A stretch of 64,000 bases of DNA from Paramecium sonneborni (Eukaryota > Ciliophora > Oligohymenophorea > Peniculida > Parameciidae), in NCBI GenBank assembly GCA_905182985.1, contig CAJJDN010000132.1:166716-230715 (forward strand), in the 5' to 3' direction. Both the position numbers and the translations under genes were made by a program. The notes beneath the pieces were generated by a model. It was not told the origin of the DNA and made no database searches. It was given only the letters and a program-made list of their open reading frames with translations. This document shows positions 1-64,000 of the stretch, piece by piece; the first letter of the stretch is position 1; each line of letters begins with the position of its first letter.

Positions 1-3000
1 TAATCAGAATTCTTATCAGTAATTTAATATTAAATGTTAAATTAATCTTGTAACTTCTTATTTTTTTATATAAAAATTAATTCAATCTTAATTCTAGAAA
101 GAAATTTTCATTAATTCTTTTTTTCATTAAAAATCAATTAAACTATTCAATTTAAAATTATTTTATTAGTTTATGTTATTTTTTTATCTCTTACATAATT
201 ATATGGAGTTAAAGAATAATGTAAAATAACTCATTATATAATTATTTTTATTACATCAATAGCGATAATCTTTAAGTAATTTAATTAAATTTATTTTCTA
301 AATAATTTTAAAAAATTAGTTTAAAGCTAAAAATTTGATTAGATTAATTTTAAATTTAATAGAAAAGCCTAATTAAATAGTTTAATGATTCAACTATTAA
401 AGAATTTTCGAATACTTACAATATTTAACTAATTATATCTATATATTCCTAATTCTGTATAAATTGACTCATAATACCATTAAAATTATCTAACTTAAAT
501 TTATAAATCATTGGTAAAATAAATCTTGCATTATTTTTCCTACTTATTGCAATTAATCTTTTAAATTATAATTCAATCAGTACTTACTCATCTTATTATT
601 TCCATATCCTATATTAAAAATGGTTTTAATTGAATATTTTTAAAACAATCTACTTAATAACTTTCAAATGACAACATTATAATGAGAATAAATATTATTA
701 TATAGGACAAAAAATAGAAATCTTGAAATTTAAATTTTCTATTAAATACTGTGTAATCTATCTGAAATGAACCGAAAATAAATAAATTATTAATTGAGTT
801 ATTGGCTCATATATGTTTTTTCTAGAAAAAAATAGAAATTAAAAGATTAATGATAATCAAATTGAAAACTATCACATCCATAATGAATTAAATCATAAGA
901 TTTCTTAAGTATATCAGCTTAATTAATATTTAGTATATCATCTTTATAATAAGTAGTAATCATGTTTAAAATCAGTTCAAAAATTAAAAACGTTAATTTT
1001 GAGAATATTTTTTAAAATCATAAAAATGAAGAATTATTCTACCACCTTTGATAAAAAGGGATTAAAAAGGTAAAATATCTCTAGGAATAACGTTTATAAG
1101 ATTCAATATTACATAATAGTTGTTCTAATTATATATAAAGGAATTCTGTTTATAATTTAATTAAAGAATCCTAGTATATTTTGTTAACCATTCATGTCAT
1201 TACTAACCTATTTTAAATTGTAAATAAAATTCATTAAGTTGCTATTTCTTTACAATTTAGATGTTATTTATAATTTTTGGATATAAAAAGGTTGTTTTGT
1301 TAAGTTTATTAGTTTTAAATAAAAGTTTAGAATAATAAACATTAAAATATTTTAATTTAATTTTAATTACTTACTTGTTTGGATATTTTTATAATTGACC
1401 TTGTTTCTTTATTATTAGATTGATCTTAATAATATTTTGATTGATTGTTTTTTATATAGAAAATTAAATATAAACATCGAATTAAATCTTCAATTCAATC
1501 GATATTGATATATCAAATTTATGTTTAAATAAAAAATCTTCATAGGGAAAATTGTATAAATTTTGTAATATTAATTAATAATAATATAATTATATATAAC
1601 ATGTCATCACATCATTAACACAGTTTACCTTAAATTAGATCATTTATGGTTGAAAGAAATGCTTACTTAATAGATTTAACACAAAGAACTATAATTAAAA
1701 AAGGCAATTAATCTGTCAAATTGAAATTACCAAGTTTGAGTTAGAGATAATCAATAATTGCAATCAGGGATCCCCCAAAAATTAAATATAAGAGAGAATC
1801 ATTAACTGAAAATATTAGAAAAATTCTTGTAAAACAATTTAAATATATTAGGATTATTAATCTCCTTAATACACTTTGAAAAGAATGTTAGAAAAAAAAG
1901 TAAAAACAGTAACATTTCATTGATAATAAATTTATATTTTTCAATATCATAGTTATGCAAAAAATAAAAAGAAACCTTTTCTATAATTTTCATTTTAGTT
2001 CTTTAATTATTTTTTTATATTTATAAAAATAATCAAGTTACAAATCATATATACGAAGACTATAAATTTTAAAACAATAAAGAAATCTTATGTAAGATTA
2101 ATTTTTCTAATTAAATTATTTCATTGAAAACTTTAGGAATGAATAAAAATCTTCTAATTAATAAAAATCATAAAAAATAATCCATATCAAATTAATTATT
2201 GTTGCTACATAATATTTTTTTTAGTTTATGGTATATTAATTGCTATAATTATTTCTAAATTTGTGTTATTGTTTACTAATTAAGACTATCCTAAGTAAAA
2301 CCCAAACAAAAATTCTATTTTTTTAATCTTTACAATTTTTAAATTTCATAATCAAAATTTGTAAACAGTTTTTTTAATTCTCTTATTAATAAATTTTATC
2401 TTATAAGAATGATTTATATTATTTAGACATATTTAAACTATTTAATTTTTTGTGACTTTCATTTTATTAAATAGGAGTTTACAATATAAGATCATTTCAA
2501 ATCTTCTTTTAAAATAAGAGTTATAAATTTCTCAATTTACCTAATAAAATAATAAGGTTTTCAAAAATAAATAATGATGTTATTTAAATAAAAAAGAAAT
2601 AAATGACAAAAAAATAACATTAGATTGAAATTTTAGAATCATAAGATTAACAATAGAACATTACAGTATAACTTAATTATAAAATTTAGAATGAAATGAT
2701 TACCAAAAATCATAATGTATAATTAAGTGATTTATTTTAACAGCTACATATATTAATATAATTATGTTTTCAAATTAAAACAAAAACACAATTGTACATT
2801 TGATTAAAGATGTTGTGAAAGGGGAAAAAGAATTGGAAAACTTAAAATAAGGTTTAATTCTTCAAATAACTGACAATAATGTAAGTTATTAAACATGCTT
2901 TTTACATGTAATATTAATTGAATAAATATTAGTTAACTTATGAGAAGGATAGAATAAGTCGAAATGATTTAGAGGTGTTTTTATCTAATTAATAAATACG

Positions 3001-3090
3001 TTTTGATAATAAAGAAATATAAGTTTTAAAATATACTACTTATTAGGAGTAAAAATAATATAATAATAATGTAATAGTTTTTTAGAGTTA
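1..3090. other. Gene-free AT-rich stretch
   Basis: I see no convincing gene on either strand when TGA is taken as the only stop. Short open stretches lack the codon patterns, introns and conserved motifs of the neighbouring genes. There is no telomeric repeat at the left edge. Three kilobases without a gene is unusual here, where neighbours are usually separated by tens of bases. It could be subtelomeric DNA, decayed genes, or germline-limited DNA retained in the assembly. Confidence 0.5.
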
Positions 3091-4299
3091 ATGCTTCCAT
3101 GTAATTAGATATTTTTGAAATAGTATCAATAAAAATAAATGAATTATAATAATCCAAATTCAGATATAATAAATTTAATAGGAAAAGTATTCGGTAAGAA
3201 TATAGAAATAATTCGAAAAATGTAAGCTTATTTAGATGCATTAATATTGAGATTTGATAAGAGTACCTTATTAAACTTTTTATGTCCAAAAGCAGATAAA
3301 AATACACCAGTTTTCTTATAATTATTAAAAAATTTAGATTTAGATATAAGTTTTGAAGATGTTGTATGTGCAATGAGAAGATTAGATAAAGATTAAGATT
3401 CGGATGTAAAAAGATTTGATTGGGAAGAGATTCTTAAATATTCAAAACCACCAAAAAGTAATTAGAGTTCAATAGGAAATCTATAAAAATATATTAATAA
3501 ATAGCAAAGTTCAAAATCAATTAATAGAAGTGAATCAAGATAAAAGACAGATTAAGAAAATATTAATTCAAATAGAAATGTTCATTTTTCTATAATGAAG
3601 TCTTCTACAAAATCTTTAAAAAAGTAGTCTAGTATTATGGAAGAGTAAATACTTGAATTTTAATTACATTTAATAACAATAGGAAAATTAAATGAAGAAT
3701 TAGATTAAATAAAACTAGAAGTATTTAAAATTAAATATATCTTTCAAGTTATCAAGTCGTGCAGATTATTCAATTTCTTAAGCATTTTAATTCTTTGATC
3801 TTGATGTAAATGATTCAATAGGATTATAAGATTTAAAACTTGGATTTTTATAATTAGGAATAGATGTTAATGATTTCATAATTAGATAATTATTACATAA
3901 TTATTCTTCTCATCATTCTTAAACTTAATGGGAGTATAAAATAATATTAATAATTTTAGTCTAAATGATTTTAAATAATTATTTCCAGATAGTAAATAGA
4001 CTTTAAATAGTTATAATGGGGCATTTAGTTATGAAACGAAGAAAATAATAAAAATGATAATTTAAAAATATTTAGAATTAATTAGATATAAGAAAGAATC
4101 AAGTTAGTAATTGAGTTCTGATATAAAGAATATTGAAATAATATTTAATTTTATTGATTTAGATTAGGATGGAATAATAACTTAAGATGATTTTAAAGTG
4201 TTAGAACTAAAAAATAAATAGATTTTATTATTTTTTTAATAATTTGAAGATTATCCTTACTAAATAACTTATAATTAATTTTAGAAGTATTTTATTTGA
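3091..4299 (+). CDS. EF-hand calcium-binding protein
   Basis: Read with TAA and TAG as Gln, the gene encodes about 384 residues after removing two introns, 3721-3748 (28 nt) and 3934-3959 (26 nt). EF-hand-like loops are visible: LDKDQDSDVKRFDWEE near residue 98, DLDVNDSIGLQD near 227, and a canonical loop DLDQDGIITQDD near 337. The middle is Ser/Lys/Asn-rich. Removing the introns is what joins the EF-hand frames, so the splice sites are well supported. The start is less sure: ATG 3139 in the same frame is an alternative, and another frame beginning at 3069 is open for about 60 codons. It is probably a cytosolic or cytoskeletal calcium sensor; I do not recognise a specific family. It converges on the next gene with 48 bp between stops. 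Confidence 0.8.
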
Positions 4300-4347
4300 A
4301 TATAATAAATTTAATCATAAATTAATAATCATATTACAAGACTATCA

Positions 4348-5522
4348 TCATTTTTTTTAATAATTTGGAGTGCCTTGATGAGATTTAATCAATTTATTTT
4401 AAGTTTTATGAGGAACATTTAAACTTCTCATAGATGATTTTAAATCTTCTAGATTTTTTAAGCTTCCTTAAATATTAGATCTCCCATTAACAAAAAAGTT
4501 ATTATTTTATTATTAATTTGATTTCTTTTTTGATTAAAGATTATTATTTAAAGGAATTTTAGTTGAAAATACTTTCTTAGCTAATTCAAAGAGTAATTCA
4601 TTTTATTATTGATTATTTCTAGAAGTTGTTTAACAAGATTTAGTAAGTTCAATATTTCCTAATGAACCTTATCTTTATTTTAATTAAGGTGGTCTTTTAA
4701 TAGTTTATACTTCAATTTTAATTTTGGATTATGATGATTATCTGGATAATAAATTAGATTTAGGATATCTATCAGTTAATGGTGGTTGCTTAGTTAATTT
4801 AATTATATCTTAATTTTTATTTTATAATTTAGGTTCTACTTTTTTTAATTATAATTTTTAAGCTTCAATCAATGGATTAAGGGATTTGAAGATAAGTTTA
4901 TTGTAATTGAAGATTTAGAAAGGCTTAGATTTTTAATTTTAATTTCCAATCATTTTAACTAAATCTTTTAAGATAGTAGTATTACTTACTCTAGAGATAT
5001 CTGTTTATGTTGATTGAATATTAAGATCTTTTAGAAGATTCTTCATCTAACTTACAGATTAATCTTCAGAAGTGTCTTTCTTTTTTGGAGATGGATCATT
5101 CTTAATTTCTTCAAGAAGACCTAGTTCTTATTTTATTTTATTATAACGTAGGTCTCTATTCTTTTCCATACGTTTATTTATTAATTTCGAGTAAAAGTTA
5201 CGAGGAATATTTATATGGTATTTATAATACTCAAATAAAGATGGCAATCGATCGTCACTTTCAAAAAAACGATAAAATCTGTATTCAAATAATTGAGATA
5301 CCTTTTCATATATTCATTTTCTTTAATCAAATCCAAATTATCTTTGTATTCAATTGTATATTTTGTTTAATTGTCATCGAGGATATCATTTATGTCTTTT
5401 TAGTAAATTAAATTCTGTGATTGAGAATATCTACAAAACAGAGCTCTTTTAAGAATTAATTGAAAAGATCCATCACTTTTAAGTTTCTCACAAAAAATAC
5501 ACTTCTTTTTATTAACTTACAT
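4348..5522 (-). CDS. Conserved hypothetical ciliate protein
   Basis: About 383 residues with one 23-nt intron (5279-5301) whose removal restores the frame. The N-terminus has CIFCEKL, a possible metal-binding or simply Cys-containing start. Residues about 90-130 contain LFEYYKYHINIPRNF followed by a basic KRMEKNRDLRYNKIKQELG segment, a pattern I associate with an uncharacterised protein family in Paramecium. The C-terminal two thirds is low-complexity, rich in Gln, Asn, Lys and Ser. No catalytic motif, signal peptide or membrane segment is seen. Function unknown. Confidence 0.7.
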
Positions 5523-6560
5523 TTTTATTAATATTTATATAGATATATGAAATTAATTGATATTCTTAATTCATTATTATATTATTAAAGATTCATATTC
5601 AAATCTAATAACAATTGCCTTTATTCAATATTCTTTCAATTCTAATCCATTATTAATTTTTTCATTCTCTTTAAAAACAAATTTATTAATTAATCATATA
5701 TTATCTTCATCTAACATAATTTCTAAAAATACATACTAAATATATATTAGTAAACTTCTCTAACAATAATTTTCACTTTATCAAATTCTATTAAATCATA
5801 ATCCAATTTGTTTAGATATTTTCAATTTATTAATGATCTTTTACATCTTAATTATAATTATAAACTTTTTATCCATATCCAAATATCTTCAAAGTATTTT
5901 ATGTTTTTATAATAAAGATTTAATAACATTTTGACTTATCAATTAAGTAATTCAAAAATACATAGTTTTTAAAACTAAATATGTATTTTATAACAAATAA
6001 TTTAAGCAATTCTAATTCTATCCATTTAATATAAAAGTTAATTTTGATATCATTCTAAAATTGAAGTAGAATGATGAAATTTTATTTATATCGTTTTGAT
6101 AATTTCTAATTATCTATTTATCTATTTATGACTATAATAATAATGTTTCTTCAATAAACAATACAATAGTATATCTTATTCATTTGTTACTCTACTGATT
6201 AGTTATAAATTAATTATTGTTGATCAATAATCCTCATTTATAATAAATTTTTTGAGATTTATTTAATTTCTTAAAGTTCTTTATTCTCATAAATAAAATT
6301 GTATGTTTATTTGTTGTATTTTATTTTGCTTAATCTCTATAACTTAATATTCGATATCAATATCTTCAAAAACCTTTAATTATATTCTTTATAGATTACT
6401 ACAAATGAAAAATAAATCTTAAGTTCTGACTAATTTATATTAATATCGATATTCGAATAATATTAACTTGATAATATATATGTTTTTATATAGGAAATAT
6501 ACTATATTATTACATGCATATAATTTAATATCAAATATTTAAATTAATTTGATTTTCTTA
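5523..6560. other. Gap between genes, with possible gene remnant
   Basis: No intact gene is visible in this kilobase. The minus strand carries broken coding-like fragments, described in the entry for 5690-5940. The rest is AT-rich and interrupted by TGA in all the frames I followed. The right end must contain the promoter of the VAP-like gene that starts at 6561. Confidence 0.4.
5690..5940 (-). pseudogene. Possible remnant of an FHA/RINGv-type gene
   Basis: On the minus strand 5749-5805 translates to LDYDLIEFDKVKIIVREVY. This resembles a segment before the RING-variant domain in a family of Paramecium FHA/RINGv proteins, as I recall it. About 20 nt further on, the bases around 5715-5740 look like a damaged version of codons for CRICLDEDN, the start of a RINGv motif. 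The frame on either side is broken by TGA and shifts. The family assignment rests on memory of the motif and needs a search. Confidence 0.25.
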
Positions 6561-7350
6561 ATGCAAGAGTTTATTGAAATTGAACCTAAGTAATATTTAG
6601 AATTCGATGCTGAAGAAAATAAATTTGCACATGCATAATTATCACTTAAAAATTTAACTTAACAAGATGTAACATTCAAAGTATAAAAATTCAAATATAA
6701 TATAGATTAAAACAACAACACCAACATTATTTTAAGTAAAACCAAGTTTAGGACTTATTAACCCTAATTAGACTTAAATTATTGAAATATCTACAAGTCA
6801 ACCTATAAAAAGTGACGCAAAATTTGATCCTAAATTTTAAGTTAATGCTAGCTTAATTGATTTCCAAGATTAAGGTAATATTAATATATAAAATAATTTA
6901 GATTTGAATCAATTTTGGAAAAACAGAGATTAATCAACAATTTAATCATAATAAATTAAAAGCAGAATAAAACACAATGTTTAACAAGATGTCCAGTCTC
7001 ATTAATAAGTTCCTGATTCTAAAATTTTAGAATCAACTATAAATAATTCATAATAATAAGATTCAAAAATGTTCAAATCTGTTATTGAGTCAAAAACAGA
7101 AAAGGATGATTAAATCAAATTATATAAAGATTAATATGAAAAACTTGTAATTATTTATATAATCTAATAATTTAGTAATAAGAATATTAAGATTTTAGAA
7201 AGAAAATAGAATTAGAAACTTAATAGGCATAATCTAGAAAAGGTATTTTGTTAATTTTACTAATTTATAGAAAAGAACAACATGAGTTTTTTTTAATTAT
7301 TGTTAGCAGTTGTAATAGCCTTGATTGCAGGTTATTTAATAGGGAATTGA
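6561..7350 (+). CDS. VAP-like MSP-domain protein, tail-anchored
   Basis: About 226 residues with four introns: 6681-6705, 6875-6901, 7147-7175 and 7243-7270 (25, 27, 29 and 28 nt). The N-terminal 110 residues form an MSP domain: EPKQYLEFDAEEN at the start, then VTFKIKTTTPTLFQVKP and the LINPNQTQIIEI strand. A Gln/Ser-rich linker and a short coiled coil (YKDQYEKLQQEYQDFRKK) lead to a C-terminal hydrophobic anchor LLLAVVIALIAGYLIGN that ends the protein. This is the classic layout of VAMP-associated proteins, which sit in the ER membrane and bind FFAT-motif partners at membrane contact sites. All four introns are needed to keep the MSP, coil and anchor in frame. Confidence 0.92.
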
Positions 7351-7433
7351 TTGAATTATTTACATTAATCAAACTTATCTATAAAATTAATTAATTCTTT
7401 GTTATTTACTAAAATTATTTTAATATTTAAGAA

Positions 7434-7991
7434 ATGGGAACAGTAATAATTGGTAAGTGTCAGTGTTAATGCTATATAAACTATGTATCATGTGATTGTA
7501 CATTTTAAGAAAATGAAGTGAAAACAAAAAGCAGAACTAATAGGTTTACAGAAAACGTTGAAAAGCGAAATAAAATAAAAAATAAATCACCTGGTGATTC
7601 TACAGAAAAACTTTCAAGATTTTCTTCTACTCGTAAACCATCAAGTAGATCAAGTTCATTAAAATCAAAATACTTATTATCTAATGAATGTAATATATAG
7701 ACAGATGAATCTTCATAAACAAGAATCAAAAGAAAACCTAAAATAATTCAATAATTTGTAAAATCTACTAAATTTTACAATTTTGCAGAATATACTTTGA
7801 AAAGTTAATCTGTTATACATTAATAACATATATCTGAACATAAAGAACATAAAAAAAGTGCCTAAAGTTCATAAATTTCATAAATTGTTTAAAGTAATCG
7901 ACCATTAAAAACTGATAATAATAAGGAAGAATAATACGATTATAGACCTTTTAAAAAAGCAAACAAGTATTAGTAACTATTTTTTAAATGA
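7434..7991 (+). CDS. Small Cys- and Ser-rich hypothetical protein
   Basis: Single-exon frame of 185 residues. The N-terminus is MGTVIIGKCQCQCYINYVSC with five cysteines in the first 22 residues; Gly2 could be myristoylated and the cysteines palmitoylated, but this is inference. Residues 30-110 are Lys/Arg/Ser-rich, for example TRKPSSRSSSLKSK, and the remainder is Gln/Ser/Lys-rich and probably disordered. No domain recognised. It begins 83 bp after the VAP-like gene and converges on the next gene with 39 bp between stops. Confidence 0.6.
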
Positions 7992-8030
7992 ATCAATAAT
8001 AATAAATCATAATGTATTAGTAGTTTATAA

Positions 8031-8845
8031 TCATATAAAAGCTTTCATAGGTTAACATTACTATAAAATTGATGGTCTTCTTTCAAATTCTTCTAAAAAA
8101 CTATATTATTTAAGAACTCTATTTTAAGTTTTATTGTCTCCAATCTATGGTAATTTTTAAAATTCATTAAGTTATTATAATGAATATAGTATTTCATTTT
8201 AGTTATTATTTTGCAATAATGGATTTTAAGGAGTTTATTATTAAATAGAAAATGATTTATGTCTTGTTGTTTATTTTTCAATTTATAATTTAGAATCCAT
8301 AATAGGTTTTAGATAGAGAATCTCATTATTGATAGCTCTTTATGAATTTCTTTCTAATCTCAATTTTTATGCCTTCTCCATATTTTTAACTACTTTACTT
8401 TATAATGATCCTGGCATAGTTCCATCTATATCATTTGTTGTTAAAAGTCTTTTACCTTATAAATTTCATCATATTATAAATAAATACTTTGGTTAATCAT
8501 ATATATTTTCTAAAGCTCTCAACTACTTTATTTCTCCTTCTTATATATTATAATGTTTCTTTTAAGATCCATCAAAATAATATTCACCTTATGGAACAAA
8601 ACTATCACAAAAATGATGAAAGTCATGTTAATATCTTCGTCTTCCATATTATTAATCTTGTTAAACAATACTTTATCTAAAAATATTAATAAATCAATTA
8701 TAGACTGTTACTATAATTTTAATTATCTACTTTATTTAATATCTAAACTATCAATTTTATTTAATTATATTGATTTCTTTCTAGGTTAAGCTCCTTCTAT
8801 GTCTATTGTTTATAATGATCTGTCAAATTAATAAACATTATTCAT
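8031..8845 (-). CDS. Ciliate hypothetical protein with DIEGAQP/DIDGTMP repeats
   Basis: The start MNNVYQFDRSLQTIDIEGAQ and a later DIDGTMPGSL fit an uncharacterised ciliate family with repeated D-I-x-G-A/T-x-P motifs, each followed by a basic stretch. The C-terminal part is Gln/Asn-rich and ends ILQQCQPMKAFI. Two introns are needed to connect the frames. One ends next to Gln-rich codons (29 or 35 nt depending on the donor). The other is about 39 nt and longer than usual, so its exact borders are uncertain. The middle contains DFHHFCDSFVPQGEYYFDG. With these introns the length divides by three (about 247 codons). Function unknown. It is divergent from the next gene, with only 29 bp between the two ATGs. 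Confidence 0.65.
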
Positions 8846-8874
8846 TTTATATATTATTTATATAAATATTAAAC

Positions 8875-10211
8875 ATGAATTAAATCTAATCAGTCATTTC
8901 ATATTAAAATGATAGTAATACAAATATGGCTGCTTTTAGACCTGCCAGTTCTATAGAAATTGGAGATATAAAATCAAAAGATTAAAATTTATTAAGAAAA
9001 AGTTTAATGGCTTCTGTCAATATAAGATAAATGTAAATGTAATAAATTCATCCATTAAATACTAAAACTAATGAAATCATTGAAGAAGTCTAAGTTGAAT
9101 TTGAAGGAATTTAGAATATTGATTACAGATTACCTGAATTGGCAATAAGTAGAGATTTAGAAATTGAAACACTTGAAGCTGAAATCAATTAATAATCTAA
9201 AATCTTATAATCTGGATTATTTTAATATTAAACAACCAATTATTTTACAGGTTGGCTCTAAAAAAAAAGTAAATCTTTATTAAAATCATATAAAAATAAA
9301 TATTGTGTATTTCATGATGGAATTTTATGTATTTATGATAATGAACAAAAAAATAGAGCTAAAATTGTTTTAAATTTTCATTTATTCAATTTTAAATACT
9401 TTTCAAAATAAGAAAATAATATAACAATAGAATTTGGTTTAAAATGTGAAGATAATGATGTAGTATTTTAATTTAAAGGTGATAAATGTCATGATTGGTT
9501 TAAAATTATTAAAAAATGTATAGATGATTATCGATAGACTCCAAAATATTAATATTATATTCGTCCATTTGAAGAATATTATAAAAAGAGATTAATTCAT
9601 AATTAGTAATTTTTAGATATGGCTTAAACTGGAGATATATTATTATTTCAAGGAAAACATATATCATGCAAAGCATAAAGACTAGTTACTAGATCTTAAT
9701 ATGGTTATTTATTTATATTTAAAATATAGATCATGTTGCTATGATTTTAAAATATACAAATGGATCTATATATGTTTTAGAAGCTACAGGTACATTTGGT
9801 GTAGGAATTTTTGAATGGAAACATATGATTGGAAAATAATGGTATGAATTATATAACAAGTATTATGTATTTTTATATATATTTAGAGTTGTTTATCGTC
9901 AACTTGATATTAAAAGAACTACAGATTTTTTAGTGAAAATGGAATCATTTACTAAAGAAAATCTTGGAAAAGCTTACTCTTTAACTGTTAGAAAATTAAT
10001 AACTGATAAATCTGTTATGGTTCCATCAACTGACAAAAATACATACTTTTGTTCCTAATTAGTAGCTTAAGCCTATAAAAAAGCAGGAATCTTATAAACA
10101 GAATTATCAGCTACTTAATTTTGGCCAGGATCCTTTTCTAATGAAAAATAAGATTTAGAATTAACTGGTGCCAAATTATCTGATGAATATTTAATTGGAT
10201 TTAATATGTGA
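8875..10211 (+). CDS. PH domain plus permuted papain-like (NlpC/P60, YiiX-type) hydrolase
   Basis: About 427 residues, introns 9704-9729 (26 nt) and 9860-9886 (27 nt). Residues about 120-220 look like a PH domain: it begins TGWLQKKSKSLLKSYKNKY, continues YCVFHDGILCIYDN, and ends with the usual Trp helix (CHDWFKIIKKCIDDY). The C-terminal half matches the permuted papain-like fold: QTGDILLFQGKH, then the His motif YDHVAMILKY, the strand IYVLEATG, and the cysteine motif YFCSQLVAQAYKKAGI. His in DHVAM and Cys in FCSQL are the likely catalytic pair. This family (YaeF/YiiX, C92-like) includes amidases and acyl- or lipid-modifying enzymes. The PH domain suggests membrane recruitment; the substrate cannot be read from sequence. 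Confidence 0.87.
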
Positions 10212-10215
10212 TTTT

Positions 10216-13200
10216 TCATAAAAATGGATTTTAAATCTCACTTGCCTTACTTTTTATAAATTTATCCACGTTTTCTATATTTTAAAAGTTTATTTATTAT
10301 TTTCTAATAATTTAATCTAATTAAATTGCTAATTTATCTAAAAATGCAACATTCTAAGATTTCTTATTTTTCTTCTAATTCATTTTTATATTAATTTTTT
10401 ATTTTATTTCTAAAATAATATTATTTATCAATAGAGATATAGTATTTTAATATCCTAATGAATTATCAAGTTTTGCTTAAAGCTCTTGTAATTATTTTAT
10501 ATACAAGTCAAGAGCTTTTTTACCTTAATCAACTTCTTATTATTTTAGAATTAATTTATTATTAATCATTCTCATTTATTTTTGAGACTCATCATCAACT
10601 AAATTGTATTCACTAACAGATTTACTGGAACTCAATTATGCTATATCTAATTAACCTTTTGCTTATTTTATTTATTTAGCCATTGATAAAATTTCAACAG
10701 ATTTTTGATAATATTATAAAGTAGGTGTTATATTTAAAAATATGTTAAATTACATATTTGTATTAATTTAACAATTCAATATCTTTTATATTACATTCTT
10801 GAAATCTCCTTAAGGTAATGACGGACAAGTTACAATCATAAAATTACTTGTTGTTTATAATTAGTTTTCAACATAAGTTTAATATGTAATCGATAACTTT
10901 CGAATTTTTTCACCAAGTGCTTTTTATTTAGTCAACAAATGTACTTTGATAGCTTATACTGTATATTCTAAATCAGATATTGAAGAAGTTTATATTTTAA
11001 ATTATTCAATCTCTATCCATTACTTTCCTATTCTTTCTTAATAACAAAATGTTATTTTTTAATTTAATTGTTGCTTCTAAATTAAATTATAAAGTATTTC
11101 TATCAACATTATCATTATTAATTTCTTATGAGTTTTAGATTACCCTAAAATTAAATATATTTTAGTTAAATCATTTTATAATTTAAATTTTGATTATTCT
11201 AACAATTAATATATTTTTTGAGTATCAAAGAATATTTCATCAAATTAATAAGTATCAAACATAGCTTTTTCAATTTTACCTTTTATTGATTAAAATAACT
11301 TTATTTATTTTCTATTTAATTCAATAAACTAACATTGATAAGATTTTTATGACTTTATATATAAATAAGTTTATATTTAATATTTTTCCTATTAAATTAT
11401 TTATGTTTATGAAAACTCTCTATTTGGTTCACTCTATAATGTTGATAAAGCCTATGGTCCTAAATTATAAATTGTATCTAATTAATTTTTCAATTTAATT
11501 GATTATTGTTTTTATTTAATTAATTATTCTTTATATTATTCTATTTCTTATTATAATTATTCTATTTCATTTGATTATTATTCTATTTATTCATTTAATT
11601 AATGGACATTAACAGATTGAATTTCTTCTTAAAGTTCTTTAATTTATTTTTATAATCTTTAAACCAATTCTTAATCCTATTATTTTTTTCTTTCCTCTTT
11701 AGCATCTGATTATCTTCTTGGAGTTCCTGGCTTTTAAATATTTTATAATTTCTCTTCTAATTTTTTATTCTTGTCTTTCAAATTAAAAATTTCTTTCTCT
11801 AAAGATTTTCTTAAATTATCCATATCATCCACTTTCTTTCTAAATAATGTTAAAAATATAAGAATACTTCAATTAATCTGTTTAATTTAAATCTTAATAC
11901 TAATTAATTTAATCTTCTAAATTTTCTGATGTTTATAATAATTTTTATATTATACTTTAATCATGATCTTCTTCTCCATTAATTTCTTAACCATTAAGTT
12001 CATCACCTTGATCATTAATATCAGTTAATTAAATTAATTAATTTTGAAGATTCAATTCTTATTTTTCTTTCATCTCTTCTTATAATTCCTCTGTTTAGCA
12101 CATTTGATCATTAAATTATTGAACATTCATTTTTTAAGGAGATAAAATAAGTTCATCAGTTTAAATTAGTTGAGATTAAAATTCTTTTTATAATTCTTAT
12201 TATTCTTCCTTTTTTTCGCTAATTTCCTCTGTTTAAGTAGAATTTTCAGCATAATCAACAAGTTGAACTTTTTTAACATCAAAATGAAAATTATTTTAAT
12301 TATTTTCATCATTAGTCATTAATTTTTCTAATGAAAGATTTGAATTCTCATTTTTAACATCTTCATTTTTTTAAATATTTCCTAATTACAATTCTTAATT
12401 TATTTATTAATAATCTGTACTTAAATTTTATAAAGATTAAATTTAACCAATATTTTCATTCAATTCTTAAATTTCTAATTAAAATTTCTCAACCATATTA
12501 TTTTATTCATCCTATATTGATTAAAGTTTATTCCAATAATCCATAACATATTAAATTTAAGATTCGAAGGTTTCTCCATTATTAATATAAGTTTCAAGTA
12601 ATTATTTAATTTCATTTAATTCTTTTTAAAGATTACTTTTATCTTATTTTAATAAATGTATTTCTCTTTATGTGTTTTCTTTTAATTTGATATATTCAGC
12701 TGTAGTTTCTGAATTTTCTAATTATAACTTTGATATTTTTTTAGGAGAATCACATTCAATTTATTTAAGTGCATCCATTTAAATTTCATAATTTTTAATA
12801 GTTTCAGTAAAATTATAATTTTAAGTTTTTAAATTTTCATTATCTAATTTTAATTAATCTAGTTTTTATAATACACTATTAATATCTTAATTTTAACTTT
12901 ATATGGCATGTAATGAATTTTCTAATTCTTCAATTCTTTATTAATATTTTTCACTATTTTCTTATTAAGTTTATAATTAATTAGATAAAAGATGATTATT
13001 TTATTCAAACATTTGTGCTTATTCTTTAAAAGCCTCTAATTCTTAGCAAAATTATGCTGCTTAATATAATTATTGATCTTTATCTTTAATAGTAATACGA
13101 ATTTATTCTTTAAATTCTTCATATTCATCTCTCAATTAAAGATAAAGAGTTTAATACTCATTATTACTTTATAAATTATTGATTTATTCTTATGTTTTAT

Positions 13201-14360
13201 TTATTAATTATTTTAATTCATTGTTTTCTTCTAAAACCTCATTATGATGTTCTAAAGTAGTTTCTAATTAAGTAATCTAATCTTATAACTATTCCTTAAC
13301 AGATAAATACTCTTAACATTTATCAGTTAATTATTAACAATCTTATTCAGATTGTTATAGTTTCTAATTGATAGAATTGTATTCTTCAATTAATTCTTCA
13401 AATTATAGTTTAAGATCTTCAAGTTATTATGCAACACTTTCATCTTATTCTTATTACTATAATTCTTTGTTTTATTTTTCTAATAATTCAATCTATTATT
13501 TAAGTTATTATTTTTCTTTTTAATTTGCCTCTATCTTAATAACAAATTAAGAATTCTCTTCTTAATATTAAATCAAGACTTCTTCTAATTATGCAATCTT
13601 TTCTTCTTAATTTTAATATTCTACTTAAGAACCTTTACCAATTTCATCAATACTTCCTTACATTCCTTCCTTTAATTAAAATTATTCAATTTGTTTATCT
13701 TGAATTTACAATTGATTAGTTTATTTTTCTATTTAATTTTTTAACTTTTCAATCTATTTCTAGAGTTCATCTAAATCACTAATTTAACAGTTTATTATAC
13801 TTTTATTTAGATGGAACAATCTCTTGAGATTATTTTACTTCTACATTACTTTATATCTTTTGTAATTCATCTATTGTCTTTTATAATGCCTATATTTATA
13901 TTTATTATTCATTTAAAGATTTCTAATGATCATCTTTTAGGATTTCAATATCCATCTCATTCTCATCAATTTTAGCACTAATTTGAATTTTAATGATTAC
14001 TTAAGTTATTGTGTAAGTGTTTTAATTTTTTAAGTTGATTCTTACAATTATTTATTTAGATCATGAATTTCTACCTCCAATTAAATAATCTTAGCTCCAC
14101 TTACATCATCTGAATTATTCTTTTATTATATGTCAATATTACTATAACATCTGCTTTTTTTATTGCATCTTATAATTATTTTTTCAGACTCTTTATTTCA
14201 CTCTCCTTACTATTTATATCTGACTTCTATTTATCTATTGTCTCTTCATGTTCCTTTATTTAATCTTCAAGCATCTACTCATACTCTTTTAGACTATCAA
14301 ATTATCTTATATTTATTACTCTGTGATTTCTTGTTAAAGTTTCTAAACTTGTAAGTCCAT
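10216..14360 (-). CDS. Giant coiled-coil protein
   Basis: Roughly 1,300 residues of nearly continuous Glu/Gln/Lys/Leu heptads from the N-terminus (MDLQVQKLQQEIT, then LKEYEQMLEDQIKEHEETI) to about position 11400, followed by a less regular Asn/Lys-rich tail ending FIKSKASEIQNPFL. Introns seen include 14294-14319 (26 nt) and 11840-11867 (28 nt); several more must exist because the frame changes elsewhere. In the tail there is a short Pro/Arg break, KPGTPRRQSDAKEERK. The stop lies 4 bp from the stop of the PH/papain-like gene. Such proteins are typical of cytoskeletal, basal body or trichocyst structures, but no family marker is visible. I cannot exclude two adjacent genes, though the frames I followed read through. 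Confidence 0.7.
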
Positions 14361-14379
14361 TTATTAAATAAATAAAACA
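14361..14379. promoter_or_regulatory. 19-bp divergent promoter region
   Basis: Only 19 bp separate the ATG of the giant coiled-coil gene (minus) from the ATG of the next gene (plus). The sequence is almost pure A/T with no recognisable box. Transcription start sites for both genes must lie here or inside each other's 5' ends. Confidence 0.5.
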
Positions 14380-15008
14380 ATGAGAAATGATGAATAGTTT
14401 CTAAGTTTCATGGTTGAGAATGATGAATCTCAATTTCTGGAATCTAGACTCTTTAAAGACAACGATGAAGACTATTTCAAGTCTCTTAGCAAATAATTTT
14501 ATGGATCTAAATCTTAAGATGGTATTTTATTCAGTTTCTATACATTCATAGTTAAGAAACAATTGAAAACTATTAAATCTGCAGGAGATTTGAAAATTAA
14601 ACTCTCCAATACTGCAAATTTGAATAACGTCTTGCAACCTTTCTCTATAAGCTATTAACTGCAGTAGGTACTCATCAATTTTATTATTATTTTTAGTAAA
14701 TTCATAAACTGTTGAGCAAACCTAAACCTTAAGGATAGAGTTTGCAAAGTTCGTTTAAAACAAATTAGAAAATGAACCAAATTAAGTTAACATATTAACA
14801 GCTCTAAAATAGAAAACTATTTATATCAAAAAATGAAGATTCTAACATTTTAACATAAAATTCCTATCGAAGTACTCTTAACACAAGCACAAAGAGCTAG
14901 CCTAAAAAGGAGAATGTTTTAGATTTGTATTAAATGAAATTAAAAACAGAGAGAAGTGTCGAAAAACCCAAATTAATGAAGATCCTCAAGAGGAATAAGA
15001 TGCATTGA
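14380..15008 (+). CDS. Hypothetical protein, basic C-terminus
   Basis: About 189 residues after removing introns 14522-14551 (30 nt) and 14668-14696 (29 nt); the length then divides by three. The N-terminal 50 residues are acidic and aromatic (EDYFKSLSKQFYG). The rest is Lys/Gln/Ser/Thr-rich with a basic end, KPKLMKILKRNKMH. No domain, signal or membrane segment is seen. Confidence 0.7.
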
Positions 15009-15057
15009 AGATTTTATATATTTTTTGCTCTTTTTTTGTTTTTTCAAATAAAATATA

Positions 15058-16407
15058 ATGATCAAAATTTGTGGTTATTGTATGTCTAATTTGCAGAAAT
15101 TGAAAAAGTATGCTCCTCCTAAAAAATTAGATGAAAAAACCTTAAGACCTTATTAGCATCCAACAAATCCATTAAGTAAAAAAATTGATGTTCTAACTCC
15201 AACAAAACCAGAACGATTTTTATTAGAGGATTATGAAACACCAGCTACACTTTATACAACAGATGAAAAAGTAATAAAAACAACTGAATTGGGTACAAAG
15301 GTGTCAAATAAAATATTATTAAAACCATTAGCAGAAAAACCATCTGTAGCTATATAAGAATAGAAATTTTTAGCTGTTTCTATTATAGGACCTCCTAATT
15401 CAGGGAAATCAACATTTTTAAATTAAATGGTAGGTGAACCAATAAGTGCAGTATCAAATAAAAGTAATACAACAGTTACTGAAATTCGAGGAGTTCAGAC
15501 TGATATTAAAAATGGTGTTTAGATTGAGTTTGTTGATACTCCAGGAGTTACTAAACGTTATAAATTTTCTAAGCATTTTGTAACAAAGGCTTGGGATGCA
15601 ATTTAAGACACTAATTTAGTAATCATTTTAATTGATGCTATGAAAACTTTAGATATAAGTATGAATAATGTAATGTAGAGATTAAATAAAATATAAGTAG
15701 ATTAAGAGTAATTGAGAAGTTATTTTAGAAATGAAGACAATTTCAAATTATCAGAAGAAAAACCTATTCCAAAAATACTTGTTTTCAATAAAATGGATTT
15801 ATGTTTTAATAAAAAGAAATTAAAATGGTTATAAGCTGAAATGGAAGATTTAGGAAAATATGACTAAACATTTTATATATCTTCTTTAACAGGTTATGGA
15901 ATTGAGGAATTAAAATAATATTTATATTCCCAAAGTTTTTAATGCAAATGGAAACATAATGAAAATTAAAAACATTTATTTACACCTATGGATTAATTGG
16001 AATAAATTATTAGATAGGCAATTTTTAAAAGATTTTATAAAGAAATACCATTCATAATTGGTATTTATGTAAAAGAATTTAGAGTGACAAGTAAAGAATC
16101 TGCAAAAATAGAAATATAAATAAATGTTTAAACATCATCATAAGCAAGAATTGTTATAGGAGAAGAAGGTAGAGCATTAAAATAAGTTTAAAATGAAATA
16201 GAAATAAGTATGGCAGAAGTATATAAGCGATTATTTTAAGTGAAATTATAAGTAACAATTAAAGAGGGCGAAAAATAAATAGAATTTGATACAGAAAAGG
16301 AGGATCGAATTGAACATGCTTAATTTGATGAATCTTTTTTTAAAAAGGAAGAAAGAAATAGAAAACAACTTTTAAATGCTAAATTTTCAAAATTTTTATA
16401 AGAATGA
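15058..16407 (+). CDS. Era-like GTPase with KH domain, probably mitochondrial
   Basis: Intronless, 449 residues. GTPase motifs are clear: G1 GPPNSGKST near residue 119, the G2 region SNTTVTEIRGV, G3 DTPGV, and G4 NKMD near 245. They are followed by the Era-type YISSLTGYGIEEL loop. The C-terminal KH domain has IPFIIGIYVKEF and the binding loop IVIGEEGRALKQV. Era proteins bind the 3' end of small-subunit rRNA and assist ribosome assembly. The roughly 115-residue N-terminal extension, with basic residues and cysteines at the start (MIKICGYCMSNLQKLKKY), fits import into mitochondria as for ERAL1; this localisation is inferred. Confidence 0.93.
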
Positions 16408-16432
16408 AATTATTTATTATATTGTGAATAAA

Positions 16433-18269
<1,837 letters not shown>

Positions 18270-18286
18270 AAATATAGATAATTATT

Positions 18287-21200
18287 TCAAGAATCAACAT
18301 CCTTTGCATGCAAGAACTCTTTTATAAATTATTTTATTGATCTAATTCTTTGTATTACTCTTAATGGAATCATCATTATCATTGATCTTGTTCTCCATAT
18401 ATCTCTTGTCATCTTTAATACAAGTGGTAACCATAAAATGAAGTAAATTATAAAAAGCAATACTTCAAAAACAATAAATAATGCCAATCTTTAAGTTTTT
18501 GAACTATCTATATCGTTGTTGATACCCTATTATAATTATTTCATCAAATATCTAAATGTACCTAAAATTTAATAATGAAATAGAATTACCTCTATTGTAG
18601 GATTCTTATATAACTCTTGCTTCTTTTGATTAATTAAAATTATTAAGATTCAGAATGTTATTTCTAATGATATCAGAATCTTAAGTAATATTTTTAAATG
18701 TTGTAAATCCTCTTGCTATAGCTGTAAAATTAGCTTTAGAATTATTCCAAAATTAATCATATATTGTCATAATATATCTTAAATTTTCAAAATAACGTGC
18801 TACTCCAACTGCCATTCCTTAATACATTGCACCATCAGCAAATGTTTAACATTCAGTTTCTGTCATTTCATTCATTTCTTAGGATAATATAGTACAAGGT
18901 TGAAGCATAAACATTTATTTAAAAGCATCTGAATATAATTAATTTGTTATATCAACATTTAATGAATGTTCTTAATGAATTGATGAATCTAATGCATATA
19001 AATTATCAATATTTGATTTTACAATTTTATAAGAGTCTTCATTCAAAATTGTCATATTTCTATTAATATAGAGTGATCTTTCAGCATTATCTGCAAAACG
19101 ATAAAATCCTTCAGCTCTACAAGTAGCATTTATTTCAGGTACAAGCTATGCTAAATTGCTTAAAAGTGTATCTGACATAAAATAATTAAAAATAAAATAA
19201 GCTTATAAGATTAAGATGATTAAAAAGAAAGCAAAGATATAATTACGTTAGTCTTTATTAGTATTTTTGAACTTCTTCTTTTTTCTCTTACTCTTCAATG
19301 TTCTATTAAGTTCCTCTTATTCTTCTTTTTCAAGTTCTTCTAATTCTGATAATACTTCTTCCTCTTCTCCAATTTATAAATTAGAAATAAAGTTCTCACT
19401 TTTGTTATATAAATATTTAACAGTTTTATCTGGGATATCTAAAAACATTGACAATATTTCTTCTTGTGTTTTATTAACAGACAATGTTATAAAAGTTAAT
19501 AGAATTAATCCTAAACCTAGAGCTCCTGCAGATATACCTAAAATTAACAAAAATGTTTCTTTTTTTTCTGTAGTTTTATTAGTTAAACCTATGGCATATA
19601 AATTACTTGAGTTTCTTAATTAAAATACAAGATCATTAAGAAGATTGTAAATAATAAATCCAACATCATCATCCTCAAAAACAATTTTATTTAAAACTTT
19701 ATCTCTAACATTTAATGCTTTACTCACAATTTATTAAGTAGCTTCCATAATATCGTATTTTTAATATTCATTACCAAATTTCATTTTAACAACATCTTCA
19801 CTTTGCAATTCGTTTAATTCATCACTAATAAATATGTCAGACAACATTAGATTTTTATTAAGAAGAGATACCATTTAAATTGAATCATTTAGTTTTTATT
19901 TTTCAGATTATTCAAATGCTTTTAAATCTGTAGTAGTATTTAATTACCAAACATTTAAATTTAGCATCCATAAATTTTAAACTGATGATAGAATAGTGTG
20001 TAATTCTGCTGTTCTTAAATTTGTGTCTTCAACTAATAAGACGGTATTAAAGATTTCATCATATTATGCTTAACAAACAAAGAAATCAGCAAAACTTAAT
20101 GCTACTAATACAAGAATTAAGATGTTAGCAGTCCAACTTAATTTAGTAATAACAGGAGGTGTAATTTAACTATTAACTACAATAGATAAATTCTTTCTCG
20201 ATCTAAAAACATTATTAAAATCCTATTGTTATCCTTCTTAATCATTATCTACATCTTATTATCTTTGAAAAACACTCTTTCCTTATTCATCTTCTTCTGA
20301 CATCATTTCTTCTCTATCATCAATATCTTATACCCTATTTTCAAATAATCTTAGAGTCTTAATTCCTTCTGCATAATTAATTTTAATTTATTATTGCTAT
20401 ATATTTTATTCATCTGATTTTTCTGTCTTTACTTAAGATTTAAATATTTCAACTCCTCCTTAAACTGAAGAAACCATAGAAGATTAATCATTTTAATCCC
20501 ATAAAATAGTTTAATCTACTCTTTATGAATTAGTATCAGCAACATATTCTCCTAAATAAAGAGCTTTAGATGGATTATATTTAAATTACATGCTATTACT
20601 AATCACTTTCTATTATAAATTATTGATTTCTAAATTCATACTAGCATCACTTCCTTATTATTCTAATTTTACTACATAACCAACAACTTAATCTTGATTT
20701 TCATTCATTACTTCATAAGTATAACATTGAAATTAAATATTATCATCTTTTCTATCTTATTCATCTAATTCTTAAGATCCCTATTAACTATTACTTACAC
20801 CTGATTGAGTAGCAGGATTAAATACTATTGGGCCTCCTACTTTAGATAAAAATAACTGTTTCTATTATAAATAATTTGGAAGTATCTCTGTTATTGGAGT
20901 CTTTTTATGTGATATTAATTTTGAATCTATATTCAATAAAGGTATACAAGAGGATGATATTGAATCTATCACTTCTTCACTATCTAATATTAAATAACAT
21001 GATGGTTTAAATGATTTTGGTATTCTGAATTATGCTGCTAATTAAACATTATCATCTATTGACTATATTACTTTTAAATATATATAACAAGGCATTATGT
21101 AATTTGATTTCATCTTTATATAAACTAATCTCTCTTTATTTATATTTCTGTTATCATTCGATTATAAAAAATTCTCAACATGACTATCATGAAATTTAGA

Positions 21201-24200
21201 ATATAAATTTGGCATAAATATATTGATCTTACGATTTATCATCTCAGATTTATTATAACCAAATAAATTACAACATGCTAAATTCAAATTCGTTATTTAT
21301 GCAAACTTTTCTTAAGCTGTTGAAACCAATATTGTTGGCTATGATTCATAACTAATATCCTCACTACTTATTAAAGATATTGCTGTTTTATTCTTCATCT
21401 TATTATTCTAAGTCTATAAATGTCTAGATCTATCCAATAATTCTTCTCCATAATCTTTATCTTATAATACTTCAATAATAAATTTTCCATATAATCTCAT
21501 AGCTTTAGGTAAATTTTAAGTCATTTTTTACATTTTATTCCATAATTCTTCAACTTAAGTAATAGCTAAATTAATTTTAGCACCAATATCATTCATTTTA
21601 CCTAAATCAGGTGAATCTTCTTATAATTAAGACCAAAAGTCCATATGCATTAATGTTGCTCTTTCTATTTTATTTTAAAATGATCTCATATGATTTTAAA
21701 ATGCTAATTCTGTTGCTACATCTAAATTTCCCATATTTTCATTCTATACTGCATTCATTTCATCTTCTATTACCTTTTTATATCTAAATATTATAAACTC
21801 ATTATCTAAACTTGGACATAATTATTCTCCTTATATTAATTCATTTAATGCTTATTATCTTTATTTCNNNNNNNNNNNNNNNNNNNNNNNNNNNNNNNNN
21901 NNNNNNNNNNNNNNNNNNNNNNNNNNNNNNNNNNNNNNNNNNNNNNNNNNNNNNNNNNNNNNNNNNNNNNNNNNNNNNNNNNNNNNNNNNNNNNNNNNNN
22001 NNNNNNNNNNNNNNNNNNNNNNNNNNNNNNNNNNNNNNNNNNNNNNNNNNNNNNNNNNNNNNNNNNNNNNNNNNNNNNNNNNNNNNNNNNNNNNNNNNNN
22101 NNNNNNNNNNNNNNNNNNNNNNNNNNNNNNNNNNNNNNNNNNNNNNNNNNNNNNNNNNNNNNNNNNNNNNNNNNNNNNNNNNNNNNNNNNNNNNNNNNNN
22201 NNNNNNNNNNNNNNNNNNNNNNNNNNNNNNNNNNNNNNNNNNNNNNNNNNNNNNNNNNNNNNNNNNNNNNNNNNNNNNNNNNNNNNNNNNNNNNNNNNNN
22301 NNNNNNNNNNNNNNNNNNNNNNNNNNNNNNNNNNNNNNNNNNNNNNNNNNNNNNNNNNNNNNNNNNNNNNNNNNNNNNNNNNNNNNNNNNNNNNNNNNNN
22401 NNNNNNNNNNNNNNNNNNNNNNNNNNNNNNNNNNNNNNNNNNNNNNNNNNNNNNNNNNNNNNNNNNNNNNNNNNNNNNNNNNNNNNNNNNNNNNNNNNNN
22501 NNNNNNNNNNNNNNNNNNNNNNNNNNNNNNNNNNNNNNNNNNNNNNNNNNNNNNNNNNNNNNNNNNNNNNNNNNNNNNNNNNNNNNNNNNNNNNNNNNNN
22601 NNNNNNNNNNNNNNNNNNNNNNNNNNNNNNNNNNNNNNNNNNNNNNNNNNNNNNNNNNNNNNNNNNNNNNNNNNNNNNNNNNNNNNNNNNNNNNNNNNNN
22701 NNNNNNNNNNNNNNNNNAATAATTCTTCTCCATAATCTTTATCTTATAATACTTCAATAATAAATTTTCCATATAATCTCATAGCTTTAGGTAAATTTTA
22801 AGTCATTTTTTACATTTTATTCCATAATTCTTCAACTTAAGTAATAGCTAAATTAATTTTAGCACCAATATCATTCATTTTACCTAAATCAGGTGAATCT
22901 TCTTATAATTAAGACCAAAAGTCCATATGCATTAATGTTGCTCTTTCTATTTTATTTTAAAATGATCTCATATGATTTTAAAATGCTAATTCTGTTGCTA
23001 CATCTAAATTTCCCATATTTTCATTCTATACTGCATTCATTTCATCTTCTATTACCTTTTTATATCTAAATATTATAAACTCATTATCTAAACTTGGACA
23101 TAATTATTCTCCTTATATTAATTCATTTAATGCTTATTATCTTTATTTCATATTGTCAAGTAAAAAAAAAGAATACCTTATACGTAAACTTATTTCATTA
23201 GGAAATTTTTTAATCTAATTGAAATAAATTTACCCCATCACCATCAAAAGATCTACATCTCTTTCAGTTAAGGTACCTTCTTTAAATAATGGTTTTTGTT
23301 ATCTCTAATTGGTTAATTTCTTTTATTTTAAATAGCAATCTTCCCTTGTACAAGTAGCTTTATGTATTTCTAAGAATCCATCAAGTAACAATGAACAATT
23401 TTGATTTTGTTAAGATTTATAAAATAATTTTAATAAATGATTTGTTAATTGAAGAACTTAATCTGGATCCTAAACTTTATTAAGATTCAATAAAAGAAGA
23501 TCATAATGCATTTTTTCACTTCTAAATATAGCAATTATCATTAATGGCAATCCTGCCAACCAAGCATAAACAGTACCAAAAAATAAAACTCCTTCTAAAA
23601 ATTTTGCAAAGCATAATAGAGTTGCACCCCACATGTTCATGGCTACTAACATTGACCAAGCTTTTTATATGTACATATTATTAAATGGAGATTCAACATG
23701 AATTTTCCAAAAAATAGTGAAACTACCGATCATCATAATTAATATCATCAAATAATCATAATTCCTACCATTCATAAATGTGTAACAAATAACCATTATC
23801 AATTCGTAAGTCAAAAAAACTGCATTAGCTCTTCCTGTCAATTTTGATGAAGCTTCATGTGGTTGATACCTTGACTCATAGTATAATAAGGAAAATAGAG
23901 TACAGAGTATAAAAAATATTATTGTTCCAAAGATTGCTACAATTGCATGTACAATGTGAATATTAGACCAACATTCAACTTCAAAAAGGAGATGTCTAAG
24001 TACTCCATTTTGATCAGATTAACATGCTAACATAGATAATAGCAAATCAATGATAGGCATATAGAGTGCTTGTAAAAAAATGCTTATCAAAAATCTTAGT
24101 AGTATAATTGGCCATGTAAAGGAGCTTTTGGATTTACTGATACTATAACTTAATAAGAAGATGAGCATTAATGCAAATAAAACGAGTCCCAAACACACAT

Positions 24201-24547
24201 ACATCATTGCTGTAAATCCTGAAAAACTTATCATTTCAAAATATGGTGTTAATAGTACATATCTAATATAAGAAAAGTCTTTACCCAAAGATTTTATTAA
24301 GCTACTTAGTAAGAATTTCATTTTGCCAAACTTTCCAAATCTATCTATTAAATATTATATAAGTGATCTGCATGTATTATAACAATATCCCAATACATGT
24401 AAAAGGAATTGACTATTCTTCATCTTTTAACATAAGTTAGATGACTCGGAAGAAGACTCCTTTTAGTTCTGTTTACATTTTATCAATTAAGGATCTCTCG
24501 GAATCTAGAGAACCTTTTGTAGTGCCAAAATTTGATTTTAGTTCCAT
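18287..24547 (-). CDS. TmcB-like polytopic PAS-domain membrane protein, array copy 1 (assembly-broken)
   Basis: The start is MELKSNFGTTKGSLDSERSL at 24547, and a 22-nt intron (24263-24284) follows. A series of hydrophobic segments then includes ECWSNIHIVHAIVA and FGTVYAWLAGLPLMIIA. Next comes the hallmark segment LYGKFIIEVLQDKDYGEELL and a PAS domain (ILVSTAQEKFAQITNLNLAC through INIFMPNLYSKFHDSHV). After a long linker come further membrane segments, an extracellular-looking Cys/Asn-rich region, a last TM, and the end RSMIMMIPLRVIQRIRS. The family is widespread in ciliates and protists; PAS suggests sensing, but its ligand is unknown. An 850-N gap (21868-22717) interrupts the gene, with the same 432 bp on both sides. 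Merging those gives about 4.98 kb, matching copy 3. Confidence 0.85.
21436..23149. repeat. 432-bp direct repeat flanking an 850-N gap (unmerged contig overlap)
   Basis: Bases 21436-21867 and 22718-23149 are the same 432-bp sequence, ending against and starting at the N run (21868-22717). The block encodes the LYGKFIIEVLQDKDYGEELL region and is also found in copies 2 and 3. Because both contigs stop exactly at the block borders, the assembler probably broke at this repeat and the gap has no real content. Confidence 0.85.
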
Positions 24548-24570
24548 TGTTAATTAAATAAATAAAATTT

Positions 24571-27500
24571 TCACTATTCTGATCCTAGCACCAGATTTCC
24601 AACATATCCTTTAATAGATTTAATCTTTAATATGACATTTAAAGGTATCATCATAATTAATCCTTTAGTTCTCCAAAAATCTCTAATCATTCTAATCGAT
24701 GCTGGATACCATCCTATGAAGTACACTAAAAATACTAAAACTTCAAACACTATGAATATGGCTAATAATTAAGTCTAAGTTAAACTTATATCATCTTTCA
24801 ACCCTTTTATAAATTGTTCAACCAAATATATAAATGTCCCTATTAATCATATTTCCTCAAATACCTTTAATAAAAATATTCTGCATTACTCTTGCTTCTG
24901 ATGCTTATTTAAAGTTATTCAAATTATATATGTAATTAGTTACATTATCAGAATCTTAAGTAATATTTCTAAATACTCCCCATCCTCTTGCTGCAACTGT
25001 AAAATTCACTTCTGGATGACCATAAAACATATCATACATTGTCATTAAATATCTTATATTTTCAAAATATCTAGCTATTCCTACTGCCATTCCTTACTAT
25101 ATTGAACCACTTGCGAAATTCTCACAATATTCCAAATCTGTGTACTTAAGTTATATGAAAATCTAACAAGGATTTTACATAAACATCATCTAAAATGTCT
25201 CAAAATAATCAGCATTCATTATATCAGAGTTCTATGCATGTTCCTAATGTAAAATAGAATCCAAATCATAGTTTTATTATATATTACTCACTACTGCTAA
25301 ATATGCATCTTATAATAATATTGGATCCTCTCTATTCAAAAACAATTATCTCTCAGCATTATCAACATATCTATAAAATGAACCAGATCTTGCTGTTATA
25401 TTTAACTCTGGTATTTATTGATTTAAATTACTATAAGTCATCTCATTTAAAAAATAATTCATTATAAAATAACTTATAAACATTGATACAACCAATATTG
25501 CTATCATTGATTAAATTCGAAAAAATGAATTACTATTTTTTAGTAATTTCTTTCTTCTCTTAGATCTCAATGATCTATTTAATTCTTTTGCTTCTTCATT
25601 CTCTTCTTCACTCATTTCTGATGATATCTCCTCCTCTTCACCAATTTATAAATTTGATATAAAATTCTCACTCTTATTATATAAAAATTTAACTGTTTTT
25701 TCAGGTATTTCTATAAATAATTAAAGTATTTATTCTTAAATTTAATTTATTTCCATCAAAAACAATATTATTAAAATTAATAATATAAAAAATGAGCAAC
25801 CAGCAACAATTAATAATATTAAAAATATAACAATGTTATTTTATGCAACATCTTATAATCCATATGAATATTACCCTGTTTCATTTCGATATTAAAATAC
25901 AATATCATTAAATAAATTATATAAAATAAAACTTGTATCTTCATCCTCTTCATTAATCTTAGAAAGTTCCTTATCTCTAATAATCAAAGCTTTACTAATT
26001 ATTTATTAAGTTGCTTCAATTAAATCATACATTTCAAAATTATTTTTTGTAATTCTAACATTAACTACACTTTTTGAATGTAACTCTTATATATAATCAT
26101 TGATAAATATATCTGATAACATTATTTATTTATTGGCTTATGTTAATACATAAATTGATTCATTTAGTTCAGTTCTTTGCTATTATTCATAACTAATGGC
26201 TTCAATTTGGGTTAAATTCCATATCCCAAGATTAAGCATTTATAAATTTTAGATATTCATTAAAATTTAATTGCATTCTAAATTTCTTGTTGTAGCATAA
26301 GCTAATAAACTTAATGAATCTTGGATATTTTAAAATAAGAACAATCCAACAAAATAAGATGTAAAAGATAGAGATAAAACACCCAACATCAAAATATTAA
26401 TTATCCAACTCAAATATACCATAACATTTGGAATTTGTTAATTATTTATTGCTGAACTTAATGATTTTCGATTACGAAATATATTATGTTTTTATCCAAA
26501 CTCTATTTCATCTTAATTATCCTAGTTTCTTTAAAATACACTTGAGTGTTATTCTTCATCTTATTCTGAACAATCTAATTTTATATCCTCTAAATCTTAT
26601 ATTCTATTTTCAAACAATTTAAGAGTTCTTATACCTTCAGCATAATTAATTTTATTTGTTTTATTTTCTTCATTTACCATCTTTTTTTCTTCTTAAGTTT
26701 CTTCACTTGTCCTAGATGTATATTCCCATATTACAGTCTGATCTACACGAGCAGAATTAATTTCATCTTAATTTTCACCTACAAATAATGCTTTATTCGG
26801 ATAATATTTAAATTAAAAACTATTACAACTTTAATTTGGAATCGCTAATTATTATACTATATCAGGAGTAACTAAAAAACTTTAATTAGCAACTATCTTC
26901 TCTAATTTAATTACATAACCAAAAACTTAACCTATTTTTTCATTTTCAATTTCATTTAACTAAATTTGAAATTCTATCTAAGTTTCATCCATATCATTAA
27001 TGTAATATTATATATAATTGGAATTCTAAATTAAAGAATTCTATAAATTTAACCAAATTTTACACCCATTTTTATTTAAATAATCATTCCTATTAAAATT
27101 AGGAAAAATCTCTTAAATAAATATCTTTTTATGGCTAATCATTTTCTGATCTATAAATATATTACAAATACAAGAAGATGAGACACTCTCAATAGATTCA
27201 TCTGCATCTAAAATAATATAACAGGAATTTTTAAAATTACGTAAATTCTTAAATTAAACTACTAATTAGCTGTTTTCTTCAGCTGATTGAAGCATTTTTA
27301 ACTATAAATAGCAAGGCAATATGTATCCTGATTTTAATCTTAAATAAATAAGTTTTTCTCTTTATGTCTTTGAAGAATCATTTAGTTCTTAAAAACTCTC
27401 AATAAATTAATCATGAAATTTTGCATAAATTGATGGTATGATTATATTTATTCTTCTATTTAATAATTCATTTTTATGATAACCCAATAAATTACAAGCA

Positions 27501-30500
27501 CTTAAATTTAAACTAGTAATTTAAGCAAATTTTTCATTCTAAACAGATACAATTAACGTTGGAAGAGACTCAAAAATAATATCTTCACAATTAAAGATTT
27601 AAATTTGAGATTTATTTTTCATTTTATTATTTTAAATTTATAATGTTTTCGCTTTTTCTAATAATTCTTCTCCATAATCTTTATCTTATAATACTTCAAT
27701 AATAAATTTTCCATATAATCTCATAGCTTTAGGTAAATTTTAAGTCATTTTTTACATTTTATTCCATAATTCTTCAACTTAAGTAATAGCTAAATTAATT
27801 TTAGCACCAATATCATTCATTTTACCTAAATCAGGTGAATCTTCTTATAATTAAGACCAAAAGTCCATATGCATTAATGTTGCTCTTTCTATTTTATTTT
27901 AAAATGATCTCATATGATTTTAAAATGCTAATTCTGTTGCTACATCTAAANGTAACTCTTATATATAATCATTGATAAATATATCTGATAACATTATTTA
28001 TTTATTGGCTTATGTTAATACATAAATTGATTCATTTAGTTCAGTTCTTTGCTATTATTCATAACTAATGGCTTCAATTTGGGTTAAATTCCATATCCCA
28101 AGATTAAGCATTTATAAATTTTAGATATTCATTAAAATTTAATTGCATTCTAAATTTCTTGTTGTAGCATAAGCTAATAAACTTAATGAATCTTGGATAT
28201 TTTAAAATAAGAACAATCCAACAAAATAAGATGTAAAAGATAGAGATAAAACACCCAACATCAAAATATTAATTATCCAACTCAAATATACCATAACATT
28301 TGGAATTTGTTAATTATTTATTGCTGAACTTAATGATTTTCGATTACGAAATATATTATGTTTTTATCCAAACTCTATTTCATCTTAATTATCCTAGTTT
28401 CTTTAAAATACACTTGAGTGTTATTCTTCATCTTATTCTGAACAATCTAATTTTATATCCTCTAAATCTTATATTCTATTTTCAAACAATTTAAGAGTTC
28501 TTATACCTTCAGCATAATTAATTTTATTTGTTTTATTTTCTTCATTTACCATCTTTTTTTCTTCTTAAGTTTCTTCACTTGTCCTAGATGTATATTCCCA
28601 TATTACAGTCTGATCTACACGAGCAGAATTAATTTCATCTTAATTTTCACCTACAAATAATGCTTTATTCGGATAATATTTAAATTAAAAACTATTACAA
28701 CTTTAATTTGGAATCGCTAATTATTATACTATATCAGGAGTAACTAAAAAACTTTAATTAGCAACTATCTTCTCTAATTTAATTACATAACCAAAAACTT
28801 AACCTATTTTTTCATTTTCAATTTCATTTAACTAAATTTGAAATTCTATCTAAGTTTCATCCATATCATTAATGTAATATTATATATAATTGGAATTCTA
28901 AATTAAAGAATTCTATAAATTTAACCAAATTTTACACCCATTTTTATTTAAATAATCATTCCTATTAAAATTAGGAAAAATCTCTTAAATAAATATCTTT
29001 TTATGGCTAATCATTTTCTGATCTATAAATATATTACAAATACAAGAAGATGAGACACTCTCAATAGATTCATCTGCATCTAAAATAATATAACAGGAAT
29101 TTTTAAAATTACGTAAATTCTTAAATTAAACTACTAATTAGCTGTTTTCTTCAGCTGATTGAAGCATTTTTAACTATAAATAGCAAGGCAATATGTATCC
29201 TGATTTTAATCTTAAATAAATAAGTTTTTCTCTTTATGTCTTTGAAGAATCATTTAGTTCTTAAAAACTCTCAATAAATTAATCATGAAATTTTGCATAA
29301 ATTGATGGTATGATTATATTTATTCTTCTATTTAATAATTCATTTTTATGATAACCCAATAAATTACAAGCACTTAAATTTAAACTAGTAATTTAAGCAA
29401 ATTTTTCATTCTAAACAGATACAATTAACGTTGGAAGAGACTCAAAAATAATATCTTCACAATTAAAGATTTAAATTTGAGATTTATTTTTCATTTTATT
29501 ATTTTAAATTTATAATGTTTTCGCTTTTTCTAATAATTCTTCTCCATAATCTTTATCTTATAATACTTCAATAATAAATTTTCCATATAATCTCATAGCT
29601 TTAGGTAAATTTTAAGTCATTTTTTACATTTTATTCCATAATTCTTCAACTTAAGTAATAGCTAAATTAATTTTAGCACCAATATCATTCATTTTACCTA
29701 AATCAGGTGAATCTTCTTATAATTAAGACCAAAAGTCCATATGCATTAATGTTGCTCTTTCTATTTTATTTTAAAATGATCTCATATGATTTTAAAATGC
29801 TAATTCTGTTGCTACATCTAAATTTCCCATATTTTCATTCTATACTGCATTCATTTCATCTTCTATTACCTTTTTATATCTAAATATTATAAACTCATTA
29901 TCTAAACTTGGACATAATTATTCTCCTTATATTAATTCATTTAATGCTTATTATCTTTATTTCAAATAATCTAATAAATAAAATGCATAATTAATTCTTA
30001 ACCTCACAAATGTAGAGTGCTTTCTAAGAGTTCTTTAATAAATTTCTCCTAGCAAAAGAATGATATTATGATCTCTTTATGATAAATTTTCATCTTTTGA
30101 TAAACCTATTTTTAAATTTATTTATTTTTTGTTCTTAAATACACATTCTTCAATTTAACATGTATTTTTATGTACATCAATTAATGCGTTTAGCATAATA
30201 TGATATTGTTAATTATTTTAATATCCTTTCAATAGTTTTTAAATGTAGTTAATCATCTTAATTATTTTTTCGGGGTCATCTACTTTTTAGAAATTCATTA
30301 ACATTAAATCATAAAAATATTTGTTTTTTTTAAAAACAGCAAATCCCAAAAGAGGTAAACCAACAATCCAAGCATAAACGGTACCATGAAATATATTATC
30401 TTCTAAATAGCTAGAAAAGCAAAGAAGTAGAGCACTCCATAACATTAAAGTAGAATAAATAGAAACAATTTTTTACATAATATTATGATAATGTGGTTAT

Positions 30501-32675
30501 TCTAGATGTAATTTATAGAATGAAATAAAAGCTCCAATAAGAATGATATAGATTATTATGGTTGGTTTTTCTTTAGGATTGAATGATATAATTGCAATTT
30601 ATATGATTAATAAATAGAAATAGACTAAAGTTTTAGCTCTCCCAGATTATTTAGACAATAGTTCTTTTACATTTGGTCTTGCCTCAAAAAATAGCAAATT
30701 AAAAATTGTAGTTAAAATTACGAAAATCAGAATTCCTAAAATTGCAACTATGCCATGTACAATATGTTCACCATTCCAACATTCTTGATCAAATAGTTAA
30801 ATTACTAAGATATTCTGATCGTTCTCATGACAATTTATCATTTCAAATAATAGATTTAGAATAGGGAGGTACAATATAGTAGAGAACAGTGTTAATAACT
30901 ATTTTAATACAAAAACTGGCCATGATACTGCTACATTAAGTTTAGTTGTGTTATTGTAACCAATGAGCAATAATATCATAACAGCAATTAGTATAATTCC
31001 TATTAATGCATACATCATTGATGTGAAACTAGAAAAGTCCAACATTTCAAAATAAGGAGTCAGCATAAGATAGCCAAAAAGCTTGTATAATTAATAAGAG
31101 ACTTATTGATTTTTCCAAACTAAATACAATTATCGATGAAATATAAATGACAAGTATTACAAGAACATAATAGTTTGTAGTAAAGCAGCAAAAAGAATGG
31201 ATTAATCTTCATCTTTAAGCATTTAAAAGAAGACTCGAAATATTATGATCTTAAGTTCTGTTTGTAAACGTTCCAAAAGGTTTTCATTTTCTAATGATGG
31301 TCTTNAAATAATCTAATAAATAAAATGCATAATTAATTCTTAACCTCACAAATGTAGAGTGCTTTCTAAGAGTTCTTTAATAAATTTCTCCTAGCAAAAG
31401 AATGATATTATGATCTCTTTATGATAAATTTTCATCTTTTGATAAACCTATTTTTAAATTTATTTATTTTTTGTTCTTAAATACACATTCTTCAATTTAA
31501 CATGTATTTTTATGTACATCAATTAATGCGTTTAGCATAATATGATATTGTTAATTATTTTAATATCCTTTCAATAGTTTTTAAATGTAGTTAATCATCT
31601 TAATTATTTTTTCGGGGTCATCTACTTTTTAGAAATTCATTAACATTAAATCATAAAAATATTTGTTTTTTTTAAAAACAGCAAATCCCAAAAGAGGTAA
31701 ACCAACAATCCAAGCATAAACGGTACCATGAAATATATTATCTTCTAAATAGCTAGAAAAGCAAAGAAGTAGAGCACTCCATAACATTAAAGTAGAATAA
31801 ATAGAAACAATTTTTTACATAATATTATGATAATGTGGTTATTCTAGATGTAATTTATAGAATGAAATAAAAGCTCCAATAAGAATGATATAGATTATTA
31901 TGGTTGGTTTTTCTTTAGGATTGAATGATATAATTGCAATTTATATGATTAATAAATAGAAATAGACTAAAGTTTTAGCTCTCCCAGATTATTTAGACAA
32001 TAGTTCTTTTACATTTGGTCTTGCCTCAAAAAATAGCAAATTAAAAATTGTAGTTAAAATTACGAAAATCAGAATTCCTAAAATTGCAACTATGCCATGT
32101 ACAATATGTTCACCATTCCAACATTCTTGATCAAATAGTTAAATTACTAAGATATTCTGATCGTTCTCATGACAATTTATCATTTCAAATAATAGATTTA
32201 GAATAGGGAGGTACAATATAGTAGAGAACAGTGTTAATAACTATTTTAATACAAAAACTGGCCATGATACTGCTACATTAAGTTTAGTTGTGTTATTGTA
32301 ACCAATGAGCAATAATATCATAACAGCAATTAGTATAATTCCTATTAATGCATACATCATTGATGTGAAACTAGAAAAGTCCAACATTTCAAAATAAGGA
32401 GTCAGCATAAGATAGCCAAAAAGCTTGTATAATTAATAAGAGACTTATTGATTTTTCCAAACTAAATACAATTATCGATGAAATATAAATGACAAGTATT
32501 ACAAGAACATAATAGTTTGTAGTAAAGCAGCAAAAAGAATGGATTAATCTTCATCTTTAAGCATTTAAAAGAAGACTCGAAATATTATGATCTTAAGTTC
32601 TGTTTGTAAACGTTCCAAAAGGTTTTCATTTTCTAATGATGGTCTTGTCTGACCATAATTAGACTTTACCTCCAT
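24571..32675 (-). CDS. TmcB-like polytopic PAS-domain membrane protein, array copy 2 (inflated by two assembly duplications)
   Basis: The start is MEVKSNYGQTRPSLENENLL at 32675, and the protein ends IKGYVGNLVLGSEQ before TGA at 24571-24573, 23 bp from copy 1. Domain order is as in copy 1: N-terminal membrane segments (QECWNGEHIVHGIVAILG, FHGTVYAWIVGLPLLGF), the KDYGEELL segment, a PAS region with FHDxxIxxF-like features, a linker, and C-terminal membrane segments. The apparent 8.1 kb is wrong. Bases 26080-27950 recur at 27952-29822, and 29964-31304 recur at 31306-32646, each joined by a single N. Collapsing both leaves about 4.89 kb. Unlike copies 1 and 3, no intron is seen at the N-terminal GY site: TTT GGC TAT is continuous. 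Confidence 0.83.
26080..29822. repeat. 1871-bp assembly duplication around N at 27951
   Basis: 26080-27950 and 27952-29822 are the same sequence at a constant offset of 1872. The left copy stops mid-codon at the single N and the right copy restarts upstream. This is two overlapping contig ends placed in tandem, not a biological repeat. Confidence 0.93.
29964..32646. repeat. 1341-bp assembly duplication around N at 31305
   Basis: 29964-31304 and 31306-32646 match at offset 1342. The left copy ends at ggtctt followed by N, and the right copy continues through to the gene start. It covers the N-terminal membrane region of array copy 2. Confidence 0.93.
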
Positions 32676-32710
32676 TTTTTTTAAATAATATAGATATTAG
32701 ATATATAAAA

Positions 32711-35700
32711 TCACACATCTATCTCATTAATTTGTATATTGTCTTTGATATAGGCTTTAATAGATCTAATATTTTAGATCACTCTTAAAGGAATCATCAT
32801 AATCATTGATCTGGTTCTCCAAATGTCTTTAGTCATTTTTACAACTAATGGTAACCATAATATGAAATAAATCACAAATAAAAGAACTTCAAAAACAACG
32901 AAAAAAGCAAGAAGCTGAGTCTTACTACTTTCCATATCTTAATAAATTCCTTCAATCATTTATTAAATTAAAAAACGAAAGGTTCCTCTATGATAATTAT
33001 CTTACATCTATCTTGCCTCTTTAGTATGATTGAAATTATTTAGATTAAGAACATAATTTGATGTATTATCTTGGTTTTTAGTTATATTTTTGAAAGTAGC
33101 AAATCCACGTGCAAGTTAAGTAAAATTAGCTTTAGAATTATTCCAAAATTAATCATATATTGTCATAATATATCTTAAATTTTCAAAATAACGTGCTACT
33201 CCAACTGCCATTCCTTAATATATTGCACCATCAGCAAATGTTTAACATTCTTATTCATTAACTTCATTCATTACTGTTGCTAATATTGTACATGGTTAAG
33301 ACATAAATGTTTCTTTGAAAGCATCAAGATATATTTAATTTGTAATTTCAACATTTAATGAATGTTCTTAATGCATAGATGAATCTAAAATATAAAGATT
33401 ATTAAGATTGTTTTTCACCATTGTATAAGCATCTTAATTCATTATTGTTTAATTTCTATCTATAAACAAGGCTCTCTCTGCTATATCTACAAATCTATAA
33501 AAACTTTCAGCTCTTGCCGTTGCATTAATTTCAGGTATCATTTAATCAAGATTAGTTAGAAATGTATTACTTAAGATATAATTCAACACAAAATAACCTT
33601 GTGTGATTAACAAAACAAAAAAAATACCAAAAATAAAATTTCTTTAATCTTTATTGGTGTTTTTAAACTTTTTCTTTTTTCTCTTTGTCTTTAAAGTTTT
33701 ATTTAATTCTTCTTACTCTTCTTTTTCTACATCATCTATTTCTGACATCATTTCATCATCTTCTCCCAATTATAAATTAGAAATGAAACTCTCACTTTTA
33801 TTATATAAATATTTAACAGTTTTATCTGGTAGATCTAAAAACATTGCTAAAACTTCCTCTTAATTTTTACTTACAGATATCATAGCTATTATCATAATAA
33901 TCAATCCAAGTCCTATTGCAGCAGCTGAAACTCCTAAAATTAATAAGAAATTTTATCCATTATTTTAAGCTTTAATTCTCAATTCATTAGCATATAATGT
34001 TGAGAATAATCTTAATTAATAGATTAAACTATTAAGAGAATTATAAAGTACAAAATTTACATCTATATCTTGCATACTAATATTAACTATATTTTTTTCT
34101 CTAATAATCAGTGATTTACTAATAATTTATTAAATTGCTTCAGATAAATCATACAATTATTCATTACCATCACTTGATTTCATAATTACAATATCTGTTT
34201 TCATCATATCTAATATTGAATCACTTAATGCAACATTTGATAACATTAAATCTTTATTTAAATTATCAACATTTGTAATTGAAGTATTTAATTTTTTTTT
34301 CTATTATTATTCATAAGTTATTTTATCAGTATCTGTTTTCAATTGCCAAACATCCAAATTTAACATTAGAAGATTTTAAACACTAGTTGTAATACTTTAA
34401 AGTTCAGCATTTCTTTAATTTTAATTTTTTACTAAAAGAATTGTATTATAAATATCCTCATATTATTAATATATGATAAAGAAATCAACAAAAGAAAGTA
34501 CAATTAAAATTAATGCAAGTATATTAGCTGTCCAATTTAATTTTGTAATGACTTTTGGTGTTTAATTACTATTAACAATTTAAAATAAATTTTTTCTTGA
34601 TCTAAAAATATTATTTTGATCATTTCTTTATTAATCATTTTCTATAGCTTATTCTTAATTATTTTAAAAAACACTGTTTTTACCAATCTCTTCATCATCT
34701 GACATTATTTCATCTTTATCATCTATATCTTAGATTCTATTTTCAAATAATCTCAAAATTTTAATTCCTTCTGCATAATTAATTTTATTGTTTAAATTTT
34801 ATTCTTCAGACTTGTCAGTTTTTATTTAAGATCTTAAATTTCCTGTATTTAAAACATCTACTTAATTTGAAGAAATCATAGATGATTAATCATTTTAATC
34901 CCATAAAATAGTTTAATCTACTCTTTAAGAATTTGTATCTGCTACAAATTCTCCACTATACATAGCTCGTTAAGGATTGAATTTAAATTATAAATTGCAT
35001 CCAATTTTTTAAGGATGATTATTTCCAAGTAATTCTTAATTAATACTTTAATCTTATCCTTATAATTCTAATCTAATAACATAGCCAGCTAATTGATCTA
35101 TTGTATCATTCATTATTTCAGTCATATAACACATAAATGCTGTTTGTTCTTATTCCTTTACCTCTGTTATATTTTGATTACTAAATTAATTCATATTCGA
35201 AGAAACTTGAAGTATTCCTCCAACTTTTGTTAAATATTATGATCTATTTTCTTCAAATTTTGGAAATATGTCCATCAAAGTAACCTTTTTATGAGATATG
35301 ACTTTTTAATCTAAATTTAACAAAGGAATACAAGAAGCAGATATAGAGTCAATTATTTCTTCTTAATCTACTATTATATAACAAGTGGGTCTAAAGATTT
35401 TAGGTAATCTAAATTAAGCAGCCAATTATAAATTATCATCTAAAGATTAAATGATTTTCAACATTAAATAACATGGAGCTATGTAATTTGATTTCAATTT
35501 AATATAAATTAATCTCTCTTTATTTATATTTTTATTATCATTTGTCTAAAGAAAGTGTTCGACATAAGAATCATGAAATTTTGCATATAGATTTGGCATA
35601 AAAATATTGACTTTTCTATTTATCATTTCAGATTTACTATATCCAAATAAATTGCAACATGATAAATTTAAATTTATTATTTGAGCAAACTTTTCAGCAG

Positions 35701-37635
35701 CTGTTGAAACCAAAGTTGTAGCATTTGGTTCTTAACTTAAATCCTCTCCACTTAATATTGAAATCATCTATTTATTCTTATTTTTACTATTCTACTATTA
35801 GAGTTTTCTAGCTTTTTCTAATAATTCTTCTCCATAATCTTTGTCTTATAATACTTCAATAATAAATTTTCCATATAATCTCATAGCTTTAGGTAAATTT
35901 TAAGTCATTATTTACATTTTATTCCATAATTCTTCAACTTAAGTAATAGCTAAATTAATTTTAGCACCAATATCATTCATTTTACCTAAATCAGGTGAAT
36001 CTTCTTATAATTAAGACCAAAAGTCCATATGCATTAATGTTGCTCTTTCTATTTTATTTTAAAATGATCTCATATGATTTTAAAATGCTAATTCTGTTGC
36101 TACATCTAAATTTCCCATATTTTCATTCTATACTGCATTCATTTCATATTCTACAATTTGTTTATATCTGAAAATAATAAATTCATTATCAAAACTAGGA
36201 CATAATTGTTCTGCTTATATTATTTCATTTAATGCTTATTATCTTTATTTCATAACATCTAATAAAAACAACGAGTATCGAAGTCTTAAAGATATTTCAT
36301 TTGGAAATCGTTTAATTTAATTAAAATAAATTTAACCTAAGACCATTATTAAATCTACATCTCTTTCTTAAAGATTTTAATCTTTAAAAAAAGGTTTGGC
36401 TAATCTTTAATTTGGTAATTTTTTCTATTTTAAATAACAATCTTCTCTAGCACATGTTGCTCTATGTATTTCTAAAAATCCATCAACCATTAATTAAGAA
36501 TCTGCATCTTAAATGTAATACAGTTTGATTAAATGATCTGTCAAATTAAGTACTTCTTGTGGATCTGAAGTCTTATTAAGATTAGTTAAAAGCAAATCAT
36601 AATTTAATTTTTCAGTTTTTAGAACTGCTATTATCATTAACGGTAAACCTGATAGCCATGCATAGACAGTTCCAAAAAATAATTACCCTTCAAGAAACTT
36701 TGCAAAACATAATAAAATGACACTCCACATATTTACAGAAACAAGCATAGACCACATTTTGGCTATGTATACATTATTGTGTGGATTTTCAACATGCATC
36801 TTCCAAAATATAGTAAAACTACCTACAACAATAAACAAAAGGAACAAATAATCATAAGTTCTTCCAACCATAAATGTATAACAAATGATCATTATTAATT
36901 CGTAAGTAAGAAAAACAGCTAAATTTCTTCCAGATTTCTTTGATAATGACTCTTTTGGTTAATACCTTGGTTCATAATAAATCATGGCAAATGTGATACA
37001 AAATAGATAGAATATTACAATAGCCAAAATGGAAACAATACCATGTACTATATGAACTCCTTACCAACAATTAATTTCAATAAAAATCTAATTAATAGAG
37101 TTTCCGTTCTCATCAGTTGTGCAAGCTATCAAAGAGAAAAAAAGATCCATTATTGGCATGTAGAGAACTGATAAGAACATTTGAATTAAAATTCTTAAAA
37201 TTTAGATTGGCCACAAAAAGGAAGACTTCAATCTATAGCTTAAGAGGAAAATTAGCATGAATGCAAATACTACTAAACCTAAGCAAACATACATCATAGT
37301 GACAAGTGCTGGAAATGATATCATTTCAAAGTAAGGAACTAACATTGAATATCTTATTATCTTATTTAAAATTACCCAAATATCTTATTAAGCCATTCAG
37401 TTACTTCAAAAGTCTACCATACTTTCCATGTTTGACGATTGAAAATAATATATGTGGCCTAAAATGACTAAATAATGATTGCTAGTAAACTAATAATAAT
37501 TGATTGATCTTCTTCTTTCAATAACTGTTGAGTGACTTTGAAATATATCATTTTCAATTCATTCTATAGTTTGTCTATTACAGATCTTTCTGAATCTAGG
37601 GAAGATTTGCCACCAAAGTTAGACTTTAATTCCAT
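32711..37635 (-). CDS. TmcB-like polytopic PAS-domain membrane protein, array copy 3 (intact)
   Basis: The only array member without an assembly break: 4,925 bp, one intron 37353-37375 (23 nt), giving an in-frame 1,633-residue protein. Layout: cytosolic start MELKSNFGGKSSLDSERSV, about eight hydrophobic segments in the first 480 residues, the conserved LYGKFIIEVLQDKDYGEELL block (35817-36250), then the PAS domain with FMPNLYAKFHDSYVEHF, an acidic linker, a membrane segment near 33900 followed by FLDLPDKTVKYLYNKSESFI, a basic patch, another TM, and the terminal TM plus SMIMMIPLRVIQNIRSIK. Probably a sensory or scaffold protein at the cell membrane. It lies 35 bp from copy 2 in the same direction, the mark of tandem duplication. 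Confidence 0.87.
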
Positions 37636-37656
37636 AATATAATATATTTTTAAAAT
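37636..37656. promoter_or_regulatory. 21-bp divergent promoter region
   Basis: Only 21 A/T bases separate the ATG of array copy 3 (minus) from the ATG of the coiled-coil gene (plus). No box is recognisable. Confidence 0.5.
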
Positions 37657-39368
37657 ATGTCTAACGAAATTATTTTAGAAACAGTACGTGAATTGCTTCC
37701 AGATATAGAAAAAGAAATTAGAGAACAAGTTAATTAAGAATTAGAGATTGAATATTAAATGAAATTTTAAGAAGAAATAGATTCTCTCACTTAATTTAAT
37801 GAAGAATAAATTAGAGCAGAATTAGAAAAGCAAATAAGAATTGACTATGAACAATAGAAAGAGTAATTAGCTTAAGATGTTATAAGAGAATTTGATGATT
37901 CTCTTTAAAGAGGTTAATTAGAATAACAATTAAGATTCAAAATTTAAGAGGAATTAGAAGAATAGATAAATCAAGAAGTTTAAAAAAAATCAAAATAAAT
38001 TAAATTGCAGTTTAAGAAAAAGCTTGAACAAGAAAAAAATTAATTACAAAAAGATTTTGAATTAGAATGGAAGTAAAGAGTGGATGCAGAAAAAAAAAGA
38101 TTAGAAAGAGAAAAAAGTGAAATTGCAAGATTGAAATCAGTTGAGTATGTTAAACTTAAAAAATTGCAGGATGAATAAAAAAAGCATGGATAATTATTAA
38201 AAGATCAAGAGAACAAATATTAAGACATTATGAAATCACTTCAAAAATAAATATAAGATCTTACCCAATAATTAGAAATAGCTTTATAAGATTAAATTAC
38301 TTAAGAAAAGTTACGAAATTAGTAAGAAAATTTTGATAGTTAAGATTAAGATAAATAAATCGATATGCCGTTTTCTAAATAAAATCCGATTTAAAACTAA
38401 AGCTTAACTCCTATTTATTAACATAAATAAATTACAGAAGAAGAATCATAAGAATCATCATAATAAACTTAAGTTAATTTTAAGAAAAATAAGAATTAAA
38501 ATATAAAAAAAGCTGAATAAAATGAATAAAATAATTCAAAAACCTTAAAGAATTCTAAAAATAAATAAAGTTCATAATACTAAAATTAGTTAGATAAAGG
38601 TTTTAAGTAATAAAAAGGGCATATAGAAATATCAAAACCTTAATACTTTGAATAAGAAAATAATTAAAGATAAATGAATAGAATAGATACAATAATTAAA
38701 GAATATGATGAAATTCCTATCTAAAAAGATTAATTTATGACTTATAACAGTTTATTTAAGGAAAATGATCTTGATAATACTAAAAATAAATAAATGAAAT
38801 AGCGAAGATAACAATTTATAGAAAGTTAAAATTAAGATTAGAAACTTTAAACAAAATATTTAGGCATATAGATTAACATTATGAATGATTTTATTGTTGA
38901 TTATGTTGGTAATATAGTTTATTTATTTTATTAGAATTTCCTGAATATCACTAAGTCAAAATGATGCTTTAAGAAATTATTGAATTATTTAATTAATGGA
39001 TGATTAGTTATGAAGAAAGAATTGAGTTTTTTAAAAAAATTAAATAAATTGCAAACTAAAATTTTAGAGACATTATTCCATTTATCTAAACATAAATCCA
39101 TAAATTTAAATTAATTCAAAACTATTATCCTGATTTTCAGAAGAGGTTCAATATAAAGAATTAGATTATGGCTAATTTTAGTTAATTTAGTAAATGTAAA
39201 CAATTATTTGAATAATTAAATTAATTAAATTTGAAATCAATTAATTTGTCAGTTTAAGGATATGATTTTTAAGAGATGGTGTAACTTGATTAATGGGAAA
39301 AAGATTTTTTAGAGAGAGAAGAGCTAAAATCATAAATTTTGTGTAAAATATAATCAAAATTAATATGA
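37657..39368 (+). CDS. Coiled-coil protein, conserved C-terminal segment
   Basis: 561 residues with one intron, 38909-38934 (26 nt). Residues 1-230 form a long Glu/Gln/Lys/Leu coiled coil, for example EKEIREQVNQELEIEYQMKF and KKKLEQEKNQLQKDFELEW. Residues 230-420 are Gln/Asn/Lys-rich. The last 140 residues are less repetitive (VDYVGEFPEYHQVKMMLQEI, FNQWMISYEERIEFFKKI) and look folded and helical. No family recognised; a cytoskeletal or ciliary role is plausible only by composition. Confidence 0.75.
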
Positions 39369-39647
39369 TTTTATTGTTTATCAATTTAATATTAATATCA
39401 ACTCTAATGCTTAATAAATTAACGGCATGAATATTGGATGAGGAGCTTATGATTATAAATTTATTGCATTTGAAGTATGAATAACATTAACTAAGATCGG
39501 CATTCAATTAACTAATGCAATAGAGTAAGATAATTATTCTACTCCTCTTTCTACTTTCTTAATCTTAATCTTATCAAATATAAATAGTTTTTTACAATTT
39601 TTTCTCTCTTCTAATAATTTAAATATATATATTTTACTTTTTGATAA
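39369..39647. other. Intergenic, no feature seen
   Basis: No frame or RNA gene that I can support. It separates the plus-strand coiled-coil gene from the decayed beta-adaptin gene. Confidence 0.5.
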
Positions 39648-40740
39648 TCAAATTATATTTAAAAGATTTCTGGCAAAATTTTAAGCTGAACTTAATTCAA
39701 CTTATATTTTGTAAGACATTTGAGGAACATCCTGACAAACAGGACTGTTTTTATTTATAAAAATTTATGTCATAAAACTTTATTCAGGTAAGATTGAAGG
39801 ATAAGAGATATCAATAGAATCAGGTTATAATATATTATTATTATTATTATTATTAAGAATCATCTAAATCCAATAAATCTATTTTAATGATATTTATTAG
39901 ATTTGTGATTATTTATTAATTTATGAAAGCATTTAAGATGAGATTTTATAATTACCATCATAAATATTGGATTAAGTACCAGATTATTAATTACTATAAT
40001 CTTCTGATATTCCATCCATTAATTTTTTTCCATCATATATTTCATCTGCTTTATCACTTATTTTTTAATTCCAAACATCTCTTAATTTTTTTGGATATAC
40101 AGAACTAAGATTACAAATATTTTCTACTAATTTATCAACCCCATTCAATAGGCTTTTAATATTTTTTAAATAGTATATGTATTTAATTAAAGTAGTGTTG
40201 TTATTTTAGATTCTTAAACAATAAGCATAAAGCATTTGCTACAATCATAGCATTATCATCATTAAGTAAATATTCTAAGAGTTTTAATAGTCCTAATGAT
40301 GATAAGTCAAATAATTTTGAAATACAAATTGCTCCTGTTTTTCTAACATAGGAATCTTCATCCTATGAAATTTTAATTATTATTTACTTTAATAAATTCT
40401 TAGAGCATCTTTTCTAAAACTATTAATAACCATCATAGCAAAATCAGGCATAATTTTTGCATAATTGATAATATACAAATAGACTAATTTTTTAAGTTCT
40501 AAATTGACTATTTCCATATTTTTAGCAATATTAGGAAAAAGCATATTTGACATCTTTAACTCTAGTCATAGCATCAATTATCTAGAAATTTTAAATTCCA
40601 TTAAAACTTTTCTAATTGCATCTCTTTTTGATTCAATTTTATTCTAATTTAAAGCATCCTATAATTCTTTCACTTCCTTAACATAAACGTGATCTTGAAC
40701 TTCAATTATTATTTGTACTTGATGCTGATGGTCGACTCAT
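39648..40740 (-). pseudogene. Decayed, internally deleted AP-complex beta-adaptin
   Basis: Minus-strand fragments follow the order of a beta-adaptin but shrunken. The start VKEVKELQDALNQNKIESKR comes after a possible 19-nt intron. Then come LFPNIAKNMEIVNLELKKLV and YLYIINYAKIMPDFAMMVIN, the standard beta-adaptin trunk motif. The frame then breaks and resumes at FIKDEDSYVRKTGAICISKL, missing about 30 residues. IEWGQ and the hinge-like ENICNLSSVYPKK follow, implying loss of several hundred trunk residues, and a short ear-like tail with an Asn run ends at TGA 39648. At least two frame breaks and two large deletions mean it cannot make a normal AP1/AP2 beta subunit. It is probably a duplicate gene in decay; an intact copy should exist elsewhere. 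Confidence 0.72.
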
Positions 40741-40779
40741 GTAATTTAATTTTTAATTTAAAAATATCTTTATATTTCT

Positions 40780-41446
40780 TCATCTTGTAAAAAAATTTCC
40801 TTTGTTATTTCTTGAGTATCCTGGATTTGTACTCTTCGAATGATAATCATTGATTATATATGGTAATTTACCAACACCAGGTAAATTTTAACTATATATG
40901 AAAATAATATTATTACTGATTAGCTTCATACTTCTTTAATACTTTTAATCTCTTCAAACTTTGTACTTAATCTAACAATTCAGGCTTCTTTAAGAAAACA
41001 TTGCTATCTCTTATTAAATCTTCAATTATATGATTCTAAATTGTAGTTTTAGGTATTGAACTCGTTCTTTCATCATAAAGCAAGCTTTCCTTAAATTGTT
41101 TTAAGCTAATGGTTTTCTTCAATTAGCTTTCAGTTTTTTATTCAATTTAAGGTAAAATCTCTTATTTTTATTCTTAAGGAATAACTTCCAAAGGCAACTA
41201 AACGTGTTTTTCTTCTTAATGTACAACAGGTTCATGTTCATGTAATCTTTATGTTTTATAACCCCAAAATCTATCAATCATTGATACATGTGGGATTTAT
41301 TTGTCCTTTTCAATTAAATCTTAAACTCTAGTTGATTCTTATGTCAATCGAACAAAATATTTATTATTGATTGGTAAATGATCATCTTAATATCTTGTTG
41401 TATTTGGAATTTTCTAATGTCTTAACTTATAGTTTTTAGATGACAT
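40780..41446 (-). CDS. Conserved hypothetical protein with C-terminal NPGYSRN motif
   Basis: 213 residues, one intron 40892-40916 (25 nt). Basic, Gln/His/Glu-rich N-terminal half (SMIDRFWGYKTQRLHEHEPV), a Lys/Leu helical middle (FLKKPELLDQVQSLKRLKVL), then a distinct end LPYIINDYHSKSTNPGYSRN followed by NKGNFFTR. The motif-like tail resembles short Pro-Gly-Tyr repeats of ciliate cytoskeletal proteins, but I do not recognise the family. Starts 72 bp from the next plus-strand ATG. Confidence 0.65.
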
Positions 41447-41517
41447 TCTTTATTAATTAAATAATATTTGATGGATTAAATGTCTGAAAAGAGAAGACAA
41501 AAAATAGAGAGTCAAGA

Positions 41518-41994
41518 ATGATAGAACAGGATTTAAAGGAAGCTCAATAGATGGAATAAGCAGAAATTTAAGAAAGCTAATATAAAGTAATTAAATAAAT
41601 AAAAGTCAAAAATTGAATATAATAAAGGAACTATTTATATTGCTAATATAATTTCTTTTATCACAGCATTATTTTAATTATCAGATACTATTAAATATTA
41701 TAAAGGTTCAAAAGCTTGCCTTAAATAAATATGGATTACTGCTTAATTAATATTACTTATTATTCATTATTAATCAACTAAAAAAAGTTAGATAATAATG
41801 ATTACATATATTATTTAGTAAATAATGAAGAATTGTCATCAATTTTAAGATAATTGATTGAAAGCAATTAGTTTATTTTGAGTATTCTTAAATATGTTTA
41901 AATGGCTATGACATTCTTTAGCTATTTCAAGAATGTTATAATTGGTTTAGTAATTTTATAAGTTGTATTTGTATTAATTATTACAATGATATGA
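41518..41994 (+). CDS. Small membrane protein, two to three TM segments
   Basis: 141 residues after removing introns 41587-41605 (19 nt) and 41787-41818 (32 nt); the length then divides by three. A Gln/Glu-rich cytosolic start (MIEQDLKEAQQMEQAEIQES) precedes hydrophobic segments TIYIANIISFITALFQL and IWITAQLILLIIHY, a short polar helix, and a C-terminal segment NVIIGLVILQVVFVLIITMI. An upstream ATG (41480) is in another frame and stops at once. Function unknown. Confidence 0.55.
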
Positions 41995-42250
41995 GTATAA
42001 ATTTGTAAATTGACTAAATTAAAACTAATTTTACTTTTTCAATCACATTACCAATAGTCCTTATAATTCATTAATGTGTCTTTCTTATATAGTATATAAA
42101 AAGAGATTAAATGAATTAATTGTTAATTACACAGTCTCTTAACTTTTTTGTATTTTATTTTGAATAGATTTATAAAGCTAATATTTTTATTGAACCCAAA
42201 AACTCTAAAGTTTTTTAATAATGATTATTTTTATAATAGATCATATTATT
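41995..42250. other. Intergenic, no feature seen
   Basis: Convergent 3' ends; AT-rich with no supported gene. Confidence 0.5.
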
Positions 42251-42585
42251 TCAATGGAATATGAAACCGTGTTCGTTACCTCTGAGTGCATGCTATATTT
42301 TGGGTTGAACACATGCTTCAACACATGTCACCAAATCTCTATATGGATACATCTATTTTAATGAATTTATGTTAAATATACACAATTCTTCTCAGGATCA
42401 GCATTTTTCAATGATAAGAATGCTTTTACACATCTGTCATATTTATCATCATACCATTTACATTATGGTCTGCAATATTAAATTAATAATTCTTTTGGAT
42501 CCTTTCCTTATTCTAACATTGTCTTTATAGCAGATGGATAATTGTCATTAATTTTTCCTTCTCCAAAATTAACTTAATTAGACAT
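42251..42585 (-). CDS. Mitochondrial complex III hinge protein (Qcr6/UQCRH-like)
   Basis: 101 residues, one intron 42353-42381 (29 nt). The core YCRPQCKWYDDKYDRC, then NC and MYPYRDLVTCVEACVQPKIQ, matches the plant-type Qcr6 pattern C-x(2)-K/Q-C-x9-C ... C-x9-C-x3-C-x-P-K. Both CX9C motifs are intact, and the intron splits the codons right after the first Cys of the second motif. The protein bridges cytochrome c1 in the intermembrane space and is imported by the Mia40 disulfide relay. The acidic N-terminal hinge of other species is short here. Of the 335 bp, all but the intron are coding. Confidence 0.83.
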
Positions 42586-42653
42586 TTTTTATCAAAAAAT
42601 TAATTTAATTAATATCTTTTTTTTTATTATATTATATAATTTAAAAATAGATC

Positions 42654-43552
42654 TCAATAGACAAATCTGCTTGATATTTCTAAATAATCCATTTGATCGG
42701 CTACTTTATAAAGAAAATCTAAGTCTTCTTTAAAATCTTTTTCAATTTCTTGCCTTCTTGCAAAAGCAGAATAAAAGAAAGGTAGAGAGAGTCCAATAAA
42801 AATGAAGAAAATAGTCTAATATTAATAATATAAAATGATTTACATTAGAAATACGTTTTTACATTTATCTTTTTAATTGCCTCATTTCTTCAGTATCATT
42901 TTTTTTTAATTACCACTATTAATTAATACCTTAAATATATTGTTTAACTTGTTAAGTATAACCAATTTGATGAGCTTTGAAAAAGAAGATTTTCCATTTA
43001 TTTTCTTTAGCAATAATGAATTCATCTTAAGCTTTATGTTCTTTAGTCATTTATCTAGCAACAATATTTTCATAAACTTTAACTTCTTCTGGATTAATTT
43101 TAAGTGGTTCTTACATAAATTTTTTAAATTCATCTTGAACAGTCTTATCTTCAGTTGCTTCTTTGTATTCTTTTTTAGTAAATGTAAAATTGATTCCATC
43201 TTTAGTTTGTTTAGCTGTATATTCATTCTTCTATGTATTTTCTTCAGATTCATCATTTTAAGATCTTTCTTGATTTGCAAATGCTCTCTCCTTAAAAATG
43301 GTTTAATCATATGATTTTCTTTTTTCTGGAGTCTTAAGTGTATTATAAGCTTCCTGAATAAGTTTGAATCTAGAAATTATTTTTAAATCGATACCTATTT
43401 GAATCATTTCCCTTATAAACATCTGGATGATAGATTTTAGCTAATTTCAGATAGTTTTGTTTAATCTGTTTTTAGGTACATGTTGCATTGAGTTCAAGAA
43501 TAGTGTAATAGTTAATTTATTATGTACTAAACCTATATATAATTTTTATCAT
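42654..43552 (-). CDS. J-domain protein with C-terminal membrane anchor
   Basis: 281 residues, introns 43370-43394 (25 nt) and 42816-42843 (28 nt). The J domain is near the N-terminus: YYTILELNATCTQKQIKQNY, the HPD motif in KIYHPDVYKG, and LIQEAYNTLKTPEKRKSYDQ. The first 15 residues (MIKIIYRFSTQQ) are basic and hydrophobic, like a mitochondrial presequence. A charged central region follows, then a hydrophobic segment TIFFIFIGLSLPFFYSAF near residue 235 and a charged tail. It likely recruits Hsp70 to a membrane, mitochondrial by the presequence. Its ATG overlaps the stop of the upstream gene by ATGA. Confidence 0.85.
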
Positions 43553-44130
43553 AATTATCTTTAACTTTTCACTATCTGTGTATAAAATCTTATAAAATCT
43601 TCTTATGTAATTTCTTGCCCATTAGCAGAAGTCACTTTCAATATTTCACTTAAGTCTTCATCTTTAAGATGATAGTGATCTAACTCTTTAGCTAGTCTCT
43701 TTAAGTCTTCTAAATTGATTGACCCTTTTTAACTCATTGTTGTAAATAATTACTATAATTATTCTTCTTATTAAGCTTCACCCTATATAATAATATACAT
43801 CTTAATAATACAATGCATTATAAATAGAGTTTTAAAAAGCTAATAAAATTTAAATCATCATCAATGAGAATCATTTTTGATAATACATTCTAAAATAAAG
43901 TTGATTCTTCATTCACTCTCAATAAAGTATTTTAGGCTTCTACATCTTTTGTCTGCATATCATTAAATACATCATACTCTTATTGTAAATGTACGTTGAC
44001 TAGCAAACAAAAGAAATAAATCCATCATTTAATTGACTTAGCTTTCTGTTAATCTCTATAAATCCTTCTCCTTTTTCCAATTTTTTACCTAATCATCTCT
44101 ATACTTTTGAAGTTCTAAATATTTCATCAT
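43549..44130 (-). CDS. Small EF-hand-like (centrin/calmodulin-related) protein
   Basis: 178 residues with introns 43783-43811 (29 nt) and, by frame, a 16-nt intron 43979-43994. Both together give a length divisible by three. The C-terminal half reads EEQLQQLFTTMSQKGSINLE, DLKRLAKELD and EILKVTSANGQEITQEDFIR. This resembles a centrin EF-hand pair (S/N-L-x-D-L-K-R-v-A-K-E-L), although the loops have lost most calcium ligands. The N-terminal half is helical (MMKYLELQKYRDDQVKNWKK). Likely a structural or divergent centrin-like protein. Its stop codon overlaps the start of the J-domain gene. Confidence 0.6.
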
Positions 44131-44292
44131 TTTATACCCTAAGGAGTTGCTTTCTTATAAATTAACATATAATAATAATAAATATATTCAATAACTTCAA
44201 TATAATATGATATTATTTATTTTAATTAATTTATTGTTTAACAATTATTATCTATTATTTTTTATAATATATATAAATTAATTATTATTAAG
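44131..44292. promoter_or_regulatory. Divergent intergenic region
   Basis: 162 bp of nearly pure A/T between divergent ATGs, containing poly-AT and ATA/TAT runs. No specific site recognised. Confidence 0.35.
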
Positions 44293-45358
44293 ATGAATAA
44301 ATAAGATAAAAGGAAATTGCCTAATCATTTATAATATGATACTGTTAGTCCTGCTACTAAATTATTAGAAAAAAGAAGAAAAATGTATGAAGTACATGAG
44401 GCTTTTGAAGCTTAAAGAGAAGAATTTAAAAAGTGATTATAAAAAATAGATTTAGGTAAGAAGACAAGTTTAAATAAGAGGAAGAGAAGATTCGTACAAA
44501 GGATATGGAAATTTAAGAATCATTGATAAAGTTTTGCAAATTTTTACAAGACAATGAAGCCAAAAAAAAAAGAGCTGAAGGTAGATTAGAAGAAGAGAAA
44601 AAATAAAAAATGTAAAAAGAAAAAGAAATATCAGATTTGAATGGTCAACTATAGGAGTTGTAAAAGAAATAATAGAGACTTGAGAAAAAGGGTATGTGTA
44701 GGTTTATATCAAAACAGTTACCTCTATGAAAAAATACGAAGAATATTTAGATAGTGTTGCTAAATAATATCCAGAGTAATATCATGATATGTCATCAATT
44801 TTAGAAAGACATAGTACATTATCAAGTTAAAATACTAAATTAGTGGAAGAACATTAATTCATGGAAAAAGAATATGAAAAATTAAAATACGAATCTACAT
44901 AATATGAAAAAGATAAAAATCATGAAATTTTATAATTGAATAATGATATTAAAGAATTATAAAAAAAATTAGAAGAAAAAATATCAGAAAGAAATTAACT
45001 TCAATAATTAGTTGAAGCATCAGCTAATGAAGCTTCTTCAAAAAATTTAAGTTTAGGAAGAATTTTAATGGCTATTGATAATTTATTTAATAGATGTTAA
45101 GAAGGAACTTAAAAAATTAAACATGAATTAGAAGAAACAAAATAAGAAAATAATAAAAAAGATGAAAAAAAAGTAAAAAAAGAAGAGAATAAAAAATAAT
45201 AAAATAAAGATGAGAATGAAGAAACAGAAGAAGATAATTATGAAGTTAAAAGTTAATAAGCTATGTAAAAACTAAAAATAATATCTTTATATTTAAATGA
45301 TTTCAAAAAAATAATTTTTGGATGTAAAGAAGATTATAAAAAAGCATAAAATAAATGA
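44293..45358 (+). CDS. CFAP73/CCDC42-like axonemal coiled-coil protein
   Basis: 338 residues, introns 44433-44455 (23 nt) and 44692-44717 (26 nt). The sequence SPATKLLEKRRKMYEVHEAF, then QREEFKKQEDKF, TKDMEIQESLIKFCKFLQDN, EAKKKRAEGRL and VTSMKKYEEYLDSVAKQYPE, follows the DUF4200 (CCDC42/CFAP73) pattern closely. In Chlamydomonas the CFAP73 homologue (MIA2) forms the MIA complex with FAP100 and helps regulate I1/f inner-arm dynein. The C-terminal 90 residues after ILMAIDNLFNRC are highly charged. Family assignment is strong; choosing between CFAP73 and CCDC42 needs a phylogeny. Confidence 0.88.
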
Positions 45359-45392
45359 ATATATATATATATAAATATAACAAACAAATTAA

Positions 45393-46216
45393 TCAATCTA
45401 GCTTTTTTGTCACTGCAGCTAAAAAATATTTTTTTTATTATTAAGACATAGGAAAACGTCTTGAAGAACGTGCTGTTTCTACAAGATTTATCATTTTATT
45501 AGGAGACATTGTTTATTTTTAAGGAGTATCATAATCATTACCATCATCAAATTATACATTCTTTGATGTCATTAATTCATTAAACTCCTTTAGTAATATT
45601 TGCATTATACTTTTCATTTTTATTAAGTATTTTTATTTTTTTTATTTTACTCTTGATTTTTCATCTTGTATGAGTTCAGCTGCTTTAGAATAATGTTTGT
45701 GAATTTTAGGAGCCTCTTAATAAAATTTAACCAATTAATTAATTTCATTATGATTCAAAGAAGGTAATTCATTTTTAATAGTGATTTTGAATGAATCTAA
45801 TTCATTATTCATATTTTATTGGAATTAAGAACAGTTCTCTTAAACTTTTTACATATCACTATCAATTTATGATTTTAAATCACTTTTAATAGATGAAAAT
45901 TTGGATTTAATACAATCAATGCAATTTTCTAATTCAAAATCGATTCTACTATCCAAATCCTTTTACGGAGAGCAATACATTTTTTCGAATTCAATTTAAG
46001 AAATTGTTTCAATAGATTAGCTTACTTACTCTTTAAATTGAGTAGTTGTTTTTCTAATATGAGTAATATGATCATCAAGAAAACAATCAGCACAACCTAA
46101 ATTATAGTATAAGAATTAATACCTATTTTTTTCTAAACTTAACAGTTTGGATCTACACATATATATTTAAGACGTTAATTATCGTGATTGGGATTTTAGC
46201 AAACAGCAATATCCAT
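45393..46216 (-). CDS. B-box-like zinc-finger coiled-coil protein
   Basis: 265 residues, one intron 46097-46122 (26 nt). The first 45 residues contain a Cys/His cluster, CQNPNHDNQRLKYICVDPNC, then GCADCFLDDHITH. This is the layout of the B-box-like N-terminus common in ciliate proteins. The middle is coiled coil with many Gln/Ser/Lys, and the C-terminus ends with a basic tail (ETARSSRFPMS). No WD repeats follow. Function unknown; zinc binding is inferred from the pattern. Confidence 0.75.
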
Positions 46217-46514
46217 TAATTTTAATATTATAATCACGCGCCAATATATTCGCGGTTATTATATTCAAATTATGTATTTTTCATCCAATCAAATATAGTG
46301 TTAATTTCTCATACTCATTGATTCTTTCTTATACATGAATACACTTTTATTATCAACAAATCTGTTAAATTAGTTTATAATCTTTAAGTATAAGATATTT
46401 AGGAACTGTACTTGAGAATAGAGTGCATATTTTGAGAGATATTATATAAATTAATTAAAATTACTAACACTATTACACTTTTAATCTATAAATTAAAATT
46501 ACACGATTTATCAA
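46217..46514. promoter_or_regulatory. 298-bp intergenic region with paired CGCG motif upstream of the B-box gene
   Basis: 20-40 bp before the B-box ATG lies acgcgccaatatattcgcgg (46236-46255), two CGCG cores around an AT spacer, in a region otherwise nearly free of CpG. It is also longer than the usual spacing here. No ciliate factor for this motif is known to me. The same sequence recurs at 47414-47433 because of the assembly duplication. Confidence 0.35.
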
Positions 46515-47032
46515 TCATTTATATTTTTATTGGAAAGTACTTTCACCTCTTAAATGGCCATTTTTATTTTTAATTTTTTAATTTATTTAAGGATTTATAT
46601 CTGCTACATCTTCAGAATCACTACTATCAGAATCATTTACTAGAAATTAATTGCTTTAATGTTTTAAATGTCTGACCTATATATAAAATTATATATTTAC
46701 TTTAGGATTTCGAGTTGGAATACCCATTCCTGGATCTCCTTTATTAGGAACTTTAATTTTCTTTTTAAAGTTAGGTAAATTTAATAATTTTAATTTAGAA
46801 ACAAAACCCAAAAATTCTTATAAATTAACATTATTAAAATGGCATTCTCTAGGTATATCTGTAGTTGTTGATGCAAATTAATGAAACTTTAACAATACTT
46901 CATAATGTTTTGTACTTTCTTGATATATTTCATAAAGAGAAAGTGTATCACAACTAGGTAAGGTCACATATTAATCAATAATTTTTTCTATTTCAATACA
47001 AATAAATTTTTAAAATTTCCAAACATCTTTAT
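46515..47032 (-). other. Truncated duplicate of the ANTH gene (assembly artefact)
   Basis: 3' part of the ANTH-domain gene, identical to 47693-48210, cut at the N in 47033. It should not be counted as a separate gene. Confidence 0.9.
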
Positions 47033-47033
47033 N

Positions 47034-47394
47034 TCACTATCAATTTATGATTTTAAATCACTTTTAATAGATGAAAATTTGGATTTAATACAATCAATGC
47101 AATTTTCTAATTCAAAATCGATTCTACTATCCAAATCCTTTTACGGAGAGCAATACATTTTTTCGAATTCAATTTAAGAAATTGTTTCAATAGATTAGCT
47201 TACTTACTCTTTAAATTGAGTAGTTGTTTTTCTAATATGAGTAATATGATCATCAAGAAAACAATCAGCACAACCTAAATTATAGTATAAGAATTAATAC
47301 CTATTTTTTTCTAAACTTAACAGTTTGGATCTACACATATATATTTAAGACGTTAATTATCGTGATTGGGATTTTAGCAAACAGCAATATCCAT
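47034..47394 (-). other. Truncated duplicate of the B-box gene (assembly artefact)
   Basis: 5' part of the B-box-like gene, identical to 45856-46216, cut at the N in 47033. Confidence 0.9.
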
Positions 47395-47692
47395 TAATTT
47401 TAATATTATAATCACGCGCCAATATATTCGCGGTTATTATATTCAAATTATGTATTTTTCATCCAATCAAATATAGTGTTAATTTCTCATACTCATTGAT
47501 TCTTTCTTATACATGAATACACTTTTATTATCAACAAATCTGTTAAATTAGTTTATAATCTTTAAGTATAAGATATTTAGGAACTGTACTTGAGAATAGA
47601 GTGCATATTTTGAGAGATATTATATAAATTAATTAAAATTACTAACACTATTACACTTTTAATCTATAAATTAAAATTACACGATTTATCAA

Positions 47693-48905
47693 TCATTTAT
47701 ATTTTTATTGGAAAGTACTTTCACCTCTTAAATGGCCATTTTTATTTTTAATTTTTTAATTTATTTAAGGATTTATATCTGCTACATCTTCAGAATCACT
47801 ACTATCAGAATCATTTACTAGAAATTAATTGCTTTAATGTTTTAAATGTCTGACCTATATATAAAATTATATATTTACTTTAGGATTTCGAGTTGGAATA
47901 CCCATTCCTGGATCTCCTTTATTAGGAACTTTAATTTTCTTTTTAAAGTTAGGTAAATTTAATAATTTTAATTTAGAAACAAAACCCAAAAATTCTTATA
48001 AATTAACATTATTAAAATGGCATTCTCTAGGTATATCTGTAGTTGTTGATGCAAATTAATGAAACTTTAACAATACTTCATAATGTTTTGTACTTTCTTG
48101 ATATATTTCATAAAGAGAAAGTGTATCACAACTAGGTAAGGTCACATATTAATCAATAATTTTTTCTATTTCAATACAAATAAATTTTTAAAATTTCCAA
48201 ACATCTTTATAGAGAGCAGTTTGAATTTCAATTAGATTTTAATCATATTACAATAAAATTAAGCCTGAATTTATTAAATTTTAAATTTTATAATGCCATA
48301 AAAACATTAGCTTAGGTTCAATTTAATCTTTCTCACTAACATAAGGATATGTAAATTTTGAGACAGCTCTATATAAATCTATATTAGCTGCCAATTTTTA
48401 TAAATAAACATAACATAATTGAACATATATAGCAGCTGGACGAGTAGAATCTTCAAATTCTGTGAGTATAATTTAAGATTATTATTTTTTTGGTAAATCA
48501 GGTTCTGTTTTAATAGACTACCATTCATGTTTTTCTAATTGAATCCATGGCATTTTAGTTTCTCTTAATTTAATAGCTACTTCTTAAATTAATTCATTAA
48601 ATTAAAATTATTAATGGATTACTAATAGTAAATGAACAACTGATATAGGATTGAGATCTTTAGAAGTAGTTTATAAAAAAGAAAACAAATAGTCAATATG
48701 TTCTAAAATTGTAAATTTTAAAATTACCTTCTTTTTCCAATAGAAATTGTGCAAGAAGTTCTGCCTTTTATTTTAGATCCATTTTAGCATTTGTTTTAAG
48801 TATTTATGAAAGTACTTCTTGTAATTATTAATTTAATGGTGTATTGGAGGTCTATATATTATAACTAGAGCTAAAGATGGATGTAAATTTTGACAATAAT
48901 GACAT
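47693..48905 (-). CDS. ANTH-domain clathrin adaptor (AP180/CALM-like)
   Basis: 387 residues, introns 48703-48727 (25 nt) and 47855-47878 (24 nt). The N-terminal ANTH helices are diverged (LNPISVVHLLLVIHQQFQF; EFEDSTRPAAIYVQLCYVYL). The second half is clearer: LMFLWHYKIQNLINSGLILL, ALYKDVWKFQKFICIEIEKI, then IDQYVTLPSCDTLSLYEIYQ and ESTKHYEVLLKFHQF. This follows the AP180 order 'LYRAINDGIINLxDKYFEMP...ALEIYKRA...L.EFY'. It is expected to bind PI(4,5)P2 and clathrin at endocytic sites. The C-terminal tail is short, with an acidic DSDSSDSEDV cluster, and I see no NPF or DLL clathrin motifs. Confidence 0.75.
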
Positions 48906-49008
48906 TTAATATAATAATTAATATGAAATAATATTATATTAGAAGTAAAGATCTATTTAAAGAGATAAGAAATTTGTTTGATTCTTAAATTCATAAATTT
49001 ACATTTAT

Positions 49009-51652
<2,644 letters not shown>

Positions 51653-51705
51653 ATTAAAATAATAATTATATTTTTTATATGTATTTAATGTAATATTGTA
51701 TTGTA

Positions 51706-52346
51706 TCAATAAACGTTTCCTTCAAATGTTTATTTAAACCATTCTACAGCTTCTTTTTTAGTCACTCTTTATTATGTGCCCAATCTTGAATTTCTTGATT
51801 TTCTTTAAGCTACTCTCAATCCTGGTCTTGACAACACAACATAGAAATCCATACCAAATATACCTATTAATTAAATATATATATATTTATATTACCTGTA
51901 TATGGATCATACTTTAATCCCAAATCAATATGTTCTTAAATACCAAAACCAAAGTTTCCTGAATCAGAAAAGTTTCTCTTCTTTAATTCCATTTCTTTCA
52001 CTCTTAAACCTCTAACGAGAATGTCTCTAGCTTAATCTCCTCTAATGGTGCAAAAGACAGAAATTTTTTCATTTCTTCTTATACCAAATGATCTCACTGT
52101 ATATCTTGCTTTTCCAAATACAGGTTTCTATCCTGTAAGATCTTCTAACACTTTAGCAGCCTTAGTCAATTTATCACCTGATTCACCTGCACAAATATGA
52201 ACCATCAATTTTTCAATTCTTATTTTTCTCATAACATTCTCCTTTGTTTCTTATGGTTTTGCAACTTTTCCTTATGCACCTGTTTATGGCTTTGCATCAG
52301 TTTTAGTCTATGCACTTTTTCCTCCCTTTTAAGCCTATTAAGACAT
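51706..52346 (-). CDS. RPL11: 60S ribosomal protein L11 (uL5)
   Basis: 202 residues, intron 51864-51895 (32 nt). After an Ala/Lys/Gln-rich 42-residue extension, the core is plain: [80 protein letters not shown] and [13 protein letters not shown]. It binds 5S rRNA and forms part of the central protuberance. The N-terminal extension is longer than in animals and fungi. Lying between PKG and RPS3A, both on the minus strand. Confidence 0.97.
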
Positions 52347-52480
52347 CTTATTTCCTCAAATTAAATTAAAAAAAAATCTTTATATTTGAAATACACTATC
52401 AAGCAAGATATTAAATGTAATATATATATATATTGTTTTACTAATATATGTACTATTTTGTTTATACTGTAATAAATTCA

Positions 52481-53376
52481 TCATTCTGATTCTTATTTGG
52501 TTTATTCCTTATCAATTTATCCTTGTTTGATAAGATTTAAAGCACTTTAGTCTTCAGCTTAACCATGTCTTCTAACTGTGCCCTTGGATCTTTGGGAATC
52601 ATCATAGAATTCTCTCAATTTTTAAGCTAACAATTAAACCAACAGCATTACCATCAACCTTAGGTCTCTTTACCAACTTCACTTTTCTTAATGTAATATT
52701 TTAAAGTGGGAAGATAGCTCTTGTGGCTTTTAAGATTTCTTTTGACAGAGCTTCTTAATTGAAAAAATTAAGTAATTAGGTGATGCTTTTCTTAGATACT
52801 TCCTTAAGGACAATTTCAACAATCTTTTTTCTGATATCTTTGATTTGACTTCTTTAAGCATAAGTTGTTTTTCTTTATTGGTTTTTAATGCTCTTGGTAA
52901 ATGCAATCATAAAGATTCTCAAAATATATCCGTCTGATGATCTGGCTTCAACTTAAGTCTAATTGAAGAATTTTAAATTTATAGTACCTCAATTAAAGTT
53001 TAACGCTTTTTAATCATTCCAAAGATCTTATCCTTAGTTGAATCAAGGCCATAGAAAGAAGTTCTGCATCTTGTACCTTCAACATCATCGATAACTAATT
53101 TAACTTTTCTCCATGCCATTTAATCTGATTATCCTTGAAGATCAGCTAAGGATGCCTCAACTACACGTCCTTTGATAGCTTCAGTTGCGACCACTAAAAG
53201 GTTTATTATAATTAACTACCTGTTCCTGCAGATTTATTAATGCAAGTATAGCCAAATCCACCAGCGCTGAAGGGTACAGGGGCAGTTAATTCAAACCATT
53301 CCTTTCTAGCTAATGGGTCAATGGTCTTCTTTTATCCCTTCTTCTTTCCTAATTTCTTATTCTTTCCTTGAGTCAT
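52481..53376 (-). CDS. RPS3A: 40S ribosomal protein S3a (eS1)
   Basis: 271 residues with three introns, 53194-53219, 52959-52987 and 52627-52651 (26, 29 and 25 nt). Core motifs: KKTIDPLARKEWFELTAPVP, then ASLADLQGQSDQMAWRKVKL, GYILRIFMIAFTKSIKNQQR and KTTYAQRSQIKDIRKKIVEI. It ends with the usual KLVKRPKVDAQKLREFYDDS region. It sits on the small-subunit platform near the mRNA exit. Higher GC and more varied codons than neighbours, as expected for a highly expressed gene. Confidence 0.96.
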
Positions 53377-53466
53377 GCAAAAAGATTTTGATTTTTTTTA
53401 ATTTTTTCAAAAATTTATTATATGTGCATAGAAGCATTCCTAATATATATAATTAAATTTAATTAA

Positions 53467-54276
53467 ATGAATTCTTCAATTCAAACTGAAATAGGAAGGT
53501 ACACAGACATAAATCACATTTTTGAGACTGTTCAAAAGCGAGGCTATCTAACTTAATTAGTAACATTTTTTGAAGAGGTCTTCACAAATGAAATAAACTT
53601 TGCATCTCAAAGTAATATAATTTTTGCATTTTTCTAAAAGGACTAAAAGAAGTGATTAGTGCGATGTAAAAGCAGGGATAAAAAGTAGAATACTCAATAT
53701 AATTAAATCGAAATATTCAAATATTTAAGAGTAATTTCGATTTAATTTTAACTGCTACATCAAACAACGTTTGGAATCAAATAGTTAATTCAATGAATTT
53801 GATATAAGATGAAACACTTTAACTCAATAATAATAAATCAGAAATCATATCTCCAGTATCAAGAAAAATTGACAGATAGTCAGAACCAGATCTTAAAAAA
53901 ATGACAATGAGTTAATCATATGTCAGTAGATCCCCTAGCAAAATTTCAACTATAAAATAATAATAAACTATTCCTTTGAGTGAAATGTCAATCCAAATGA
54001 GAGGATCACCAACTACATTCAATAAAGCTAAAAGATAATTAGATAATAGTTTAACAACAAGTTCTCCTGGTGTAGGAAGATATAGAACTGAAGTAGCTGA
54101 AAAACGTATTAATCTAACTCAAAATTCTAGATATAAGAGAAACTTCACCAAATGCAACTATTGGAAAATCAGCTAAAATTAGTTGGATTGATGAAAAACT
54201 GTAAAAAGAAGATGCTCATTCTCCAGGACCTATTTATAATCCAGTCAAAACATTTTGTTCTAAACGTGTTAAATGA
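53467..54276 (+). CDS. STPGR-like (sperm-tail PG-rich) ciliary protein
   Basis: 251 residues, introns 53612-53640 (29 nt) and 54106-54130 (25 nt). The first 110 residues are helical (IFETVQKRGYLTQLVTFFEE; VEYSIQLNRNIQIFKSNFDL). The C-terminal part has the repeats SSPGVGRYRTEVAEK, TSPNATIGKSAKI and HSPGPIYNPVKTF, which match the SHIPPO/STPGR pattern PGPxxY. These proteins (ODF3-like) bind axonemal doublets. Starts 90 bp from RPS3A, divergently. Confidence 0.72.
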
Positions 54277-54311
54277 ATGATCCATTATCATACATCATAA
54301 TATTAATCAAC

Positions 54312-55368
54312 TCATCCCTTAAGATCCTTTGCAAATATCTTTTATTCTTTTAACTCATTTAATTTTCTCTAGTTATCACTTTTTTAAAACATATTCTCTA
54401 TTCCAATCTAAAATGTTTCTATCCATCTATTTTGATTCACAAACATATATATTCTAATCTATTTTTATATCCATCGAAATTCAACTTTCAATTAGTTTAA
54501 TGCACAATTCTTTTCATATTCTATTAATTCTAATTTCAATAAATAATTATTCTAAGTCCTGCAACTGAAAAATAATTTCATAAAATCTTTTTGTGTCATT
54601 TTTTTAATCCTTTTTTAAAATAAAAGCTCCCATTTAAGCCAATATAATTCCCATATCTTAATACTATAACCTGTGAGCTTAAGATGAAGCATATAATAAA
54701 TATCATTTTATTTTCTATCCATTTCACATATCTTAAGAATTAAGACCAAATTAAAATATGAAAATTTTTTATTTCTTTTTTATTGATTTAGAGCTTCAAA
54801 GCAATTATCTAAATTTTGTAGATTTTTTAATGAACATGAAATTCTATATAATCTAGCTGAAATTAAAAGACATAATCTCATATGCTATTTAAAGTTGTAT
54901 TTATTGTATTTCTCGCTAAGTTGAAAATATAGTTTATAAATTTGATTGTATTTAAATTTGAAAGTAATAAATTTAGGATCTAAAAATTTAATAAATTTTT
55001 ATCTATCTTAACTTATTATTTTCACCTTTCTACAATGTAGTAAAATAAAATCTATCAAGTTTAAACTCAATAATCAACTAAAAAACAAATTTCCTTTATA
55101 GATATATTCTAATCTGATTTGGAAGGAATAGTTTGAAATTCTAAACTTCAATAGAATGTTGATTTTTCAAGACTTGGAAACTTATGTAATTATTTTTTAA
55201 GTAATATTAAGAGAATATGACTCTTTTGTATTTTAATTTTATTAAATACATTTACTCTGTAAATAGAACTTTTGAATTTATTTGCAGAAACACTAAGAAA
55301 GAGAAATAAGTATTTTTATGCTACAAACAATCCAATTTTTACTCATTTGGAATAATCAATGATTTCAT
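54312..55368 (-). CDS. Hypothetical Lys/Leu-rich protein (uncertain model)
   Basis: A TGA-free frame of about 345 residues runs from ATG 55368 to TGA 54312, with one 19-nt intron near 55005-55025. It has F/Y/K/L-rich helices such as KDRQKFIKFLDPKFITFKFK, then LCLLISARLYRISCSLKNLQ and RRIKKMTQKDFMKLFF-like segments, suggestive of a helical repeat protein. No family recognised. Other frames in the 5' half are also open for long stretches, so the start and first exon are uncertain. The ATG overlaps the stop of the upstream gene by ATGA; alternatively both frames belong to one gene joined by introns I could not place. Confidence 0.42.
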
Positions 55369-56739
55369 CGCAAGAAATACCTTTCTTATTCGAAAATCTT
55401 TGTTGTTCCAAAGTTCTTTTAATCCTTCTTTTGTTTTCCCTCTTATGACACAAAAAATGTTGATGTTTTTTTTTTCTTGATAAAGTTATGTTAAATAGCC
55501 TCATCTGCAAACTAGAGAGCTTAACAAAATTAATTTTCAGATGTAGGTTTATTATTTTTCTTGTATCAATTCATTATTATATTTTTAATGATTAAATAAA
55601 TTTATACCTTCAATATTATGAGCATTTATATAATCATCTATTTTGATATCATTTAATTGATAATATATAATTATCATCGAACTTAAATATATATATAACA
55701 TAGATAATTCATTTTTATAATTTTCTTGTTTAAAAGAGTTTTTAATTAGAAACATCAATTATATCAACATTAGTGCTAATCAAATACGATTAACGCAGTC
55801 TATTAGGACAAGATTGATGTTTACATTTTACAGATTTCTGAGCATCTATAGAATCTGTATATAATTAGTTTAATTTATATTCTGCATAGGAGGCAAATGA
55901 TTCTTACTATTAATATTTTTATCTTTCAGTTTAACATTGATTGTTTGCTATTTGCAAAGGATGTGCCTTTTTTGTCTTCATTATTTTCATTGAAGTTCCT
56001 TTGAAATAATTTTTATGGAATAAATCCTAAACTTTATATTATTACTACTATAAAATATTAAATTACTTTGACAGCTGTTTATTGTTATTGATATTCCTAT
56101 TATTTTAATTGTTTTTTAATTTAATTTTCTAAATATTGAAATTTCTTATTATCATCTGTGAGTCTTAAGAATCTTTCCTTTTACAAATAATTTAATTCTT
56201 TATTTTTCTCTAAAAATAAACATACTTCTCTCTCTATTTATGATTCTATTTGAAGGGGATCCTTTTCAGTAAAAAATCTGGATATTTTTCTTGATTTAAG
56301 TTATGAATTTTCTTATTTTTTTTCATCTTAAGTCTTTGTAGATTGTGTAACACCGCTATTATTTATTGTTGGATGAATCTTATTGCCTATCTGACAATAT
56401 CTAAGAATTACTCTAGACTCTTTCTAGATTTCTTACTTTTTATTCTTTTCTCCGCTCAGTAGTTACATTACCATTTCCAATCGCTCTTATTTTCTATATT
56501 ATTCTTAATCACTTTTCTTCTTCTTAAATTTATTTAACATTTTTTTGAAAACGTGTTAATATTTTTACATTTTAGCGATATCTTCAGATTTTGCAATTTA
56601 TTCTCTTCTATCAATTATATGATCAATTAATTATATTCTTTGCCTATATGTGTTTAATCCTTCAACAGCCTTCTTAACTTGAACTTAAGAGAAAACATCA
56701 GAAATTTTATTATATGTTTTCGAGATTTAGCAATTCATA
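55365..56739 (-). CDS. Coiled-coil hypothetical protein
   Basis: The frame starts MNCQISKTYNKISDVFSQVQ and continues as coiled coil (KKAVEGLNTYRQRIQLIDHI; EREVCLFLEKNKELNYLQKE). It is Gln-rich, with a 19-nt intron near 56060 and at least one more to join the next part (KSVKCKHQSCPNRLRQSYLI). The tail reads ALQFADEAIQHNFIKKKKTS and ends GTTKIFEQERYFLR at TGA 55365-55367. The KCKHQSCPNRL segment has two Cys and a His, but no full zinc motif. No family recognised. Confidence 0.5.
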
Positions 56740-56809
56740 CTGAGTCTGTTATTAAAATTTTAATATATTTTTGACATATTGATTGAGAAATAATAACGTA
56801 AAATAATTA

Positions 56810-59189
56810 TCATCTATTAGTAAAATCAAACTTAAAGCTATTATAATTCATCAATCTCTCGGCTGTTTCTACTATTTAAAGGATGGACTCTTGTACTTCC
56901 TGTGATAATATGGTTAATTTAATGATGTTGCTTAATTAAATTGCTATAATAGTTAATTTTTGTTACTTAGTTTTTGGTTAAGGGGTGGGTTAAACAGTTT
57001 CTTACTGTATTTTTATCCATTTTTCTTTGGCTGCATCTAAAGTAACAGGATTGCGTCTATCATAATCATCATAAAAAGTTAAGAATTTTTGATCATATGA
57101 TTCAACAGTGGCATTATCAATTCCTAAATCCACTATGCAACCACAGATTTTCTAAATTGGCACTAAATAATGCAGTGTTGAGAATCCCAATTACAGCCAT
57201 GTAAGATAGTGTACTTAATCATAATTCACCCATTCCCAAAAGGTACATCCTAACTAAATTATGAGTATTGATTTTTACGGAAAATAATAATAGAATTAAT
57301 TCGATATAAAAATCGATCATTGCTTCAGCCATTGCACTTCCTGTTGGAGCAGGCTTTGAGTCTCTTCTAATTAATAAGTATTTTTCTGTCCAATAAATAC
57401 AAACAATTGAGAAAAATGTAAAGCAAACTCCAATAGGTAATAATGCTGAATATAAAAATGTAAACAAAAGTGTCTTGCAAAGATTAGCATATTTTTAAGA
57501 TAAATCAATTGAGGGTCCTTCAAATGCTCTATAATAAAAATAATTTTTACTAATTAGCTTCATTTTAAGTATATTTGCAATTTTCCCCTTATCTGATAAT
57601 TTTTTATCTGACATATAACTTATAAAAATATTTAATGTCTAACAATAAAGTTAGCCATGGCATTATTGAATTAGTAATAAAAATCAACATAACATCTGAG
57701 TTGAGTCCACCTGTTTGCCAAATTGCTTGATTTAAACTTGAAACATCTTCAGTAATAAATAGATTAATAATTAAAGTCAAAATGGCAGTATTGAGAAATT
57801 GAGCTACTCCCATTTTATAAGCCACGCTTACATCATAATCTGTCCTTGTAGCTTACTATTCTAATTCAGCAAATTTAACGATCATTCTAGCTAAAACCAC
57901 ATTTATGATTGAGATGAGAATTGATGAAGCAAAGCCAAGAAGATTAATTAAATATATTTAAGCATTTGAGTCTTTTGAAATATTTTTATTAATGACATTT
58001 TGAAGATAAGACAATCCAAGTAATAAACCAAAACCAATGGCTAACAGAAATAAAGTCATAAGATTAGTAATTAATGTTCTTTTATATTATTCTTTAATTG
58101 TTATTCCTAGATTACCCCAAATAATATCTCCAGGTTCTGGTGCTTTTCTTACTAAAAGATTATTATTTCTAAACTTTTTAAATTCATTTTATTCAAATCC
58201 TAATTAATCTAGCAATATTTAAAACCTTGTCGCTTTAAAGGTTTTACAAATATTATCAGCTTATTTTTCATAATTGTAACTTATTATGCAAATTCCACTA
58301 AAATCGAAAATAGTTGCTCTATTGTCTTCCATATAATCTAATTCTTTTGAAATTTTATCAATTTCTTCTATTAATTGTAGTCTTGATGGAATTGATTTAG
58401 GTATTTTTTTTCCTTCAGCTTCTAATTCAAGTACTTTTGTAAGAACTGTTTCTTTTAGTTGTTTTTGAGTGTTTAATTTTAAATATGGTTGGATTTCATA
58501 TGCAATACATAGTTTTCTTAATTCGACAGTTTCATTTTGAAAGGATTACGTAAAATATTCGTAAATTTCAGTTTCTTTAGCATCTCTTGGAATATTTTCA
58601 ACAATGATTGAAAAATCAGAAGCCAATATAGCAGCATCATCCAATTCCATTGCAATTTTACTTATATGTCTTCTGTAAAATAAGGTCATAAATAAAATAA
58701 CTATTAGGGATATAAAATTTAGAATGCTACGAATTTCGTCGAATTGTCTATTAGATATAGATTATAATTATTACTCATTATCGTTTGTCAAAGAGAATTA
58801 GTTGAAAAAATCTGTTTTACATTTATCAGCTAGAGAAATGTTTAATTAACTACATCGTTTTCCTTAAGAATTAGCATATATATTATATCCGCAACTAATA
58901 GCACTAATAATATTTTAATATATTAATACATATAAGTAAAAACAAGAACTCCAGAAAACACCAAGAAATCAAAATATAATGCGATTCCTGAACCATTGAA
59001 ACTGAATTCATTCCTTGATGAGCATAATGGAATTTCTTCAATTACAGTTGGTAATCCACAACAAGGACAAACATTTGTTTTATCAAGGTCAATATTAGGA
59101 TCTGTCTTTGCAAATTTAGTTGCAGCAGCATGCATCATTGCGATCTAAATCTTTGGAGGCCTTTAGAAATCATCATAAATTGCCTCCAT
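56810..59189 (-). CDS. OSCA/TMEM63 (CSC1-like) mechanosensitive-type channel
   Basis: 770 residues with introns 58904-58929 (26 nt), 57619-57643 (25 nt) and 57214-57229 (16 nt); together they give a length divisible by three. N-terminus: Cys cluster CPCCGLPT, then PLCSSRNEFSFNGSGIALYF and a first TM. A cytosolic RRM-like insert begins FSIIVENIPRDAKETEIYEY, and the family signature APEPGDIIWGNLG precedes the 7-TM block. Within it are LFTFLYSALLPIGVCF, YWTEKYLLIRRDSKPAPTG and, after the 16-nt intron, HYLTWLQLGFSTLHYLVPIQ. A short cytosolic tail follows. Family members form Ca2+-permeable, osmotic or tension-gated channels. Without the 16-nt intron a TGA would cut the protein inside the membrane block. 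Confidence 0.88.
57214..57229 (-). other. Candidate 16-nt intron
   Basis: Minus-strand GTGAATTATGATTAAG. Removal eliminates an in-frame TGA and continues the channel into HYLTWLQLGFSTLHYLVP. The same 16 nt occur in the second gene (60476-60491 and 62946-62961). Confidence 0.55.
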
Positions 59190-59660
59190 TTTTTATTCTT
59201 CGTTTTCTTCAACTCCAATTACTTAAAGAACTTAATTCAACATATAAAAATATCAATTTCTAATTGCTATTTATTAGAGTCTTTAAATAATTAATTTTGA
59301 TAATTTGATTAAATCTGAAATATTATATCATTAATATGATTTTAATATTAGTGAGGGTAAGAATTAAAATATTAAGAGTTTATTGTCTTTTTTGAAGTTT
59401 TTAATTTGATCCAGTCATGTTTATAAGTGAATATTATTTTTTTAGTATTTATGAAATCTTAGCAATTAAACTTTGGTTCCTTAAAAAATTGACAATTTAT
59501 TGACTTTATAGTGATTGATACTAAAATTATAAAAATTGATTGCTTATTTTCGCTACATAGTTGTATTTTTCAGAAAATATAATTTATCTAAAAATTCAAT
59601 AATTTAGAAATTTTCATATCAACAGATAGATCATTTTGATTTTGAATAATTTTTATCTAA
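59190..59660. other. Intergenic, no feature seen
   Basis: AT-rich segment between the start of the first OSCA-like gene and the end of the extended frame of the second. No supported gene. Confidence 0.45.
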
Positions 59661-61101
59661 TCATTTAAAGCAGGTAATAAAAAAAATATTTTTAATGCTG
59701 ACTTAGATATTTGATAATATTTTACTCTCAATAAAGTATTTTTTAAGAAGAATTTTCTCTAACCAAATTCTATTTAAATAATTTCTAACTTTATTTTGCA
59801 TCAAGACATCAAGAAAATATTGCTTTTATATAGATTGTTAGAATATTTTAATCAATCTACAAAATGTATAAGTAATAGATATATATATGATTTACAAACG
59901 TGCATTATTTGATAGTTAAACCATAGCCAGCTCAAATAATTTATATGAAGATCTAGAAATCTTAATTAACAAAAAAATACATAAGAATAATTTTATTTCA
60001 TGAAATAACAATTTCAAATGTTAATCCTAATTATACGAATTTAAGATTATATTAGAATTATATTATTTATAACACATTATATTTAAATCAAGATTAAAGT
60101 TCTTATATTTAATCAATATCTTTGATATTCCTACTATCTAAGGGATGAATTTTGGCTATTCCCGAAGAGATATGATTGATTTAATGAAATTTTTTAATTA
60201 AATTTCTACTATTACAATTTCTTATTACTTAGTTTTTGGTTAAAAATTGGATTAAACAGTTTCCTAATGAAGTTTTATCCATTTTTCTTTTGCTGAATCC
60301 AAAGTAACAGGATTGCGTCTATCATAATCATCATAAAAAGTTAAGAATTTTTGATCATATGTTTCAACAGTGGCATTGTCAATCCCTAAATCCACTATGC
60401 AACCACAGACTTTCTAAATTGGTACTAAATAATGCAGTGTTGAGAATCCCAATTACAGCCATGTAAGATAGTGTACTTAATCATAATTCACCCATTCCCA
60501 AAAGGTACATCCTAACTAAATTATGAGTATTGATTTTTACGGAAAATAATAATAGAATTAATTCGATATAAAAATCGATCATTGCTTCAGCCATTGCACT
60601 TCCTGTTGGAGCAGGCTTTGAGTCTCTTCTAATTAATAAGTATTTTTCTGTCCAATAAATACAAACAATTGAGAAAAATGTAAAGCAAACTCCAATAGGT
60701 AATAATGCTGAATATAAAAATGTAAACATTAAAGTCTTGCATAAATTAGCATATTTTTAAGATAAATCAATTGAGGGTCCTTCAAATGCTCTAAAATATA
60801 AATAATTTTTACTAATTAGCTTCATTTTAGGTATATTTGCAATCTTCTCCTTATCTTATAATTTTTTGTCTGACATATAACTTATAAAAATAATTAACAT
60901 CTAACAATTAAGTTAGCCAAGGCATAATTGAATTAGTAATAAAAATCAACATAATATTTGAATTCAGTCCTCCTGTTTGCCAAATTGCTTGATTTAAACT
61001 TGAAACATCTTCAGTAATAAATAGATTAATAATTAAAGTCAAAATGGCAGTATTGAGAAATTGAGCTACTCCCATTTTATAAGCCACGCTTACATCATAA
61101 T
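59661..61101 (-). CDS. Second OSCA/TMEM63-like gene, 3' part, insertion-free version (cut by N)
   Basis: Covers the C-terminal half of a paralog of the gene at 56810-59189, including MFTFLYSALLPIGVCF and YWTEKYLLIRRD. The 5' end is lost at the N in 61102. Unlike the first gene, the frame does not stop after the shared tail (KWIKLHQETVQSNFQPKTKQ). It runs on TGA-free for about 170 more codons to 59661, through FELAMVQLSNNARLQIIYIS at the site where the other contig carries the 1039-bp insertion. The extension has no homology to the family that I can see; it may be read-through of lost stop codon sequence. Confidence 0.6.
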
Positions 61102-63571
61102 NAGGTAATAAAAAAAATATTTTTAATGCTGACTTAGATATTTGATAATATTTTACTCTCAATAAAGTATTTTTTAAGAAGAATTTTCTCTAACCAAATT
61201 CTATTTAAATAATTTCTAACTTTATTTTGCATCAAGACATCAAGAAAATATTGCTTTTATATAGATTGTTAGAATATTTTAATCAATCTACAAAATGTAT
61301 AAGTAATAGATATATATATGATTTACAAACGTGCATTATTTGATAATTATATTATAGTTCACTAAACATAATTAAACTATTTAAACCTCAAATTTATACT
61401 CCAGATAAAACGTATAAAAAGAAAAAAAATAAAATTGTAATTGTAATTGAATAAATGTTATCTTCGTCTTCTAACAATAAGAATTTGAATTTAATCATAA
61501 GTGCAATCCTTAAATTAATTTAAAAAGTTATGATTCTAAGTTCACTTAAATACAATCTGTTAATTGAGAATTTTCTCTAAAAATTGCATAGTGCATAGTA
61601 TACAGGTATAACTTTATATTTTTGTATTTAATAACACTTTAAAAATTCTTTATAATTAAGCAAAGATAGAATGAATTTAAATTAATATAGAAAAATATTT
61701 ATTTTTTGAATTCGTGAATTAAAAAATAAAACGCTGCGATAGCAAACTTTTAAAAATTAACCAAAATGCAGAAAAAAAAATAATTTTACAGAATTTATAT
61801 TGATGAAGAGGATGAACTATTTGCTATTTATTTTATATCTCATTGATTTCTAAATTAATTTTCTCTAAATCAATTGAGAAAAATAATATTACAATTTTAT
61901 TAAGATTGCAAAATAACGTTTAGGATTAATTGTAAAAATAAAAATTATATATAAGGTATGTTTTTATATAATAAATACTTTTCATCAACAAGCTGCTTTT
62001 AATATGATAAAAAAAAATGAAAAGAAAAAAACAATTAATTCTGAAATGATTATCAATAAATAAAAAGAAATAATCAAATATTATTTATAATCAAAAAAAG
62101 TTATTATGAATAATTCTAAAGCCCATTTAGATGAGATTTGCTATTAAACTTATAATTTGGAAAAATAATAATAAAAAAAATGCAATTTTGAATTAATTTC
62201 TTTTAAAAGAAAATTGAAAAAATACTGAACATAATTGTTTTAATTTTTATTTTGTAAAAAGTAATTTACCTGTAATCCTTTACACGCAATCATTGTAAAA
62301 ATAAATTTATAAAATGTTGCCAAGAATGAATGAACGGCTTAAATGTCCTGAAAAATTTTTACATAAGTGTTTAATTTAGCAATAGTTAAACCATAGCCAG
62401 CTCAAATAATTTATATGAAGATCTAGAAATCTTAATTAACAAAAAAATACATAAGAATAATTTTATTTCATGAAATAACAATTTCAAATGTTAATCCTAA
62501 TTATACGAATTTAAGATTATATTAGAATTATATTATTTATAACACATTATATTTAAATCAAGATTAAAGTTCTTATATTTAATCAATATCTTTGATATTC
62601 CTACTATCTAAGGGATGAATTTTGGCTATTCCCGAAGAGATATGATTGATTTAATGAAATTTTTTAATTAAATTTCTACTATTACAATTTCTTATTACTT
62701 AGTTTTTGGTTAAAAATTGGATTAAACAGTTTCCTAATGAAGTTTTATCCATTTTTCTTTTGCTGAATCCAAAGTAACAGGATTGCGTCTATCATAATCA
62801 TCATAAAAAGTTAAGAATTTTTGATCATATGTTTCAACAGTGGCATTGTCAATCCCTAAATCCACTATGCAACCACAGACTTTCTAAATTGGTACTAAAT
62901 AATGCAGTGTTGAGAATCCCAATTACAGCCATGTAAGATAGTGTACTTAATCATAATTCACCCATTCCCAAAAGGTACATCCTAACTAAATTATGAGTAT
63001 TGATTTTTACGGAAAATAATAATAGAATTAATTCGATATAAAAATCGATCATTGCTTCAGCCATTGCACTTCCTGTTGGAGCAGGCTTTGAGTCTCTTCT
63101 AATTAATAAGTATTTTTCTGTCCAATAAATACAAACAATTGAGAAAAATGTAAAGCAAACTCCAACAGGTAATAATGCTGAATATAAAAATGTAAACATT
63201 AAAGTCTTGCATAAATTAGCATATTTTTAAGATAAATCAATTGAGGGTCCTTCAAATGCTCTAAAATATAAATAATTTTTACTAATTAGCTTCATTTTAG
63301 GTATATTTGCAATCTTCTCCTTATCTTATAATTTTTTGTCTGACATATAACTTATAAAAATAATTAACATCTAACAATTAAGTTAGCCAAGGCATAATTG
63401 AATTAGTAATAAAAATCAACATAATATTTGAATTCAGTCCTCCTGTTTGCCAAATTGCTTGATTTAAACTTGAAACATCTTCAGTAATAAATAGATTAAT
63501 AATTAAAGTCAAAATGGCAGTATTGAGAAATTGAGCTACTCCCATTTTATAAGCCACGCTTACATCATAAT
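59672..63571. repeat. Assembly duplication around N at 61102, with an insertion in the right copy
   Basis: 59672-59914 matches 61103-61345 (offset 1431), and 59915-61101 matches 62385-63571 (offset 2470). The change in offset, 1039 bp, is the insertion at 61346-62384. One substitution is visible (t60696 versus c63166, Ile to Val in the channel). The two contig ends therefore represent two versions of one locus. Confidence 0.9.
61346..62384. mobile_element. Candidate internal eliminated sequence (IES), 1039 bp, TA-bounded
   Basis: The insertion lies between gaTA (61344-61345) and aaTA (62383-62384); the empty version at 59911-59915 has a single TA (gaTAg). This is what precise Paramecium IES excision leaves. 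The right end, read inward, is TATTGCTA, matching the consensus TAYAGYNR at 7 of 8 positions. The left end at the exact boundary (TAATTATA) is poor, but nine bases inside there is TATAGTTC, also 7 of 8. Content is very AT-rich, with no gene seen and no transposase. If retained it adds a stop (62290-62292) to the reading frame it interrupts. Confidence 0.72.
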
Positions 63572-64000
63572 ATGTTCTTGTAGCTTACTACTCTAATTCA
63601 GTAAATTTCACAATCATTTTAGCTAAAACGGTGTTAATAATTAAAATAAGAATAGATGAAGCAAAGCCAAGAAGATTAATTAAATATATTTAAGCATTTG
63701 AGTCTTTTGAAATATTTTTATTAATGACATTTTGAAGATAAGACAATCCAAGTAATAAACCAAAACCAATGGCTAACAGAAATAAAGTCATAAGATTAGT
63801 AATTAATGTTCTTTTATATTATTCTTTAATTGTTATTCCTAGATTACCCCAAATAATATCTCCAGGTTCTGGTGCTTTTCTTACTAAAAGATTATTATTT
63901 CTAAACTTTTTAAATTCATTTTATTCAAATCCTAATTAATCTAGCAATATTTAAAACCTTGTCGCTTTAAAGGTTTTACAAATATTATCAGCTTATTTTT
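62290..64000 (-). CDS. Second OSCA/TMEM63-like gene, insertion-containing version (5' end beyond window)
   Basis: Same gene as 59661-61101, but continuous to the right edge of the window, so its N-terminus lies outside. It includes the signature APEPGDIIWGNLG near 63860, MFTFLYSALLPVGVCF, and the 25-nt and 16-nt introns in the same places as the first gene. The frame enters the 1039-bp insertion after the LAMVQL codons and stops at TGA 62290-62292. Tandem with the gene at 56810-59189, and strongly similar in the membrane block (the 57219-57467 and 62951-63199 stretches encode nearly the same residues), showing recent duplication. Confidence 0.82.

Follow-up and report, generated by a model that had tools for sequence, protein, structure and literature searches.

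In Paramecium, internal eliminated sequences (IESs) are removed between pairs of TA dinucleotides by a domesticated PiggyBac transposase during the formation of the macronucleus; they range from 26 bp to about 5 kb, and 93% of those in P. tetraurelia are under 150 bp, as described in PMC3464196. The density given for P. sonneborni is about 1.05 IES per kb (PMC8354472). Incompletely excised intergenic IESs are already documented and are fairly ordinary. According to PMC8354472, mean IES retention in P. tetraurelia is 0.8%; as an average across species, retention exceeds 10% for 5.4% of the IESs between genes and for 0.7% of those within genes, a gap that the paper interprets as weaker selection on intergenic DNA. 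In P. tetraurelia, mixtures of IES+ and IES- molecules at one locus are described for somatic IESs, as measured by read counts (PMC7606892, PMC8467633), and in P. sonneborni the mobile IES families FAM_2183, FAM_2938 and FAM_2317 are described as having a repeat end that is also the IES edge (PMC8354472).

The locus analyzed here, an insertion of 1,039 bp in P. sonneborni, has features of each of these systems. Like the incompletely excised IESs in the account of PMC8354472, it is AT-rich, has TA at both edges with one TA left at the empty site, lies between genes, has no detected coding match and occurs in both states in one assembly; unlike most of them, it is longer and has a poor left end consensus, and its retention is deduced from contigs. 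It shares with the somatic IESs of P. tetraurelia the mixture of IES+ and IES- forms at one locus, although the state of those IESs was measured by read counts and that of the insertion is read from two contig ends. As in the mobile IES families, compared here by their published description, a repeat end coincides with the edge of the insertion; unlike in those families, the repeat covers 102 bp at one end, is 75% identical to its longest match, on contig C11, and has few copies among the matches listed.

The window, a stretch of 64,000 nucleotides, is part of the 336,076-bp contig C132, one of 289 contigs in a genome assembly of 91.5 Mb, and a single N at 61102 joins two overlapping contig ends within the window. 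When 59600-61101 was aligned with 61103-63573, the two ends were identical over 240 bp (59672-59911 and 61103-61342), after which the right contig alone carries 1,039 extra bases before a second common block of 1,190 bp (59912-61101 and 62382-63571). Across these 1,430 common bases there is one mismatch, T at 60696 in the left contig and C at 63166 in the right. The left contig end (59672-61101) therefore has the 240 and 1,190 bp in the excised state, and the right one (61103-63571) overlaps it in the insertion state. The breakpoint slides by 3 bp (ATA), which is all that the edges have in common. In its TA-ended form the insertion, a putative IES in the retained state, starts with TA and spans 61344-62382; the right-hand TA is at 62383-62384, and one TA stays after removal, at 59913-59914 in the left contig. 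Searching the genome with 59600-61101 placed the left flank in these two contig ends only, among the 12 matches listed; the rest belonged to the tandem gene copy (92%) and to relatives further removed (67-77%), and the match lists of the genome searches are lower bounds. The alignment thus bears out what the preliminary description had reported from the letters of the window: nearly identical contig ends with 1,039 extra bases in one of them, the coordinates with TA at both edges and exactly one TA left, and one locus in two states.

Chance alone would give a TA-bounded indel in 1,034 of the 41,094 distinct 1,039-bp deletions in the window (2.5%), and the TA frame is accordingly suggestive, pointing to an IES without proving it. 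The assembly analyzed appears to be the published P. sonneborni assembly of PMC8354472, which was made with an overlap assembler, followed by a scaffolder and a gap closer; for the contig assembler a minimum alignment of 99 bp at 99% identity is given, and for the gap closer the minimum is unstated in that account. As the 3 bp common to the edges of the insertion are too few to confuse an assembler, both junctions probably derive from real molecules.

Overlapping ends are routine in the parts of the assembly surveyed, which comprised 260 kb from C132 plus 50 kb from C1 (about 310 kb of the 91.5 Mb). There, 14 of 17 N-runs join overlapping contig ends, and 13 of these 14 overlaps are exact (432-1,871 bp, 100% identity, no gaps), the fourteenth being the insertion locus. 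Two further N-runs gave no match when tested for overlap, one of them with just 1.5-2.8 kb of flank, and the third lies at the contig start. The first 14.8 kb of the contig (C132:1-14835) read as N. Gaps of the overlap type also occur within the window at 21868-22717, 27951, 31305 and 47033. It seems that contig ends extended into a gap passed each other and stayed unmerged. Therefore, the duplicated flanks need no biological explanation, while the insertion does; in the parts surveyed, only the insertion makes this locus special.

The insertion is intergenic, lying between two tandem channel genes on the minus strand. In the right contig, protein comparison places the 3' part of copy 2 at 62558-64000; its last exon follows a short intron and ends in a TGA stop at 62558-62560, and residue 1 of the window protein P0001 matches at 64975, outside the window. 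P0001 has 764 residues and the C-terminus IQELQS, and its P. tetraurelia relatives have similar ends. The left contig repeats this gene end at 60088-61101, with the same TGA stop at 60088-60090, 173 bp from the empty TA. On the other side, the tandem paralogue, copy 1, extends over 56844-59243 by protein match and starts 669 bp from the empty TA. The earlier view that the insertion interrupts the 3' frame of the channel gene, and would truncate that gene, came from following a frame across the short last intron and does not hold. A position within the channel gene is ruled out by the stop, which comes after the last intron and 173 bp before the insertion; with the next copy 669 bp away, retention truncates neither gene.

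Both PHM7_cyt and Anoctamin domains of Pfam scored above cut-off in the channel gene, which we take to be OSCA/CSC1/TMEM63-like from the database name CSC1/OSCA1-like and from general knowledge of the family. A 482-residue piece of copy 1 gave nine database matches: P0001 itself at 93%, seven relatives from P. tetraurelia, P. pentaurelia or P. sonneborni (five at 75-84% and two at 45-47%) and a ninth match at 25% identity. Four pieces of the P. sonneborni protein, P0006, match contig C166 of the assembly at 96.5-100% identity. Tetrahymena, which the low GC had suggested as the host, was rejected on these Paramecium matches. No match to the channel fragment was found among solved structures. 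The tandem pair of the window occupies 56844-59243 and 62558-64000; two of the P. tetraurelia relatives, P0004 and P0005, each come from a contig of 463,379 bases and so probably share one. A tRNA search of the window with the bacterial code reported none.

New in this analysis is that the last 102 bp of the insertion with its right-hand TA (62283-62384, plus strand) are a diverged member of a dispersed repeat whose homology to a copy on C11 ends exactly at the TA edge. That copy, C11:863336-863444, gave the longest match, with 82 of 110 columns identical (75%; E 4e-15 against the 3-kb locus). Despite 300 bp of flank in the query, the alignment runs through seven identical bases and then breaks off with the final base of the TA, as is expected of an element end. 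Hence an independent copy and the contig comparison agree on this edge. This support for the edge comes from the C11 copy: the homology of C19:458576-458641 (49 bp at 90%) is cut by the N-run that it adjoins, and C54:324027-324119 (47 bp at 83%), also next to an N-run, diverges before the element end. Thus, measured as a mobile IES, the insertion has a right end that coincides with the C11 copy and not with that on C54, and a left part for which no second copy was listed.

The repeat was also searched for by pattern. With up to 3 mismatches, a 25-base pattern had 3 hits versus 0 for the reversed control, and a 24-base pattern of the element end had 84 hits (36 + 48) versus 63 (26 + 37) reversed, so that the latter pattern tells nothing beyond its zero-mismatch places, C11 and the window, which were its two sources. 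The copy numbers are lower bounds, as a query with the whole insertion listed C19 without C11 or C54, while C11, C54 and C19, but not the insertion itself, came up when the C11 copy was the query. The assembly contains a dispersed repeat of about 105 bp, two copies of which abut N-runs; it may be the terminal part of a family of germline repeats that somatic DNA has partly kept.

AT-richness, earlier offered in support of an IES, does not set the insertion apart, as its GC content is 18.6% versus 18.3% in the neighbouring intergenic DNA (59254-60087). The claimed inner end matching TAYAGYNR is not diagnostic either: at the actual edges the left end scores 4/8 and the right end 7/8, a best end of at least 7/8 is expected by chance in 10.6% of TA pairs, and TATAGTTC at 61353, probably the end that was meant (7/8 by eye), lies nine bases inside the actual missing edge. 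No terminal inverted repeat beyond chance was found in the insertion, 30% of control pairs scoring equally, and a repeat scan showed short two-copy and partial inverted matches only. In 7 frames of the insertion all Pfam hits were weak and below cut-offs, leaving no coding match; transposase coding was rejected for the same reason. With E up to 1, Rfam gave no match in 59600-62700 or in L002, which speaks against a known small RNA gene behind the conserved 49-bp block, a reading that was rejected. No second full copy of the insertion was listed in its own genome for queries with the whole of it, with 61344-61500 or with 61700-62250.

An IES that is incompletely excised is the most likely explanation of the 1,039 bp, and we hold it with some confidence. 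The host is a Paramecium, the insertion has TA on both sides with one left at the empty site, and at 1,039 bp it is within the known size range of IESs. That the insertion is an IES, as the preliminary description had proposed, is probably right given the two states, the one TA left and the repeat end at the edge. Incomplete excision, also proposed there, is likely the cause, as read from contig states rather than from a retention fraction. Speaking against an IES are the left end at 4/8, a right end no better than chance, the missing terminal inverted repeat, the unusual size and the one mismatch, which could mean two alleles or paralogue mixing. Being intergenic, long and poor at its left end, and perhaps derived from a transposon, such an IES is a reasonable candidate for incomplete excision. 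Under this scenario, an IES of P. sonneborni would sit between the two tandem channel genes, and in the new macronucleus the domesticated PiggyBac excisase would cut at both TA dinucleotides, with the ends then joined and one TA left. Some of the many macronuclear copies would escape the cut, and IES+ and IES- molecules would both be sequenced. Each state may then have been taken up by one contig end, after which the assembly would have failed to merge the ends.

Developmental excision with macronuclear retention is what we infer in preference to alleles or contamination, which would account for the same two contigs differently. The insertion could be a normal IES, fully excised in the macronucleus, with its contig end coming from contaminating micronuclear DNA. 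Judging by ploidy, germline molecules would make up only a tiny part of the total DNA and are thus unlikely to have won at this one gap; in addition, the other 13 of the 14 overlapping gaps have no such insertion. We therefore consider contamination unlikely, even though P. sonneborni was left out of one analysis in a paper of 2023 on account of micronucleus-derived sequence in its assembly (PMC10195154). An allelic difference, in which only one of two germline alleles has the insertion and the macronucleus contains both alleles, is slightly less probable still. It could draw on the one mismatch in the 1,430 common bases. However, a 305-bp block of the left contig (60424-60728), the T at 60696 included, matches the tandem gene copy base for base, so paralogue mixing explains the mismatch; the 13 other overlaps have zero mismatches, and cells after autogamy are fully homozygous, as stated for the strains of PMC10195154.

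An artefact of assembly or library, with one junction chimeric or with the contig ends coming from two loci, would not be out of place at an unmerged overlap beside a tandem gene pair, where assemblers err. It is nonetheless very unlikely, given that the left flank is at only these two places among the matches listed, that a chimera would need to rejoin the flank at precisely the right base, 1,039 bp on, with no more than 3 bp in common, and that a dispersed repeat ends at the very same edge. The least probable of the four is a recent Tc1/mariner-like transposon, polymorphic at a TA site and outside programmed excision. The TA target and the dispersed terminal repeat would suit such an element, but the insertion has neither the terminal inverted repeats, at least beyond chance, nor the transposase gene of Tc1/mariner elements, no coding capacity having been detected in the 7 frames with Pfam, and a C11 match of 75% identity (90% over 49 bp of C19) is unlike a recent insertion of a live family.

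Returning to an incompletely excised IES, a more far-reaching version of it is conceivable, though we think it improbable. The copies on C11, C19 and C54 and that in the window could belong to one dispersed family of long IESs that is poorly excised and persists somatically, and the insertion, 669 bp upstream of the tandem channel copy, could alter the expression of that copy heritably in an RNA-guided manner; no published family was matched here.

As a single case the locus matters little, but one assembly here neatly displays both states and one end of the element. The locus also gives a warning about that assembly, which contains unmerged contig ends, and hence false tandem duplicates, along with some retained germline-type DNA; these can distort gene models and inflate or confuse the tally of tandem duplicates. 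Six pairs of identical matches to the 24-base pattern lie 1.07-1.32 kb apart, two on C5 and one each on C14, C23, C39 and C97, which suggests that the same false duplication occurs elsewhere in the assembly.
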